A stretch of 64,000 bases of DNA from Paludibacteraceae bacterium. Its GTDB lineage: Bacteria; Bacteroidota; Bacteroidia; Bacteroidales; Paludibacteraceae. Both the position numbers and the translations under genes were made by a program. The notes beneath the pieces are model-generated. The model was given only the letters and a program-made list of their open reading frames with translations, was not told the DNA's origin and ran no database searches. Numbering within the stretch: position 1 is the stretch's first letter; the number at the start of each line of letters is the position of its first letter. The DNA is taken from the NCBI GenBank assembly GCA_024401435.1, contig JAKSLB010000012.1, positions 1 through 64,000 of the forward strand, given 5' to 3'. Of the stretch, positions 1-64,000 are shown piece after piece.

Positions 1-834
1 GTGACGATTTTAGCATGATGAACAATGGTTTCCTCTTTGCCATTTTCTTTAGTAAACGTGACGTCCTGCACACGGTAGGCCATCTGTCCTTCGTCATTCA
101 TATACATAACATCCTTCTGGACTGTATATTTGAGGTTCTTCTTCATCTTCGTCACATACACGACACCATTCCTTGTCATCGTCTCGAATTTTTCATAGTC
201 GATATAGGCACTGTCCAGTGCCACGATGTCTCCTTTGGCGTATTGCGAAGGCTGGAGCATGAAGCTGTCGTTTGTGGCAGCAGATGTGAATTTTATGTCG
301 GAAGGAACTCCCTCATTGGCGTGTATGATTGTGTGGGCTTTTATTCCGCCCTTCTTTTTACCCGTTTTTAGGGTGTCTGCCTACGCCCTTGAAGATAAGG
401 TTGGAGAACAACGATATGGTCGTGGAATCTATTATCTGCAGTCTGTTGAGCCATTGAGGGGTCTGGTGTTTCCGGCTGTCCGATGAAAGTTCGTCCTTGT
501 AGGTCAGATACAGGTCTCTATAGGTCTTTTCGAAGACTTGTTCGGATCTTCGGGCATTGGCGTCTGACAATGTGCTGCGTCTGGGTAGTGAGGTTATACC
601 TATGTGCGCCAGCTTGTGGGCTTCGGGATACATGGATGCTGAAATCTCACGCAGAGAATCCAACCTCTTAATTACGGCATAAAGCATGACGAGGAGGTGT
701 TGCCATGCGTCAAAACTCTTTACATACCTTTCTGAGCCGATATTTTTGCCAAATTCAAGAACTTTTCGCTTGTCAAATAAATCTATTAGCTGTCCATACA
801 TCGGCTGTCCGATAAAATGTGTACTTTTGCCCAT
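1..834 (-). pseudogene. IS4-family (DUF4372-type) transposase, frameshifted and cut by the window edge
   Basis: The intact reading frame runs from an ATG at 834 to a stop near 358 (158 residues). It carries the N-terminal helical domain common in Bacteroidota IS4-type transposases (FIGQPMYGQLIDL) and the first catalytic Asp in IIDSTTISLFS. From about 368 leftwards the reading continues in another frame (KTGKKKGGIKAHTIIHANEG, then the second catalytic region ALDSAYIDYEKF) and stays open to base 1. The shift falls in a run of five A on the coding strand, where four would restore GVGRHPKTGKKKGG, so a one-base expansion is the simplest cause. The C-terminal Glu of the DDE triad would lie outside the window. 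Family assignment is from memory of motifs; the frameshift is seen directly. Programmed frameshifting cannot be excluded, but decay is more likely. Confidence 0.85.
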
Positions 835-927
835 CGTTTATATGGTTTTTGTGGTGAAAACAAATTAAACGAACAGGCTGAACCTCCGCAAGGAAGATTC
901 AGCCTGTTTTTTTGCTGGTGCAAAAAT

Positions 928-946
928 GTTTAGCGGACACCTATAA
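928..946. repeat. Terminal inverted repeat at the 5' side of the IS4-type element
   Basis: GTTTAGCGGACACCTATAA lies about 95 bases upstream of the transposase start. It matches the perfect terminal repeats of the MITE-like elements at 30212-30578 and 50494-50512 at 18 of 19 positions and in the same outward orientation. It therefore marks the likely right boundary of the insertion sequence. Confidence 0.75.
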
Positions 947-971
947 TTTGAAATATGTGTCAGTTCATTGC

Positions 972-1234
972 AAGAACCTGTTTCAACGCCTTTTTGTTGA
1001 CGGAATACAGTTGATAACAAAGCTAAAGAACAATAATGAAGGGTGCGTTAATGAGTGTGTCTGACAAAGTCCTTCTTCGTCACAGAACTATTTGAAACCG
1101 TGAACGATGAACTAAAGAATATTGCACAAGTTGAGCATTTAAGACATCGATCTTTTGACAGTTTTTGGGTTAATCTGTTAGATGGAATTGCTGCCTATTG
1201 CTTTTTTTGCAGAAACCATGAGTCAGCATTGTGA
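972..1234 (+). pseudogene. Remnant of an IS982-family transposase (C-terminal part)
   Basis: Three pieces in different frames add up to the C-terminal part of an IS982-type DDE transposase: NLFQRLFVDGIQLITKLKNN from about 975, MSVSDKVLLRHRT from about 1051, and ETVNDELKNIAQVEHLRHRS followed by FDSFWVNLLDGIAAYCFF to a stop at 1232-1234. At least two frameshifts separate them, so it is dead. The 5' part is absent. The IS4-type element ends only about 25 bases upstream, so it may have inserted into, or recombined with, this older IS. Recognition rests on the conserved 'SVSDK-LL-R--IETVNDELKN' core of the family. Confidence 0.8.
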
Positions 1235-1467
1235 AAAACAATTGATAATCAGCTTTCTTTGTTTCGAAAGTTTTCGCCGAACTCACGTTTAAACTAATAA
1301 TGTTCTGTTCGAATGAGAGCAGCAGTTACCGCATGTTTAAGTGGTATGAACATGAGCAGAGGAATTAAGGACCTATGTGGAAAGGTCTTAATGTATGGCA
1401 TATGAGCACAGAATGGCAGATCTTTTGCTTCTTGCAATATAGTCTATGTTGAATAATTAAAAACAGA
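1235..1467. other. Intergenic stretch without a recognisable gene
   Basis: About 230 bases between the IS982 remnant and the ATP synthase terminator. It probably includes the tail of the dead IS. No convincing coding frame, tRNA or promoter was seen. Confidence 0.5.
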
Positions 1468-1500
1468 AACGAATGGATACCAAGAAGGTATCCATTCGTT
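1468..1500 (-). terminator. Rho-independent terminator of the ATP synthase operon
   Basis: A perfect 14-bp stem (AACGAATGGATACC) with a 5-base loop, 27 bases past the atpG stop codon. In the minus direction it is followed by a T-rich stretch (TCTGTTTTTAATT). Confidence 0.85.
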
Positions 1501-1527
1501 ATAAGCATTAATTTCTTTAAATTCCGA

Positions 1528-2403
1528 TTACGATTGTAGTGCGGCAGCACCGCCGACAATATCTAACAATTCACTGGTGATAGCTTGTTGACGAGTCTTG
1601 TTGTATAAGACAGTCAACTCGTTAATCAGTTCATTTGCGTTATCAGTTGCAACTTGCATAGCTACGACACGAGCTCCATGTTCTGAAGCATTGGAGTCGA
1701 GTAGACAAGCATACATTTTAGTACGCAATGCTTTTGGCAACAAAGCTTCCAACACTTCCGCTTTGCTTGGCTCTACAATATAGTCGCCGCTTAGATTCTT
1801 AGCAGCATCTTTATTAGATTCAAGTTTAATAGGAAGGAAGGTTTCTGTTGTCAATTTTTGAACAGCAGTATTTTTAAGGTGATGATAAATTAAAACGACC
1901 TTATCATATTCTTTGTTCAAAAATTTAGACATTAACTCATTCGTGATTGTACTAATACCATCGAACGAAGGGTGGTCAGAAAGAGATACATCAATGTCTA
2001 CTTTTTGGATGTTGTTCATTTTAAAGACAGCTTCCTTTACTTTCTTACCGATAGGGTAGACCGTGATTTCGACATTGTTGCTAGCTTCTTTCTTGATCAA
2101 TCCGTTCAGTTCTTTAATAACATTGGAATTGAATGCACCACAAAGGCTTGAATTAGAAGAAAAGACCACAATAGCCATCTTTGTTACATCTCTTACTGCG
2201 GAGAAATCAGATTGGAAATCAGTTTCTGTAGCAAGGAAATTTTCCAAGATGCCATTCAGACGGTTTTGGTAAGGCAAAATGTTTTCGATAGCCATTTGGG
2301 CTTTCTTCAATTTTGCGGAAGAAACCATCTTCATCGCTCCGGTAATCTTTTTTGTAGAGTTTACCGACCCGATTCTTGCTTTAACTTCTTTTAATGATGC
2401 CAT
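1528..2403 (-). CDS. atpG: ATP synthase F1 subunit gamma
   Basis: 291 residues, the usual length. This is the central rotor shaft of F1, which couples c-ring rotation to catalysis in the alpha3beta3 hexamer. The N-terminal helix has the family signature (MASLKEVKARIGSVNSTKKI, then TGAMKMVSSAKL), and the C-terminal helix ends NELTVLYNKTRQQAITSELLDIVGGAAAL, matching the gamma coiled coil. It is the last gene of the operon, 3 bases after atpA, and is followed by a strong terminator. No irregularity was seen. Confidence 0.97.
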   Translation of the reverse strand: MASLKEVKARIGSVNSTKKITGAMKMVSSAKLKKAQMAIENILPYQNRLNGILENFLATETDFQSDFSAVRDVTKMAIVVFSSNSSLCGAFNSNVIKELNGLIKKEASNNVEITVYPIGKKVKEAVFKMNNIQKVDIDVSLSDHPSFDGISTITNELMSKFLNKEYDKVVLIYHHLKNTAVQKLTTETFLPIKLESNKDAAKNLSGDYIVEPSKAEVLEALLPKALRTKMYACLLDSNASEHGARVVAMQVATDNANELINELTVLYNKTRQQAITSELLDIVGGAAALQS

Positions 2404-2406
2404 TTG

Positions 2407-3993
2407 TTACGCCTTTTTTTTGATATCGTTAATGACAACTTCAGCTTCGCTCTTTAAAATAGCTTTTATGCTGTCGTCGATCTTTCCTTGTTTCAAATTG
2501 TTCAAAACATCCTCTTTGTGAAGGTGTTCCAATCTTTCGATGAACAATTTTTCGAACAAGTGAACGTGTTCAACTGGCAATACGTTCAAGATACCTTGTG
2601 TACCGCAGTAGATAACTGCAATTTGATGTTCAACAGGGTATGGAGTATATTGAGGTTGTTTCAACAACTCAGTATTACGAACACCTTTGTCGATTGTCAT
2701 CTTCGTAACGGCATCCATATCACCACCGAACTTGGTGAATGATTCCAACTCACGATATTGAGCTTGGTCGGTTTTCAATGTACCAGCGATAGACTTCATG
2801 GCTTTAACCTGAGCACTACCACCCACACGAGAAACTGAGATACCTACGTTGATAGCAGGACGGATACCTGCGTTGAACATGTTTGTTTCCAAGAAGATCT
2901 GACCATCGGTGATGGAGATTACGTTCGTTGGAATGTATGCAGAAACGTCACCTGCTTGAGTCTCGATAATAGGAAGGGCTGTTAATGAACCTCCACCTTT
3001 AACCAATCCTTTTAAGGAAGCTGGAAGGTCGTTCATTTGAGCTGCCACACTATCATTGCTGATAATCTTAGCAGCACGTTCCAATAGACGAGAGTGCAAA
3101 TAGAACACATCACCAGGATAAGCTTCACGACCAGAAGGACGTTTCAAAATCAAGGAAACCTCACGATAAGCAACGGCTTGTTTAGACAAATCGTCATAAA
3201 CAACCAATGCGTGTTTACCTCTATCACGGAAATACTCTCCGATAGCAGCACCAGCAAATGGTGCGTAATATTGCATAGCAGCAGGGTCAGAAGCAGTAGC
3301 TGATACGATGATGGTATAGTCCATAGCTCCATATTCCTTCAATGTGTTAACAATATTTGCTACAGTAGAACCCTTTTGACCTACAGCAACGTAGATACAG
3401 TAAACCGGGTTGCCTGATAAATAAGCTTCTTTTTGGTTGATGATAGTATCAATTGCGATTGCAGTCTTACCTGTTTGACGGTCACCGATGATCAACTCAC
3501 GTTGTCCACGTCCAATAGGAATCATGGCATCGATTGCCTTCAAACCAGTTTGCAATGGTTGTTTTACAGGTTCACGATAGATAACGCCAGGAGCTTTACG
3601 TTCCAATGGCATTTCAATCAAATCACCTTTGATAGGACCTAAACCATCGATAGGGTTACCGATGGAGTTTACAACTCTACCAACCATGCCTTCACCTGTC
3701 ATGATGGATGCAATTCTCTTTGTACGTTTTACTGTGTCTCCTTCTTTTACTTGATCAGTAGGACCTAACAACACAGCACCTACGTTATCCTCTTCCAAGT
3801 TCATGACAACGGCGTTCATACCGTTTTCGAACTCTAAAAGTTCTCCTGCTTCAGCATTTTGTAATCCGTAGATACGAACTACACCATCGCTTACTTGCAA
3901 TACGGTACCAACTTCTTCGAACTTAACTTTTGTGTCTAAGTCCTGAAGTTGCATTTTTAGCACGTCGGATACTTCACTTGCTTTTATAGCCAT
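2407..3993 (-). CDS. atpA: ATP synthase F1 subunit alpha
   Basis: 528 residues. This is the regulatory, non-catalytic nucleotide-binding subunit of the F1 head on the cytoplasmic face of the inner membrane. The beta-barrel N-terminal domain is followed by the P-loop GDRQTGKT at residues 170-177 and by the [16 protein letters not shown] region of the alpha family. The start ATG is preceded by an A/T-rich spacer with no Shine-Dalgarno, as is normal in the phylum. It lies between atpH (39 bases away) and atpG (3 bases away) and is cotranscribed with both. Confidence 0.98.
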
Positions 3994-4032
3994 AGTAATA
4001 ATTTCTTTTTAATTTACGAATACTGATAATAG

Positions 4033-4587
4033 TTAGGCATCAGCTGCATTTTTGTTTAAGAGTGCATCTTTGACACTTCTTAGCTGACTCTTGATACTTG
4101 CGTCTAACTGATAGGTTTCAACATTAAGAACAAAACCACCGATTAAATCAGGATCCACTTCTTTTTGAAACTCTATCGTTCCGTCGGTTACAGATTGTAC
4201 AGCTTTTCTCATTCTTTCCTCTTCAGCTGCCGAGATAGGGGTGGCTGTGATAAGAGTGCTGGTAATGATGTTTTTCTTGTCGCGATACAAGTCTTGAAAT
4301 ACTAGACAGATGCTTTGGAAGTATTCCTCTCGTTTATGCTCGATGACCAAATCCAAAAAACGATTGAATTCGGTACATACTTGGGTACCTGCAGCAGTGA
4401 TAAGCAGTTCTTTCTTCTTCTGCTTCGAAATAGTTGGGTTAGCCAATGTCTCCCGAAGTTGTGGAACTTCCGTGAAACTTTTAGAAAGTGTCTTCACGTC
4501 GTTGTACACCAACTCTTCATGTTTGTTGTCTTCTGCGAACATGAAAAGTGCTTTTGCATATCTTGCTGAAATTTTACCTGTATTCAT
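4033..4587 (-). CDS. atpH: ATP synthase F1 subunit delta
   Basis: 184 residues, typical of the OSCP/delta family that joins the peripheral stalk (b subunits) to the top of F1. It begins MNTGKISARYAKALF, the standard family opening. The C-terminal segment has DPDLIGGFVLNVETYQLDASIKSQL, equivalent to the conserved 'GG----G----D-S----L' motif of delta. It starts 6 bases after atpF ends, so translation is probably coupled. Confidence 0.96.
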   Translation of the reverse strand: MNTGKISARYAKALFMFAEDNKHEELVYNDVKTLSKSFTEVPQLRETLANPTISKQKKKELLITAAGTQVCTEFNRFLDLVIEHKREEYFQSICLVFQDLYRDKKNIITSTLITATPISAAEEERMRKAVQSVTDGTIEFQKEVDPDLIGGFVLNVETYQLDASIKSQLRSVKDALLNKNAADA

Positions 4588-4593
4588 CAGCTA

Positions 4594-5094
4594 TTACGAT
4601 TTAGCGATATTAACCTCATCCAATAGTTTGTTGATCATGTCGATTTGGCTTTCATTCGTCTTCAGTTCGCCTCTGATGATTCTTTCTGCAATGTTAACAG
4701 AAAGTTCGGCTACTTGAGAACGAATTTCCTTTACAGCATTATCTTTCTCTAACTGGATGCTTTCCTTTGCATTTTCGATAATCTTATTTGCTTCAGCAGT
4801 TGCCTGTGTTTTAGCATCATCAATTATCTTCTCTTTAAGTCTGGTTGCTTCTTTTAACATTGCGACTCTCTCATTTTTAGCTTCAGCTGCAAGTCTTTCG
4901 TTTTCAGCTTTGATATTTGCCAAAGCAGCGTTTGCCTCATCAGCTTTTTTAAGAGATTCTTCAATGTAGTTGCCTCGTTCCTCTATCATTCCGACGATAG
5001 CGGGCCATCCCCACTTTCCAAGAATGAAGGCTACAATGAGGAAACATAAAAGCATCCAGAATAATAGTCCGGGATCTGGTGTCAGTAATGACAT
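4594..5094 (-). CDS. atpF: ATP synthase Fo subunit b
   Basis: 166 residues. It has one N-terminal membrane helix (about residues 9-27, LLFWMLLCFLIVAFILGKWGW), then a long charged Ala/Glu/Lys-rich helix (about 40-150) that forms the peripheral-stalk coiled coil. The start was placed at the ATG giving MSLLTPDPGLLFW, the usual opening in Bacteroidota. It lies between the c-subunit gene (22 bases) and atpH. Confidence 0.96.
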   Translation of the reverse strand: MSLLTPDPGLLFWMLLCFLIVAFILGKWGWPAIVGMIEERGNYIEESLKKADEANAALANIKAENERLAAEAKNERVAMLKEATRLKEKIIDDAKTQATAEANKIIENAKESIQLEKDNAVKEIRSQVAELSVNIAERIIRGELKTNESQIDMINKLLDEVNIAKS

Positions 5095-5116
5095 AACTTT
5101 TAATTTTAGATGTTAA

Positions 5117-5389
<273 letters not shown>

Positions 5390-5448
5390 TTAATTGTTAT
5401 TTAATAATTTTTATTTTTTATTCTTTTAATTTTTTGTTGTTTCTTTTT

Positions 5449-6540
5449 TTACTCTTCTTCTTCAACTTGTGCCATTCCAATGAATAGGGCAGACAAGGTC
5501 ATGAATACGTAAGCTTGGATGAAACAAACCAAACATTCCAAAAGAGACATGAACACTACTAGTAGTACAGAAACTATTGAGAATCCCATACCAGCTACTA
5601 AGCTCAATTGTGAGAATACGAATATCAAACCAACTAATACCAATACCATAACGTGACCTGCAAACATATTTGCGAAGAGACGTATGCAGAGTGCGATAGG
5701 TTTTGTAAAGATTCCTAAGAATTCGATAAACTGCATAATAGGTACTGGACATTTTAATCCGATTGGTACATTTGGCCATACAATATCTTTAAAGTATGCT
5801 TTGGTTCCAAATAAGTTGGTCAATAAGAAGGTCAATGCTGCCAATACAAATGTGATGGCAATGTTACCTGTCAAATTGGCTCCACCAGGGAAGATTGGAA
5901 TGATACCCAATAAGTTATTGATGAAGATGAAGAAAAATACGGTCAACAAGTACCATGTAAATTTCTTGTAATTCTTTCCTACACTTGGCTTGATGATATC
6001 ATCGTGCAAAGAAACAATAAGAGGTTCCAAAACAGCTTGTAAACCTGTAGGTTTACAGAATCCATTTTTCTTGTACTTCTTTGCTATGGATAAGAAAATA
6101 ATCAATAAAAGGGTACAACTAATCAACAATGAAACGACATTCTTTGTAATGGAAATGTCTAATGGTCTTTCACCTGTTGCCACTTCTATAATCTTTCCTG
6201 CATTGTCTCCTTCCTCAGCGATTGTATAGCCATTGTATTCAACGTAATGTCCTTCGTGCCCTAATTTAGAAGAACAGAAGAAATTCCATCCGTTTTGACC
6301 TTTGACGATACAAGGTAAAGGAATAGAGATGTGCTTTTCTCCAATAGTTGTGATATGCCAATTGTATGCATCTCCAATGTGACCGAAGATCATCTCTTTA
6401 ATGTTCAGCTCCTCTTTTGCCTCACTCTCGGAATGAGAAGTAAAAGCTGCTACACCTAAGAAGCATAGTATGACGAGTAGAATGCCAAAGACAATCTTTC
6501 CCGCTTGGCTTGCTTTTTTTGTATTTATGGACTGACTCAT
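5449..6540 (-). CDS. atpB: ATP synthase Fo subunit a
   Basis: 363 residues, longer than the roughly 270 of E. coli. The stator channel subunit carries the essential arginine as Arg287 in ALCIRLFANMFAGH. The extra length is N-terminal: a membrane segment or signal (about 14-34) and then about 95 predominantly polar residues (about 38-132) before the next membrane segment, probably extracytoplasmic. Long N-termini of this kind are usual for Bacteroidota. The membrane core follows from about 135. It sits between the operon's membrane ORF and atpE. Confidence 0.96.
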   Translation of the reverse strand: MSQSINTKKASQAGKIVFGILLVILCFLGVAAFTSHSESEAKEELNIKEMIFGHIGDAYNWHITTIGEKHISIPLPCIVKGQNGWNFFCSSKLGHEGHYVEYNGYTIAEEGDNAGKIIEVATGERPLDISITKNVVSLLISCTLLLIIFLSIAKKYKKNGFCKPTGLQAVLEPLIVSLHDDIIKPSVGKNYKKFTWYLLTVFFFIFINNLLGIIPIFPGGANLTGNIAITFVLAALTFLLTNLFGTKAYFKDIVWPNVPIGLKCPVPIMQFIEFLGIFTKPIALCIRLFANMFAGHVMVLVLVGLIFVFSQLSLVAGMGFSIVSVLLVVFMSLLECLVCFIQAYVFMTLSALFIGMAQVEEEE

Positions 6541-6551
6541 TTTGTTAATCC

Positions 6552-6929
6552 TTATTTAAGTTTCGTGAGGGCGATTGCCTCAAATACTGTATATATCACA
6601 TAATAGACTACGAATGTAATAATGAAAGGAAGAGCCATCTCTTTGTTGATGAAAACAAATAGAATTACTCCGGTAAGTGCAAGAAACAATTTAATTCCTT
6701 TCAATAGAATAAATGTTCTAGCGTAGACTTGACCATCACCTTTCTTTTTGTCTAATGTGAAAAACGTTATGATTCCATAGATAATGAAAAATACACAAAT
6801 GCCTAAAATAGCAGGATTGATGCTTTGAAGTTCGGGAAAATATGCACTGATAACATATACCGAAATCGTATTTACAATAGTCATTAAGACTATTAATGCA
6901 AGAATTGCTATTGTTAGAGGACGATTCAT
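6552..6929 (-). CDS. Small membrane protein inside the ATP synthase operon (AtpI-like position)
   Basis: 125 residues with about four predicted membrane segments (roughly 5-31, 39-59, 70-93, 98-118) and a short basic loop (DKKKGDGQ) between the second and third. It lies between atpC and atpB with 11- and 15-base gaps, the place where other bacteria carry atpI or a similar Fo assembly gene. The sequence does not let me assign it to the AtpI family with certainty. A role in c-ring assembly or Fo insertion is inferred from position only. Confidence 0.8.
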   Translation of the reverse strand: MNRPLTIAILALIVLMTIVNTISVYVISAYFPELQSINPAILGICVFFIIYGIITFFTLDKKKGDGQVYARTFILLKGIKLFLALTGVILFVFINKEMALPFIITFVVYYVIYTVFEAIALTKLK

Positions 6930-6944
6930 GTGTTATTTCATTAT

Positions 6945-7190
6945 TTATTCAAGAACGTTTTCAACACAAACCGAGATTACATCGTTTTTTACTTCGGCAA
7001 AACCGCCATCTACTTTAAGGACAGTCGTTTCCTCTCCTGCGTGGAAAGTGATTTCTCCTGCCTTTAGAGACGAAATTAGCGCAGTATGTCGAGGTAGAAC
7101 TGTGAATTTTCCAGCACTTCCTGGCAAGTTCACTGAATCCACTTCGCCTGTAAAGACCAATTTGTCTGGTGATATGATTTCTAATTTCAT
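6945..7190 (-). CDS. atpC: ATP synthase F1 subunit epsilon
   Basis: 81 residues. It covers only the N-terminal beta-sandwich domain (MKLEIISPDKLVFTGEVDSV, then LPGSAGKFTVLPRHTALIS) and lacks the C-terminal helical pair that inhibits ATP hydrolysis in E. coli. Short epsilon subunits are normal in Bacteroidota and imply that inhibition by this domain is absent (family knowledge). It follows atpD by 20 bases and connects the gamma shaft to the c-ring. Confidence 0.95.
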   Translation of the reverse strand: MKLEIISPDKLVFTGEVDSVNLPGSAGKFTVLPRHTALISSLKAGEITFHAGEETTVLKVDGGFAEVKNDVISVCVENVLE

Positions 7191-7210
7191 ACTGCCGATT
7201 TTTTAGTCTG

Positions 7211-8728
<1,518 letters not shown>

Positions 8729-8827
8729 TTAATGGTATTAATATTTATTATGTTTTTCTTTCCCGTATTGAGATAGACTTACGTGTTTTTCATCTCTATA
8801 AAGAACAATTTTAGAGTAAGCCGAATG

Positions 8828-8835
8828 CAAATATA
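8828..8835 (-). promoter_or_regulatory. -7 promoter box of the ATP synthase operon
   Basis: TATATTTG on the minus strand fits the Bacteroidota consensus TAnnTTTG. It would give a leader of about 105 bases before atpD. It lies in the 285-base divergent gap between atpD and the VIT-domain gene; I saw no clear box for the plus-strand gene in this very AT-rich gap. Confidence 0.65.
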
Positions 8836-9001
8836 TGTTTTTTTTGTTCTAATTAAGATTTTGTAACACTTTTTTTTCAAAAATATAATTTTTTTTATAA
8901 TTCCTCGTTTTCTCAAAAAACAAGAATTGGAATTTGATTTTTTGATTGGATGATGGCGTTTTTGTTTAAAGATTAATTTTATTAATTAAAATTGATGGAA
9001 T

Positions 9002-12000
9002 ATGAAAAAATTTGGATTTATAATAGCATCAATAACTATTTGTTTTTGTGCTACTTTAATGTTAACATGTTGTGATAAAATAGGTGCTACATCAAGACAA
9101 GTAAAAGATGTTGAAGGTTCTCAATTGTTATCTTTGACTACGGGAAAGGATACTATTCAAATAGAAAATGTATCTGTCGATTCTATTGAAAATATTGATG
9201 TTTCAATATTTCCTCGTATCTCAGCCAAGAAATCTGATAAGGAAAGCAAGGATTGTATTAGAATGACAAACTTGTCTGTGAATGTAGAAGTACGTGGGAA
9301 AATTGCTGTTACAACATATGATATGATTTTTGAAAATAGTTGTAATCGTGTGATGGAAGGTGAACTCGAATTTCCATTAGGAGATGGACAAACTGTTTCT
9401 CGTTATGCGTTGGATGTGAATGGAAAAATGAGAGAGGGTGTTGTTGTTGATAAAAGCAAAGCACGTCGTACATTTGAAAGCATTGTTCGAAGAGGTGTAG
9501 ATCCGGGATTGGTTGAAAAGACAAAAGGTAACAATTTTAAAACAAGAATTTATCCTTTGCAAAAAGGTTCCCCTCGTCATGTTATCATAGGTTATGAACA
9601 GGAAATTAAGTCTTGTGATGGTGTCGAATACTATAATTTACCGCTTTTTTCTGAAGATCAATTGGATCAATTTTCTTTAAATGTAGATTTCGTTAAACTT
9701 GCGTCAACTCCTAAAATTCAGACATCCTTACTGAATGTTACTTCTTCTTCTTATTCTGAAGGTACACGAATTTCTTTCTCTGCAAAGAATGTTAAGTTGA
9801 ACGACTTTGTACGTGTGCAAGTCCCCGTTGCAGAAAAAAATAATTTGATTACAGAGGATGAAGGTACGAATACATTCTTCTATCTTACACCTAATATAAA
9901 AGGTGTTAAGAATAAGGTGAAGCCTAAATCTATAGCGGTTGTTTTTGATGTTTCTTCTTCTTCGAAAAATAGAAATGTTGAAAAAGAATATGCTTTACTG
10001 AAAGATTATATGTCTTATTTGGGAAAGGTGGATGTTCGTTTGGTTACATTTAGTGATAGGGTCTATTTGGATAAAATTATTACTAAAGCCTCATATGATG
10101 ATATTGTGCAGAATATGAAAACACAACCTTTTGATGGAGGAACACAGTTTGGTGTATTGGATTTTGCGAAGTATGATGTGGATGAAATACTATTATTCTC
10201 TGATGGCGTGTCTAATTTCGGTTTGAAAAATCCTACACAACCGAAAGTGCCTTTGTATGCAATAAATTCTAGTATTCGTTCTGATTATTCGTTTTTATCA
10301 AAGCTAACAACAAAGGGCGGTTCTTATATTAATTTGAATGAAATGACGCAAAAAGAAGCTTTGAGTCATTTGACACATCGGTATATTCGTTTAATTAGTG
10401 TTTCGTATAATCCTTCGGAAATGAAGGATGTGTATCCTAAAAGCGAGGTTGAAGTGGATGAAAATTTATCAATAGTTGGAACTATGTCTGCTAAGACATC
10501 TGTGTTGAAGTTGAATTTAGGATATGGTGACAAAGTGGAGGAGACGAAAGAATACACAATATCTGCATTGTCGGATAATTTAGGTGCGAATGTGAAGCGT
10601 ATATGGGCGCAGAAAAAAGTATCTGAATTAGAACAGAATTCAAAAGAGAATAAAGATGAAATAAAAGAGTTGTGTATGAAATATGGTTTAGTAAGTGATT
10701 ATACATCACTTATTGTATTGGAGACTGTTTGGGATTATATTCAATACGAAATAGAACCGCCAACAGAATTAAGGGAAGAGTATGATCGTATAATGAAAGG
10801 TGGAAAAAATAGAATTGAGAGCACAGAAGATTTAATAGTTGAGGATGATATTGTTGAAGAAGAGTCTTTTGCTTTGGAGTTGTCTGAGGCAGATATTCTT
10901 TCGACTTTTGAGGAAATTAGTAGTGATTATGGTGATATACAATCAGTGTCGCTGAGTATTGTTGGAGAAAGTCCTGTCGATTATGAGATGATAGAAGAAG
11001 TTGGAGATACAGTAAATGAAGAGGATGAAATCTATGTTAGAGTAGAAAAAAAGGCAGAATTTCAAGGGGGAAGAACTGCTTTAGTGGAATATTTAAAGAG
11101 AGAACTTCACTATCCGGAAGAAGCTATTGCGACAGGCACACAAGGTCGTGTTTTTGTTAAGTTTGTGGTCAATAAAGATAGTACCATATCAAATGTTCAA
11201 ATTGTGCGTGGCGTTGATTCTCGATTAGATAACGAAGCAATCCGTGTTGTATCATCAATGCCTAAATGGATTCCAGCAGAGCATAATGGAGAAAAAGTAC
11301 GGTCTTGGTTTACATTACCGGTTCTTTTTAGATTGTCAAATGATGAATCAAATAGTGGTGATTCAGCATCGGTTCGTCGTAATGCTGAAACAAATATGGT
11401 GAGAACAGAACGTCAAACGCCTCAAAGAGTTCGTGATAATTTACCTTCGGAAAATTTTAGAGAGGCACGTACTTCCATTCCGTCATATTTGTCAGAACTA
11501 AAACGTGTGCCAAAAAATTTGATGTATGATAAGTATTTGAAATTGAAAGAGTCTGATGCTAATAATATTCTTTTCTATATAGATGTGGCTGATTATTTCT
11601 ATTCAGAAGGGTTGAAAGGTTTAGCGGTTCGAATCATTTCAAATTTGGCAGAGATGAAAATGGAAGAGCCTGAAATATTACGAACATTGGGAGGAAAACT
11701 GATGGAATACGGTGAAAATCGGTTGGCGTTGGAAACGTATAAAGACGTGGAGAAGATGAGGAATGAAGAACCTCAGACGTATCGTGATTTGGCTTTGGCC
11801 TATCGAGCATGTGGAAATTACGTTAAGGCGTATGAAATATTTGAAAAAGTAATGTCAGAAAAGTGGGATCGATTCAATGGCATTAATTATATCGTTCAAC
11901 ATGAGATGAATGAATTGGTAGCATTACATCCTACCGAATTGAAAGGCAAAAAGGTGAATGATAAGTATTATGGATATGATTTACGTGTTGTTATATCATG

Positions 12001-12340
12001 GAATACAGATAATTGTGATATAGATTTGTGGGTAACGGATCCTAATAAAGAATCGTGTGGTTATAGTCATAAAAAGACATATATAGGTGGTTCTATTTCT
12101 GAAGATTTTACACGAGGATATGGTCCAGAAGAGTTTCTTTTGAAGAAGGCGATAAAGGGAACCTATTCAGTGAATATTCATTATTATGGTACAACTTCAC
12201 AAAAACAGTTACAACCAGTTATTGTTAAGGTTTCCGTATTTAGAAATTATGGTAGGAAGAATCAGACTTGTGAAGAAAAGATGATTACATTAGATAATGT
12301 AAAGGGAATGGTGAAGTTGGATGAGTTTGAAATAAAATAG
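9002..12340 (+). CDS. VIT / von Willebrand A protein with internal TonB C-terminal domain, TPR and DUF2135
   Basis: 1112 residues, exported (N-terminal hydrophobic segment ending near LMLTCC, possibly a lipoprotein). Domains in order: VIT (inter-alpha-trypsin) about 85-215; vWA about 308-470 with the metal-site motif DVSSS at 316-320; an acidic linker about 600-690; a TonB C-terminal-type domain about 693-782 (FQGGRTALVEYLKREL, GRVFVKFVVNKDSTISNVQIVRG); tetratricopeptide-like helices about 860-965; a DUF2135/YfaP-like beta domain about 995-1095 (DLRVVISWNTDNCDIDLWV). VIT-vWA proteins bind surface or matrix ligands in a divalent-metal-dependent way. The function here is unknown. It stands alone, divergent from atpD and convergent with the Fur gene. 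Confidence 0.85.
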   Translation: MKKFGFIIASITICFCATLMLTCCDKIGATSRQVKDVEGSQLLSLTTGKDTIQIENVSVDSIENIDVSIFPRISAKKSDKESKDCIRMTNLSVNVEVRGKIAVTTYDMIFENSCNRVMEGELEFPLGDGQTVSRYALDVNGKMREGVVVDKSKARRTFESIVRRGVDPGLVEKTKGNNFKTRIYPLQKGSPRHVIIGYEQEIKSCDGVEYYNLPLFSEDQLDQFSLNVDFVKLASTPKIQTSLLNVTSSSYSEGTRISFSAKNVKLNDFVRVQVPVAEKNNLITEDEGTNTFFYLTPNIKGVKNKVKPKSIAVVFDVSSSSKNRNVEKEYALLKDYMSYLGKVDVRLVTFSDRVYLDKIITKASYDDIVQNMKTQPFDGGTQFGVLDFAKYDVDEILLFSDGVSNFGLKNPTQPKVPLYAINSSIRSDYSFLSKLTTKGGSYINLNEMTQKEALSHLTHRYIRLISVSYNPSEMKDVYPKSEVEVDENLSIVGTMSAKTSVLKLNLGYGDKVEETKEYTISALSDNLGANVKRIWAQKKVSELEQNSKENKDEIKELCMKYGLVSDYTSLIVLETVWDYIQYEIEPPTELREEYDRIMKGGKNRIESTEDLIVEDDIVEEESFALELSEADILSTFEEISSDYGDIQSVSLSIVGESPVDYEMIEEVGDTVNEEDEIYVRVEKKAEFQGGRTALVEYLKRELHYPEEAIATGTQGRVFVKFVVNKDSTISNVQIVRGVDSRLDNEAIRVVSSMPKWIPAEHNGEKVRSWFTLPVLFRLSNDESNSGDSASVRRNAETNMVRTERQTPQRVRDNLPSENFREARTSIPSYLSELKRVPKNLMYDKYLKLKESDANNILFYIDVADYFYSEGLKGLAVRIISNLAEMKMEEPEILRTLGGKLMEYGENRLALETYKDVEKMRNEEPQTYRDLALAYRACGNYVKAYEIFEKVMSEKWDRFNGINYIVQHEMNELVALHPTELKGKKVNDKYYGYDLRVVISWNTDNCDIDLWVTDPNKESCGYSHKKTYIGGSISEDFTRGYGPEEFLLKKAIKGTYSVNIHYYGTTSQKQLQPVIVKVSVFRNYGRKNQTCEEKMITLDNVKGMVKLDEFEIK

Positions 12341-12376
12341 ATGATGAAGAGTTAGTTATGTTACAAGGGAAGAGAG

Positions 12377-12856
12377 CTAAATCTCTTCCTTTGTGTTTGT
12401 GTGAGATTGACTCTCTTTACATTTGTCACAAAGTCCATATACTACCAGCGAATAGTGGGTCATTTCAAATTTTTTATAGTGCTTTGTTTGAATGTTACGT
12501 CTGATATTTACATCTGTAAATTCTCTGATTTCACCACAATTTGTACAAACGAGATGATGATGAATTTTGCAGTTGTGACATTTTTCGTATTCGGCAGTGT
12601 CGTTGCCGAAATGATGTTTGATGACAAGATTACATTCAAGCAGAAGCTCTATTGTGTTATATAGTGTTGCACGACTAACGTGAAAATTTTTTTCGTTTAG
12701 TAGTGAATAGAGCGAATCAATTGTAAAGTGACCTTCGATTTTATAGATTTCGTCAAGAATGGCAAAACGTTCAGGAGTTTTGCGTAACCCCTTTTCTTCG
12801 ATTAGATTGGTAAGAATCTGTTGAATAGATTCTTTATTTTTACTATTGTTTTCCAT
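12377..12856 (-). CDS. Fur-family metal- or peroxide-responsive repressor
   Basis: 159 residues. A winged-helix DNA-binding domain (about 10-90, KTPERFAILDEIY, HVSRATLYNTIELL) is followed by the dimerisation domain with a His-rich metal segment (KCHNCKIHHHLVCTNCGEI) and two CxxC pairs (CTNC and CDKC) that form the structural zinc site. Fur, PerR and Zur cannot be told apart from sequence alone. It is transcribed divergently from pheT across 121 bases, and its own -7 box (TAACTTTG) is at 12877-12884. It could autoregulate, but no clear inverted-repeat operator was seen. Confidence 0.92.
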   Translation of the reverse strand: MENNSKNKESIQQILTNLIEEKGLRKTPERFAILDEIYKIEGHFTIDSLYSLLNEKNFHVSRATLYNTIELLLECNLVIKHHFGNDTAEYEKCHNCKIHHHLVCTNCGEIREFTDVNIRRNIQTKHYKKFEMTHYSLVVYGLCDKCKESQSHTNTKEEI

Positions 12857-12876
12857 TCTTTTTTTTCTTTGGAGGA

Positions 12877-12884
12877 CAAAGTTA
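12877..12884 (-). promoter_or_regulatory. -7 promoter box of the Fur-family gene
   Basis: TAACTTTG on the minus strand matches TAnnTTTG, 20 bases before the start codon. It lies back to back with the pheT promoter, so binding by a Fur dimer here could affect both genes (inference). Confidence 0.55.
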
Positions 12885-12916
12885 GACTATTTTTTCTTTT
12901 GATGCTATATTTTTTG

Positions 12917-12924
12917 TATTTTTG
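12917..12924 (+). promoter_or_regulatory. -7 promoter box of pheT
   Basis: TATTTTTG followed by CA matches the TAnnTTTG consensus, with a leader of about 47 bases before the pheT ATG. Confidence 0.6.
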
Positions 12925-12977
12925 CAATTTGAAAAAGACATCAGCACTTTTAAAGAAGAAAATAAATTTAATAAACG

Positions 12978-15440
12978 ATGAATATATCATACAATTGGTT
13001 GAAAAGGTATTTAAACCTTGATATTGAACCAGAAGAAGTATCAAAAGTTTTAACTTCCATAGGTCTTGAAGTTGATGGGTTGGAAGAGGTTGAATCTATA
13101 AAAGGTGGCTTGGAAGGCTTAGTGGTTGGTGAAGTTTTACAATGTGAGAATCATCCTGATTCTGATCATTTACATGTTGCCATTGTTAATGTTGGTTCGC
13201 AAGAACCGCTTCAAATTGTTTGTGGCGCAGCTAATTGTCGAGCAGGATTGAAAACAATTGTAGCTACTATAGGAACCAAATTGTATGATGGAGATCAATG
13301 CTTTACGATTAAACGTTCTAAATTGCGTGGTGTTGAATCGTTTGGAATGTTATGTGCTGAAGACGAAATTGGAGTAGGAACGAGTCATGACGGTATTATA
13401 GAATTACCTTCAGATTGTAAGGTGGGTACTTTAGCAAAAGATTATTATAAAGTTGAGAAAGACTATGTGATTGAAGTTGATATAACGCCTAATCGTATAG
13501 ATGCAGCTTCTCATTATGGAGTAGCAAGAGATTTGGCAGCTTATTTTGCTTTGCACAATAATAAGTATACATTGACATTGCCTGACGTTTCTTCTTTCAA
13601 AATTGATAATAACAACTATCCAGTAAAAGTAACTGTCGAAAATCCAAAAGCATGTACACGTTACTCAGGTGTTGTGATTGCTGGTGTTACTATCAAGGAA
13701 TCGCCTGAATGGATGAAGAAGTTATTGTCAACTATAGGTGTACGTCCTATTAATAATGTTGTGGATGTTACGAACTTCATGCTACATGCAATGGGTCAAC
13801 CTTTACACGCATTTGATGTTGATAAAATTGATGGAAGACACATCATTGTGAAGAACTTACCAGAGGGAACTAAGTTTACAACATTGGATGGCGTAGAAAG
13901 AAAATTAAGTGCTGATGATTTGATGATTTGTGATGAAAAAGATGGAGCTTGCTTGGCTGGCGTGTTTGGTGGTTTGGATTCTGGTGTTACAGATCAAACG
14001 AAAAACATCTTTATTGAAAGCGCTTGCTTTAATCCAGTTTCTATTCGTAAGACAGCACGTCGTCATGGATTGAATACGGATGCATCTTTCCGATATGAAC
14101 GTGGATGTGATCCTAATAATACATTATATATTTTGAAATTGGCTGCTATCTTGGTGAAAGAAGTTGCGGGTGGAACTATATCTTCTGAAATCTTCGATAA
14201 CTATCCAGAGAAGGTCACTCCTTATCCAGTGAATTTGACTTATGAAAAGATTAATTCATTGATAGGAAAAGAAATTTCAAAACAAGATGTGAAAACCATT
14301 TTGAAAGGATTGGAAATTGCTATTAAGAGTGAAACGGATACAACATTGCAATTGGAAGTCCCTACTTATCGTGTGGATGTGCAACGTGATGTGGATGTGA
14401 TAGAGGATATCCTTCGTATCTATGGATATGATAATGTTGAAGAGGGAACTACACTTCATTCTTCTATTGCATATTCTCCAAAACCTAACTCATTGAAATT
14501 ACAGAATATGATTTCTGACCAATTGAGTGGTTGTGGTTTCCATGAGATTTTGAATAATTCATTGACAAAACTTTCATATTATGCTGATGGTGAAAAATAC
14601 TCAGCTGAGACTACCATTGATGTCTTAAATCCATTGAGTGCAGATTTGGGTTGTATGCGTCAGACTCTTTTGTTCGGCGGTTTGGAAAGCATTTCTTATA
14701 ATATGAACCGTAAGAATGGGGATGTGAAGTTCTATGAGTTTGGTAATTGTTATCATAAAAATCCTGCAAAGGAATCCACTTATGAACAACCATTAAAGCC
14801 TTATTTCGAGGATTTCCATTTAGGTATATGGTTGTCGGGAAATAAGACCCTTTCAAGTTGGGTGTTGAAACAGGAGAAGACTTCCTTCTATCAATTATCT
14901 GCTTATGTGAATAATGTTTTGGAACGTTTGGGTATTGATAAGAAAATGTTGGTAGTAGGTGAGTATTCGGATGATTTATTGTCTGAGGGATTAACGATGT
15001 TGACACCTGCCGGTAAACTATTAGCAACATTAGGTGTTGTGTCTAAGAAAATTATCAAGAAATTTGATATTGATACAGATGTATATTTCGCAGATTTAGA
15101 GTGGAATAATATTCTTTCTGAATTGAAGAAGCATAAAGTGTCTTATGAAGATGTTTCTAAATTCCCTGAAGTAAAACGTGATTTGGCATTGTTGCTAGAT
15201 AAGAAGGTGACATTTGCAGAAGTTGCTAAGGTGGCGAATGAAACAGAACGTAAGTTGTTGAAGGATGTTTATTTGTTCGATGTGTATGAAGGAAAGAACT
15301 TGCCATCAGGAACAAAGTCATATGCTGTAACTTTCATTTTACAAGATATGACAAAAACCCTTACAGATACACAGATTGATGGTATCATGAACAAACTTAT
15401 AAAGAATTTCGAGGAAAAATTAGGCGCAAAAATCAGATAA
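12978..15440 (+). CDS. pheT: Phenylalanine-tRNA ligase beta subunit
   Basis: 820 residues, full length for the large subunit of the alpha2beta2 enzyme that charges tRNA-Phe. It has an N-terminal tRNA-binding domain (about 40-155, VVGEVLQCENHPDSDHLHVA), B3/B4 editing domain (about 210-390), B5 domain (about 400-475, PVNLTYEKINSLIGKEIS), the catalytic-like core, and a C-terminal ferredoxin-fold anticodon-binding domain (about 725-820, SKFPEVKRDLALLLDKKVTF). pheS is not adjacent, which is usual in Bacteroidales. The ATG at 12978 gives the canonical MNISYNWLKRYL. Confidence 0.97.
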   Translation: MNISYNWLKRYLNLDIEPEEVSKVLTSIGLEVDGLEEVESIKGGLEGLVVGEVLQCENHPDSDHLHVAIVNVGSQEPLQIVCGAANCRAGLKTIVATIGTKLYDGDQCFTIKRSKLRGVESFGMLCAEDEIGVGTSHDGIIELPSDCKVGTLAKDYYKVEKDYVIEVDITPNRIDAASHYGVARDLAAYFALHNNKYTLTLPDVSSFKIDNNNYPVKVTVENPKACTRYSGVVIAGVTIKESPEWMKKLLSTIGVRPINNVVDVTNFMLHAMGQPLHAFDVDKIDGRHIIVKNLPEGTKFTTLDGVERKLSADDLMICDEKDGACLAGVFGGLDSGVTDQTKNIFIESACFNPVSIRKTARRHGLNTDASFRYERGCDPNNTLYILKLAAILVKEVAGGTISSEIFDNYPEKVTPYPVNLTYEKINSLIGKEISKQDVKTILKGLEIAIKSETDTTLQLEVPTYRVDVQRDVDVIEDILRIYGYDNVEEGTTLHSSIAYSPKPNSLKLQNMISDQLSGCGFHEILNNSLTKLSYYADGEKYSAETTIDVLNPLSADLGCMRQTLLFGGLESISYNMNRKNGDVKFYEFGNCYHKNPAKESTYEQPLKPYFEDFHLGIWLSGNKTLSSWVLKQEKTSFYQLSAYVNNVLERLGIDKKMLVVGEYSDDLLSEGLTMLTPAGKLLATLGVVSKKIIKKFDIDTDVYFADLEWNNILSELKKHKVSYEDVSKFPEVKRDLALLLDKKVTFAEVAKVANETERKLLKDVYLFDVYEGKNLPSGTKSYAVTFILQDMTKTLTDTQIDGIMNKLIKNFEEKLGAKIR

Positions 15441-15445
15441 TTTTA

Positions 15446-15453
15446 TACATTTG
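15446..15453 (+). promoter_or_regulatory. -7 promoter box of the small lipoprotein gene
   Basis: TACATTTG matches TAnnTTTG, 79 bases before the ATG at 15533. Confidence 0.5.
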
Positions 15454-15532
15454 TACGAATAGTTTTTTGCAAAAGTAAAGGGGTCGCTGAAAACCGAATA
15501 AAAGAGTAGGCATAATTTTATAGAAGAAAATA

Positions 15533-15748
15533 ATGAAGAAAATACTTTTCGCTTTCGGTACTATCGTTCTTTCTATGGGAATGTTTTCTTGCACAAAGAA
15601 TGATTGTCATTGTACATATTACGATGAAGAAGGAAATGTAGTGTCTGGTTATTCCCAAGATTATGAGGAGATGACTGTTTCTGAGTGTTCTCAGTTGAGT
15701 ACATCTGGTCAAGATGGAATGACCCCTAAAGGTTTTATTTGCGAATAA
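15533..15748 (+). CDS. Small predicted lipoprotein, unknown function
   Basis: 71 residues. A lipoprotein signal peptide ends in GMFSC (Cys20), followed by KNDCHCTYYDEEGNVVSGYS. The mature part is about 50 residues, acidic, with cysteines in CHC, SECS and at the C-terminus (ICE). It has its own promoter box and a strong terminator after it, so it is a monocistronic unit. I do not recognise the family. Codon use is like that of its neighbours. Confidence 0.75.
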   Translation: MKKILFAFGTIVLSMGMFSCTKNDCHCTYYDEEGNVVSGYSQDYEEMTVSECSQLSTSGQDGMTPKGFICE

Positions 15749-15826
15749 ATTACAAATAATTTAGCTCGTCCTAAATAATCTAACGGTTTTAATACGTGAT
15801 TTTATAGGACAAAGTTGTTACTTCTT

Positions 15827-15864
15827 AGAAGATTATTGCAAGACTAGTCTTGCAATAATCTTCT
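15827..15864 (+). terminator. Terminator: 38-base perfect palindrome with T tail
   Basis: Two 19-base arms (AGAAGATTATTGCAAGACT and its complement) with no spacer are followed by TTTTTT. It ends the small lipoprotein transcript. The symmetry would work on either strand. Confidence 0.8.
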
Positions 15865-15870
15865 TTTTTT

Positions 15871-16110
15871 ATTGTTGTCCGCTAAATGCAAAGACAAATT
15901 TCAAATACATTGAAATACAGCAGATATAAATATGAAAACTTGAGATATGCCTCGTTTCCAAAATGTGCAACCCCGTTAGGATGGTGAAATATCACATTAC
16001 GAATCATTGTTATAAATATGAATCCCCGCTGGGGGTCAAGGATACATCACGATAACATCATTGGGTGTGATTTCGGTAGAGACGCCATAATATGACGTCT
16101 CTACATGGAA
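15871..16110. repeat. Degenerate MITE/REP-like region
   Basis: It starts with ATTGTTGTCCGCTAAAT, two mismatches from the 17-base MITE end ATTGGTGTCCGCTAAAC at 30214. Inside are a GAATCCCC/GGGGGTC palindrome (about 16019-16036) and a GTAGAGACG/CGTCTCTAC hairpin at 16076-16104, like the one inside the intact MITE at 30373. No matching right end was found up to the next gene, so this is an eroded copy. The rest of 15749-16290 contains no gene. Confidence 0.6.
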
Positions 16111-16255
16111 TAATGTTGGCAGGTGACTGCCTGCGAAATTTCCAATAAATATGTAAATCCCCTTAATAACTATTCTGAAAATATTTCCGCTGGTAATATG
16201 AAAGGACAACATGATCAATCCTTGGATTAGAATTTGTATTTTGTTGAAAGTTATA

Positions 16256-16263
16256 TACATTTG
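16256..16263 (+). promoter_or_regulatory. -7 promoter box of the CBM6 glycoside hydrolase gene
   Basis: TACATTTG followed by CA matches TAnnTTTG, 27 bases before the ATG at 16291. Confidence 0.6.
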
Positions 16264-16290
16264 CAAATACTAACCCAATCTGAAAACTGA

Positions 16291-18234
16291 ATGAATTGTA
16301 ATAATAAATATATATTTCTTTGTCTGTTCTCCTTTTTATTCTCGCAGAACCTCTTTTCGGAGGAGACACTTCAAGTGTATCTAACCGACAGCATACGTCC
16401 TGTGACTCATTGTGCTACAGGAGCTCTCTATGGCGTGACAGAAACAATACCAGAAGATATCAATGGCTTGGTGGCTCCTCTCAAACCTCATGTCTTTTGT
16501 CAACCACCTGCTGGTAAGAATTCCAATCAGCATAATTTTGGAGACGCCTTTGTTGTGGCTGATCGTTTGAAAGGAACTACAGGCAAGGTACAAATCAGCT
16601 TTGCTGACCACCTGCCTTATTGGCCTTATCAATGGCCAGGTAAAGAGGAATGGTTAAAAGCTATGGAAGGGTATATGACCCAAAAACTATCATCTGGATT
16701 GGATAATATTCATAGTTACGTTATCTGGAACGAACCTGATGGCACATGGGATGACGCAAAAAATGGTGACTTCAACACTACTTTGTGGAAACCCACTTAT
16801 GACTTGTTTAGAAAATATGATCCCAAAACGCCAATCGTTGGACCAGCAACTGCCTATTATGACAGACAACGATTTAAATCTTTCCTTACATTCTGCAAGA
16901 AAAACAATTGCCTACCTGATTTGCTCTGCTGGCATCAATGGGGCGCAGGCGGTTTTGTAAGGGCTGTCAACGATCTACGAGAGTTGGAGAAAGAATTGGG
17001 AATACCAGAGATACCTCTCTGTATCAACGAATATAGTTGTGGTTCGGATTGGGACGATAGATATTTTGAAGGTTGTCCTGGCTTTAGTGTTCCTTTTATT
17101 GCAAAGTTTGAAAGATACAAGGTAGAGTGTGCAACCATCTCATGGTGGTGGACTGGATTACCTGGTAGATTGGGTAGTTTGTTGACGGAGAAGAACGAGC
17201 CTGGTGGTGGCTGGTGGCTCTACAAGTGGTACGGTGACATGACTGGCTATATGGCAAGTGTTATCCCACCCGATGACGAAAGTGATAAAGTGGATGCGTT
17301 CGTTGCTGTTGATAAACAACGCAACTACATTAGTTTAGTATTGGGAGGCAACACAGAGGATGATGTCAATGTAGTATTCAACAAACTGCCAAGTTTCCTA
17401 ACAACCAGAGTGAAGGTCAAAATCGAACGTGTTACGTGGACGGATAAAGACGTGCCAGTAAAATTGACTGATGTAATCTCAGAAAAAGAGATGACCATTA
17501 AAGGAGATAATTTTACAGTTCCTGTCAAGGTGGAAAGTAAGTTATATGCCTATAGAATCCTTATTACTCCAGTCAATGTGGAACAAAAACCATACAATGG
17601 CACAATTGCTACCATTCCAGGCATAATCGAAGCAGAACATTATGATGTGGCAGGACAAGGCTACTCCTATTACGACAACGATGATGAGAACAGAGGTGAT
17701 GCTAATTTCAGAAACGATTTTGTCGATATTGTAAAAGCAGGAGATGGCTTGGCAATCGGATATACAGAATCTGGAGAATGGCTTGAATATACCGTTGACG
17801 TGAAAGAAACCAAAGATTATGATGTCTCCGCTTTCGTTTCCAATGGTTATTCGATGGAGGGATTTCAACTTTATATAGACAATGAACTTATAACTGCTCC
17901 TTACATGATTCCTCAGACTTGTGAAGATTGGAGTGTTTACGAAGAGATAGCTATTGGAACAGTATCTCTGACGCAAGGAAAACATATTTTGAAATTAGAG
18001 ATTGCTGGTAGTTATATAAATATTGATTGGCTCAAATTCGAGCCTCATTTGGAAACTGATATACAAGATTTTGACAATAATGACATATCTTCTCTGAAAG
18101 GTGCAATCATCTTTGATTTGGAAGGTCATTCGTTCGAAATAGATGAATTGCAGATGGGTAAAATTTATATTGCTATAAAACCTAATGGAGAGAGCGTGAA
18201 ATTTGTAATGAAAGCCTCTTCAAAAAGAAACTAA
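16291..18234 (+). CDS. Secreted clan GH-A-like glycoside hydrolase with CBM6 module
   Basis: 647 residues. Signal peptide about 1-23. A TIM-barrel-type catalytic region (about 30-330) has a candidate acid/base Glu148 in VIWNEPDGTW and a candidate nucleophile Glu247 in PLCINEYSCG, the spacing expected for clan GH-A retaining enzymes. A small beta-sandwich follows (about 340-430), then a CBM6-like module (about 440-590: PGIIEAEHYDVAGQGYSYYD, GESGEWLEYTVDV-like and INIDWLKFEP). The C-terminal tail (about 605-647) resembles a shortened secretion/sorting tail but lacks the YPNP motif. The exact GH family (GH39, GH30 or another) cannot be fixed by eye, so the substrate, probably a plant or algal beta-glycan, is an inference. 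It has no SusC/D neighbours. Confidence 0.8.
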   Translation: MNCNNKYIFLCLFSFLFSQNLFSEETLQVYLTDSIRPVTHCATGALYGVTETIPEDINGLVAPLKPHVFCQPPAGKNSNQHNFGDAFVVADRLKGTTGKVQISFADHLPYWPYQWPGKEEWLKAMEGYMTQKLSSGLDNIHSYVIWNEPDGTWDDAKNGDFNTTLWKPTYDLFRKYDPKTPIVGPATAYYDRQRFKSFLTFCKKNNCLPDLLCWHQWGAGGFVRAVNDLRELEKELGIPEIPLCINEYSCGSDWDDRYFEGCPGFSVPFIAKFERYKVECATISWWWTGLPGRLGSLLTEKNEPGGGWWLYKWYGDMTGYMASVIPPDDESDKVDAFVAVDKQRNYISLVLGGNTEDDVNVVFNKLPSFLTTRVKVKIERVTWTDKDVPVKLTDVISEKEMTIKGDNFTVPVKVESKLYAYRILITPVNVEQKPYNGTIATIPGIIEAEHYDVAGQGYSYYDNDDENRGDANFRNDFVDIVKAGDGLAIGYTESGEWLEYTVDVKETKDYDVSAFVSNGYSMEGFQLYIDNELITAPYMIPQTCEDWSVYEEIAIGTVSLTQGKHILKLEIAGSYINIDWLKFEPHLETDIQDFDNNDISSLKGAIIFDLEGHSFEIDELQMGKIYIAIKPNGESVKFVMKASSKRN

Positions 18235-18343
18235 ACAATTATTTGTTATGTGTTTGTACCAAAATCCAACTCGAGACTAAAAAAACGCATAGGTCATTTG
18301 AGGATTTGGACTGTTTATTGTCGTGCAATTTGATTTATAGGTT

Positions 18344-19375
18344 TTATTTCAATTTTGATTTTAAATCGGATGTTCTTCTTAGGTATGCCATTAATAATGC
18401 CACTGGAATAATAAGGAATATGATGGCAATCAAATTATTTTGACTAAATACATCATATAGACCATGTAAAGTCATCGGGATAATAATAGCCAAAGCATAT
18501 AATGACTTTTTGTATTTTGGATATAAATTACCAAAGGCAATGTAATAACCAGCTATTCCTGAGAATACAGCATGAATGAATGGCAAATAGGTGAGTCTGG
18601 CAATGTTCGCGAAAAAGGAATATTGGTAATCAAGATTTTCGTTGACACTAAGTTGATATTGAACACCTTCTTCTACACCAAATGCTAATCCAGATATAAG
18701 TCCGTAAAAGACTAATGTTCGGGGTATGAGTGGTTCTTTTGCTCTTGCGATAAGAAAGAATAGAGGAATAGCTTTTATTAATTCTTCAGATAGACCTACA
18801 CCCAATATGAAAAAGATGAGTCTGGAAATCAATCCTCCGTCCTTTTCGAATGAATAAAAAGGATTTAATCGAATAAAACCTGTTACGTCCCAAAGAAGGA
18901 AAACAATGATTTGCGTCATGAAAAAAATGGTTGTTGCGTTTTTCCATGTTACTTGAGATGTCTTGAAGAAATTATAGAAAAAAATACTCCATATAACAGA
19001 GAAATAGAGCGAAACGAAATAAAATGTTAACCATTTATGGCTAATGAAAAAGCCAATGACAGAAGGTATTAGACCAATAGCAGCTAACAATAAGAATCTT
19101 TTGTCGCTCATTAGAATCTCCTTTTTTAGGAAGTCGCGAGGCAATATAATATCGCGACCAATATTCTTAATTTGTTCAAGGATTGGTCCAGCTGATTTTA
19201 TTTTTATTTTGATGTCTTTTTTCTTTAAATAATCTTTTACGGTAATTGTTGTGTTGGAAATTTCTGCATCGATAGCTTTATCGCATTTGAGAACTTTACC
19301 GTCTTCAAGATATTGGGTTAAGGTTATGTCATCATAAGGACCATAACTTTTACCATTGCGAATGATTGTAATCAT
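18344..19375 (-). CDS. PrsW-family intramembrane metalloprotease with N-terminal GYF_2-like domain
   Basis: 343 residues. The first about 50 residues (MITIIRNGKSYGPYDDITLT, LEDGKVLKCDKA) look like a GYF_2/DUF4339 domain. About eight membrane helices follow. PrsW/CPBP-type motifs are visible: GLSEELIKAIP (Glu197, Glu198, Lys201), GLAFGVEEG (Glu235, Glu236) and FIHAVFSG (His268), plus LHGLYD near the end. Such proteases cleave membrane proteins such as anti-sigma factors in other bacteria; the substrate here is unknown. It is last in the tgt-lptG-prsW run, 12 bases after lptG. Confidence 0.85.
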   Translation of the reverse strand: MITIIRNGKSYGPYDDITLTQYLEDGKVLKCDKAIDAEISNTTITVKDYLKKKDIKIKIKSAGPILEQIKNIGRDIILPRDFLKKEILMSDKRFLLLAAIGLIPSVIGFFISHKWLTFYFVSLYFSVIWSIFFYNFFKTSQVTWKNATTIFFMTQIIVFLLWDVTGFIRLNPFYSFEKDGGLISRLIFFILGVGLSEELIKAIPLFFLIARAKEPLIPRTLVFYGLISGLAFGVEEGVQYQLSVNENLDYQYSFFANIARLTYLPFIHAVFSGIAGYYIAFGNLYPKYKKSLYALAIIIPMTLHGLYDVFSQNNLIAIIFLIIPVALLMAYLRRTSDLKSKLK

Positions 19376-19387
19376 ATATAAAGATTA

Positions 19388-20464
19388 TTATTTAGGAGCT
19401 TTTTTGTATAAAGCAATTGCTATTAGACCAAATGTGATATTCGGAAGCCAAACAGCTAATGTTGGAGATAGACTTCCATTAATAGCAAACGTAGAAGAAA
19501 TGGAATAGAATAATATATAACCAAAACTTAGTCCCAGTCCAATTCCTAGGTTTATACCCATACCTCCTTTGATTTTTTTGGAAGATAGAGAAACACCGAT
19601 AATAGTTAGAATAAATGCTGCGAATGGGAATGCATATCTTTTTGCATATTCTATTTCGAAGTCTTTGATGTTACCAACGCCTCTTGATTTTTGTCGTTGA
19701 ATGTATTCTGTTAATTCTGGAGTGGTCATTTGTTCTTGCATATATGCAAATACAAAGAAGTCTTCTGGTATAACATTTAGTTGTATGTCCATTACATCGC
19801 CTTTGCTAAGATGCTCGTAGAGTCCATCAAAGTCTCTTTGCGTGTAATTTATCAAACGCCAATTGTTTTCTCCGTGCCATTCAACTTCTTGTGAGATAAT
19901 TCTTTGCTTTAATGTTTTCCCATCGAATTTATCTATAGAAGCACGTCGTCCGCTTTGACTTTTTTTGTCATAATAATCAATAGAGAAAACTTCGTTTTCC
20001 GTTACCCATAAACGAATTTTTATGGCTTGGTCTTTTTTCTTTTTCTTTACGTAAACTTCTTGAAAGTCAATTCTTTCTTTGTTTGCTGGCGGTATGATAT
20101 AACTACTAAGGAAAAATGTAAGTAGGGCAATGATAGAAGCGGAAATCATATAAGGACGTACGAATCTGTGAAAACTAATTCCAGATGCAAATGTCGCTAT
20201 GATTTCTGAATTGTCTGCTAATTTGGATGTGAAGAATATAACTGCAATAAATGTAAAAAGAGGACTGAATAGATTAGCGTAGTAAGGAATGAAATTGAGG
20301 TAATAGTCAAATATGATGGCTTTGATAGGAGCCTGATTTTCCATAAAATCATCAATCTTCTCGGTGATGTCAAATACCACAGCGACACTGATAATAAGAA
20401 TGATGGAAAGGAAAAAAGTTCCTAAGAATTTTCGTATGATATATATGTCTAATTTCTTCAACAT
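19388..20464 (-). CDS. lptG: LptF/LptG-family lipopolysaccharide export permease
   Basis: 358 residues with the YjgP/YjgQ layout: a cytoplasmic start LKKLDIYIIRKFLGTF, three membrane segments (about 12-120), a periplasmic beta-jellyroll (about 125-270), and three further membrane segments (about 278-352). It forms the inner-membrane part of the LptBFG extractor that moves LPS towards the LptC/A bridge. LptF and LptG cannot be separated reliably here; the symbol follows the usual annotation of the single gene beside tgt in Bacteroidales. It starts 15 bases after tgt. Confidence 0.85.
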   Translation of the reverse strand: MLKKLDIYIIRKFLGTFFLSIILIISVAVVFDITEKIDDFMENQAPIKAIIFDYYLNFIPYYANLFSPLFTFIAVIFFTSKLADNSEIIATFASGISFHRFVRPYMISASIIALLTFFLSSYIIPPANKERIDFQEVYVKKKKKDQAIKIRLWVTENEVFSIDYYDKKSQSGRRASIDKFDGKTLKQRIISQEVEWHGENNWRLINYTQRDFDGLYEHLSKGDVMDIQLNVIPEDFFVFAYMQEQMTTPELTEYIQRQKSRGVGNIKDFEIEYAKRYAFPFAAFILTIIGVSLSSKKIKGGMGINLGIGLGLSFGYILFYSISSTFAINGSLSPTLAVWLPNITFGLIAIALYKKAPK

Positions 20465-20479
20465 AATCTATTGGTGAAT

Positions 20480-21610
20480 TTATAATCTGACATTAAGTTT
20501 TTTCACCATACTCTCTTTCCAAGAAGAGAAAGTGCCAGCGATAATTTGTTTGCGAGCTTCTTTTACAAGCCATAAATAGAATGCCAGGTTGTGAATGGAC
20601 GCAATTTGAAGACCTAAAATTTCATCGGCAATGAAAAGATGACGAACATAAGCTTTTGTATAGAAAGAGTCAACATAAGAGGTCCCGAATGGATCAAGTG
20701 GGGAGAAGTCATCTTCCCATTTCTTGTTTCGCATATTCATTGTCCCATTCTGGGTGAATAAAAGTCCATTTCTTCCATTTCTTGTTGGCATAACGCAATC
20801 AAACATGTCAATACCGCGTTCGATTCCTTCAAGAATATTAATAGGGGTACCAACACCCATTAAATAGCGAGGTTTGTCTTTCGGTAGAATTGTGTTAACC
20901 AATTCTATCATTTCGTACATTACTTCTGCAGGTTCACCAACAGCTAAACCTCCGATTGCATTACCTTCTCTGTTTTTGTTGGCAATGTATTCTGCTGCTT
21001 TTAATCGGAGATCTTTGTAGGTGCAACCTTGAACGATAGGAAAGAATGTTTGACTATAGCCATATTTTGGTTCCGTTTCGTCAAAATGTTTTAATCCTCG
21101 ATCCAACCAGCGTTGTGTGCGTTCCAACGATTGTTTCGCGTAATTGTAGTCGGCTGTACCAGGTGTGCATTCATCAAGAGCCATTATGATATCAGCACCG
21201 ATTGTGCGTTGTGTGTCAACCACGTTTTCTGGTGTAAAGATATGTTTCGAACCATCAATATGAGAACGGAACGTGCAACCTTCTTCTGTGATCTTTCTGT
21301 TTTCAGAAAGAGAAAATACTTGAAATCCTCCACTATCCGTCAAGATTGGTTTGTCCCATCCATTAAATTTATGCAGTCCCCCTGCTTTTTCTAAAATGTT
21401 AAGTCCAGGACGTAGGTATAAATGGTATGTGTTTCCTAATATGATTTGTGCTTGAATATCATCTTTGACTTCTCTTTGATGAACGGCCTTAACAGTTCCT
21501 GCTGTACCGACTGGCATGAAAATAGGAGTTTCGATGACACCGTGGTCTGTCGTAATTTGACCCGCACGAGCATTTGTTTTTGGATCTACGTATTGTAATT
21601 CGAATTGCAT
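20480..21610 (-). CDS. tgt: tRNA-guanine transglycosylase, lacking the zinc cysteines
   Basis: 376 residues from the ATG at 21610 (MQFELQYVDP). A longer frame to 21652 overlaps the promoter box at 21650-21657, so the short start is right. The enzyme swaps guanine-34 for the queuosine precursor in GUN-anticodon tRNAs. The Asp92 region TDSGGFQVFSL and the nucleophile region MFDCVMPTRNGRNG are intact. The usual CxCxxC...H zinc site near the C-terminus reads DPFGTSYVDSFYTKAYVRHL, with no cysteines. From family knowledge Bacteroidota Tgt often lacks it, so the enzyme is probably active. It is first in an operon with lptG and prsW. Confidence 0.95.
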   Translation of the reverse strand: MQFELQYVDPKTNARAGQITTDHGVIETPIFMPVGTAGTVKAVHQREVKDDIQAQIILGNTYHLYLRPGLNILEKAGGLHKFNGWDKPILTDSGGFQVFSLSENRKITEEGCTFRSHIDGSKHIFTPENVVDTQRTIGADIIMALDECTPGTADYNYAKQSLERTQRWLDRGLKHFDETEPKYGYSQTFFPIVQGCTYKDLRLKAAEYIANKNREGNAIGGLAVGEPAEVMYEMIELVNTILPKDKPRYLMGVGTPINILEGIERGIDMFDCVMPTRNGRNGLLFTQNGTMNMRNKKWEDDFSPLDPFGTSYVDSFYTKAYVRHLFIADEILGLQIASIHNLAFYLWLVKEARKQIIAGTFSSWKESMVKKLNVRL

Positions 21611-21649
21611 AAAAAAGCTCTTGTTTATCATCCTAAAAAGTAGGACTTG

Positions 21650-21657
21650 CAAATTTA
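21650..21657 (-). promoter_or_regulatory. -7 promoter box of the tgt operon
   Basis: TAAATTTG followed by CA on the minus strand. It decides the tgt start, because transcription would begin at about 21643, downstream of the longer candidate start. Confidence 0.7.
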
Positions 21658-21755
21658 CTCATTTTTCGTTCTCTACCCAAACCATTTATGGGGATTGTTA
21701 GATAGAGAAAAGCCAAAAAAGCATAAAATTAACTGATATCTATGTGTATGGAATG

Positions 21756-22532
21756 TTAGACTCTGACTACATCAACAGTATGACTGCCAGCGCCGATTAA
21801 ATCTGCACGTTCGGATATACATTTTTGATATTCAATAAAATGACGAAAGGTCGTTTCGTTCATATGGTTGAGCCTTGTACGCATATAGTCTGCTGCTCCG
21901 TCGGGAGAAAAAATTGTAACTCTTTCTAATCCTGCCTTTTCGTTTAATTGGTTGATGTCCTCTAAACGAATATAGTCATATAGTTCATCGCCTTTAGAAC
22001 GAATGTGATAGTCTTTGTCTATGACACCCTTTGTAAACAGATCGCTGATTCTATCTTCATCAAAACAATAGGAGAGTATACTATACTCGTTCATTAGATA
22101 TGCGACAAAGATGAGACCTCCTGTTTTGGTTACACGTTTTGCTTCATTAAGAGCTTTTAATTTTTCTTCTTCACCGAAAAGATGGTAAAGAGGTCCGAGT
22201 AATAGAGTAATGTCAGCTGTGTTGTCTTCGATGAAGGGCATATTCCTTGCGTCACCTTTCACCACATCGGCCGTTGGTTCTCGTTTGAGAAACACGTCTA
22301 TGTTACGTTGAACAAGTTCGACGGATTTTACGAGGTATCCTTCAGCCATTAGAGAAGAACCGTATCTTCCTGTGCCGCAGCCGACATCAAGAATGAATGG
22401 GTTTTGGTAGTTTTGTAGAAAACGATGCAAATGGTGCATTGTGGTTTCAAATTCAACTATACCATGTCTGCGTAACAGACGTAAATCTTCAGGATGTTTG
22501 TTGTAATGTTTCTCTATATCGGTTAATGCCAT
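21756..22532 (-). CDS. Class I SAM-dependent methyltransferase
   Basis: 258 residues. A Rossmann-type methyltransferase with SAM motif I FILDVGCGTGRYGSSL (about 47-62), an acidic residue after strand 2 (VKSVELVQ), and motif II DARNMPFIEDNTADITLLLG (about 97-116). The helical C-terminal part (from about 160) probably binds the substrate, which is unknown. It is a stand-alone gene between the tgt operon and the tRNA pair, with no partner that would indicate a pathway. Confidence 0.85.
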   Translation of the reverse strand: MALTDIEKHYNKHPEDLRLLRRHGIVEFETTMHHLHRFLQNYQNPFILDVGCGTGRYGSSLMAEGYLVKSVELVQRNIDVFLKREPTADVVKGDARNMPFIEDNTADITLLLGPLYHLFGEEEKLKALNEAKRVTKTGGLIFVAYLMNEYSILSYCFDEDRISDLFTKGVIDKDYHIRSKGDELYDYIRLEDINQLNEKAGLERVTIFSPDGAADYMRTRLNHMNETTFRHFIEYQKCISERADLIGAGSHTVDVVRV

Positions 22533-22625
22533 AGACTATATGTATGTGAATTGTGATAAAAGCTGTTTGAGTTTTGTAAAAAAAAGAAAAGCACTCTAAC
22601 AAAATGTTAAAGCGCTTTTCTTTAG

Positions 22626-22712
22626 CGGAGAGAGAGGGATTCGAACCCCCGGTACCCTTACGAGTACACCGGTTTTCAAGACCGGCTCATTCGACCACTC
22701 TGACATCTCTCC
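22626..22712 (-). tRNA. tRNA-Ser (anticodon TGA)
   Basis: 87 bases with 7-bp acceptor stem GGAGAGA/TCTCTCC, a long variable arm typical of class II tRNA (GTACTCGTAAGGGTAC), T-arm GGTTCGAATCC, and anticodon loop CTTGAAA. CCA is not encoded. It reads after tRNA-Lys in the same direction. Confidence 0.95.
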
Positions 22713-22752
22713 AAAGTCAAATGACTTCATTTTTCGAGTTCTCCGTCGATTG

Positions 22753-22825
22753 TGACCCAGCAGGGGATCGAACCCTGGACCCACAGATTAAGAGTCTGTT
22801 GCTCTACCAGCTGAGCTACTGAGTC
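22753..22825 (-). tRNA. tRNA-Lys (anticodon CTT)
   Basis: 73 bases: acceptor GACTCAG/CTGGGTC, D-arm AGCTCAGCTGGTAGAGC, anticodon stem ACAGA/TCTGT with loop CTCTTAA, and T-arm GGTTCGATCCC. It is first of a two-tRNA unit with tRNA-Ser, 40 bases apart. Confidence 0.95.
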
Positions 22826-22860
22826 AATAACAATCGTTATTGCTTTGTTTTTAACGAGTG

Positions 22861-22868
22861 CAAAAGTA
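22861..22868 (-). promoter_or_regulatory. -7 promoter box of the tRNA-Lys/tRNA-Ser unit
   Basis: TACTTTTG followed by CA on the minus strand, about 35 bases before tRNA-Lys, with a TTTTGC element about 19 bases further upstream as a candidate -33 region. Confidence 0.65.
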
Positions 22869-22926
22869 GCGCTTATTTTTGAATCTGCAAAATTTTACAA
22901 TGAAAATTTTGCAGATTTTTTTGTGG

Positions 22927-23703
22927 TTATTTTTGGAATTTATCTATCTTCTTGATGATAAGGAAAATAAGCCAGTCTGGTAAATGTTCAATGAAGAAGA
23001 TGAAGATGTGGTTAATCCAACCAGGAATGTATTGTTTCTTCTTTTTGAACATTTTTTTCAATGCTTTTTTAGCTAAAGTTTCTGGTCGCATAGAGACCCC
23101 GATACCTACTGCGATTTTTCTCCAATAGTCGCTTAATCCATATAGACCAGTGTCTACTGCTCCAGGACAGATTGCCGTTACACCTACACCATGAGGTTTC
23201 ATTTCATACCATAACGATCTGGAGAAGTTTAGTATGTAGGCTTTGGTTGCGTTGTAAACACTGATACCAGGCATTGCCATCCATGCAGACATAGAAGACA
23301 TGTTTAGTATATATCCAAATCCTCTTTCTTTCATGTCAGTACCAAAATAGTGACACATTTTACTGACTGTTTTGATATGAAGATTGAGCATTAATTCAAT
23401 TCTCTTCAAATCTGTTTTTACATATTCATTGAAAAAGAATACTCCTGCATTATTGATGAGAATGTCAATTTGAAGATTGTTTTCTTTGCAATAAGTATGT
23501 AGTTCTTGCGCAGCATCATCCAATGACAAATCTTTGTATAAGCCGATTGTTTTCACTCCGTATTGTGTAGCTAAATCATTAGCTACATCTTGTATCTCTT
23601 TTTCTTGGTTGCTGACCAATACAAGGTCGTATTTTTGTCGTGCCAATTCTGTGGCATATTGTTGTCCGATTCCCGAACTTGCTCCTGTTACTAAAGCGTA
23701 CAT
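22927..23703 (-). CDS. Short-chain dehydrogenase/reductase
   Basis: 258 residues with the classical SDR layout: dinucleotide site TGASSGIG (7-14), NNAG motif in ILINNAGVFFF (about 86-96), catalytic Ser in LNMSSMSAW, and the YNATK pair of Tyr and Lys (about 152-156). The C-terminal tail is hydrophobic and basic (WINHIFIFFIEHLPDWLIFLIIKKIDK), suggesting membrane association as in DltE- or YqjQ-type SDRs. The substrate is unknown. It is the last gene of a same-strand run, 19 bases after the nitroreductase. Confidence 0.9.
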   Translation of the reverse strand: MYALVTGASSGIGQQYATELARQKYDLVLVSNQEKEIQDVANDLATQYGVKTIGLYKDLSLDDAAQELHTYCKENNLQIDILINNAGVFFFNEYVKTDLKRIELMLNLHIKTVSKMCHYFGTDMKERGFGYILNMSSMSAWMAMPGISVYNATKAYILNFSRSLWYEMKPHGVGVTAICPGAVDTGLYGLSDYWRKIAVGIGVSMRPETLAKKALKKMFKKKKQYIPGWINHIFIFFIEHLPDWLIFLIIKKIDKFQK

Positions 23704-23722
23704 GTTTATTTGTATTAGTTGA

Positions 23723-24463
23723 TTAGAATTTAAATTGGCCTTTTATATGATCAAAATATATTTTTGAGAAATAATCGCCATCTTTTTTGGTATATCGTAT
23801 ATCAGTGAAAATCTGAGCTAATGTCTCTTTTTTGTTCTCTTCGACAAATTTTTGATTGACAGCTAAACTTTCTTTATGATTGAATATTCGATCGATGTCT
23901 TCACATTCATAATCAGAGTATGTTTCCTTATGAACAAATCCGTTTACTGGAATTCTATCCTGTGGTTCTGGATTTTCTGCTGGATATCCTACTGTAATTG
24001 TTGTGATGGGAACAACAAATTTAGGTAAATTGAGGACTTCTGCAATTTGAGGTGCATTGTAGGTTGTGGTTCCTAAAAAACAGATTCCTAAACCTTCATG
24101 CTCAGCTAATGTGGCAAAATTTTGAGCCAATAGTAGCGTATCAATTGCTGCTGAGGTAAATGAAAGAAAATTGTTGTATCCAGGTACTGCTTTTCTTTGT
24201 TGACACCATTTGTTAAAACGATTGTTGTCGGCACAGAAGGTTAATATGGCAGAGGCTCCGATGCAAGGTTGCTGATTGAAATGAAGAGGAGCTAAAGCGG
24301 CTTTCTTTTCTTTGTCTTTTGTGATGACAACACTATAAAGTTGCATATTACCTGTTGTGGATGCGTGTGCTGCAGCCTCTAACAACTTTGTTAGCAATTC
24401 ATAACTGACATCTTGGTCAGTGTATTTGCGTATGGTCCTTCTATTACTGATTTCTTCTATCAT
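23723..24463 (-). CDS. NAD(P)H-dependent nitroreductase family flavoprotein
   Basis: 246 residues. An FMN-binding nitroreductase fold with the opening RRTIRKYTDQDVS (FMN phosphate contacts), STTGNMQLYSVVIT, and a C-terminal NfsA/FRP-like extension (EDIDRIFNHKESL). It probably reduces quinones, flavins or nitro compounds using NAD(P)H. Its ATG overlaps the dsbD stop by four bases (ATGA), so it is translationally coupled to DsbD. Confidence 0.88.
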   Translation of the reverse strand: MIEEISNRRTIRKYTDQDVSYELLTKLLEAAAHASTTGNMQLYSVVITKDKEKKAALAPLHFNQQPCIGASAILTFCADNNRFNKWCQQRKAVPGYNNFLSFTSAAIDTLLLAQNFATLAEHEGLGICFLGTTTYNAPQIAEVLNLPKFVVPITTITVGYPAENPEPQDRIPVNGFVHKETYSDYECEDIDRIFNHKESLAVNQKFVEENKKETLAQIFTDIRYTKKDGDYFSKIYFDHIKGQFKF

Positions 24464-26466
24464 TGTTGATGGTTTTTAAGTCCGGTTTGTAAAAATTCAA
24501 TGAATGCGTTTACATCTTTAGAAAATGCATATGAATGGTTGAGTGGCATACCATTACTATTGATTTCAACATAGAATGGTTGTGCATTGGCTCCAAATTT
24601 GCTTCTTTGTAGGTAGCTCCATTTTTCACCGATCGTTTCCAATGTTACTTTTTTACCATTTTCTTCAACTTCCATTGGCGTTTCTAATTCTGTTCTATCA
24701 TCAACAAAAAGAGAAACTAACACGTATTCATTGTCAATCAAATATCTCACTTGTTGATTATTCCATACGGTAGCTTCCATTTCTCTGCAATTTACACATC
24801 CGTATCCTGAAAAATCCACTAAAATTGGTTTGCCGTTTTCTTTTGCATATTGAATAGCTTCATCATAATCTGTGAAAACAGCTTTTGTCTCATTGTATAA
24901 GTTAAAATCTTGTGTGTTCAGAGGTGGCGCAAAAGCACTGATAGCTTTAAGTGGTGCACCCCATAAGCCTGGTACAAGATAGAGAGCGAAGGCAAATGTG
25001 ATTAAACTTCCAAATAAACGTGGTATGGATACGTATTCTACGTCATCATCGTGTGCAAATTTGATCTTTCCTAAAATGTATAGACCAGCAAGAATACAGA
25101 TAACAATCCATAAGACTAAGAATACTTCTCGATCGAGTATATGCCATTTGTATGTCAAATCAGCTACTGATAAGAATTTGAGGGAAAATGCTAATTCGAA
25201 GAATCCTAATAATACTTTTACTATGTTTAACCATCCACCTGATTTAGGTAATTTCTTCATTATACTAGGAAATAGTGCAAATAGTGTGAATGGACACGCT
25301 AATGCAATTGCGAAACCTAACATACCAATGACTGGCGCTAATATGTTGCCTTTGGTGGATATGTGTACTAATAATGTACCGATAATTGGACCTGTACAAG
25401 AGAATGAAACAATGACAAGTGTAAATGCCATTAGTAGAATACTGAGTATTCCTTTGGTGTTATCGGCTTTGTTTTCTGTTTTTGTACTCCATGATGCTGG
25501 TAGTGTTAGGTCAAAACCTCCGAAGAAGGATATGGCAAAGAATATCAAAATGGCAAATAAGATTAGATTAAAGATGGCATTGGTTGATAATGAATTTAGA
25601 GCATCGGCACCCAATATTATAGTGAGTAAATTTCCTAATCCTACATAGATGATGATAATAGATAGTCCATAGAGTAGGGCAGAATCTTTCCCACTTCCAT
25701 TATCTTTTTTATGCAAAAAATAACTTACTGTCATTGGAATGATTGGCCATACACAAGGTGTTGCTATGGCTAATAATCCACCTAATAGTCCAATTAAAAA
25801 GATGCTTAAAAGCTGATTGTTGGTATCACCTTGTTCATTTCCAAAAGAATTTAATTCGGTAATAACTGGTTGCCATGCATTGTTTGAACTATCATTGTTT
25901 GTTGTGGCTAAATCGTTAAATGAAAAAGGTGTCATTTGACTATGACTGGTGTCTTGATTTTCCACGGCCACATTAGAACTGTCTTTTTCTTGTATTACTT
26001 GAACATTTGCAAGTTCATGCTTTTCAAAGGCAAATGTGACTTTTGTGGGTGGTAAGCAATTGTTATCATTACATGCCATGAATTCAACGTAACCTTTGAT
26101 GGTATAGTCAGAAGGATTGCTTAGTTGTACATCTTGTTTGAAGGTGACTTTTTTCTCAAACCAACGAAGGTCTGTTCCAAACATTTCCTCGAATTTTTCG
26201 ATTGGCTTTTGATCACAGGTGACAGAACTTACATTTTTAATGTTCTTTTTCTCATCAATAATAAGTTTTGTGGAAACAGGACCGTTTTCTGGCATGTTTT
26301 GATCATAGATGTGCCAACCATCATCAATTGTGGCTGTCGCTATGATTTGAAGTGTTTGAGGTGCTATTTTTTTCTCGCTAAAAGACCAATGTATAGGTTC
26401 TACAATTTGTGCGGATACCGAAATAGTCCATAGTGTTGCAATTAAAAATAATAGTTTCTTCTGCAT
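24460..26466 (-). CDS. dsbD: Thiol:disulfide interchange protein DsbD
   Basis: 668 residues from the ATG at 26466 (MQKKLLFLIATLW); an upstream TTG is less likely. It moves reducing power from cytoplasmic thioredoxin across the membrane to periplasmic proteins. There is a signal peptide, an N-terminal periplasmic alpha domain (about 20-150, with MACNDNNCLPPTKV carrying the cysteine pair), a Ser/Asn-rich linker, eight membrane helices with CVWPIIP and CTGPIIGTLL cysteines, and a C-terminal thioredoxin-like gamma domain with CVNC in SGYGCVNCREMEATVW. It is third in a five-gene run with redox partners. Confidence 0.93.
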   Translation of the reverse strand: MQKKLLFLIATLWTISVSAQIVEPIHWSFSEKKIAPQTLQIIATATIDDGWHIYDQNMPENGPVSTKLIIDEKKNIKNVSSVTCDQKPIEKFEEMFGTDLRWFEKKVTFKQDVQLSNPSDYTIKGYVEFMACNDNNCLPPTKVTFAFEKHELANVQVIQEKDSSNVAVENQDTSHSQMTPFSFNDLATTNNDSSNNAWQPVITELNSFGNEQGDTNNQLLSIFLIGLLGGLLAIATPCVWPIIPMTVSYFLHKKDNGSGKDSALLYGLSIIIIYVGLGNLLTIILGADALNSLSTNAIFNLILFAILIFFAISFFGGFDLTLPASWSTKTENKADNTKGILSILLMAFTLVIVSFSCTGPIIGTLLVHISTKGNILAPVIGMLGFAIALACPFTLFALFPSIMKKLPKSGGWLNIVKVLLGFFELAFSLKFLSVADLTYKWHILDREVFLVLWIVICILAGLYILGKIKFAHDDDVEYVSIPRLFGSLITFAFALYLVPGLWGAPLKAISAFAPPLNTQDFNLYNETKAVFTDYDEAIQYAKENGKPILVDFSGYGCVNCREMEATVWNNQQVRYLIDNEYVLVSLFVDDRTELETPMEVEENGKKVTLETIGEKWSYLQRSKFGANAQPFYVEINSNGMPLNHSYAFSKDVNAFIEFLQTGLKNHQQ

Positions 26467-26500
26467 ATGTTTTGTTTTTTTCAAATTACAATGGTATAAA

Positions 26501-28051
26501 TTATTTTAATAATGTACTTGCTCCTGTATATGAGTCTATCGTATCGGTGATTTCTGTATGATAGGATGCATTTACAGTTTCTGTGTTAAAGATAAGATCT
26601 TCAAAATCACTTTGTGAAAATACGACAGGTGAAGATGAAAGTTCAGGAGCGTTATAACTTTTTAATAGAAGAAGATCATATTCAGGATCTTGATGAGGAA
26701 GTGCAAATGGTTTGGATGCCTTTCCTGTTGAGTCAAGATGAGCGAAATAAGGTCGTCCGTAATTGCCATCTTCTATTCTACAAATAAAAACAAACCAGTT
26801 ACTGTTGGATGACCAAGAATGATAGCACTCACTTTCTGGTGTGTTGACTTCTTGTAGGTTCCTAATGGAATCGTTTTGTAGATTCATTAAATATAATTCA
26901 CCATTTTTTTGCGTGTATGCATTAGGACCAAAATCTCCGACAGTGAATAGAATGAAATTGTTATCATGGGAAACTCTTGGGTGCATGGCACTTTTATGAT
27001 TTTTGGCTACTTCATAGATTGTCTCAACTTCTCCGAAACTTTTATCTTCTAAATTGAACGATATCTTTTTCAAATCATATTTCATGTTTTTTACATTGTT
27101 TAAATCGGAAATGGTAGAATCACTACTGCAGAAGTATAATGTTTTTCCATCAGGACTCCAATGAGGAAATGTCTCGTGTCTACCTCTTGTTTTGACAATG
27201 TCTGTTAATTCATTTTTTTCTATATCATAAAGAACTAAATCAGAGAAATAGTCGTATGGATATACTTTTTCTTTTCCTTTGTTTGGAAAACTTTGTCGTA
27301 TTACATTGGATGAAAACGCAATGTATGGAAGGTCAGGATGCCAACAACCATATACAGTACCACCTGGAAGTCCTTCTGGCTTTGTGTTGATTTTGTGGAG
27401 TTTTCCATTATAGGTTAATATCAAACCTCCTGTGGGACCTCTGTAATAGAACATCTTGTTTTCTGGGTGTAGTCGTTGACTATAGTGACAGTTTACACAA
27501 CATTGTTCTCTGTTCTTAGCATCACATTTTTTTCTGTGGTTTGTAATGATGTTTTTTTCTTCTGCAGTTTCTAAATTGTATTCAAAAAGTCCTAATATAC
27601 CAGTACTCATATAGGAAGGTTCTATGAGTCTATAGGTCATAAAAGGATCTATAGCCTCTGTAGATATGCTATTTTCAAAAGAAGGGTGTTGAATCCATTC
27701 ACCTTTTCTTTTAACATAGATGGTATATTTGATTTTTTTTCCCTTGTTCTCAGTTAAAATTTTTTTCCAATCCTCTTTTGGAAAAAGAATTTTTTTATTT
27801 TCATCTTCGCAACAAAGAAGTGTTTTCCCTGTTTCGTCTTCTAATTTTACAATGCATTTCTCACACTCTTCTTTTATTTGGAAGTTGAGAGGAGCAATGT
27901 TGTATGGCATTTCTACATTGGAATAATCAGGATATATACAAACAGCTGTTTCTGAGACTTTTGTGACTTGGGGTTCTTTCACTGAACATTCAGTTAAGAG
28001 AAAGAACGAACAGAAACAGAGTAATAATATTTTATGGAAAATTTTTGTCAT
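26501..28051 (-). CDS. Periplasmic or surface beta-propeller lipoprotein with a single CxxCH motif
   Basis: 516 residues. The signal ends at FFLLTEC (lipobox Cys about 22). An Ig-like N-terminal part (about 30-130) is followed by TolB/PD40-like repeats (about 215-470), for example WSPDGKTLYFCSS and PRVSHDNNFILFTVG. Between them is CCVNCHYSQRLHPENK, a CxxCH motif able to bind c-type heme, with a nearby His-Pro. Proteins of this type in Bacteroidales are often labelled 'TolB-like' or 'cytochrome c biogenesis'; the role is not known. It lies 3 bases after the DUF6057 gene and 34 bases before dsbD, so maturation of its cysteines by DsbD is plausible. Confidence 0.75.
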   Translation of the reverse strand: MTKIFHKILLLCFCSFFLLTECSVKEPQVTKVSETAVCIYPDYSNVEMPYNIAPLNFQIKEECEKCIVKLEDETGKTLLCCEDENKKILFPKEDWKKILTENKGKKIKYTIYVKRKGEWIQHPSFENSISTEAIDPFMTYRLIEPSYMSTGILGLFEYNLETAEEKNIITNHRKKCDAKNREQCCVNCHYSQRLHPENKMFYYRGPTGGLILTYNGKLHKINTKPEGLPGGTVYGCWHPDLPYIAFSSNVIRQSFPNKGKEKVYPYDYFSDLVLYDIEKNELTDIVKTRGRHETFPHWSPDGKTLYFCSSDSTISDLNNVKNMKYDLKKISFNLEDKSFGEVETIYEVAKNHKSAMHPRVSHDNNFILFTVGDFGPNAYTQKNGELYLMNLQNDSIRNLQEVNTPESECYHSWSSNSNWFVFICRIEDGNYGRPYFAHLDSTGKASKPFALPHQDPEYDLLLLKSYNAPELSSSPVVFSQSDFEDLIFNTETVNASYHTEITDTIDSYTGASTLLK

Positions 28052-28054
28052 GGA

Positions 28055-29857
28055 TTATTTGATTTTGTTGTTTGCAAATATGTAATAGAGACAATAATAG
28101 CCTTTGTATTCTTCTTTTAGAGCATTGTAAGCTACCTCTTCCTCTTTGTATTTTTTTAGCTGAGCGTTAAATTTCTTCAGTTTTTCAGCTAAGGGGTGTT
28201 CGACATTATAATTTTTTATTGGATTTAAATCTCCATTCATTGCACATATGATGATAGCTTCTTTAAAGTATTTGGGCATAGGATATTTCTGATAGAAATT
28301 TCCCATTTGCAGTAAATCTTTAGAAAAAGCTTTCATGTTTTTATTGTACAAATCAGCTAATAATCTTCTTTCTGCATTGCAGTAAGACAGATTGTCATAC
28401 ATGCCATATGTTTCGTTTAATGGTTCCAGTTTGACAATTTGACTTTTTATCGGAATTTCCCTTTTGATTTTTATTAGTTCTGGATGCTTTTCGAATAATA
28501 GGTCTATATTATTAGTATAAGTAGCATATTCTTCTGCCCACTTGGATTGAAACATAGTGTGTTGTAACTGTTGTATGTATTTGTTGGCTAAATCATATTC
28601 TTCGTTCATCAGAGCACAAAGTGTCATCTTTTTTAATCTTTCATATGAATAACCAATTGTTGTCCAAAACTCCATACTCCATAGGTATGATGTGTTGAAA
28701 AAAGAGGCGTTGAAGAGAAGATCTTCGTAATAAGTGGGCTCTCCGGTTAAATATTTTGATTTCGATTTCTCAAATTTACAAGAGAAATCGAATGCTTTAG
28801 AATAAAGCATGTCTTGATTATTGATTGCTATAAGGTAGTATGCATAGATGGCTTTTGTTGGATTTTCTATTTCTTTGAACGATTTTGTTATACCTTTCCA
28901 ATCGAATTTTTGAGCCATTCTTTGCATTTTGATTTCTGTTTTGAAATTTGAATCTCTATATGAACAGAAGAATGTTACAAAACCTAATAAGAAAAATAAG
29001 GCTAATGCAATCTTTTCGTTTCGAATGAATTTGTTATTCTCCTTTGTTTGTAAAATGACAATAACAATAAATGAGAGACAAACAATGAAGGATAAAATAA
29101 AAATATTCATGTATTTGTCTGATGGAAAAGGAGAAAGTAGTGTGTGTATGTAGGGTTCATAATAGAGGTATTTGCTTGTGAAATAGGGGAGTATTCCTCC
29201 GATAGCTAATGATAGGATGATTCCTAAAATATTTCTTTTGGATACGTTGTGTAGGTTCTGAATGATATAGAAAACAAGTAAAGCAATAGGTGCATAAATG
29301 CCAATTAAGAAACAGAATATGATTGATATAATGATCGTAAGCCCCAATCCGAATTTCTTGTCTTTTAAGATGTTGAAAATGGCGATAAGAATAACCATAA
29401 ATATAGATCCTAAGACGATAGAAAAAAGGAAAGATGAATCGAACAAGTCATAAATGGCGTAACCTACAGATGTTTGTGTTAGTAACACGAGGAAAGAGGG
29501 GAGAAAGTAAAACTTATTGATGTGAAAAACTTTTTTCACGAGAAGTGCCAGAACAACTAATAATAGTGTGTCTATTAGTGCACCTAAAATGGGGTAGTAG
29601 AATGTTTGGGTTAGAAAGGAGGATAGAATGATGAGTGGACTCGCACTTTGACGAATCATCTCGTTGAAACAACTATCAGTATAGGTGAAAAAAAGTGTTT
29701 CTTGGGTTTTGTATAAAAAATCTGCATTATAGATACCTAAGAACAAAAATGAGAACAAGAAAAACAGAATGAATTTGATGAGATGAATATATTCAAAAAG
29801 GAAAGATGATTTTGCTTTTTCCTCTTTTTGCTTTTGATTCTCTTTCTGTGCTTTCAT
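28055..29857 (-). CDS. DUF6057-type polytopic membrane protein
   Basis: 600 residues. About ten membrane helices in the first 310 residues (starting FIKFILFFLFSFLFLGIYN) are followed by a soluble, TPR-like helical C-terminal half (about 315-600, with repeated NxxxLxxxxxxFxC-type helices). This is a Bacteroidales family of unknown function (DUF6057 by recollection). It is first in the run with the beta-propeller lipoprotein, DsbD, nitroreductase and SDR. A near-consensus -7 box TATCTTCG lies at 29886-29893. Confidence 0.75.
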   Translation of the reverse strand: MKAQKENQKQKEEKAKSSFLFEYIHLIKFILFFLFSFLFLGIYNADFLYKTQETLFFTYTDSCFNEMIRQSASPLIILSSFLTQTFYYPILGALIDTLLLVVLALLVKKVFHINKFYFLPSFLVLLTQTSVGYAIYDLFDSSFLFSIVLGSIFMVILIAIFNILKDKKFGLGLTIIISIIFCFLIGIYAPIALLVFYIIQNLHNVSKRNILGIILSLAIGGILPYFTSKYLYYEPYIHTLLSPFPSDKYMNIFILSFIVCLSFIVIVILQTKENNKFIRNEKIALALFFLLGFVTFFCSYRDSNFKTEIKMQRMAQKFDWKGITKSFKEIENPTKAIYAYYLIAINNQDMLYSKAFDFSCKFEKSKSKYLTGEPTYYEDLLFNASFFNTSYLWSMEFWTTIGYSYERLKKMTLCALMNEEYDLANKYIQQLQHTMFQSKWAEEYATYTNNIDLLFEKHPELIKIKREIPIKSQIVKLEPLNETYGMYDNLSYCNAERRLLADLYNKNMKAFSKDLLQMGNFYQKYPMPKYFKEAIIICAMNGDLNPIKNYNVEHPLAEKLKKFNAQLKKYKEEEVAYNALKEEYKGYYCLYYIFANNKIK

Positions 29858-29885
29858 AATTTATTATTCGTTTGTAATTATAATG

Positions 29886-29893
29886 CGAAGATA
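29886..29893 (-). promoter_or_regulatory. Possible -7 promoter box of the DUF6057-to-SDR run
   Basis: TATCTTCG on the minus strand differs from TAnnTTTG at one position, 29 bases before the start codon at 29857. Confidence 0.4.
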
Positions 29894-30002
29894 GGAAAAA
29901 AAAAGCACAAAAAAGGGGAATAAGATTTCTCTTTTCTTCTTTCGTATGATTTTTAGATTGTTATTTCCTTCGTAGGAATGAACAAGCGTTTATCATTGTA
30001 AA

Positions 30003-30211
30003 ATATTGGTGTCCGCTAAACTTGAAAAGTCGTACCAATAGTCCGCAATGCCTGTAAATATGGTGTTGTGGATTCTTTTTTTGAAAACCAAGACCCTAAT
30101 CGAACAACGAGACTTGAATTGGAGAACCTTTTCTCTCAGAACCCCGTAGAGGTTCCATATCGGTAGAATAATGAATTTGTAACCCTGTCCACACACAATT
30201 TTTATTTGGTT
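30003..30211. repeat. MITE-like element A, truncated copy
   Basis: It starts with the 17-base end ATTGGTGTCCGCTAAAC at 30005-30021 and runs parallel to element B (TAGTCCGCAATGCCTGTAAA, GGTTCCATATCGGTAGAATA) but lacks B's GAGACGC hairpin and its own right end. It is about 75-80% like B by eye and is cut directly where B begins, so B inserted into A or A lost its right part by recombination. Confidence 0.75.
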
Positions 30212-30578
30212 TTATTGGTGTCCGCTAAACATGAAAAGACATACCAAAATAATCTGCAATGCCAGTAAATATGGCGTTGCAGATTCTTTTTTTGAACTCC
30301 AAGCCCCTAATCGAACAACGAGAGTTGAATCAATATGCGATTTTTTTGCAAATGGGACACCGTCGCCCCCTTGTAGAGACGCAATATTTTGCGTCTCTAT
30401 GTCTCGAAGAACCCCATAGGGGTTCCATATCGGTAGAATAATGGATTTGTATCCCCGTCCACACAACCCCAGAGGGGTTGCACATAACATAGAATGCGAT
30501 TATTATGTATTATTAATTATATAATTCATTTTTTTTGCAAAAAATTAAACACATAAAAAGTTTAGCGGACACCAATAA
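30212..30578. mobile_element. MITE-like element B (367 bases, perfect terminal inverted repeats)
   Basis: The ends are TTATTGGTGTCCGCTAAAC and its exact complement (30212-30230 and 30560-30578). The interior holds three palindromes: GTAGAGACGC/GCGTCTCTA at about 30373-30399, GGAACCCC/GGGGTTCC-like at about 30408-30427, and CAACCCC/GGGGTTG at about 30464-30480. There is no transposase gene; the 92-residue frame inside is a by-product of the repeat. The ends match the IS4-type element at 928-946. About 305 bases are nearly identical (a handful of differences) to the copy at 50203-50512 in opposite orientation, implying recent movement. Confidence 0.85.
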
Positions 30579-30604
30579 TTTGGTTTAGTCTATGGAAATA
30601 AAAA

Positions 30605-30634
30605 AATAGGATGTACCAAATGGCACATCCTATT
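30605..30634 (-). terminator. Terminator of the T9SS-sorted protein gene
   Basis: Stem AATAGGATGT with the complement ACATCCTATT around a short loop, followed in the minus direction by TTTTTTATTT; 22 bases past the stop at 30656. Confidence 0.8.
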
Positions 30635-30655
30635 TTATATGATTTAAAGAGTTAA

Positions 30656-32107
30656 TTACTCTTTGCGAAATGTTTTAGTTACGAAACCGTCTTCTGTGAA
30701 GATTCTAACGATATATAAACCATTAGCTAAAGAAGCAACATTGATTTGGCTTCCTTCTACTTCAGCAACAAGAGAACCGTTTAAGCTATAAACTTCCATT
30801 TTAGAAGCTTCTGTATTAACTGTTAAGATATCAGAAGTTGGGTTAGGGTAGATGGCAATTTTAGCAGCGATTTCTGCAGGAGCTTCTTCAACGCCAGTTT
30901 CAAGTTTGTCACCCATACGAATTTGGTCGATTGAGTATGCATATTCCATACCAGAGAATTTTAAAGAACAAGTCTTTACACCTTCAGGAACATTAACTGT
31001 TTGTTTTTCCCATGTCCAGATTGAAGGCAATTCTTGGTCTGTATATAAAGCAATTTCTTCTCCGTTGTCAAATACTAAAGTTGCATTAGCCATTTTAGGA
31101 ACTTGGTTGTTTGCAACCAATTCATTCCAAGCGTCTATTGTATTTTCTGCATAGATTTTCTTGATAAGCATTGCAACTTCGAATGTTTTCATTCCTTCAG
31201 GAATGTTAATGTTTTCAATAGCTACATCTTTATCTGTAGAGACACTTAAACCATGATATAATTCAGAACCGTGAAGACCTGATTCGTCTGGTGTTTTGTC
31301 CCAACATCTTACCATTGGAATGTTTCCTTTTGAGACAGTAGGTACTATACCTCCGTGGAAATCTTCAGGCAAAGCCATTTTTGGCTTATAATTATTGTCT
31401 GCATAGATTGTGGCAGAAACAATTGTAAAGTCTTCTGCATAGAAAGGCTTGTTTCCTTCTCCATAGAAGTAAAGATTCTTAATATAGAATGGTTCTAATG
31501 TCTTTTTGCTTTCTCTTAAAAATGAGATACAAAAATAGTTGATTTGCTCGATGGTAGGATTAACAAAAGCATATTGCTTGCGTATTTTGAATTCATTACC
31601 AGATTTCAATGCATCAATAGCTGCTTGAACAGTGATTCTTCCTTTTTGAGAGTCTGTACCAACTGAAGGAGCAACTTCATCATTTAAACCAATAATAAAA
31701 GCTGGTTTCGTTCCATCTCCAGTTTCTCCTTGACTTGGCTCGTTCATAAATTCTTGGTATGTAACAGAATTAGCATCCATAGCTGCAGGAATTGCGTATT
31801 CGATATTCATCACCCATGTCTTATTTATTTCAAGTGGCGCATTTGTTAAATCGAAACGAACATCGAGGTATTGTGCTTGATGTCTGAATTCAGCTACTGT
31901 TTCACCATTGTATGTTTGACCTGAAACTAATACATCTCCAGTAGTTCCTGCTTCATACTCTAGTTGAATAATGTTTTCATTGATAATACCATCTTTTACA
32001 ATCCAGTATACTTCACCATTACAGGTTTTGCAAGTATCCAAGAATGGATCTGCATTGACGCCTAAAGTTGCCAATGACAATAAAGCTAATGTTGTAATTT
32101 TTTTCAT
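30656..32107 (-). CDS. Secreted protein of unknown function with T9SS type A sorting domain
   Basis: 483 residues. Signal peptide about 1-19 (MKKITTLALLSLATLGVNA). The body (about 20-400) looks all-beta, with two segments that could be carbohydrate-binding sandwiches, the second ending GMEYAYSIDQIRMGDK. The C-terminal about 75 residues form a type IX sorting domain: IAIYPNPTSDILTVN, MEVYSLNGSLVAEV, INVASLANGLYIVRIFTEDG, TKTFRKE. It is therefore exported by T9SS to the surface or medium. It is adjacent to a T9SS-sorted GH5 cellulase on the same strand but separated by a terminator. A role in glycan binding is an inference. Confidence 0.8.
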   Translation of the reverse strand: MKKITTLALLSLATLGVNADPFLDTCKTCNGEVYWIVKDGIINENIIQLEYEAGTTGDVLVSGQTYNGETVAEFRHQAQYLDVRFDLTNAPLEINKTWVMNIEYAIPAAMDANSVTYQEFMNEPSQGETGDGTKPAFIIGLNDEVAPSVGTDSQKGRITVQAAIDALKSGNEFKIRKQYAFVNPTIEQINYFCISFLRESKKTLEPFYIKNLYFYGEGNKPFYAEDFTIVSATIYADNNYKPKMALPEDFHGGIVPTVSKGNIPMVRCWDKTPDESGLHGSELYHGLSVSTDKDVAIENINIPEGMKTFEVAMLIKKIYAENTIDAWNELVANNQVPKMANATLVFDNGEEIALYTDQELPSIWTWEKQTVNVPEGVKTCSLKFSGMEYAYSIDQIRMGDKLETGVEEAPAEIAAKIAIYPNPTSDILTVNTEASKMEVYSLNGSLVAEVEGSQINVASLANGLYIVRIFTEDGFVTKTFRKE

Positions 32108-32130
32108 TTTGGTAATAGTTTATATAAAAA

Positions 32131-32159
32131 TACTCCCCTCGATTTTGGGGAGGGGAGTA
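32131..32159 (-). terminator. Terminator of the GH5 gene
   Basis: ACTCCCC and GGGGAGT arms around a loop containing TTTTGG, 19 bases past the GH5 stop, followed in the minus direction by ATTTTTATAT. Confidence 0.75.
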
Positions 32160-32177
32160 CTTTCATTGATTAGAAAT

Positions 32178-34154
32178 TTATTTCTTGATGATAGTTTTAG
32201 TAACTATAGAACCATCTTTCAAAGTTACTTTTGCAATGTATGTACCTGCTGCAAGATTTGCAATGTTTACAGATTTTACATTTGAAGATGCTACAACGCA
32301 ACCTGCGATGTTGCAGATTTCGAATTTGTTAACATCAGCTTGTACATATACTACATCAGAAGCAGGGTTAGGATAGATAACTACTGAAGATGCCTTTGCT
32401 TCTTTTACAGAAGTCTTTTCGTATCCAGGACCATTGTAAGATTTAACTTTAGTTAATTTAATTGGACCCATATCACCTTTTGTTGTTGGCTGGTCTTTAG
32501 CATCTAATGGACCTGTACCCCAGTCAATTCTGATAGTATGTTTTTCTTCTGCTTCCTTGAACAAAATACCAGCATTGATTTCATTAGCATCCTCCAAGTT
32601 GTCTACTGGAGTTTCCCATTCCCAAGTCTTCCAGTTGTTGTCTCCTGCATCTCTTAAGTTAGATGAGAATGAAATACTTGGTATTTGTTCTTCTGTATCG
32701 ATGTCATAAAGAAGGTTCTCACCGTGAGTAGAAGATGTGATACTTAATTCTTGGTTTGTTGTTGGGTTAACCAAACCTTCAATTTGATAGTATCCAGGTT
32801 CTTCAACACTTAAAGTGTATTTTTCCCATTCTAGAGGTTCGATGTAACCTAAGTTATGCCATCCTTCTGTATTTGTTAATCCGTAGCAGTTAGAAGCGTC
32901 TACACACTCATCTGGACGGAAGTTAAATCCTTCACCTCCCCATTTGAATGCACCATTACAGTGTGAACCATCATTCTCTTCATCAGCTGTAGTGTTTTCA
33001 TCGTGGTATGCAACACCTTCACCAGCACCGATAAGAGTTAAACCACCTTCAAGTACTGCTTCACCTTCAGGATTCATATCGTATCTACCTAAGTCGATAA
33101 CACCAGGAACTGATTGACACTCACCCTCATAACATGCAGATAGAGGAAGTGGTGCTGGATCTCCACCCATGAAATTCTCAACTACGAATTTACCTGAAGT
33201 TGAAAGTTCCATAGAACCACAACTCATAAGAGCTGATGCTTGCTCGTTCTTTTCACCGAATGACCAACAACACCAACTTGTTTTATTTTGAGTTGCGTTT
33301 TGGATCAATTGCATTGCACCGTTCTTACAGTTATCATCGATGTTTCTTCCTTGTGCTTGACCACCATCGAAGTTGGCAACACCCCACTCAGTAATGAATA
33401 TTGGAATGATATTTACTGATCTTGTATAGTTGCTTAACAATTGAAGGTGAGAACATGCATAGTAGTGGAATGAATACATGATGTTCAAACCGTAGTTGTT
33501 ACTCAATGGAGAGTTTGCTGCTTCTTCTGGGTGTTGGTCCCACTCACGAGTACCTACAACAACTACTGCACCTGGATCTCCTTGAGAAATTGTTGGTAAT
33601 ACTTTATTTGCGTATTCTTTAATTCTATCCCAAGACACACCATTAGGCTCGTTACAAATTTCATACAATACGTGTTTGTAACCTTTTTGTTTTACATAAC
33701 TAGTAATCTCACGGAAATAGTTGTTGTAATCACTATATTCTCCAGATAATGGGTCTCCAGGAGTTAGAATGTGCCAATCGCAAAGGTAGTACATACCATT
33801 TGCTGCGGTTTTATCAATCAAATCTTTTGTGATTTGAGTAAATCCGTTTTTGTCATTGTTGTAACCACCTTCTGCAACATACATGGCTCCACGATATACG
33901 TTAGCTCCCCATGCTTTCATTTGCTTGATTGCACCTTCACTGTGACAATCACCCCAGTTGTTTTGCCATCCGAAAGATGACCAACCTTTTAATTGAATTT
34001 GATTTCCTTGCTCATCGCACAAGTGAGTTCCGACAACTTTCAATCTACCCCATTCTTGGATGTAGTTGTTGCTTGAAAAATCTGTATCACTTAATGCGGC
34101 ATTGGCTGTAAAGGTTACCAATGCAGCAGCTGCTAATGATAAAATTTTCTTCAT
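32178..34154 (-). CDS. GH5 endoglucanase-like enzyme with CBM6-like module and T9SS sorting domain
   Basis: 658 residues. Signal peptide about 1-19. A GH5-type catalytic domain (about 33-335) has LKGWSSFGW, the acid/base Glu169 in YEICNEPNGVSW and the nucleophile Glu256 in IFITEWGVANF. The region about 345-585 resembles a CBM6-type sandwich (GVAYHDENTT, FNFRPDECVDASN, EWEKYTLSVEEPGYY). The C-terminus (about 590-658) is a T9SS type A domain (VVIYPNPASDVVYVQ, LAAGTYIAKVTLKDG). The layout suggests extracellular cleavage of cellulose or another beta-1,4-glucan; xyloglucan or mannan are possible. It is preceded by a promoter box and a leader of about 140 bases. Confidence 0.9.
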   Translation of the reverse strand: MKKILSLAAAALVTFTANAALSDTDFSSNNYIQEWGRLKVVGTHLCDEQGNQIQLKGWSSFGWQNNWGDCHSEGAIKQMKAWGANVYRGAMYVAEGGYNNDKNGFTQITKDLIDKTAANGMYYLCDWHILTPGDPLSGEYSDYNNYFREITSYVKQKGYKHVLYEICNEPNGVSWDRIKEYANKVLPTISQGDPGAVVVVGTREWDQHPEEAANSPLSNNYGLNIMYSFHYYACSHLQLLSNYTRSVNIIPIFITEWGVANFDGGQAQGRNIDDNCKNGAMQLIQNATQNKTSWCCWSFGEKNEQASALMSCGSMELSTSGKFVVENFMGGDPAPLPLSACYEGECQSVPGVIDLGRYDMNPEGEAVLEGGLTLIGAGEGVAYHDENTTADEENDGSHCNGAFKWGGEGFNFRPDECVDASNCYGLTNTEGWHNLGYIEPLEWEKYTLSVEEPGYYQIEGLVNPTTNQELSITSSTHGENLLYDIDTEEQIPSISFSSNLRDAGDNNWKTWEWETPVDNLEDANEINAGILFKEAEEKHTIRIDWGTGPLDAKDQPTTKGDMGPIKLTKVKSYNGPGYEKTSVKEAKASSVVIYPNPASDVVYVQADVNKFEICNIAGCVVASSNVKSVNIANLAAGTYIAKVTLKDGSIVTKTIIKK

Positions 34155-34299
34155 TTTTTATCTGTTTTAGTTAATAATAATTGTTAATTCTTTTTCTCTT
34201 TACTCATTTACACTTACTTTATTCTACTCAAAAACACTCATCCTCAACATTTTCATCCTTAAAAAACAACATAACACTCGTAGTATATTATAAGTGCGC

Positions 34300-34307
34300 C
34301 AAAGATA
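34300..34307 (-). promoter_or_regulatory. -7 promoter box of the GH5 gene
   Basis: TATCTTTG followed by GC on the minus strand, 145 bases upstream of the GH5 start. The long leader is AT-rich with no obvious strong structure. Confidence 0.6.
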
Positions 34308-34375
34308 GTTGATTTTTTATTTTTTACAAAATTTTTTTTGTGATATTTGGATGTGCTTGTTCTATGACCAGAAAT

Positions 34376-35872
34376 TCAATTGTTTTCGTGAATTTTTAAT
34401 TCTTCTGTTATTTTATCCATTCCTATTATTTCTGCACAAGTAAAGAAAGATGTCATACTGACACCTAAGATTCCATGTAGATTTAGATTTTGTCCGGTTA
34501 GTAAAAGATTGGCTATAGGTGTTTTGGGGGTCAGCATGGTATAAGCTAATTTGGTATAATCTTTCTGTATACCATATGCACTACCTTGGAATGTACCTGT
34601 ATAATCTCGATAGGTAAGGGGAGTACTTGTGTATATTTTTTCAATGTTTGCTTTTAATGAAGGAATTCTTTTGGCGGCAATGTCTATGCATTCCATTGCT
34701 TTTTCTTCTTTCATTTGTTCGTATTCTGAACCCCTTTTCATAAGGGTCGTGTTTTCCCATTGAATGACTTCTTGCCAATTCATAGGAGTCAGTAAGTCAA
34801 TATTGCATGTGGTCTTTTCCTCAGATTTGGGTGCCTGATAACTAACCAATACGCAGTCTGTTTTCCTTGCTGCGTTATATTGATAATATGACCATATATC
34901 TTCTGTTTCGTAGATGTATTGATTCCTGTTTAAATAGGGTACAGTGCCTTCTTTTACTTGAATGTTGGCTGTAAACATTCCGTATGTGTTGGGAATGTTA
35001 TTGATTCTTCTTTTATATATGTTACGAATGATTTTACTCTCTTTTACAAGTTCTAATGTACTGACAGGATGAATATTTGAGATAAATGTTGTTCCTTCTA
35101 TTTCTTCTCCATTTGTCAGTATTGCTTTCGTAATAATGCCGTTTTCTTCTATTAGTTCGTTTACTTTTGCTTTCGTACGAACAGCTCCTCCTAAGGATGT
35201 GATATTTTGTGCTAATTTTTGCGCGATTTGCATACCTCCACCTTCAATTCTCCACGCACTTTGAATAAATGAATCGTTGATTTGTGCGAAGATATAAAGA
35301 GGTAACTTTTCGGGATGTAGTTCCATTTTCAGTGAAGTCCCTGCTAATACGTTGCGAAGCATCGGATCACTAATGGTCTCATTTAAAAAATCGTAGGCTG
35401 ATTGTGTAAATGCTTTGGATTGATAAAACTCTTCTGCTGAACGAGGTTCAAAACTTTTGAAAATGTTTTGTCCGATTTCTTTTATAGTTGCTACGTAATT
35501 TTTCAGATTTTCTTTTTGATGGGGAAAATCTTTGGATAATGTTTCAATAAAACGATCATATCCATTGGCAAATGCATAACTCTTTCCTTTGATTATGACT
35601 TCATCAAAACAATCTTCATCTAATTTCTTCCAAGGAAGGTCCATTAGATTAAAATAATTGAACAACCGATTAAGGTGTTGTCCTTCTCCTAATCCTCCGA
35701 TGTAGTGAAAACCTGTGTCAAATGTGGTGCCTTTTCGCTTAAAAGTTTGCAGACATCCACCTAAAACAGGACATTGCTCTAAAACGCATACACTCAATCC
35801 GTTTTTTGCAAGTGTGTATCCGCATTCTAGTCCACCAAGACCTGCTCCGATTATTACTACATCATATTTCAT
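34376..35872 (-). CDS. Phytoene desaturase/retinol saturase-like FAD oxidoreductase
   Basis: 498 residues. An FAD-binding Rossmann motif at the N-terminus (VVIIGAGLGGLECGYTLAKN, residues 5-24) is followed by a GGCLQTFKRKGTTFDTGFHY dinucleotide and substrate segment typical of CrtI/RetSat-like amine-oxidase-fold enzymes. The C-terminal flavin contact is LLLTGQNLNLHGILGVSMTS. Members of this group saturate, desaturate or isomerise polyenes. As last gene of the ketosynthase-ACP cluster, 3 bases after the exporter gene, it is expected to act on the cluster's fatty or polyene product (inference). Confidence 0.85.
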   Translation of the reverse strand: MKYDVVIIGAGLGGLECGYTLAKNGLSVCVLEQCPVLGGCLQTFKRKGTTFDTGFHYIGGLGEGQHLNRLFNYFNLMDLPWKKLDEDCFDEVIIKGKSYAFANGYDRFIETLSKDFPHQKENLKNYVATIKEIGQNIFKSFEPRSAEEFYQSKAFTQSAYDFLNETISDPMLRNVLAGTSLKMELHPEKLPLYIFAQINDSFIQSAWRIEGGGMQIAQKLAQNITSLGGAVRTKAKVNELIEENGIITKAILTNGEEIEGTTFISNIHPVSTLELVKESKIIRNIYKRRINNIPNTYGMFTANIQVKEGTVPYLNRNQYIYETEDIWSYYQYNAARKTDCVLVSYQAPKSEEKTTCNIDLLTPMNWQEVIQWENTTLMKRGSEYEQMKEEKAMECIDIAAKRIPSLKANIEKIYTSTPLTYRDYTGTFQGSAYGIQKDYTKLAYTMLTPKTPIANLLLTGQNLNLHGILGVSMTSFFTCAEIIGMDKITEELKIHENN

Positions 35873-35875
35873 GTT

Positions 35876-38800
35876 TTATGCTTTGTATAAAATGAAGCGT
35901 TCGTCTTCGTCTTTCTTCTGAAATTTACTTGGCAAAGAAACTTTGTCAAGCATATTCTTTTGAAGTATAATCACTTTGGCTGATTCCAAACATTTGTTTA
36001 GTTCCTCTGGAATAGAATCTTCAGAGTAACTGATAGAAATGACGTCAAATGAATTTTCTAATATAGTTTCGTTATTGGTGAATTTAATTCTTTCGTCTTT
36101 GCAATAGCAATTGTTGGCTATCGTTATTGCATATTCATCTTTGTTATATCCTATAATTTCCATATCATTTGAGTTGATGTGGAACCAATAGGCTTTGTTG
36201 CCATAACCACAATTAAAATCCAACATTTTTCCTGATATAGGGAAAAGATCATTCAACATTTTATAGTTGTGTGTAATCTTTAATTCTCCTTTTACAGCTC
36301 GTTCAACGTCAAATCCTTTGTATTCGTAGATGTTCCTTATTTGTTGCTTGTTGGACATCTTTTGCTTTTTGTTAAAGTAAACTTCTCCGTGGAATATGTT
36401 AAACAAGGTAATAGGAGCAACTCCTTTGCCAGCTTGTCTTTTTATCAACCAGTAGAATAGAAATGGTTGAAGAGTATATGCGATGAGAACAGCAGAACTC
36501 ATTCCGATTAAAGTGGAAACTCCAATGGAGCGAACTGATGGGTGGTGCGCAAAGAGTAGGGATGTAACTGTGATGATTAGAACCATAGCGGAGAAAAGAA
36601 TGGCTGTTTTGTGGAAAATCAGCAGGTTCCTTTTCGTCCTGTATTCTGTCAGTAATCCATCCATGATGAAGATGCTATAGTCAACGCCCACACCATAAAT
36701 AAAGGAAGATACAATGATGTTGATTAAGTTGAATTCTATGCCAAATATTCCCATTACCCCTAATACAATATACCAACTAAGTGTCATAGGCAAGAAGGAT
36801 ATAAATGCAAGGATAATACTTTTATAGGCTATTAATAGAACGATTAATACAAAGATGGATGAAATTCCTAATGTTACATTGAAGTCTTTGTGAATCAATT
36901 CCAACATGTCACTTGTGTAATAGAATGGATCTATAACGACTAAATGCTCATGAGAGGTGATTTCGTCACATACTTCTGTTTTGTACTCCTCTTTTATTAG
37001 AACAGGAGTAAATACAAGATACTTCCCATCTGTGTATTCTATCATATTACATTTAATAGAAGCTGGTAAAGCTTTGCTGTCATATAATGAGAATGGTTGA
37101 TAGTTGGTAAACTCAATTAAGTGCCTGAAGGAGTTTAGAGAGTCAGGAATGAATCCGCATGTTGTAGCGGCTTGATCCATATCCGCTAATACTTTTGCTT
37201 TTTTGTTAGGTGTCCAATATTTATTCCAAGCATCTATTCTTTTTTGCTGTTCGGATTGAAGTAAGAATAGTTGCTCATTGTTACTTGTATAGGGTCCCAC
37301 CTTTCCTAAATCCTCTAATGCCTTAAACATTTTTGCCATTTGTCGGTTGTATACCAAGGCAGAGTCTAAATTCTCAGAAGTGGCTGCGAAGTATACTGTT
37401 TGGTAACCTTTTGTTGTGTGTTCGGCTAATATTTTCTGGGATTCTATAACACTTGGTTCATAATGACTAAGATGCTTGATATTGGTGTCGAATTTTACCC
37501 AATCTGAGGTAAAGAAACTTGTTATACTAATGAAGATGATAGCACAGATAAGAATAGTTTTCCTTTCGAACGGATAAGAGTTGATTTTATTAAGAATGGA
37601 CAAAACTTTTTGAGAAGGTTCTTTCTTGTCAATAGTGAAAAATTGAGGAAGAAAGATTAAACAAAATATTGTTGTACCCACTAAAGCTAATGACGCAAAT
37701 ATTCCAAAATCTTTCAATAATTCTGCGCGAGTGAATAGTAAACTCAAAAATGCACCAATGGTGGTGAGTGATCCTAAAATGACAGGAACTGTTTGTTCTT
37801 TTATTACTTTTACCGGATCGTTTACATATTTTTTATGAATAAGTACATGCAGACAATAACTTAATGCTACACCCAATACGATGGCACCAATTCCTAAAGC
37901 TAAAAGAGAAATTTGTCCTTTTATAAAATAGATAATGGTTAAAGAGAAGAAAAATCCATATCCGATAGGTGCTGCCATTTGGATAAGAAATTTTGGATCT
38001 TTGTAGCATATCAAGAAGATAAGACAGATAATTAACATAGAAACAGAAAGAGTCATAAACAAATCGGATTTGATTTGTTTTGAATTGAAGACGCTTTGAG
38101 GTGCTGCACCATGATAATAAATATCAATGTCTGGATAAATCTCGTTATAATATTCTATTTCTTTGTCAATTTCACTGATTAACTTGTTACTTAATTTGGA
38201 ATCTAGTGTTTTGAAATTAGGAGATAACCAAACAATAGCAATGGCACTATCAGGAGAAAAGAAATGTTTATCGATGATTTTATAGTTCGATCCCAGTCCG
38301 TCTTTAATTGTGCTCATTTTGTTCATAAACACTTTACGAAAGGCAAGGGGATCTTTGAAAATGACATCCATCATCATAGAACCTGTAGGTGAATAGATGG
38401 TCATCAAGTTCTCTTGCATTTGCTGGTTGATTGCTTGCGTTGATGTAAGAGAATCAATCATAGTGTAATCCGTACTGTCAATAAAGATAGGTAACTGGTT
38501 GTAGAGCTCTGTAATACCATCTTTTAGCATTTCTGGATCTACTTTATAAAGTGGTTCGTCCAGCATTTCGGCACAAATGGTATTGGCTGTTAAGCGGTTT
38601 ATAAAGGTGTCGACAGAAGCAGATGTGCGGAAAACATCTGTTGTATCTGATTTTGGTTTGAAAACCAAAAAAAGTTTATCCTTTACTTTAAGGTTCTCAA
38701 ACACTACCTCTTTTGTGTTGTCTTTGTCTTTTGTGGATGGCAATAATTTTGTAACATCCTCTTCATACTTGATTTTTGTTCCAAAAAAGACAAAAAATGC

Positions 38801-38881
38801 AGTACTAAGTAGAAGCACTGCCCAGAAAACTAATTTGTTTTTTTTGAAAAAATAGTATATCGAAATTGCCAGTTTTGTCAT
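35876..38881 (-). CDS. MMPL/RND-family exporter fused to a C-terminal methyltransferase-like domain
   Basis: 1001 residues. Residues about 1-830 make a two-repeat RND transporter of the MMPL/HpnN type: 12 membrane helices, two large periplasmic loops (about 40-255 and 455-640), and SSFIYGVGVDYSIFIMDGLL in the second half. From about 840 (MSNKQQIRNIYEYKGFDVER) comes a domain with a SAM-type loop MLDFNCGYGNKAYWFHIN, lacking some later methyltransferase motifs, so its activity is uncertain. In aryl-polyene clusters the exporter and methyltransferase are usually separate genes. The gene probably moves the lipid product towards the outer membrane. Confidence 0.88.
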   Translation of the reverse strand: MTKLAISIYYFFKKNKLVFWAVLLLSTAFFVFFGTKIKYEEDVTKLLPSTKDKDNTKEVVFENLKVKDKLFLVFKPKSDTTDVFRTSASVDTFINRLTANTICAEMLDEPLYKVDPEMLKDGITELYNQLPIFIDSTDYTMIDSLTSTQAINQQMQENLMTIYSPTGSMMMDVIFKDPLAFRKVFMNKMSTIKDGLGSNYKIIDKHFFSPDSAIAIVWLSPNFKTLDSKLSNKLISEIDKEIEYYNEIYPDIDIYYHGAAPQSVFNSKQIKSDLFMTLSVSMLIICLIFLICYKDPKFLIQMAAPIGYGFFFSLTIIYFIKGQISLLALGIGAIVLGVALSYCLHVLIHKKYVNDPVKVIKEQTVPVILGSLTTIGAFLSLLFTRAELLKDFGIFASLALVGTTIFCLIFLPQFFTIDKKEPSQKVLSILNKINSYPFERKTILICAIIFISITSFFTSDWVKFDTNIKHLSHYEPSVIESQKILAEHTTKGYQTVYFAATSENLDSALVYNRQMAKMFKALEDLGKVGPYTSNNEQLFLLQSEQQKRIDAWNKYWTPNKKAKVLADMDQAATTCGFIPDSLNSFRHLIEFTNYQPFSLYDSKALPASIKCNMIEYTDGKYLVFTPVLIKEEYKTEVCDEITSHEHLVVIDPFYYTSDMLELIHKDFNVTLGISSIFVLIVLLIAYKSIILAFISFLPMTLSWYIVLGVMGIFGIEFNLINIIVSSFIYGVGVDYSIFIMDGLLTEYRTKRNLLIFHKTAILFSAMVLIITVTSLLFAHHPSVRSIGVSTLIGMSSAVLIAYTLQPFLFYWLIKRQAGKGVAPITLFNIFHGEVYFNKKQKMSNKQQIRNIYEYKGFDVERAVKGELKITHNYKMLNDLFPISGKMLDFNCGYGNKAYWFHINSNDMEIIGYNKDEYAITIANNCYCKDERIKFTNNETILENSFDVISISYSEDSIPEELNKCLESAKVIILQKNMLDKVSLPSKFQKKDEDERFILYKA

Positions 38882-38897
38882 AATCTGAATGTTTTTT

Positions 38898-39284
38898 TTA
38901 TTCTATGCTGTATTCACCTTTGTATTCAAGATAAATAGTTTCCTTGTTAGGTGATGTGATATTAGCTAAAGCAAGATAGTTGCCATCTTCTTTTTGCTCT
39001 AAAGAAAGAGAAATTAACAATTGAGGACAATTCTGAGGGGTGATGAGTGCTGCAAATCTACAATGCGCAATAGATTCGATTCTTAGTTTTTTCCCTATTT
39101 GAAGTTCTGCGCATTCACGAATGGTTTGAACATTACAAACACCTGGACAAATGGGATCTCCGGGGAAGTGACCCTTGTAAATCTCATGATTTGCATTGAG
39201 CTTTGTGAGGTATTCAACCTCATTCTCATTCTTCGTAATTTGTTCTATTGTGAAAAAATCTCCTACTAACATACTTTTATTCAT
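38898..39284 (-). CDS. Hotdog-fold 3-hydroxyacyl-ACP dehydratase-like protein
   Basis: 128 residues, single hotdog domain. The FabZ-type active-site segment HEIYKGHFPGDPICPGVCNVQ is present, with the His and the GHFPG-x-P-x-x-PG core; the helix residue equivalent to FabZ Glu is in TIRECAE. It probably dehydrates 3-hydroxyacyl-ACP intermediates. It lies 16 bases from both neighbours in the lipid/polyene cluster and is one of two dehydratase-like genes there, as in aryl-polyene loci (apeI/apeP-type pair, inference). Confidence 0.82.
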   Translation of the reverse strand: MNKSMLVGDFFTIEQITKNENEVEYLTKLNANHEIYKGHFPGDPICPGVCNVQTIRECAELQIGKKLRIESIAHCRFAALITPQNCPQLLISLSLEQKEDGNYLALANITSPNKETIYLEYKGEYSIE

Positions 39285-39300
39285 TTATGAATAATACAAA

Positions 39301-39741
39301 TTAATATCCCCATTTTTCTTTCCATTTTTGAAAGAATTCTGGGTTGGTGACCTGTAATTCTCCGTTAACACTCATAAATACTTGAGTTGTTTCAGCGGTA
39401 AGGACGACACTCATATCTGATTTCTTATAGATGATATAATCAAAAATCAGTTTGGCAGACCTACAAGGTCTATAGGTCGTTTCTACAATAATAGATTCGC
39501 CAACGGAAATACTTTGCTTAAATTGTAATTTCATGTCAACAACGGGTGCTGTAAAACCATTGTTAAACATGGTAAGGTATTCTAATCCAAATTCCTCGCC
39601 AAAGTTTTCCCTGCCGTCTTCCATATATTTGACATAATTGCCGTGCCATACCACTTTAATGGAGTCCACTTCACAAAATCGAATTTTCACTTCAGTTTTG
39701 TTGGTGAGTTTTTGAGAGGATATGATACTGCTTTGTGTCAT
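39301..39741 (-). CDS. YbgC/4HBT-family acyl thioesterase
   Basis: 146 residues with a 4-hydroxybenzoyl-CoA thioesterase hotdog: FCEVDSIKVVWHGNYVKYME has the catalytic D-x-x-x-V-W-H-x-x-Y pattern, followed by EFGL and the strand VDMKLQFKQSISVGESIIVET. It probably hydrolyses acyl-ACP or acyl-CoA to release or proofread the cluster's acyl chain. It starts 3 bases after the preceding dehydratase gene stops. Confidence 0.87.
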   Translation of the reverse strand: MTQSSIISSQKLTNKTEVKIRFCEVDSIKVVWHGNYVKYMEDGRENFGEEFGLEYLTMFNNGFTAPVVDMKLQFKQSISVGESIIVETTYRPCRSAKLIFDYIIYKKSDMSVVLTAETTQVFMSVNGELQVTNPEFFQKWKEKWGY

Positions 39742-39744
39742 GCT

Positions 39745-40182
39745 TTATTCTTTGATAAAGATTTTCATCTGACAGGTGGCAATTGTCTCTTCTCCGACTT
39801 TTGCTTCTGTTTTGATGAGGGAAACATTTAGTATTTCAGATACCGTCTTTATGTGAGTTAAAACTCGTTCTCCAACTTTTGGACGACGTATCAGTTTGAA
39901 TTTTTTGATTTCACCGATATATCCGATTGGTGGGTTCTCTGCGTTCTTTAATTTCTCTTTGTAACCAGCGAAAGCAGAAGCTGATTGAGCAATGTGCTCA
40001 ATCAGCCCTGGTTCTAAAAGTTCTCCGTTTTCGCAGAAAAGGTTATCTGACTTAATTAATAAGCCAGTGTTGCACTCTACCTCGTCGGCATCATAAAAGG
40101 TGTCGACCATCATGATAGGCGCTCTTTGTGGAATAAGTTCCTTTATGCCTTCTCCTTCGAAAAGAGGTGTTTTATTACTCAT
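39745..40182 (-). CDS. Hotdog-fold beta-hydroxyacyl-ACP dehydratase-like protein (ApeP-type)
   Basis: 145 residues. The N-terminal KELIPQRAPIMMVDTFYDAD matches the opening of dehydratases annotated in aryl-polyene and fatty-acid clusters (the 'PQR-PFLMVD' motif), and EPGLIEHIAQSASAFAGY forms the central helix with the acidic and polar active-site residues. It is longer than the other hotdog gene of the cluster and not close to it in sequence. It lies 6 bases after the ACP gene. Confidence 0.83.
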   Translation of the reverse strand: MSNKTPLFEGEGIKELIPQRAPIMMVDTFYDADEVECNTGLLIKSDNLFCENGELLEPGLIEHIAQSASAFAGYKEKLKNAENPPIGYIGEIKKFKLIRRPKVGERVLTHIKTVSEILNVSLIKTEAKVGEETIATCQMKIFIKE

Positions 40183-40188
40183 AAAAAT

Positions 40189-40443
40189 TTATTTTTCTAT
40201 TCTTTCATACAAATAATCGTAGAGTTCCGTGAATTTTTTGATGTGTAGCATTTCCGGACCACTAATTTTAACTTTGTATGTGTTTTCAATAACAGCAACT
40301 AAATCAATCAAACTTAGACTATCAAGGGCAAGAGTCATTTTGATAGAACCTTCTGGTTGTATTGTCGAAACTTCTACTTCGAATTCTTCTGCTAAAAGTT
40401 CGTTAAGTTCGTTAATAAATTGTTGTTTCTCCATAGCTTGCAT
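40189..40443 (-). CDS. Acyl carrier protein
   Basis: 84 residues from the ATG at 40443; an internal ATG at 40434 (MEKQQF) is an alternative start. Four-helix ACP with the phosphopantetheine serine at Ser42 in LALDSLSLIDLVA. It differs from the house-keeping ACP by the DSLSLID motif, so it is a dedicated carrier for this cluster. It lies between the ketosynthase (6 bases) and the dehydratase (6 bases). Confidence 0.92.
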   Translation of the reverse strand: MQAMEKQQFINELNELLAEEFEVEVSTIQPEGSIKMTLALDSLSLIDLVAVIENTYKVKISGPEMLHIKKFTELYDYLYERIEK

Positions 40444-40449
40444 GGGTTT

Positions 40450-41676
40450 TTATTTAACAAATTTTTTAACGATAAGGGTAGAGTTGGTTCCTCCGAATCC
40501 AAATGAGTTGGACAAGAATGTATCGAAACTCTTCTCTATACGTTTGTTTGGAATATTCAATTTGGCAGAGTCTTCATCAGGATTTTCAAAGTTGATGTTT
40601 GGTGCGATGAAATTATTTTGCATCATCAACATTGAATAAACTACTTCACTTGCGCCTGCCATCCACATTTCATGACCAGTCATTGCTTTTGTAGAAGTCA
40701 CTTCTGGTCTGTGATCACCAAATACATTGAAGATAGCTTTCGCCTCTTGACGGTCTCCTACAGGAGTGGAAGTTGCGTGAGCATTTAAGTATCCGATTGT
40801 ACGAATGTCGATTCCTGCTTCACGGATTGCCATTTGCAATGAACGACTTGGTCCGTCAACATTAGGTTGTGACATGTGATCACCATTGGAAGAAAATCCG
40901 TAACCGATTACTTCAGCTAAGATTGGTGCACCACGTTTAACAGCATGTTCGTAGCTCTCAATAATTACTGTAGCGGCACCTCCACCAGGAACAAGACCAT
41001 CACGGTCGCGGTCGAATGGACGAGATGCTTTAGTTGGATCACTTTCTCTGGTAGAGAATGCACTGATACCATCGAAACTTCCTATTGAAAATGGATTCAC
41101 TTCTTGAGCTCCACCACAAACGATACAATCTTGCAATCCCCATTTGATAAGTAATGATCCTAATCCAATGGCGTGTGAACTACTTGCACATGCACCAGAA
41201 ACAGTTAGATTGATACCTCTTAATTTGAAGATACAGCCTAAGTTCATTGTTACTGTAGAGTTCATAGATTGGAAGATTGCTCCAGAACCTACTAGTGTGG
41301 TATCTTTCTTTTCACGCATTGTATCAACACTTTTTACAACTGCGTCTGCTGTACTATCATTACCATAGAGTAAACCAACTTCGTTTTGCTCTAAATAATC
41401 CATGTCGATATTGGCATTTTTCAATGCTTCACATGTGGCAACGTATGCATATTTTGCTTCTTCTGGCATATATACTCGTTGACTTCTGCTGAGTTGACCT
41501 TTTAATTCTGGAATTTCCAATTTTGCTGTTAGCGCGGATCTGAATCCCATCTCTTTACGTGCAGGATCAAAGATGATTCCTGACTTACCATTGTATAAAG
41601 ATTCTTTAACCTCATCTAATGTTTTTCCCAAACATGAGTATATACCCATACCGGTAATCACAACTCGTCTGTTCAT
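40450..41676 (-). CDS. Beta-ketoacyl-ACP synthase (FabF-like)
   Basis: 408 residues. A thiolase-fold ketosynthase with the Cys163 nucleophile in VSGACASSSHAIG and two His in LNAHATSTPVGD and KAMTGHEMWMAGA, the complete Cys-His-His triad of elongating enzymes. It is closer to the FabF/FabB-like enzymes of aryl-polyene and flexirubin clusters than to house-keeping FabF (judged from NDSTADAVVKSVDTMREKKD; not tested). It is first gene of the cluster, with a -7 box about 100 bases upstream. Confidence 0.92.
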   Translation of the reverse strand: MNRRVVITGMGIYSCLGKTLDEVKESLYNGKSGIIFDPARKEMGFRSALTAKLEIPELKGQLSRSQRVYMPEEAKYAYVATCEALKNANIDMDYLEQNEVGLLYGNDSTADAVVKSVDTMREKKDTTLVGSGAIFQSMNSTVTMNLGCIFKLRGINLTVSGACASSSHAIGLGSLLIKWGLQDCIVCGGAQEVNPFSIGSFDGISAFSTRESDPTKASRPFDRDRDGLVPGGGAATVIIESYEHAVKRGAPILAEVIGYGFSSNGDHMSQPNVDGPSRSLQMAIREAGIDIRTIGYLNAHATSTPVGDRQEAKAIFNVFGDHRPEVTSTKAMTGHEMWMAGASEVVYSMLMMQNNFIAPNINFENPDEDSAKLNIPNKRIEKSFDTFLSNSFGFGGTNSTLIVKKFVK

Positions 41677-41775
41677 GTCTTAACGAATTTATTTAATGTT
41701 ATTAATTTTTATTATCAAAACTATTTTGCCAAAATACATCTATTCATATAAATGATGTATACAATTTATGGTCGG

Positions 41776-41783
41776 CAAAGATA
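41776..41783 (-). promoter_or_regulatory. -7 promoter box of the ketosynthase-ACP cluster
   Basis: TATCTTTG followed by CC on the minus strand with TTTTGC about 20 bases upstream as a possible -33 element. It would drive all seven genes down to 34376. Confidence 0.6.
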
Positions 41784-41856
41784 GTAAAAAAATCAGTTTC
41801 AAGCAAAATAAAAATTTATTGCAGCTTGATTGCTTGTCTTTATGGAAATAATCAAA

Positions 41857-41864
41857 TATATTTG
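41857..41864 (+). promoter_or_regulatory. -7 promoter box of the esterase gene
   Basis: TATATTTG on the plus strand with TTG about 20 bases upstream, 87 bases before the start at 41952. Confidence 0.5.
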
Positions 41865-41951
41865 TCCTTGTATTTATCCTTATATTTTAAGGTGTGGTAT
41901 GAATCCATTTGAAAACTAGACGAAGATTCTTTGATGTCTTTGTCACAATAA

Positions 41952-42758
41952 ATGAATGAAATGAATATTATAAAGAAACTATTTTTCTCTTTTGCCCTTC
42001 TTTTAATAATACCTAATATATATGCACAAAGTACGCAAAAGAAATATGCTCCAGATCAGTATTATGGTAGAGAGTATCGTTTTGATGGTGATACTATTCG
42101 TTATCGCGTGTTGTACCCAGCAGGATATGATGCAGGATTGAAATTTCCTTTGTTCATCTTTTTGCATGGTGAAAATGAAAGGGGTAGGGATAATATCATG
42201 CAATTGAAAACGGGTGGCTTTTTGTATAAGGAACAAACAATACGCGATTATTATCCAGCAATCGTTCTTCTTCCACAATGCCCTGAAGATGATGCATGGG
42301 TTGATTATAATGTGTTGAGTGACGGTGAAATAGAAATTCCAGATAATCCAGAACCAACTAAAACATTCCGTATGTTGACGAAGTTGATTGAGCATTATTT
42401 GAAATTACCTTATGTGGATAAAACTCAGGTTTATATTGTGGGTATGTCAATGGGTGGCTTCGGCGCATTGGAAATGGTCGCTACCAATTCTAAACTATTT
42501 ACTGCTGCAGTTGCTATGGGTGGGGCTATTCAGCCAGAAAGATTGAAAAAACTGAAGAAATTTCCTGTTCGACTTTTCCATGGACAAGATGATAAAGTTG
42601 TACCTATCACATATGTTCGTGATGTTTATTATCAATTAAAATCAAATGGATGTCCTGCTGATTTGGTGGAATATCCTGGTACTGATCATGACTCTTGGAC
42701 ATTGGCATTGTCTTCTTCCGATTTTATGGAGTGGATATTTGATAAAAAGAAAAAATAA
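41952..42758 (+). CDS. Secreted alpha/beta-hydrolase (esterase / PHB-depolymerase-like)
   Basis: 268 residues. Signal peptide about 1-25 (FALLLIIPNIYAQS). Catalytic elements: oxyanion region FIFLHGENERG, nucleophile Ser in VGMSMGGFGA (about 167), Asp in HGQDDKVVP (about 215) and His in PGTDHDSW (about 248). This is the layout of Bacteroidales carboxyl esterases that remove acyl groups from plant polysaccharides, although a phospholipase-like role is possible. An alternative start is at 41961. It is monocistronic. Confidence 0.85.
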   Translation: MNEMNIIKKLFFSFALLLIIPNIYAQSTQKKYAPDQYYGREYRFDGDTIRYRVLYPAGYDAGLKFPLFIFLHGENERGRDNIMQLKTGGFLYKEQTIRDYYPAIVLLPQCPEDDAWVDYNVLSDGEIEIPDNPEPTKTFRMLTKLIEHYLKLPYVDKTQVYIVGMSMGGFGALEMVATNSKLFTAAVAMGGAIQPERLKKLKKFPVRLFHGQDDKVVPITYVRDVYYQLKSNGCPADLVEYPGTDHDSWTLALSSSDFMEWIFDKKKK

Positions 42759-42897
42759 TCTTGTCTTTGTACGAAATGTAGTTCTCTTGTCGCTGTTGCT
42801 TAATAGATAATTTTTTGATTTGTAATTGTTTAAATGCAATTATAAATTTTGTGATAAAAAAAATGTGCGAATTATTGTTAGATTGAAAATAATAACG

Positions 42898-42905
42898 TAC
42901 CTTTG
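42898..42905 (+). promoter_or_regulatory. -7 promoter box of the tRNA-Asp pair
   Basis: TACCTTTG followed by CA with GATTGA about 16 bases upstream, 48 bases before the first tRNA. Confidence 0.65.
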
Positions 42906-42953
42906 CATCGCAATTCAAAAGAGGATTGCTTGAGTTGAAAGATAAAGTTTTTT

Positions 42954-43027
42954 GGTGTGTTAGTTCAGCTGGTTAGAATACATGCCTGTCACGCATGGGG
43001 TCAGGGGTTCGAGTCCCCTACACACCG
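42954..43027 (+). tRNA. tRNA-Asp (anticodon GTC), copy 1
   Basis: 74 bases: acceptor GGTGTGT/ACACACC, D-arm TAGTTCAGCTGGTTAGAATA, anticodon loop CTGTCAC, and T-arm GGGTTCGAGTCCC. CCA is not encoded. It is identical to the next tRNA. Confidence 0.96.
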
Positions 43028-43062
43028 CCTAAAACTTTTCGATAACTCTCTATGATATTTTT

Positions 43063-43136
43063 GGTGTGTTAGTTCAGCTGGTTAGAATACATGCCTGTCA
43101 CGCATGGGGTCAGGGGTTCGAGTCCCCTACACACCG
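43063..43136 (+). tRNA. tRNA-Asp (anticodon GTC), copy 2
   Basis: 74 bases, base-for-base identical to copy 1 and 35 bases after it. The identity includes a few flanking bases (TTTGGTG at the start and CCGC at the end), so the pair arose by tandem duplication. Confidence 0.96.
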
Positions 43137-43145
43137 CAAAATTTT

Positions 43146-43173
43146 AAGACGTGTTTTTCACGTCTTTTTTTGT
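43146..43173 (+). terminator. Terminator of the tRNA-Asp pair
   Basis: AAGACGTG with CACGTCTT around five T, followed by a T run. Confidence 0.8.
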
Positions 43174-43304
43174 TTGTAGACGTATACACAATTGTCAGAT
43201 GTTTTGTGTTGAAACAATTGAATAAGTTGGAAAAGTAATCGTGAATCGCTGTTTTTAGTTTTTCCCTTTTTTGGAAAATTTACATTATAAAAACAAAAGT
43301 GTAT

Positions 43305-43312
43305 TACATTTG
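43305..43312 (+). promoter_or_regulatory. -7 promoter box of the sigma-like gene
   Basis: TACATTTG on the plus strand, 91 bases before the ATG at 43404. Confidence 0.55.
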
Positions 43313-43403
43313 TAACGAGTTTTTCTTATTTGAATTCTCCCGTTTTTTGATATGTTAATAACTATTTCTTTGTGTCTTATCAAAAAAGTGCAATTTTTGA
43401 AAA

Positions 43404-44003
43404 ATGAATAACAATATGATGACGCCAGAACAAATTATGCATGATACCGATGATGGAAGAGTTTACACGGCTATCTTCGAAACCTTTAGGTGGCAGATGG
43501 ATCGAGTCCTTGATGACTATAAAGTGCCTTCTGAAGACCATTACGATCAATTAATGGATTTTTACTTTTTCCTTCGGGATAATAAGAATGGTCCCTTCTA
43601 TTCTTATCTAACTATTAAAGCCGAACATAAGGAAGCTTCGAGGGCGCAATGGTTAAGAACTGTGTTGCGAAATTACTTGAATCGTAAACAAATCAAGGAA
43701 CTTATGGAGATCCAAGTGCCGTTGGATGAAGAGATGGAGATGATGGGCGAGGAAGATCCTGTTTTCGTCGTTCACGATGTAAGAATGGCGGTTGATGTCC
43801 TTGATAGGGTAAACAAAACATTCTCGGCACCGGAACGGGTGGTGTTTTTCTATGACCTTGAAGCTGTATGTGATGATTCTGAATTTCCGACTGAAAGGGC
43901 TATGAAATTGCTTAGTTGCACAGAAGGAAACCTTCGTGTGATGAAACATCGTGTGAAGAAAAAGGTTCGTGGAATTGTAAAGGAGATGGAGGAAAAATTA
44001 TGA
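43404..44003 (+). CDS. Divergent sigma-70/ECF-like protein
   Basis: 199 residues. The C-terminal part (about 130-195) has a region-4-like helix-turn-helix: FSAPERVVFFYDLEAVCDDS and FPTERAMKLLSCTEGNLRVMKHRVKKKVR. The N-terminal part (about 15-95) is helical and could be region 2, but the usual DxxQE or Trp-rich core is not clear. It is thus a candidate alternative sigma factor or a sigma-derived regulator. Its stop codon overlaps the start of the next gene (ATGA), which suggests a coupled partner such as an anti-sigma or accessory factor. No target promoter was identified. Confidence 0.65.
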   Translation: MNNNMMTPEQIMHDTDDGRVYTAIFETFRWQMDRVLDDYKVPSEDHYDQLMDFYFFLRDNKNGPFYSYLTIKAEHKEASRAQWLRTVLRNYLNRKQIKELMEIQVPLDEEMEMMGEEDPVFVVHDVRMAVDVLDRVNKTFSAPERVVFFYDLEAVCDDSEFPTERAMKLLSCTEGNLRVMKHRVKKKVRGIVKEMEEKL

Positions 44004-44329
44004 ATATGTGGTTAGTAATGGAGCACTTTGTCTATTTCGATGCAACCATAGAGGAGAAAAAAACATTATATGATTGGGTTCAGAAAGACTATGTTATGTT
44101 GATTGATCTAATTTATATTATGCGCAAGCGTGCTGAAGAGGAAGTGATGGGTGATTGTGAAGCTCTGGCTAAATATATGGAGGAACATCCTGAAGAGGAA
44201 ACTGTCGAGGTGGGCTATATGGAGCGAGATCCAAATGGAAGTTATGGAAAACTCAGGGGCATATTTGATGATGAACGGAAGTTGGCAAAGTTTGTGAAGA
44301 ATTTTAACAAATATTTGAGTACGGATTAA
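44000..44329 (+). CDS. Small acidic protein translationally coupled to the sigma-like gene
   Basis: 109 residues from the ATG at 44000, which overlaps the previous stop by four bases. A longer frame from 43916 lies inside the sigma-like gene and is not needed. It is rich in Glu and aromatic residues (MNMWLVMEHFVYFDATIEEKK, RKRAEEEVMGDCEALAKYME) and has no membrane segment, so it is not a classical membrane anti-sigma factor. I do not recognise it. Coupling suggests equal production and perhaps direct binding to the sigma-like protein. Confidence 0.7.
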   Translation: MNMWLVMEHFVYFDATIEEKKTLYDWVQKDYVMLIDLIYIMRKRAEEEVMGDCEALAKYMEEHPEEETVEVGYMERDPNGSYGKLRGIFDDERKLAKFVKNFNKYLSTD

Positions 44330-44352
44330 GTTTTTGTGCTCAGTTTAAAAAG

Positions 44353-44386
44353 ATTCGCCATTTATCGTAAAAGGTAGGTGGCGAAT
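44353..44386 (+). terminator. Terminator after the coupled gene pair
   Basis: ATTCGCCA pairs with TGGCGAAT around an 18-base loop, followed by ATTTTTTTT; about 25 bases past the stop at 44329. Confidence 0.75.
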
Positions 44387-44458
44387 ATTTTTTTTCAACA
44401 GTTATGTAACAAATCACATATTCATGTCTCTATAAGGTGGAATTAATAAAACAAAATT

Positions 44459-44899
44459 ATGGAGAAACAGAATATGTTAAAAACAGGATTGGGAATGACA
44501 GGTCCTACCTATATGCATCAGTATGTGGTAGGTCGTATTTTCAAAAATTTCGTGATGAAATATGACGGAGATCATATTTTGATGGGTGTGGCTGTAAATG
44601 ATAAACCTGAAATTATTCCAGATTTGTCTATATGGAAGGTGCCTGTGTGTGTTAATTCAGATCCTAAAGATCCGATAATAACCATTGAAGTGACACATAC
44701 CTTACGAAATGATAAGTATTCGGAGAAAAATATCCGAAGAACGTTTGATTTGATTCCATCGCTTCAAGAAGCATTTATATACAACTATTCGAAACAAATT
44801 TGGGTGAGATATCGAGTAGAGAATGTCAAAGTAGTAAAGGAGGAGAATAAAGATTTTTCACATCTCCTTTCGTGTCATTTTTCGATACTATTGAAGTAA
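44459..44899 (+). CDS. Uma2-like (PD-(D/E)xK fold) protein
   Basis: 146 residues. The centre has IIPDLSIWKVP and then IITIEVTHTLRNDKYSEKNI, matching the Asp and Glu strands of Uma2/DUF820 proteins, followed by the helix where EAFIYNYSKQIWVRY fits their 'EYWLVD' strand. The residue after the second acid is Thr, not the usual Ser or Lys, so nuclease activity is doubtful. Uma2 proteins are widespread and of unknown role. It is a single gene, with no obvious promoter box. Confidence 0.65.
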   Translation: MEKQNMLKTGLGMTGPTYMHQYVVGRIFKNFVMKYDGDHILMGVAVNDKPEIIPDLSIWKVPVCVNSDPKDPIITIEVTHTLRNDKYSEKNIRRTFDLIPSLQEAFIYNYSKQIWVRYRVENVKVVKEENKDFSHLLSCHFSILLK

Positions 44900-44974
44900 A
44901 ATAAAATTAAATTTTTGTAACAAAATGAGTTTTTATGACTCTATAAAGTAATAACATAATATATTATAACGAGT

Positions 44975-45937
44975 ATGAAATACAGATTAGTAATTTTTAT
45001 CAGTGCATTGTTGTCAATGTTGATGATGACGGTGTTTAGTTCGTGTGAAAAGGAAGAAGACGAATCGGAAAAAGACGAATCGTATGAGATTCAAGTTGCA
45101 GTAGAGAATTATCGAAACGAAGTTGTTTATTTGTATATAAATGGCAATTTCAAGGACATGATTTCTGCTGGGAAAATTTGGAATTGGTTGTATAAAACAT
45201 CTGATGGTAATCCTGTGACTTTTGAGGTTCGAAAAAATAATGGTCAAGTTTTAGATTCAAAAATAGTTGGAAAGGGCAATTCATATTATGTTGTGATAAA
45301 TCCAGAAAATTCCAATCAGAATTCTGATGGTTCGGAAACTTCAGACACAAGGGATGTGTGGACATTCCCAATTGAGATTGTAAACAATAGTTCTACACCT
45401 ATCCGTGTTTTTGTGAATGGACGAGAAGAGAAGATTATAACAGAAGGTTATCGTTGGACTGCAACTCATTCAGTCGTTAATCAAAGTAGTGTTACAATTC
45501 AAGTTGAGACTTCCGAAGGTAAGGTCTTGGATTCAAAAATAGTTTCAAGGGGAGATTCTTATGTAAAGACATTCAATGATCCTACGTTTACTATCACCAA
45601 GATTACTTTGACAAAATGGAATTCTGGAAACTGGCTTGATAAGCCAGATCCGTGGTTTGAAGTGCTGGTTAATGGTACGTCTGTGGGTAGAACAAATTAT
45701 CTTTCAGATCGTACAGATGGTGAAGTTTGTACATGGTCTAATTTGAATATTCAAATAAATAAAATCTACTCTAAGGTGACTCTTGACTTGTACGATTACA
45801 ATATTGGATATTCATCGGTTGGTTCTTCTTATATTGGAGGTGTCGTGTCTGGTGATTTTAGTTCGTATTGGGGCAAAACATCATTTGAATGGTCGACAAC
45901 AGAAATGGCATTTACAATTTACGGAACGTGGAATTAA
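44975..45937 (+). CDS. Predicted lipoprotein with two internal repeats
   Basis: 320 residues. The signal ends in VFSSC (Cys24), followed by an acidic KEEDESEKDES stretch. Two related beta units follow (about 38-115 and 130-195), each with the pattern VYLYINGNFKDMISAG / RVFVNGREEKIITEG, then a Trp or Tyr, FEV or IQV, VLDSKIV and GDSY. The C-terminal part (about 200-320) is another beta domain ending FTIYGTWN. It is probably a surface-attached beta-sandwich protein. Function unknown. Confidence 0.75.
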   Translation: MKYRLVIFISALLSMLMMTVFSSCEKEEDESEKDESYEIQVAVENYRNEVVYLYINGNFKDMISAGKIWNWLYKTSDGNPVTFEVRKNNGQVLDSKIVGKGNSYYVVINPENSNQNSDGSETSDTRDVWTFPIEIVNNSSTPIRVFVNGREEKIITEGYRWTATHSVVNQSSVTIQVETSEGKVLDSKIVSRGDSYVKTFNDPTFTITKITLTKWNSGNWLDKPDPWFEVLVNGTSVGRTNYLSDRTDGEVCTWSNLNIQINKIYSKVTLDLYDYNIGYSSVGSSYIGGVVSGDFSSYWGKTSFEWSTTEMAFTIYGTWN

Positions 45938-45956
45938 CTTGAACTTTATATGTTTT

Positions 45957-45991
45957 GATTAGAGGTGTGTCCATTCGACACACCTCTAATC
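45957..45991 (+). terminator. Perfect 15-bp hairpin after the lipoprotein gene
   Basis: GATTAGAGGTGTGTC and its exact complement around CATTC. There is no T run on the plus side, so it may be a weak terminator or an mRNA end protector. Confidence 0.55.
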
Positions 45992-46098
45992 AGGAAAAAT
46001 ATTCTGACATACACAGTTTTGTAATGGGAAAATACATCTAAAAAGTTGTTGTTGATATTTATTAAAAAAAGTGAATGGTAAATAATTGTAAAATTTGC

Positions 46099-46106
46099 TA
46101 AATTTG
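46099..46106 (+). promoter_or_regulatory. -7 promoter box of the peptide / variable lipoprotein unit
   Basis: TAAATTTG followed by CA. Transcription would start at about 46113, directly at a 5' hairpin. Confidence 0.7.
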
Positions 46107-46112
46107 CATATC

Positions 46113-46200
46113 GCCCTATATGTTATAGGGTGTCTATGGCTCTCGTTTAACGGGTTCGGACGGAGAAATGGAAATTTACAGAACCCTTCATGAAAACGTT
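46113..46200 (+). promoter_or_regulatory. Structured 5' leader
   Basis: A 7-bp hairpin CCCTATA-TGT-TATAGGG (46114-46130) sits at the expected first bases of the transcript. It is followed by the small palindrome CGTTTAACG (46144-46152) and a GGGTTC (46152-46157) to GAACCC (46181-46186) pairing that encloses CGGACGGAG. It is compact and lies right before the small peptide gene. I cannot match it to a known riboswitch class. Confidence 0.5.
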
Positions 46201-46205
46201 TTAAC

Positions 46206-46337
46206 ATGCAAACGAAATTAAACTGGGAAAGTCCAGAAATGGTACTTATTGAAATGACTGAAAATGATGTGATTGCCACATCCGGTGAGTTTGGAACTGA
46301 AGGATTGCCTCCTGTCTATAATGGTGGAGAGTTTTAA
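46206..46337 (+). CDS. Small peptide of 43 residues upstream of the variable lipoprotein
   Basis: The ORF starts MQTKLNWESPEMVLIEMTEN and continues DVIATSGEFGTEGLPPVYNGGEF. It has the pattern seen in many short gut-bacterial ORFs: an N-terminal basic or aromatic part, 'SPEM-LIEM', then 'DVI-TSG' and a Gly-rich end. That family is known to me only from recurring sightings and has no assigned function. It has no signal peptide. It ends 15 bases before the next ATG and shares its promoter and leader. It could be a secreted or processed peptide, a leader peptide, or a short structural protein. Confidence 0.65.
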   Translation: MQTKLNWESPEMVLIEMTENDVIATSGEFGTEGLPPVYNGGEF

Positions 46338-46340
46338 AAA

Positions 46341-46348
46341 AAGGAGGT
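46341..46348 (+). promoter_or_regulatory. Strong Shine-Dalgarno sequence deciding the lipoprotein start
   Basis: AAGGAGGT lies 4 bases before the ATG at 46353. Such full matches are rare in this window, and it favours ATG 46353 over the GTG at 46347. Confidence 0.7.
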
Positions 46349-46352
46349 GAAG

Positions 46353-47990
46353 ATGAAAAAACAGAGTTTATTTGTATGGGGCGCTCTATTGAGTGGCTTC
46401 CTTGTATCCTCATGTTCCGAGGATCAAATCTTAAGTGAAAGAGAAAGCCGTGATATTGTTCCTTTGACGACCATCACAGCAACTATCGGGCAAAACGAAA
46501 ATTCCTCTTTGCGCTCTTCGCTGATTCTGGATAAAGATGAAGATGAAAATCTTTATTTTAAGAATGTGTGGGAATCGGAGGATTCCGTTGGAATTAGAAC
46601 TGGTAGTGGTCCAGGTTATTATAAGTTGACAATTTTTAGTAATCAAGACAATGATATAAACACATTTACTTATCGGTCAGGAGACCCTGTTGGCGTAGGT
46701 GAAATGTTGTATGCTTTTTACCCTACGAATCGTTTCTTCCCTTTAGGTAATGGAGGATTTACTTATCCCGATACATTAATATATGATGCAAACAATATAT
46801 TGCCAAAAAATTCATGGATGATGGTTGCCTCTTCTGATAGTGGCAAATTCCAATTTAAGAACGTGAATTCTTTGCTGATAATAAAAGTGAAATCGGAAAA
46901 AGGGGAAAGTCGTGTGAAAAGCATTGAATTAAAAGCAACGTCGGGTTCCTTGTCAGGAAGTATGTATTATAGTTCGACTTCATTTGAAGGTTTGCTGCCT
47001 TATTCACCCACTAGAGCCTACGTTGTCTTAAAATGTGGAGAAGAGGGAGTTGCCATTAATTCAGAAAAAGAGACAGATTTCTATATTCCTATTCCGGCAC
47101 AAACGGTGAAAGGATTAACTGTTAAAGTGAATTTGACAGATGGAACATCTTATACAGATAACCCAAGAGACGAGAAAGAGTTTGTAGCTTCTAACTATTA
47201 CACCACTCATGTGGTTGTAAAGGGAGCGGAATCCGCTTTGCCGGAAGGAGCCTTGAAGGGTAAATTCTCTGTGTCTGCAACCAAGCAGGTTTACTTCTCG
47301 CAAGGAAATCTGCAATACCAGGCAAGTACGGGAACTTGGCGATTTGCAGAGAACCAATATGATGTAATTGGTGATGATAATAAAAATATTTCCTCCACCT
47401 ATGAAGGTTGGATCGACCTCTTCGGATGGGGAACAAGCGGCTACAATAGCAAATATCCGTACATGACCAGCACAACTAGATCCGACTACGGAGACGGAAG
47501 CAACGACATTGCTGGCACCAATTACGATTGGGGTGTTTGTAACGCTATCAGCAACGGAGGCAATAAGGCGGGTATGTGGCGCACATTGACCAAAGATGAG
47601 TGGAAATACCTCTACAGCACCCGCACCAACGCCTCTGACCTCCACGGACAAGCGACCGTCAACGAACAAGCAGGTTACATTCTTCTTCCCGACGGATGGA
47701 GCACACCAAGCGGATTGACGTTCACTGCTAACCCTAACAACTTCACCACGAACAGCTACTCTGCTTCCGAGTGGAGCAAGATGGAGGCTGCGGGAGCCGT
47801 CTTTTTGCCTTGCGCTGGCAGCCGCTCTAGTACGGATGTCTACTACGTTGGTTCCTACGGACTCTATTGGTCGTCCACGGCGTACAGCGACGCCTACGCC
47901 TACGACTTCAACTTCCTTTCGGGCAGCGCCAGCGTCAGCAGCCACAGCGGCCGCGGCAGCGGGTTCACTGTGCGCTTGGCCACAGAATAA
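46353..47990 (+). CDS. Lipoprotein with FISUMP/C-type-lectin-like C-terminus and DGR-like variable region
   Basis: 545 residues. The lipoprotein signal ends in LVSSC (Cys about 21). A fimbrillin-like beta region follows (about 35-285: ITATIGQNENSS, LYAFYPTNR, VVVKGAESALP). From about 290 (GKFSVSATKQVYFSQGNLQY, TGTWRFAENQYD) comes a FISUMP/FGE-like domain ending VFLPCAGSRSST, GLYWSSTAYSD and GFTVRLATE. From about 47400 the DNA becomes much more GC-rich than its surroundings. In the last segment (TAC at 47883 to AGC before GGG) 24 of 26 codons end in C and AAC appears once, the pattern of adenine-mutated AAC codons in DGR variable regions. It is probably a surface-displayed ligand-binding protein. 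No reverse transcriptase lies nearby. Confidence 0.8.
   Translation: MKKQSLFVWGALLSGFLVSSCSEDQILSERESRDIVPLTTITATIGQNENSSLRSSLILDKDEDENLYFKNVWESEDSVGIRTGSGPGYYKLTIFSNQDNDINTFTYRSGDPVGVGEMLYAFYPTNRFFPLGNGGFTYPDTLIYDANNILPKNSWMMVASSDSGKFQFKNVNSLLIIKVKSEKGESRVKSIELKATSGSLSGSMYYSSTSFEGLLPYSPTRAYVVLKCGEEGVAINSEKETDFYIPIPAQTVKGLTVKVNLTDGTSYTDNPRDEKEFVASNYYTTHVVVKGAESALPEGALKGKFSVSATKQVYFSQGNLQYQASTGTWRFAENQYDVIGDDNKNISSTYEGWIDLFGWGTSGYNSKYPYMTSTTRSDYGDGSNDIAGTNYDWGVCNAISNGGNKAGMWRTLTKDEWKYLYSTRTNASDLHGQATVNEQAGYILLPDGWSTPSGLTFTANPNNFTTNSYSASEWSKMEAAGAVFLPCAGSRSSTDVYYVGSYGLYWSSTAYSDAYAYDFNFLSGSASVSSHSGRGSGFTVRLATE
47816..47990 (+). other. Candidate DGR variable region (VR) at the 3' end of the lipoprotein gene
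   Basis: Codons read mainly AGC, TAC, GAC, GCC, GGC, TTC, CAC, CGC and GTC, all reachable from AAC by changing one or both adenines, with fixed codons for Trp, Gly-Phe and the final TVRLATE. The position (extreme 3' end of a C-type-lectin-like domain) and the following hairpin fit known DGR targets. Template and reverse transcriptase would have to act from outside the window. Confidence 0.5.
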
Positions 47991-48030
47991 CGCTATTCCG
48001 AAGAAGTAAAACCCGAAGCAAAAACCAGTA

Positions 48031-48100
48031 AAGGAATGACAGGAGGGAATCCCTGCGGCCTCACGAAGAGGCCAGCGGGGATTTTCTCGTGTCATTCCTT
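48031..48100 (+). terminator. Long hairpin just after the variable lipoprotein gene
   Basis: The outer arms AAGGAATGACA/TGTCATTCCTT (11 bp) enclose an inner stem AATCCCTGC-GGCCTC / GAGGCC-A-GCGGGGATT (15 bp, one bulge) with loop ACGAA. It starts 41 bases after the stop. It could be a terminator or the hairpin/cruciform found downstream of DGR target genes. Confidence 0.7.
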
Positions 48101-48168
48101 TGAGAAACATAAGTGATGCGCAGCCGATGGGTTGCGCATTGTTTGTATGTAGGGGTGTTGAGTAGGAT

Positions 48169-48455
48169 GATAGGTACTGCCCTCTAGGCAGATGTCTATG
48201 CTGCCATGCCGAAATCCGAGGGCGCTGCCCTCGGTTACTGAAATATAGCCTTCCAGGCTATAGCTTACTATCAGAAGCCACTGCTAGCGGAAGCCGAAAT
48301 ACAACCTTTTAGATTTAGAATGGAAAATGAAACATTCCTCTTGGTTATGAGTACAGTGTGCCTGGAAGGCACTATCTGAGTAACCGGGGGCATCGCCCTC
48401 GGATAAGACACACCACACCTACCTATCAGCCTGGAAGACTGTACCTTCTGTGAAA
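48169..48455. repeat. REP-like palindrome cluster 1
   Basis: It contains CCGAGGGC-GCT-GCCCTCGG, TAGCCT-TCC-AGGCTA and CTGCC-CTCTA-GGCAG palindromes, then on the far side CCGGGGGCATCGCCCTCGG and CAGCCTGGAAGACTG in a similar arrangement. The 94 bases 48169-48262 repeat at 48989-49082 with two differences. This cluster lies immediately 3' of the RAYT gene. It is clearly more GC-rich than the chromosome around it. Confidence 0.85.
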
Positions 48456-48460
48456 GTATC

Positions 48461-48913
48461 CTAATCCTTAAAGAAAAGGTCCTTGGTGGGATCTTCGCCC
48501 ATCTCCCTCTGCCACTCCTCGAATTCTTTACGAAACGACTTCTCTTTATGATGGATTTTCTGTTCCTTGATGTACTTGATGACAGCAGGACGCTCTTTTA
48601 CACTGTATGTAAATCCAGCATAGCCGTTGCCCCAACCGTCAAACATCGGGAATTTTTCTCTCTTCTCTTTCATCCATTTCGAAGTCTCTTGCTTAACGAT
48701 CCTTACGAACTCGCTCACAGCAATCGTCGGGTGTATCTCTACGCATATATGTACATGGTCAGGCATTGAGTTGATACGATACAAGTGACATTTCTTTTCG
48801 ATGCACAAGCCTAGAATATAGGCATACAGTTCTCTCTCATAAGTTTCGGAGATAGTTCGTTGGCTGCATTTTGTACGCCACACGATATGATAAGTCAAGT
48901 TTAAATGTGCCAT
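48461..48913 (-). CDS. REP-associated tyrosine transposase (RAYT, Y1/HUH family)
   Basis: 150 residues. An IS200-like Y1 transposase: N-terminal strand LTYHIVWRTKCSQ, the metal-binding HUH motif in MPDHVHICVEI (His53 and His55), and the catalytic Tyr114 in VIKYIKEQKIHH. A GWGNGYAGFTYSV segment is typical of this subgroup. The gene is flanked on both sides by REP-like palindrome clusters in direct repeat, the hallmark of RAYTs, which process and spread REP/BIME sequences as single strands. The frame is intact with all catalytic residues, so it is probably functional. Confidence 0.92.
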   Translation of the reverse strand: MAHLNLTYHIVWRTKCSQRTISETYERELYAYILGLCIEKKCHLYRINSMPDHVHICVEIHPTIAVSEFVRIVKQETSKWMKEKREKFPMFDGWGNGYAGFTYSVKERPAVIKYIKEQKIHHKEKSFRKEFEEWQREMGEDPTKDLFFKD

Positions 48914-48988
48914 AACAGGAAGTTTTATAAGGATAACGAGAAATAAAGATATTTATTTTGCAGATGTAGGGACTTTTTATTTGGCGAG

Positions 48989-49306
48989 GATAGGTACTGC
49001 CCTCCAGGTAGATGTCTATGCTGCCATGCCGAAATCCGAGGGCGCTGCCCTCGGTTACTGAAATATAGCCTTCCAGGCTATAAAGCATACAACCTTATGC
49101 AGAGATCGTCTGTAGGGACGTATTGCATACGCCCTGATGTGGTAGGTGTTCCAGACGCAGAAAGTAGCCTGCGCTTGAAATGTTGAGAAAAGTGAGCCTC
49201 TGCGCAGTGGCTGGAAGCCACTATCTGAGTAACCGTGGGCATCGCCCTCGGTTAGAGATGCACCACAGCAAACATCAGCCTGGAAGGCTGTACCACCAGT
49301 GAAAGT
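48989..49306. repeat. REP-like palindrome cluster 2
   Basis: Same order as cluster 1: a 94-base block (48989-49082), a spacer containing a GGGACGTAT/ATACGCCC hairpin near 49118-49135, then CCGTGGGCATCGCCCTCGG (about 49232-49250) and CAGCCTGGAAGGCTG (about 49276-49290). It lies 5' of the RAYT gene and directly abuts the 3' end of the ORF6N gene. Confidence 0.85.
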
Positions 49307-49308
49307 AA

Positions 49309-50202
49309 CTACAACCGTGCCAGTAACTCATCGGCTGTATGCTCGGTGATGATGTCTACTGAGAACCAACGCTTTCCTAGATCTTTCAGAGAGGCGCCAA
49401 AATGGTAGATGGTGTCATCTATAATAAGCCATCGGTCGTGGGATGATTCAAATGTGTGAAGTGTGGTTGGTTCGTCTGGATATTGAGCGTTGTATTGCTG
49501 TATGGCTTGCGATAGGTCATTTGTGGCAAACCGACTTTTGACATAGCAATCAAGTGTTACGCATGGATTCCTCCGGTGAAAGCGTTGTAATAGCGAAGCA
49601 GATAGATAGTCGTCGATAAGGACTATACGGTGTTGGGCTTTCTGTATTAACTCCTCGACTAGCACAAAAGCGTCGAACATTTGGCCATCAAAGAATACTC
49701 CTAATTTTTGTTTGAGAGAACCGTCGTCAAGACGATCGAGGATTTGGTTTATTTTCTCTTCTACAGAGATCTGCTTGAGTTCTACGGTTTCAAGTCTTTG
49801 GAAGATACTGGCGTTGGCCAATATGAATTTTCTCATGGCGTGGAATGCGTCATTGATGCGGATGGACATCTCAATGGCTGTGTCTGAATGTAGAACGGCA
49901 GATAGTTGAGTCACCCCTTGTTCTGTAAAAGCGTAAGGAAGATAGGATGAGTGTTTTAGCGTTTTGAACCTATCACATTTTGTGATAAGTTCCTCTTTTT
50001 CCGCCGCAGTCAGTTGAAAACGATAACGTTCCGGAAAGCGTGCTTCGTTTCTTTTGACTGCTTGATTTAGTGCAATAGTTTTAACTTGATAGAATTCTGC
50101 TAGGTTCGCATCCATGATGATTTGTAGTCCTCGAATGGTAAGAATTCTCTGCTGTATGCTCTCTTGTGAGTAGTGTTGCAGTTGGGTAGTTTCTTTTTGC
50201 AT
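49309..50202 (-). CDS. ORF6N-domain protein with PLD-like C-terminal segment
   Basis: 297 residues from the ATG at 50202 (MQKETTQLQHYSQES). A longer frame to 50283 runs into the MITE copy and is not used. The N-terminal ORF6N/KilA-N-type DNA-binding domain (about 17-105) shows ILTIRGLQIIMDANLAEFY, RFPERYRFQLT and SYLPYAFTEQGVTQLSAVL. A coiled linker follows (about 145-180). The C-terminal part (about 185-297) ends ESSHDRWLIIDDTIYHFGAS and LKDLGKRWFSV, resembling half of a phospholipase D-type site (His-x-x-x-x-x-x-Asp). Such proteins are common, multi-copy and phage-like in Bacteroidales; their role is unknown. Confidence 0.85.
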   Translation of the reverse strand: MQKETTQLQHYSQESIQQRILTIRGLQIIMDANLAEFYQVKTIALNQAVKRNEARFPERYRFQLTAAEKEELITKCDRFKTLKHSSYLPYAFTEQGVTQLSAVLHSDTAIEMSIRINDAFHAMRKFILANASIFQRLETVELKQISVEEKINQILDRLDDGSLKQKLGVFFDGQMFDAFVLVEELIQKAQHRIVLIDDYLSASLLQRFHRRNPCVTLDCYVKSRFATNDLSQAIQQYNAQYPDEPTTLHTFESSHDRWLIIDDTIYHFGASLKDLGKRWFSVDIITEHTADELLARL

Positions 50203-50512
50203 AATAATTAATAATACATAATAATCGCGTTCTATGTTATGTGCAACCCCTCTGGGGTTGTGTGGACGGGGATACAAATCCATTATTCTACTGATATGGA
50301 ACCCCTATGGGGTTCTTCGAGACATAGAGACGCAAAATATTGCGTCTCTACAAGGGGGCGACGGTGTCCCATTTGCAAAAAAATCGCATATTGATTCAAC
50401 TCTCGTTGTTCGATTAGGGGCTTGGAGTTCAAAAAAAGAATCTGCAACGCCATATTTACTGGCATTGCAGATTATTTTGGTATGCCTTTTCATGTTTAGC
50501 GGACACCAATAA
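50203..50512. mobile_element. MITE-like element C, joined to the ORF6N gene
   Basis: About 305 bases nearly identical to element B, in opposite orientation, with terminal repeat GTTTAGCGGACACCAATAA at 50494-50512. The opposite end is missing: identity stops at TTAATTAT and the ORF6N start codon follows at once. The gene's upstream region, and perhaps its promoter, is therefore MITE sequence. Confidence 0.82.
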
Positions 50513-50615
50513 TTCTTTTTCTGTGTGTAACTGATACATTGTTAACTCTTTTTTGAGTCAACTTTTTTCAGGACAATACAATTTCGGGAATTACTAATTT
50601 GTGAATATTTCGTTA

Positions 50616-51926
50616 TTATTCAATTCTCATGATTTTAGCACCTATGGCATTTAATCGACCATCAATGTTTTCATATCCACGGTCTATTTGCTCTATGTTG
50701 CTAATTGTACTTGTGCCATTGGCACTCATGGCGGCAATTAAAAGTGCAATACCTGCACGTATGTCTGGTGATGACATGTTAGATGCGCGTAACATCGTCT
50801 CCTTTCCTAAACCGATAACTGTTGCTCTGTGTGGATCACAAAGAATAATCTGAGCACCCATATCAATTAGTTTGTCCACGAAGAACAATCTACTTTCAAA
50901 CATTTTTTGATGAATCAGTACACTTCCCTTAGCTTGTGTGGCAACAACTAAAAACACACTAAGTAAATCGGGCGTTAAGCCTGGCCATGGTGCATCAGCA
51001 AAGGTCATAATGGAACCATCCATAAAGGTATCGATTGTATATTTGTCTTGATGAGGAATGAAAATATCATCGTTGATATGATCTATTTTGATACCTAACT
51101 TTCTAAAGCAATCAGGTATCATACCTAACTCTTCATAACAAACATTTTTGATGGTGACTTCAGAACCTGTCATGGCAGCCATTCCGATAAAACTTCCGAT
51201 TTCAATCATATCAGGAAGAATTTTATGGTTGTTACATCCATGGAGTTCTTTTACACCTTCGATAGTTAATAAATTTGAACCGATTCCGCTGATTTTTGCT
51301 CCCATTTTATTCAACATTTTGCAAAGTTGTTGAATATATGGTTCGCAGGCAGCGTTATAAATAGTCGTTGTACCTTCTGCCAAGACTGCAGTCATGACAA
51401 TGTTGGCGGTACCTGTAACGGATGCCTCGTCAAGCAACATATATAGACCTTTAAGTCCGTTCGCTTGAATCCTATAGAGTTTTAATTCAGGGTCGAAACA
51501 AAAGATGGCTCCTAATTTTTGGATTCCGATAAAATGGGTGTCGAGTCTTCTTCTTCCGATTTTATCACCTCCAGGTTTGGGAACTACAGCTTTTCCGAAA
51601 CGTGCAACAAGTGGACCTACTAACATGACGGAACCCCTTAAAACTGAACATTGTTTGTAAAATTGAGGTGTGTCCATAAAGTCGAGGTTGACATTGTCGG
51701 CTTGAAAAGAATAGCATCCTTTTTCCTTCTTTGTCACTTTTACGCCCATGTCTTTTAAAAGACAGATGAGATTGTTGACGTCTAAGATGTCAGGTATGTT
51801 AGAAATAGTCACCTCTTCGGAAGTGAGTAGGGTGGCGCAAATTACTTCTAATGCTTCGTTTTTAGCTCCTTGGGGATAGATGTCACCTTTTAAAGAATGT
51901 CCGCCTTCAATTAAAAATTTAGCCAT
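50616..51926 (-). CDS. murA: UDP-N-acetylglucosamine 1-carboxyvinyltransferase, Cys-to-Asp active site
   Basis: 436 residues. The first committed step of peptidoglycan synthesis: transfer of enolpyruvyl from PEP to UDP-GlcNAc. The N-terminal Lys22-Asn23 pair is in QGAKNEALEVI. The catalytic loop after GPLVARFGKAVV reads PKPGGDKIGRRRLD, with Asp121 where E. coli has Cys115. Cys-to-Asp MurA keeps activity but is not alkylated by fosfomycin (established for other bacteria), so resistance of this target is predicted. It is about 15 residues longer than E. coli MurA. It is the second gene after DUF4290, 18 bases apart. Confidence 0.96.
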   Translation of the reverse strand: MAKFLIEGGHSLKGDIYPQGAKNEALEVICATLLTSEEVTISNIPDILDVNNLICLLKDMGVKVTKKEKGCYSFQADNVNLDFMDTPQFYKQCSVLRGSVMLVGPLVARFGKAVVPKPGGDKIGRRRLDTHFIGIQKLGAIFCFDPELKLYRIQANGLKGLYMLLDEASVTGTANIVMTAVLAEGTTTIYNAACEPYIQQLCKMLNKMGAKISGIGSNLLTIEGVKELHGCNNHKILPDMIEIGSFIGMAAMTGSEVTIKNVCYEELGMIPDCFRKLGIKIDHINDDIFIPHQDKYTIDTFMDGSIMTFADAPWPGLTPDLLSVFLVVATQAKGSVLIHQKMFESRLFFVDKLIDMGAQIILCDPHRATVIGLGKETMLRASNMSSPDIRAGIALLIAAMSANGTSTISNIEQIDRGYENIDGRLNAIGAKIMRIE

Positions 51927-51944
51927 AGGGAGTTTGTTTTGATG

Positions 51945-52538
51945 TTATTTTTTCTTTTTCTTTTTACTAGAAGATGAGGAAGAATTCGTGTTTTTATAAT
52001 CGGCTAATTTAATGCCCTTGTTATGGAGAAGAATGTTTTCTTTGGATAAGTAAGCTAAATCATCGAAAATTTTCAAATCATCAACGCCATCTTTGTTAAA
52101 AGTAATATAACTCTTTTTCATATAGTTGGCTATCATAATCTCCAATTGGTCTCTTTCTTCTCCTTGTTCCATTTCTATGGCCTTTTCTATGAGACTATGA
52201 ATTAATTTACCATAATGGACGAAGCGAATATTTTCGGAATTTGAATATTCAATTCTTTCTGGTTTCGTGTTGAGTTTTTCTTCTTTTATAACTTCATAGG
52301 GATAATCAATGTCTAATTTAAAATTGGACATAATGGCAAGATGATCCCAAAGAATATGTTTGAAATCACTTAAATCTCTAAGTTGAGGGAAAAGATTGCC
52401 CATTGTATTTACAATGGCGTATGCACAAGCAGTACGCTCTTCTCTGTCTTCGATGGTTAAACAGTGATTAACCATGTTTTGAATGTTTCTTCCGTATTCA
52501 GGGAGAATTAATTTCTCCATTTGTGTATTATAATCCAT
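51945..52538 (-). CDS. DUF4290 family protein
   Basis: 197 residues. It begins MDYNTQMEKLILPEYGRNIQ and NMVNHCLTIEDREERTACAYA, the hallmark of this Bacteroidota-specific family. It is helical and cytoplasmic, with a low-complexity tail of Ser and Lys (SSSSSSKKKKKK). The function is unknown, but the gene is regularly found next to murA, so a link to cell-wall synthesis or its control is plausible (inference). Confidence 0.9.
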   Translation of the reverse strand: MDYNTQMEKLILPEYGRNIQNMVNHCLTIEDREERTACAYAIVNTMGNLFPQLRDLSDFKHILWDHLAIMSNFKLDIDYPYEVIKEEKLNTKPERIEYSNSENIRFVHYGKLIHSLIEKAIEMEQGEERDQLEIMIANYMKKSYITFNKDGVDDLKIFDDLAYLSKENILLHNKGIKLADYKNTNSSSSSSKKKKKK

Positions 52539-52692
52539 ATCGATAGAAAAATGGTCGAATATAATATATATCTTGATAAAAAAATTTTTGCTAAGTTAGG
52601 AAAAAAAACTGACTTAGATAGGTATTTGCTTTTTCATTAAAATTTTTTTTTGAAATTTTTGAGAAAGAGTTGCTAGTTATGATTTTTTAAAT

Positions 52693-52700
52693 TATTTTTG
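52693..52700 (+). promoter_or_regulatory. -7 promoter box of rho
   Basis: TATTTTTG followed by CG, giving a leader of about 150 bases. The rest of the 318-base gap between DUF4290 and rho is AT-rich and non-coding. Confidence 0.6.
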
Positions 52701-52718
52701 CGTCGTTTTACTACCACA

Positions 52719-52784
52719 GGCTAAATTCTTAGCCAAAGTAAATAATCAGTTAAATTAAGAATAGAATGATGGTGCTTTTGCACC
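52719..52784 (+). promoter_or_regulatory. Two small hairpins in the rho leader
   Basis: GGCTAA-ATTC-TTAGCC (52719-52734) and GGTGC-TTTT-GCACC (52771-52784). rho is autoregulated by attenuation in other bacteria, and these could take part, but there is no direct evidence here. Confidence 0.35.
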
Positions 52785-52856
52785 CAACTGTTATGAATAT
52801 ATACACAATACTTATGTGTTAAAGAATGGAAATTGATTCTGTTTATCATTTAGTTT

Positions 52857-54755
52857 ATGAAAATAAGTGACTTAAAAACAAAGACCCTTTCTGAATTGAA
52901 GGGTATTGCTAAGGAATTGGAAATAAAGCGACCTGATTCTTTTAGAAAAGACGATTTGATTTTTAGAATTGTGAACGAAATTGCTGCATGGCAAAATGAA
53001 GGAAAAGAACTTCCAGCAACATTAAATTTTGAAGAGGAAAACACAATAGACGAATCCTCTAATATAAATCTTGACGAATCACAAAATAAAAATTTTAATT
53101 CTGAAGATAAGAAAAATATCAGAGATGAATTTCAATCTTCAGAACCCGTTTCTGTTAAGTCTAGTTATGTTGAATATAGAGAACCGATACAAACAGAATT
53201 AGATTTCGATGGTGATGGTTATCGTGATGATGAATATGCTCGATCTCAGTCAGATGCTAATTATCGTGATATGAATCCGAAAGCAAATGATTATAAAAAT
53301 AATGATTATTCAAAGAAGAAAAATCAGCAACCTGTTCAACAACGAAATCGTTCTTATGGAGGTTTTGACGCTATGGCTTCTGGTAATCCTGCTGCGGCTA
53401 TGGCTAGAATGATTTTGAATAAGAAAAAGGGTATTCCTACTCCTAATCAAGACGAAATCCTCGAAAACATTAAAAAAATGAACGAGGAATCGAAACTTGA
53501 AAATGAGAAACCAAATGTACAGGAGCCAGAGATTGAAAATATTGTAGAGAACGGAAATATTGAATCTAAAGACGTTCATGAAGATATTCCTGAAGTTAAG
53601 GAGACTCAACCTGCACCTAAAAAAGTGTATGATTTTGAAGATATTGTAAAAGGTCAGGGTGTGTTGGAGATTACAAATGATGGCTTTGGTTTCCTTCGTT
53701 CTGCTGATTATAATTATTTGACTTCTCCCGATGATATTTATGTATCACAATCACAAATCAAGTTATTCGGATTGAAAACTGGTGATGTGATTGAGGGTAC
53801 AATTCGTCCTCCTAAAGAGGGTGAAAAATATTTCCCATTGGTACGCGTCGATAAAATAAATTCTCGTTCTCCTGAATATGTGCGTGACCGTGTTCCTTTT
53901 GATCATTTGACTCCATTATTTCCAGATGAGAAATTTAATTTGACAGGAGGAAAAAACACTTGCAATACGTCTGTTCGTGCAGTTGACCTTTTTGCTCCGA
54001 TTGGTAAAGGTCAAAGAGGTTTGATCGTTGCTCAACCAAAGACGGGTAAGACAATGTTGTTGAAAGATATTGCAAATGCAATTGCGGAAAATCATCCAGA
54101 AGTTTACATGATTATTCTTTTGATTGATGAGCGTCCTGAAGAGGTGACCGATATGGCAAGAAGTGTGAATGCAGAGGTGATTGCTTCTACTTTCGATGAA
54201 CCTGCCGATCGTCATGTTAAGATTGCAGGACTTGTTTTGGAAAAAGCAAAACGTATGGTGGAATGTGGACATGATGTGGTGATTTTGTTGGACTCCATAA
54301 CACGTTTGGCTCGTGCATACAATACGGTTGCTCCTGCATCAGGAAAAGTATTGTCTGGTGGTGTGGATGCAAATGCATTACAAAAGCCGAAACGTTTCTT
54401 TGGTGCTGCTAGAAATATTGAAAATGGAGGTAGTTTGACGATTATTGCTACAGCATTGACTGAAACTGGTTCTAAAATGGATGACGTTATTTTCGAGGAA
54501 TTTAAAGGAACTGGTAATATGGAATTGCAATTGTCTCGTCAATTGGCTAATAAGCGAATTTACCCTGCTATCGATATTATATCTTCTAGCACACGCCGTG
54601 ATGATCTATTACAATCTCCAGAGGTCGTTCGCCGTATGTGGGTATTCCGTAATCACATTTCAGAAATGACACCGATAGAGGCAATGGATTTCTTAAAACG
54701 TCAAATCGAAATGACTCGTTCTAATGAAGAATTATTGGCAACAATGAATAATTGA
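52857..54755 (+). CDS. rho: Transcription termination factor Rho, long Bacteroidota form
   Basis: 632 residues, about 210 more than E. coli Rho. The N-terminal helical domain [20 protein letters not shown] (1-45) is followed by a long, Asn/Asp/Glu/Lys-rich, probably disordered insert (about 50-255), a cold-shock-type RNA-binding domain (about 262-340, [15 protein letters not shown]), and the hexameric ATPase with P-loop PKTGKT (near 397-402) and Walker [17 protein letters not shown]. It terminates transcription by translocating on nascent RNA. A similar insert in gut Bacteroides Rho is reported to drive phase separation (recollection). Confidence 0.96.
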
Positions 54756-54781
54756 TAATTTTATTATAAAATTGAGAGAAG

Positions 54782-54814
54782 AAGGCATGTCAACAACTTG
54801 ACATGCCTTTTTTG
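54782..54814 (+). terminator. Terminator of rho
   Basis: A perfect 12-bp stem AAGGCATGTCAA/TTGACATGCCTT around CAAC, followed by TTTTG. The rest of the gap to ftsK (54815-55119) shows only the promoter. Confidence 0.85.
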
Positions 54815-55097
54815 TTTGACCTGTTTTTTTATGATTAACTATTTTACTTGAAGGATGTGCCTAAATATTGCATGCGATAGAATTAAAATTGCATAAAAAT
54901 CAGAGCTCAATAAGAATTGTGTAGGGTGTGTTTGTATATATGTAATGTTTGGAAAATGACAAGAAATCCAACTGAAATTAAGAACGAAGTAGGTTGTTTC
55001 TATTGTGGAATAGATTTATATTCATTGTTGATTATGGTTATCCTTACATCTATTTCTTTTATTTGAATTTTGACTTTAATACTTAATAAAGTTTTTG

Positions 55098-55105
55098 TAA
55101 ATTTG
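55098..55105 (+). promoter_or_regulatory. -7 promoter box of ftsK
   Basis: TAAATTTG with TTTTTG just before it, 14 bases upstream of the ATG at 55120. Confidence 0.55.
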
Positions 55106-55119
55106 TAAAAAATTATAGT

Positions 55120-57711
55120 ATGGAAAAAGAAAAACAGAAACAGAATGAAGTGCCCGCAAAAGGTGGAATTTTTTCAAATATAAGACATGCATTGACTAAC
55201 GAGCCGTTTCGTGTGGCAATAGGGGTTGTTATTATCATTTCTGGACTTTTTTTGGCAATGGCTTTTTTCTCGTTTTTTTTCACGGGATGGGAAGATCAAA
55301 GTTTGTTGAAGGGTGATTTCTCTGATGAATATTTAACACAAAACATAAAAAACTGGACAGGGTTATGGGGTGCAAAATTGTCCGATTTTTGTATTAATAG
55401 AACTTTTGGAATTCCAGTGTTCTTTTATCTTTTTTATTGGTTTATTGTAGGATTTTGGTTGATAACCGTCCGACCTTTTAAAGGTAAAATGTTAAAACTT
55501 TTTTTTGTCTGTTCTTTTTTCTTGATATGGGGATCTGTTTTAGCGGGTTCTTTTATCGAAAATTATGAATCTACATTTTTGTTTTTAGGTGGAGAACATG
55601 GTTATCAAGTCAATCTGTTTTTACGAGCTAACATTGGGGTTGTCGGAGTTGTGTTGTTGTTGATCGTTACGCTTGTGATTTTCTCTTTTTATGCTTTTGA
55701 TGGAGTCTATGAGAAATTTATACAAGTAATTGATAAATTGTTTGCACCAAAGCCTGCTCCGGTGGTGGTAGAGAATCAAGAAGAAGAGAATCCTCAGCAA
55801 GAAGATACCTTAACGAAAGAGCAGAAACTTGATACAGAGAATGTCGTAAATACGGATATGAATTCGTCAGATTCTCCTTCCTCTGATGGTGAGGAGAAAA
55901 TGAATAATGCCGTTACAGAAACAGGAAACGAAAATAGTTTGAAAGAAACTGTTACTGATGTGCCATTTGAAATTGATAATAATAATTCTCAAAAGGAGGC
56001 TCAATATCAAACAGATACAAAAGATGATGAACAAACACAATCGTTGAATGCCAATCTTCAAAATGAGTCGATATCTGAAAAAACAGAAATAACTACTGAT
56101 CCTGATTCTACGCATAAAACGTCGATAGAGGGTGAAAGTACGGATGGTGTTGGATTTGTAATAGAACAACAAACAGTTGAGATGATGAAAGAGGGTGAAG
56201 AAATGGAATTATATGATCCAACCAAAGATTTGGAATTCTACAAAAAACCAACGTTAGATTTGTTTGACGAACATGTTATCCAGCAAAATATTGATTTAGA
56301 AGAACAAACCAAAAATAAGAATAGAATTGTAGAGGTTTTGCATAGCTTTAATGTGGAAATCACATCTATTAAGGCTACTGTGGGTCCTACAGTTACTTTG
56401 TATGAAGTTACGCCAGCGCCTGGTGTTCGAATTGCTAAGATTCGAAACTTAGGCGATGATATAGCTTTGACTATTGCAGCCAAGGGAATACGTATTATTG
56501 CACCGATTCCTGGAAAGGGAACGATTGGTATTGAAGTACCTAATGCTAAATCAGTTGTGGTTCCAATGGCAGAAATAATTGGCAGTAAGAAATTCCAAGA
56601 ATCGAAATTTGAATTGCCAATTGCATTAGGTAGAACGATTACCAATGAGGTCTTTATGTTGGATCTTTGCAAGATGCCACATGTATTGGTTGCAGGTGCT
56701 ACCGGTCAAGGTAAATCAGTAGGTTTGAATGCTATCATAACATCGTTGTTATACAAGAAACATCCGTCAGAATTGAAATTTGTGATGGTAGACCCTAAGA
56801 TGGTTGAGTTTAGTATGTATGCTCCGATAGAGAAGCACTTTTTGGCGAAGATGCCAGATGCAGAAGATGCCATCATTACAGATGTGAAAAAAGTGGTTCA
56901 AACGTTGAATTCTCTTTGTGTGGAGATGGATAATCGTTATGAATTGTTGAAAGATGCATCTGTTCGTCAGTTAAAAGAGTACAATGAAAAGTTTGTTAAT
57001 CGCAAATTGAATCCAGAGAAAGGACATCATTATATGCCATATATAGTTGTTGTGATTGATGAGTTTGCTGATTTGATTATGCAAGTAGGTAAGGATGTGG
57101 AGACACCGATTGCACGTATTGCGCAAAAAGCACGTGCTGTAGGTATCCATATGATTCTTGCTACGCAACGTCCGTCAGCGAATATCATTACGGGAGTTAT
57201 TAGAGCTAATTTCCCTGCTCGTTTTGCGTTCCGTGTTTCCACCGGTTTGGAGTCTCGTGTGATTTTGGATACAAGTGGTGCTGAGCAGTTGATAGGTCGA
57301 GGTGATATGTTGATTTCACAAGGAAACGATTTGGATCGTGTGCAGTGTGCTTTGGTTGATACGCCGGAAGTTGAACGTATCGCTAAACATATAGCAGAAC
57401 AACAGGGATATCCAACAGCCTTTATATTGCCAGAATATGTGGATGAGAATGAGGGAGGAGAAGGTAAAGCTGATGTAGATTTGTCGAAAAAGGATTCAAT
57501 GTTTAATGAAGCAGCTCAATTAGTTGTGGCAACACAACAAGGCTCAACCTCAATGATTCAGAGAAAGTTCTCTATCGGTTATAACCGTGCAGGAAGAATC
57601 ATGGATCAGTTGGAAGCTGCAGGTATTGTAGGTCCTGCTGAAGGTAGTAAACCTCGACAAGTTATGGTGACGGATATGGCAATGTTGGATACTATTTTAT
57701 CATCTATTTAA
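55120..57711 (+). CDS. ftsK: DNA translocase FtsK/SpoIIIE
   Basis: 863 residues. Four N-terminal membrane helices (about 33-195) anchor it at the septum. A linker rich in Glu, Asn, Gln and Ser (about 205-365) is followed by the motor: alpha/beta domains with P-loop GATGQGKSVGLN, Walker B YIVVVIDEFADLIM and the ATQRPSANIITGVIRANFPAR segment. The C-terminal gamma winged helix (about 800-863, SMIQRKFSIGYNRAGRIMDQ) reads polar KOPS-like sequences. It pumps chromosome ends apart and activates XerCD at dif. It starts a same-strand run with the lolA-like and trxB genes. Confidence 0.96.
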   Translation: MEKEKQKQNEVPAKGGIFSNIRHALTNEPFRVAIGVVIIISGLFLAMAFFSFFFTGWEDQSLLKGDFSDEYLTQNIKNWTGLWGAKLSDFCINRTFGIPVFFYLFYWFIVGFWLITVRPFKGKMLKLFFVCSFFLIWGSVLAGSFIENYESTFLFLGGEHGYQVNLFLRANIGVVGVVLLLIVTLVIFSFYAFDGVYEKFIQVIDKLFAPKPAPVVVENQEEENPQQEDTLTKEQKLDTENVVNTDMNSSDSPSSDGEEKMNNAVTETGNENSLKETVTDVPFEIDNNNSQKEAQYQTDTKDDEQTQSLNANLQNESISEKTEITTDPDSTHKTSIEGESTDGVGFVIEQQTVEMMKEGEEMELYDPTKDLEFYKKPTLDLFDEHVIQQNIDLEEQTKNKNRIVEVLHSFNVEITSIKATVGPTVTLYEVTPAPGVRIAKIRNLGDDIALTIAAKGIRIIAPIPGKGTIGIEVPNAKSVVVPMAEIIGSKKFQESKFELPIALGRTITNEVFMLDLCKMPHVLVAGATGQGKSVGLNAIITSLLYKKHPSELKFVMVDPKMVEFSMYAPIEKHFLAKMPDAEDAIITDVKKVVQTLNSLCVEMDNRYELLKDASVRQLKEYNEKFVNRKLNPEKGHHYMPYIVVVIDEFADLIMQVGKDVETPIARIAQKARAVGIHMILATQRPSANIITGVIRANFPARFAFRVSTGLESRVILDTSGAEQLIGRGDMLISQGNDLDRVQCALVDTPEVERIAKHIAEQQGYPTAFILPEYVDENEGGEGKADVDLSKKDSMFNEAAQLVVATQQGSTSMIQRKFSIGYNRAGRIMDQLEAAGIVGPAEGSKPRQVMVTDMAMLDTILSSI

Positions 57712-57756
57712 TTGTTCAGGAAATCGTATGGTTTCTGTTATTTAAATTTTTTGAAT

Positions 57757-58410
57757 ATGAAAAGACAGTTGTTTATTTTAATATCATTATTGATTTCAGT
57801 TATGTCATTCTCTCAGGAATCTGCAGTCGATCCAAAAGCAAAGGCTTTGTTGGAGAAGGCAATAACAACTTTTGAAAGTAAAAAAGGAGTTTCTGCAGAT
57901 TTCACTATTAAAGTTGAAAACACACGAAACGAAAAGCAAGAGAATTATCAGGGAAATGTTATCCTGAAAGGTGAAAAATTTAAACTTTCGTTGTTAGATG
58001 TAGATACTTATTTTGATGGGAAGACGCAATGTGTGTGGATGAAAAAGGAAAATGAAGTGACTATTAGTAATCCGGAAGCTGATGATTTAAAAGAAATTAA
58101 TCCTATTTTATTAATGAAATCTTGCAAAACTGATTATAAAATGCGTTATTTGGGACTAGAAAAAGTTGGGAATAAGATGATGGAAAAAGTAGAGTTGTAT
58201 CCCAATGATTTAGGTAGTAAATATTCTATGATAACGTTATTTATGAGCAAAGATGATTTGCAATTGAATACGATTACATTAAAAGGGAAAAATGGAATAA
58301 TCACTTATTTTCAATTAAATAAGGTTGAATATGTGAAGGATTTAGCGGATGACTTATTCGTGTTTGATGTGAAAAAGAATCCAAAAGTTGAAGTGGTTGA
58401 TTTGAGATAA
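57757..58410 (+). CDS. LolA-like outer-membrane lipoprotein carrier protein
   Basis: 217 residues from the ATG at 57757 (MKRQLFILISLLISVMSFSQ); the upstream TTG start is rejected because it puts 15 residues before the signal peptide. The mature part is a LolA/LolB half-barrel (KAKALLEKAITTFESKKGVS, ADFTIKVEN, WMKKENEVTISNPEADDL). It would carry lipoproteins across the periplasm. It lies 45 bases after the ftsK stop, a neighbour pair common in Bacteroidales. Confidence 0.87.
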   Translation: MKRQLFILISLLISVMSFSQESAVDPKAKALLEKAITTFESKKGVSADFTIKVENTRNEKQENYQGNVILKGEKFKLSLLDVDTYFDGKTQCVWMKKENEVTISNPEADDLKEINPILLMKSCKTDYKMRYLGLEKVGNKMMEKVELYPNDLGSKYSMITLFMSKDDLQLNTITLKGKNGIITYFQLNKVEYVKDLADDLFVFDVKKNPKVEVVDLR

Positions 58411-58513
58411 TTGATTCACGAATAGGATTGAATAAGAACAATATAAGCTCTTTTCCCCTTATAAGAATAATAATACAAAGAAAATAAATCAAAGATAATA
58501 ATTCATTTAAAGT

Positions 58514-59461
58514 ATGGCAGATATAGAGAAAGTACGTTGTTTGATCATAGGATCAGGTCCTGCTGGATATACAGCAGCTATTTATGCAGCAAGAGCAAAC
58601 TTATCCCCAGTGTTATATGAAGGTATATTACCTGGTGGACAGTTGACAACCACTACCGAAATAGAAAATTTTCCGGGATATCCGAATGGCATTTCTGGTG
58701 CGGAAATGATGGAAGATATTCGAAAGCAAGCCATACGTTTTGGAACGGATATTCGTTATGGTATTGCAACAAAGGCGGAATTAAAGCCTAATCATAATAT
58801 CATTACCATTGATGGAGAAAAACAGATTGAGGCAACAACCTTAATCATTTCAACTGGCGCATCTGCCAAATATTTAGGATTGGATGATGAAAAAAAATAT
58901 GCAGGGATGGGAGTTTCTGCCTGTGCAACCTGTGACGGCTTTTTCTATCGTAAGAAAACTGTTATAGTTGTTGGTGGTGGTGATACGGCTTGTGAAGATG
59001 CCTTGTATCTTTCTAGAATGTGCGCAAAAGTTTATTTGGCTGTTCGAAAAGACAAATTAAGAGCATCAAAAGTAATGCAAGAACGTGTTGTGAATAATGA
59101 AAAAATTGAAATATTGTATAAACATGAAGTGATAGGATTGGATGGCGATAATGGTGTTCAGTCTGCGCTTCTTTTGAAAAACAGAGGTGAGAGCTCACAG
59201 GAAGAGTATTCATTACCTGTTGATGGATTGTTTTTAGCAATTGGACATCATCCGAATTCAGGCTTATTCGCTGAATATCTTGATTTGGATGCGGAAGGTT
59301 ATATAAAGACAAAAGGTGCTACAGCTCAGACAAATGTACCAGGTGTTTATGCTGCTGGTGATGTGGCAGACCCTTCCTATCGTCAAGCAATTACGGCTGC
59401 TGCAAGTGGATGTAAAGCTGCAAAAGATGCTGAACGATACTTGTTGGCAAATGGTTTGTAA
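58514..59461 (+). CDS. trxB: Thioredoxin-disulfide reductase
   Basis: 315 residues, the standard low-molecular-weight TrxB. FAD motif [20 protein letters not shown] (10-29), redox pair Cys137-Ala-Thr-Cys140 in [15 protein letters not shown] motif [17 protein letters not shown], and C-terminal FAD contact [20 protein letters not shown]. It passes NADPH electrons to thioredoxin, which also feeds DsbD (gene at 24460). It lies 103 bases after the lolA-like gene; no separate promoter box was seen. Confidence 0.97.
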
Positions 59462-59536
59462 AAAGATTGAAGAATAATCTTTGTTTGAAAATTTTAAAAA
59501 TCGGGGAATTTATAGGAGTCCCTATGTTAAATATAA

Positions 59537-61576
<2,040 letters not shown>

Positions 61577-61587
61577 GAGGATAAAGA

Positions 61588-62124
61588 ATGTTTGAAGATC
61601 TAAAAAGAAAATATATTGATTGGCAAATAAGTTCATGCGAAACTGACAAAAAGTTCAAAAGAGAAAAAAAATTTTTGAATTGGGATGATGTATCTACAGT
61701 TACAGTTTTACTTTCGTATGAAGGAACTCCAAACAATTCGGAAATGGATCAGATAATGCAAATGCTTTCAGATAAAGATGTGAGTGTTTGGTGCTTTGTC
61801 TCATCCAAAAGTTATCTTCGTCAAGATTCGGAAAAAGCGACATTCTTAAATCCTAAATCATTGACTTTGTTCTCTATGCCTAATAAAATCATAAAAGGAA
61901 GATTCTTTTCTGAGACATCTGATGTGTTGATAGATTTGACATTAAAAGAGAATCTTCCACTTAAATATTTGGCTGGTATTTCGAAGTCTCATTGTCGATG
62001 TGGAAAACGGAAAGAGAATTATGCATTATATGATTTGGAGATTAGTCCGACACAAAGCATGTCACGAATTGATTTATTAGAACAAATTTTATATTATCTA
62101 AGAACGATAAAAACTAAAAATTAG
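61588..62124 (+). CDS. DUF6913-like protein between ligA and dapA
   Basis: 178 residues, soluble (MFEDLKRKYIDWQISSCETD, WDDVSTVTVLLSYEGTPN). The C-terminal part has KYLAGISKSHCRCGKRKENY. This looks like the Bacteroidota-only family found next to dapA (DUF6913 by recollection). Function unknown. A Shine-Dalgarno AGGAGG lies 7 bases before the ATG, which is rare in this window, and it overlaps the end of ligA. Confidence 0.78.
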   Translation: MFEDLKRKYIDWQISSCETDKKFKREKKFLNWDDVSTVTVLLSYEGTPNNSEMDQIMQMLSDKDVSVWCFVSSKSYLRQDSEKATFLNPKSLTLFSMPNKIIKGRFFSETSDVLIDLTLKENLPLKYLAGISKSHCRCGKRKENYALYDLEISPTQSMSRIDLLEQILYYLRTIKTKN

Positions 62125-62145
62125 GGAATGCGTGGAAATTTTTTA

Positions 62146-62153
62146 TAATTTTG
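62146..62153 (+). promoter_or_regulatory. -7 promoter box of dapA
   Basis: TAATTTTG followed by CA, 29 bases before the ATG at 62183. Confidence 0.6.
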
Positions 62154-62182
62154 CATTCCATAAAGAGATTTGGTAAAATAAA

Positions 62183-63076
62183 ATGACACAGACAAAATTT
62201 ACAGGATTAGGTATTGCGCTAATCACTCCATTTAACGAAGATGAGAGTGTCGATTACGATGCTCTTGGAGTCCTTTTGGATTATCAGCTCCAAAATGGTA
62301 TAGATTATCTTGTTGTGTTGGGAACTACAGCTGAAACTCCCACATTATCGGAAGAAGAAAAGAAGTCTGTCAAACAGTTTGTCCTAAATAAAGTAAATGG
62401 TAGAGTTCCTATTGTTTTGGGTTTAGGCGGAAATAATACGAAAGCAATTGTAGAAAAATTAAAGAACGATGATTTTACAGGTGTAGATGCCATATTATCT
62501 GTCGTTCCTTTCTATAATAAACCATCACAAGAAGGTATTTATCAACATTATAAAGCTATTGCAGAGGCTTCAAAAGTTCCTGTCATTTTATATAATGTTC
62601 CTGGTAGAACAGGCGTGAATATGTTACCTGACACGACAATTCGTTTGGCTCGTGAATTTAAAAATATCATTGCTATCAAAGAGGCTTGTGGAAATATGGA
62701 TCAAATAAATGATATCATTAAACGTAAGCCAAAAGACTTTATGGTGATTTCGGGTGATGATGGAATTACTTATCCATTGATAACAATGGGTGCTCAAGGT
62801 GTTATTTCTGTTATTGGTAACGCATTTCCAAAGGAGTTCGGACGTATGGTTCGTTTGTCTTTACAAGGAGATTACGAGTCAGCTCGCGTTATTCATCAGA
62901 AATTTACGGATTTGTTCGATTTGTTGTTTGTGGATGGTAATCCAGCAGGAGCAAAATGTATGCTTTCTTTAATGGGTTATATTAAGAATAAATTACGTTT
63001 GCCACTTGTCCCAACAAGAATGGTTACATACGAGAAAATTCGTGAGGTTTTGAATGGTTTAAATGTAAAATGTTAA
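62183..63076 (+). CDS. dapA: 4-hydroxy-tetrahydrodipicolinate synthase
   Basis: 297 residues. It condenses pyruvate with aspartate semialdehyde, the first step to diaminopimelate (cell wall) and lysine. Schiff-base Lys166 is in NIIAIKEACGN, Tyr137 in VPVILYNVPGRTG, and the GTTAETPTLS loop is conserved. Standard length for the family. truA begins 10 bases after its stop, so the two are cotranscribed. Confidence 0.97.
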   Translation: MTQTKFTGLGIALITPFNEDESVDYDALGVLLDYQLQNGIDYLVVLGTTAETPTLSEEEKKSVKQFVLNKVNGRVPIVLGLGGNNTKAIVEKLKNDDFTGVDAILSVVPFYNKPSQEGIYQHYKAIAEASKVPVILYNVPGRTGVNMLPDTTIRLAREFKNIIAIKEACGNMDQINDIIKRKPKDFMVISGDDGITYPLITMGAQGVISVIGNAFPKEFGRMVRLSLQGDYESARVIHQKFTDLFDLLFVDGNPAGAKCMLSLMGYIKNKLRLPLVPTRMVTYEKIREVLNGLNVKC

Positions 63077-63086
63077 TTCATCAACT

Positions 63087-63815
63087 TTGCGTTATTTCGT
63101 AAAATTTTCTTATAAAGGTACAAATTATCATGGATGGCAGGAACAACCTAATGATGTTTCTGTCCAATCTGTGTTGACTGATGCAATGTCTACAGTTCTT
63201 CGTTGTCCTATCGAGCTTGTAGGCGCTGGACGTACAGATGCAGGAGTTCATGCAAAATGTATGTATGCACATTTTGATATGAATGAGAGAATAGAAGATA
63301 CAAGACTTGTCATTAGTAAATTGAATAATTTGTTACCTCATGATATTGCTGTAGATGATATTTATGAGGTCGAACCAGATTGTCATGCAAGGTTTAGTGC
63401 TAAATCGAGAACTTATAAATATTATGTTACAACAAAAAAATCTGCTTTTCTAACAGAATTTGCTGCTAAATATACTTTCCCAATAGATGTGGAGGCAATG
63501 AATGAAGCGGCAGAAAAATTACTGAATTATACGGATTTTACAAGTTTTTCAAAGGTTCATACAGACGTAAAGACCAATAATTGTGTAATATATTATGCCA
63601 AGTGGGAACAAACAGAAGATTGTTTGGTCTTTACCATTAAGGCAAATCGGTTTTTACGTAATATGGTTCGTGCTATAGTGGGAACTTTGATAGAAGTGGG
63701 GAAAAAGAAACTATCTATTGACCAGTTTTGTGAAATTATAGAAAAGAAAAATCGTTGTGCGGCAGGTATGTCAGTTCCTGCACAAGGCTTATTCCTGGTT
63801 GATGTGGAATATTAA
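63087..63815 (+). CDS. truA: tRNA pseudouridine synthase A (TTG start)
   Basis: 242 residues. It converts uridines 38-40 of the anticodon arm. Catalytic Asp51 is in LVGAGRTDAGVHAKCMY, and FLRNMVRAIVGTLIEVGKKK is conserved near the C-terminus. The start is TTG at 63087: it gives MRYFVKFSYKGTNYHGWQ, which aligns with the family start, and there is no in-frame ATG between it and an upstream stop. It is cotranscribed with dapA. Confidence 0.94.
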   Translation: MRYFVKFSYKGTNYHGWQEQPNDVSVQSVLTDAMSTVLRCPIELVGAGRTDAGVHAKCMYAHFDMNERIEDTRLVISKLNNLLPHDIAVDDIYEVEPDCHARFSAKSRTYKYYVTTKKSAFLTEFAAKYTFPIDVEAMNEAAEKLLNYTDFTSFSKVHTDVKTNNCVIYYAKWEQTEDCLVFTIKANRFLRNMVRAIVGTLIEVGKKKLSIDQFCEIIEKKNRCAAGMSVPAQGLFLVDVEY

Positions 63816-63915
63816 TCATAGAGAGTTAATATTTATTAAAAAAATTTTTCAAATATCAATCAAACTATTATCTTTACAATGTAAAGGGTAAGAACTTATA
63901 GTAAGTGTTGTTGAT

Positions 63916-64000
63916 ATGCGAAAAATAGAAATGGTTGATCTTCGAGGTCAATATAAAAACATAAAAACAGAGATTGATGAGTCGATTCAGTCGGTCATCG
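63916..64000 (+). CDS. DegT/DnrJ/EryC1/StrS-type aminotransferase, 5' end only
   Basis: The first 28 codons read MRKIEMVDLRGQYKNIKTEI and DESIQSVI, matching the opening of PLP-dependent sugar aminotransferases (VDL-GQY--I--EID). The window ends here, so this is cut by the edge and not truncated in the genome. A box TATCTTTA near 63869 could be its promoter. Such enzymes often start surface-polysaccharide gene clusters. Confidence 0.7.
   Translation, partial: MRKIEMVDLRGQYKNIKTEIDESIQSVI

Follow-up and report, generated by a model that had tools for sequence, protein, structure and literature searches.

Diversity-generating retroelements (DGRs) do not always lie beside the genes that they diversify. 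According to passages of the published accounts, targets with adenine-derived variable regions that are situated away from a reverse transcriptase (RT) and template, or lack them, occur in Treponema denticola (PMC4891356) and Thiohalocapsa PB-PSB1 (PMC10907252) and among DGR fragments of Nanoarchaeota (PMC4372165). The portions of the literature that we drew on (PMC3240598, PMC4891356, PMC4372165, PMC10907252, PMC8144416, PMC6642488, PMC12632263, PMC6199706, PMC3521204, PMC10743442) show that orphan and remote targets are a known kind, as are targets of the C-type-lectin and tip-pilin types. In Bacteroides, an excerpt describes DGRs that diversify tip pilins, which pair a fimbrillin-like lipoprotein with a possibly ligand-binding C-terminal domain (PMC12632263), and for BPP-1 and other phage DGRs the hairpins are described, in part of one paper, as having 7-10 bp stems and GRNA loops of 4 nt and as lying 4-34 bp from the variable repeat (VR) (PMC3240598). 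Surveys locate DGRs via the RT, and a passage of a large survey says that remote targets escape this approach (PMC8144416). Our literature search, which covered titles, the starts of abstracts and passages, returned no study of the lectin family treated here and no paper combining "diversity-generating retroelement" with "FISUMP". Here, we analyzed a 64,000-nt stretch of DNA (the window) that comprises positions 1-64000 of contig C24 of a Paludibacteraceae genome (G000; 3.83 Mb, 204 contigs, 93% complete). Our reading is that positions 47820-47969 are very probably the DGR-written VR of an orphan target whose core (template, accessory protein and RT) was not found in the assembled genome; the assembly does not hold a complete DGR. 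In such a system, as in known DGRs, a reverse transcriptase prone to errors at adenines would copy a template RNA with AAC-rich codons, and the resulting mutated cDNA would replace the VR, with codon positions 1 and 2 randomised and the other bases reset to the template.

The target gene occupies 46347..47990 of the + strand and encodes 547 aa counted from a GTG at 46347, the likelier start, judged by eye, being an ATG at 46353. Its N-terminus carries what we take to be a signal peptide, a lipobox-like ...LVSSC and then SEDQ, the lipobox and surface-export motifs having been read by eye. A fimbrillin-like region follows at 46566..47225 (+), where Pfam Mfa_like_1 matched with E 1.3e-4 and 22.5 bits, below its 27-bit cut-off; this match arose when 46353-47240 was scanned alone and is absent from the listing for the whole protein, which gave no Pfam or NCBIfam match at E ≤ 1. 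The C-terminal domain of about 240 residues has a constant framework at 47259..47816 (+), as delimited by homologue comparison, and ends in the VR at 47820..47969 (+), in which codon positions 1 and 2 are hypervariable and position 3 is conserved. The FISUMP/C-type-lectin-like label of the first-pass annotation, and with it the C-type-lectin fold, holds as a weak family relation: the target of a relative matched Fib_succ_major below the cut-off in both Pfam (E 1.4e-4) and NCBIfam (E 0.0053), Lcl_C was matched at E ≤ 0.01 in two and Fib_succ_major in one of 38 homologous domains, and no usable PDB sequence match was found. A pattern search of the genome collection listed at least 597 stretches, and 570 of those listed code for a relative of the lectin domain. 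Judged by this domain, the closest named relatives are metagenome-assembled genomes of Paludibacteraceae and of other Bacteroidales, many of them from horse faeces and ruminant guts. Elsewhere in the host genome (G000:C128:179610-181510), tandem FISUMP-like repeats occur with an apparent frame change inside one open frame, and the C-terminal codons inspected there do not have the NNC pattern. The target gene probably encodes a surface adhesin of the fimbrillin-like type, anchored by lipid, in which the lectin-like end bears the randomised surface and may bind a ligand.

Of the 26 codons at 47883-47960, 24 end in C (the exceptions are CTT and TCG) and codons for K, E, Q, M and W are absent, whereas the framework at 47259-47816 has 71 C-ending and 32 K/E/Q/M/W codons among 186 (Fisher, p 1e-7 and p 0.017, respectively). 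This was the only place with at least 20 C-ending codons among 16,398 segments of 26 codons in 41 non-overlapping window ORFs, each of at least 150 aa, with an overall C3 share of 0.16. The dense NNC block described in the first-pass annotation is thus borne out as the sole such cluster in the window's ORFs; its extension to almost all of the final ~60 codons is not, as 34 of the 50 codons of the VR end in C and 8 in T. Some codons in variable columns are T-ending (TCT, AGT, CTT) and there are indels, making for an imperfect fit to AAC templates. At variable VR positions 1 and 2 the bases number G 76, A 73, T 64 and C 23, and C is likewise the rarest outcome in a survey of adenine substitutions, according to a passage of it (PMC3521204). 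The earlier caveat that a GC-richer cassette begins upstream was right: GC is 0.386 in 46347-47258, 0.519 in 47259-48107 and 0.364 across the window. It is conceivable that an ordinary GC-rich cassette was imported by recombination and that a preference for C-ending codons, together with positive selection on ligand-binding loops, shaped its end with no DGR involved. Both GC and C-ending codons indeed rise from about 47259-47400, where DNA homology also starts sharply, but the C-ending share rises a second time inside the cassette, from the framework's level to that of the dense block.

The nearest homologues of the target come from two genomes of the genus to which G000 belongs, with three copies in G011 and two in G012. 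Among the window target and the three G011 targets, positions 1 and 2 differ at 0.40 and position 3 at 0.137 in the VR, as against 0.116 and 0.413, respectively, in the domain outside it. The resulting VR ratio (positions 1/2 over 3) of 2.91 is more than seven times the largest value of 0.39 among 146 outside windows of equal length and was not reached in any of 2000 column permutations; adding both G012 copies gave a ratio of 1.79 vs. 0.41 outside (again 0 of 2000 permutations). The letter of the window differed from all three G011 copies at 3 of 48 third positions in the VR and 44 of 191 outside (p 0.008), and at 18 of 96 first and second positions in the VR and 25 of 382 outside (p 5e-4). 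Going from framework to VR, position-3 divergence between the window and the three G011 targets fell from 0.30-0.42 to 0.07-0.13, one of the three comparisons using 23 framework codons because the fetched locus starts there. No such drop was seen against the two G012 targets (0.37-0.43 to 0.35-0.38), suggesting that G012 has another template type. As a positive control, the cis target of a DGR in genome G018 showed position-3 divergence falling from 0.38 to 0.12 against its own remote copy and from 0.42-0.43 to 0.06-0.15 against two copies in G019. Further members varied: a gene of G022 (L080) showed a less even drop against four others (0.52-0.56 to 0.14-0.36), drops were clear for L043 (0.69 to 0.38) and L075 (0.60 to 0.20) and slight for L019 (0.62 to 0.53), and members with K/E/Q/M in this region (L020 twice, L021, L044 and L067) showed none (0.54-0.70 to 0.61-0.73). 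Where all three G011 copies agree within the VR, the window departs from them at 10 of 83 columns (8 of 74 non-A columns), which is about the framework rate (40 of 411) and indicates that its own template, if any, is like G011's but not equal to it.

The combination in the VR of hypervariable positions 1 and 2 with a position 3 that is better conserved than in the framework also speaks against the import of an ordinary GC-rich cassette. It bears equally on another process that would need no RT, namely the swapping of VR segments among paralogous lectin cassettes by recombination, which would assort old variants. Tandem copies and a chimeric gene remnant on contig G011:C96, as well as the cassette breakpoints, lend this idea some substance. 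Exchange between paralogues would, however, carry positions 1 and 2 along with position 3, and only position 3 is homogenised here; moreover, the search of G000 yielded no further copy of this VR type. We therefore consider such swapping unlikely as the source of the pattern and retain writing of the VR by a DGR.

Relatives encode DGRs that use the same domain. RTs with an IGNLTSQ or IGNLTTQ motif, which we take to be the DGR-type RT motif, were found in G012, G018, G022 and G026. The SQ dipeptide of the DGR RT motif is named in part of a published survey (PMC3521204). In G018, G022 and G026 the order is accessory gene, template and RT, with a lectin target in front in G018 and G026; the G022 target is absent from the fetched 12 kb. 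All three templates encode the same lectin-domain end, and they have Asn codons in many columns that are variable in the group of the window. With an alignment tolerating A changes, the cis VRs of G018 and G026 differ from their templates at 16/46 and 18/48 A sites and at 0/98 and 0/111 non-A sites. A fourth genome, G383, has target, accessory gene, template and RT together on a 5,151-bp contig (L376 1-5151, G383:C64), and its template differs from a remote VR on an 84-kb contig (L134) at 29/51 A and 0/117 non-A sites under neutral scoring. This identity at non-A sites suggests, on sequence grounds, that remote targeting occurs in this lectin family, the two G383 contigs being assumed to lie far apart in the real genome since the cis target sits on the small one. 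Compared under neutral scoring with the templates of G018, G022 and G026, the VR of the window differs at 28/50 A vs. 25/103 non-A, 34/55 vs. 23/98 and 30/48 vs. 34/111 sites (p 2e-4, 4e-6 and 2e-4); its A/non-A ratio was reached by 0, 1 and 0 of 31 control members. Against the G383 template, it differs at 31/108 non-A sites. Variability at adenine-derived sites with conservation of other sites was thus found both against homologues and against foreign templates, and a DGR-written VR at the 3′ end of the target, as first proposed, is strongly supported by the homologue comparison and by the DGRs of the same domain. That relatives carry templates of this domain beside DGR RTs is also difficult to reconcile with an ordinary GC-rich cassette, which we regard as a most improbable explanation.

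The DGR-linked accessory genes (L170 341-892, L171 4918-5484, L169 9467-9997) form a family of ~180-210 aa with ...EGSF.RAYEWSAWL..., for which no convincing Pfam or NCBIfam match was found; its profile also matches 49 of 80 viral-contig loci fetched by RT. In G012 (L055 9397-10830, G012:C71), the DGR RT frame extends back, stop-free, through an Asn-rich template region. This template is unlike the targets of the lectin family and was not in the best seven listed for the targets of either the window or G012.

The invisibility of RT, Avd and template noted in the first-pass annotation extends to the whole 93% complete assembly, from which ~7% of the genome may be missing. The PF00078 (RVT_1) profile had no match in G000 at E ≤ 0.01, and a profile of four DGR RTs had none at E ≤ 10 in G000, G011 (88% complete) or G341 (98%); at E ≤ 1e-20, the latter profile matched 35 of 358 family genomes. 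For the accessory gene, G000 gave only a weak match (E 0.078) inside an 878-aa frame. A DNA search with 47380-48110 returned no template for the VR in G000, and a template-translation search of 16 genomes of the genus, which did detect the divergent G012 template region (E 0.005), returned no matching template, the best own match being the window VR itself. Likewise, a DNA search of the 358 family genomes with 47925-48020, scoring at most two candidates per genome, yielded no matching template; besides the window it hit two places in G011 and one G341 target, all VRs, and other hits had E of at least 4.6e-4. None of 77 template-like segments in the fetched loci matched. In viral contigs, exact 20-mer search gave 0 matches and protein search 5 distant loci, one of which we considered as a template and rejected (L366, Asn-rich and beside an RT), as it differs from the VR at 30/95 non-A sites. 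Among the matches listed for phages and plasmids, none covers more than 14% of the query, and a Vibrio phage match was dismissed as chance. Of the two observations that the first-pass annotation had set against its own reading, then, the absence of a DGR RT and template was found in this assembly, and strain differences of an ordinary synonymous kind were not, the differences compared being between species.

With neither an RT nor a matching template found in G000, the window holds an orphan or remote target: either a trans-acting core is missing from the assembly, or the VR is a recent relic, left by a DGR that has since lost its core in this lineage, and is no longer diversified. A relic would agree with the absence of DGR-RT profile matches in G000, G011 and G341, and Treponema denticola isolates that have targets without a core provide a precedent, according to a passage of that study (PMC4891356). 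It would also agree with the picture across 15 genomes with DGR-like VRs, all or most of them incomplete metagenome bins, of which 5 have a full-length DGR RT, 2 a partial match (E 1e-18 and 1e-27) and 8 none at E ≤ 1e-10. We selected these genomes because, of 86 VRs extracted, theirs are the 23 in which K/E/Q/M make up no more than 2%. This label is given by amino acids alone, and in a few of the 23 C-ending codons are scarce (e.g., L118, 0.25). Conversely, third positions still diverge only about one third as much in the VR as in the framework, indicating that erasure has not gone far, and the G383 core sits on a 5,151-bp contig of a kind easily lost from a bin. By our judgement, loss of the core is a serious possibility of somewhat less than even probability, and a trans-acting core is the rather better bet. 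The remote (trans) target of the first-pass annotation accordingly stays plausible, with no acting core found in the assembly, and we infer a core, active now or until recently, on an unassembled contig or a mobile element.

Downstream of the VR, a conserved 3′ flank at 47970..48002 (+) spans the gene end, the stop codon and 12 nt beyond, and may function as an IMH-like segment. The hairpin reported earlier exists at 48029..48102 (+), with a different size and position: rather than 11+15 bp located 41 bases after the stop codon, it has 33 bp in helices of 13, 14 and 6 bp, a 5-nt loop and an apical stem GGCCTC-loop-GAGGCC, and it begins 38 nt after the stop codon. Its fold stability has a z of -7.7, and none of 200 shuffles was equally stable. 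Rfam offered no credible family (a single match, E 0.47, far under the gathering score), and a simple terminator scan listed no + strand site at the hairpin. The hairpin is also paired in G011 and in G341, where the outer stem differs in sequence, and the stem structure is retained while sequence varies between the window and L075. Long hairpins likewise stand behind the cis targets of G018, G026 and G383. The hairpin of the window, which has these counterparts behind known targets, may be the homing cruciform of a DGR target. Statistical specificity to DGR-like members was not obtained: stems of at least 18 bp follow 11 of 23 DGR-like and 7 of 31 non-DGR-like members (stem length p 0.058), so an exclusive link to DGR-like VRs is unsupported, and the long stems behind the latter imply that a general role, e.g., transcript ending, may apply.

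The surroundings of the hairpin include an IS200-like Y1 transposase at 48461-48913 (-; Pfam E 3e-24). On either side of it, within 48166-49307, lie repeats in direct and inverted orientation that are nearly identical (97 nt at 97%, 48 nt at 92% and 34 nt at 88%) and resemble ones in G011:C94. Presumably, this is a REP-associated transposase with its repeats. We rejected it as the source of the hairpin, which lies outside these repeats and is kept with the VR in G011:C96. An ORF with an ORF6N domain (49309-50283, -; Pfam E 4e-26), a domain common in phages and mobile elements, also lies near the lectin gene.

DNA homology with the G011 targets delimits a lectin-VR-hairpin cassette at about 47259..48107 (+): it starts at 47256-47265 and ends past the hairpin, at 48107 or 48146. 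Homology to the two G012 targets stops at 47915, and none to the G011 or G012 targets was detected in the upstream part of the target gene. Matches of the flanking DNA are to short repeats (G011:C94) and, in G012, to a separate syntenic block at 34892-41720. The segment resembles a portable cassette that has been attached to a fimbrillin-like lipoprotein. On G011:C96 (L063 418-6202), behind each of three lectin lipoprotein genes in tandem stand a hairpin and a truncated 5′ piece of the accessory gene (frames of 72-84 codons with a common end), and then comes the chimeric lectin remnant. The remote target of G383 (L134 1462-2870) has the same layout of hairpin and truncated accessory gene. These arrangements suggest that remote targets arise as truncated copies of a DGR cassette comprising target, hairpin and accessory start. 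At the window copy, lectin domain, VR and hairpin are present and no accessory piece was found. Tentatively, we propose that the lectin-VR-hairpin unit might be a self-contained portable DGR target, copies of which leave DGR cassettes, join unrelated adhesin genes and species, and stay mutagenised in trans by a mobile, often unbinned core; many diversified genes would then sit in genomes that look DGR-free and be missed by RT-anchored surveys. Within this lectin family, 10 of the 15 genomes with DGR-like VRs, all or most of them incomplete bins, are without a full-length DGR RT match. Trans action by cores would mean that counts of hypervariable surface adhesins in Bacteroidales of herbivore guts are too low.

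The present target was recognised without an RT or a template of its own, by codon-position statistics. Set beside the remote and orphan targets of Treponema, Thiohalocapsa and Nanoarchaeota, it differs in being a lectin-VR-hairpin cassette joined to a fimbrillin-like lipoprotein, in an uncultured Paludibacteraceae relative known from a metagenome-assembled genome, with the core not found in the assembly. It may, judged by its sequence, resemble the tip pilins of Bacteroides in coupling a fimbrillin-like lipoprotein to a C-terminal domain, and is unlike them in that no RT was found. Similar to the mtd site of Bordetella phage BPP-1 (VR, IMH and hairpin), as far as it is described in the passages available, the VR lies at the 3′ end of the gene and an inverted repeat follows; unlike in BPP-1, the stem is 33 bp long, the loop is 5 nt and the distance from the stop codon is 38 nt. 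The DGRs of G018, G026, G022 and G383 share the lectin domain and have template Asn codons at many of its variable columns; in G018, G026 and G383 the cis target is followed, as in the window, by a long hairpin. In contrast to the window genome, these four possess the accessory gene, template and RT, and the templates of G018, G026 and G022 differ from the VR of the window at 25, 34 and 23 non-A sites, respectively.
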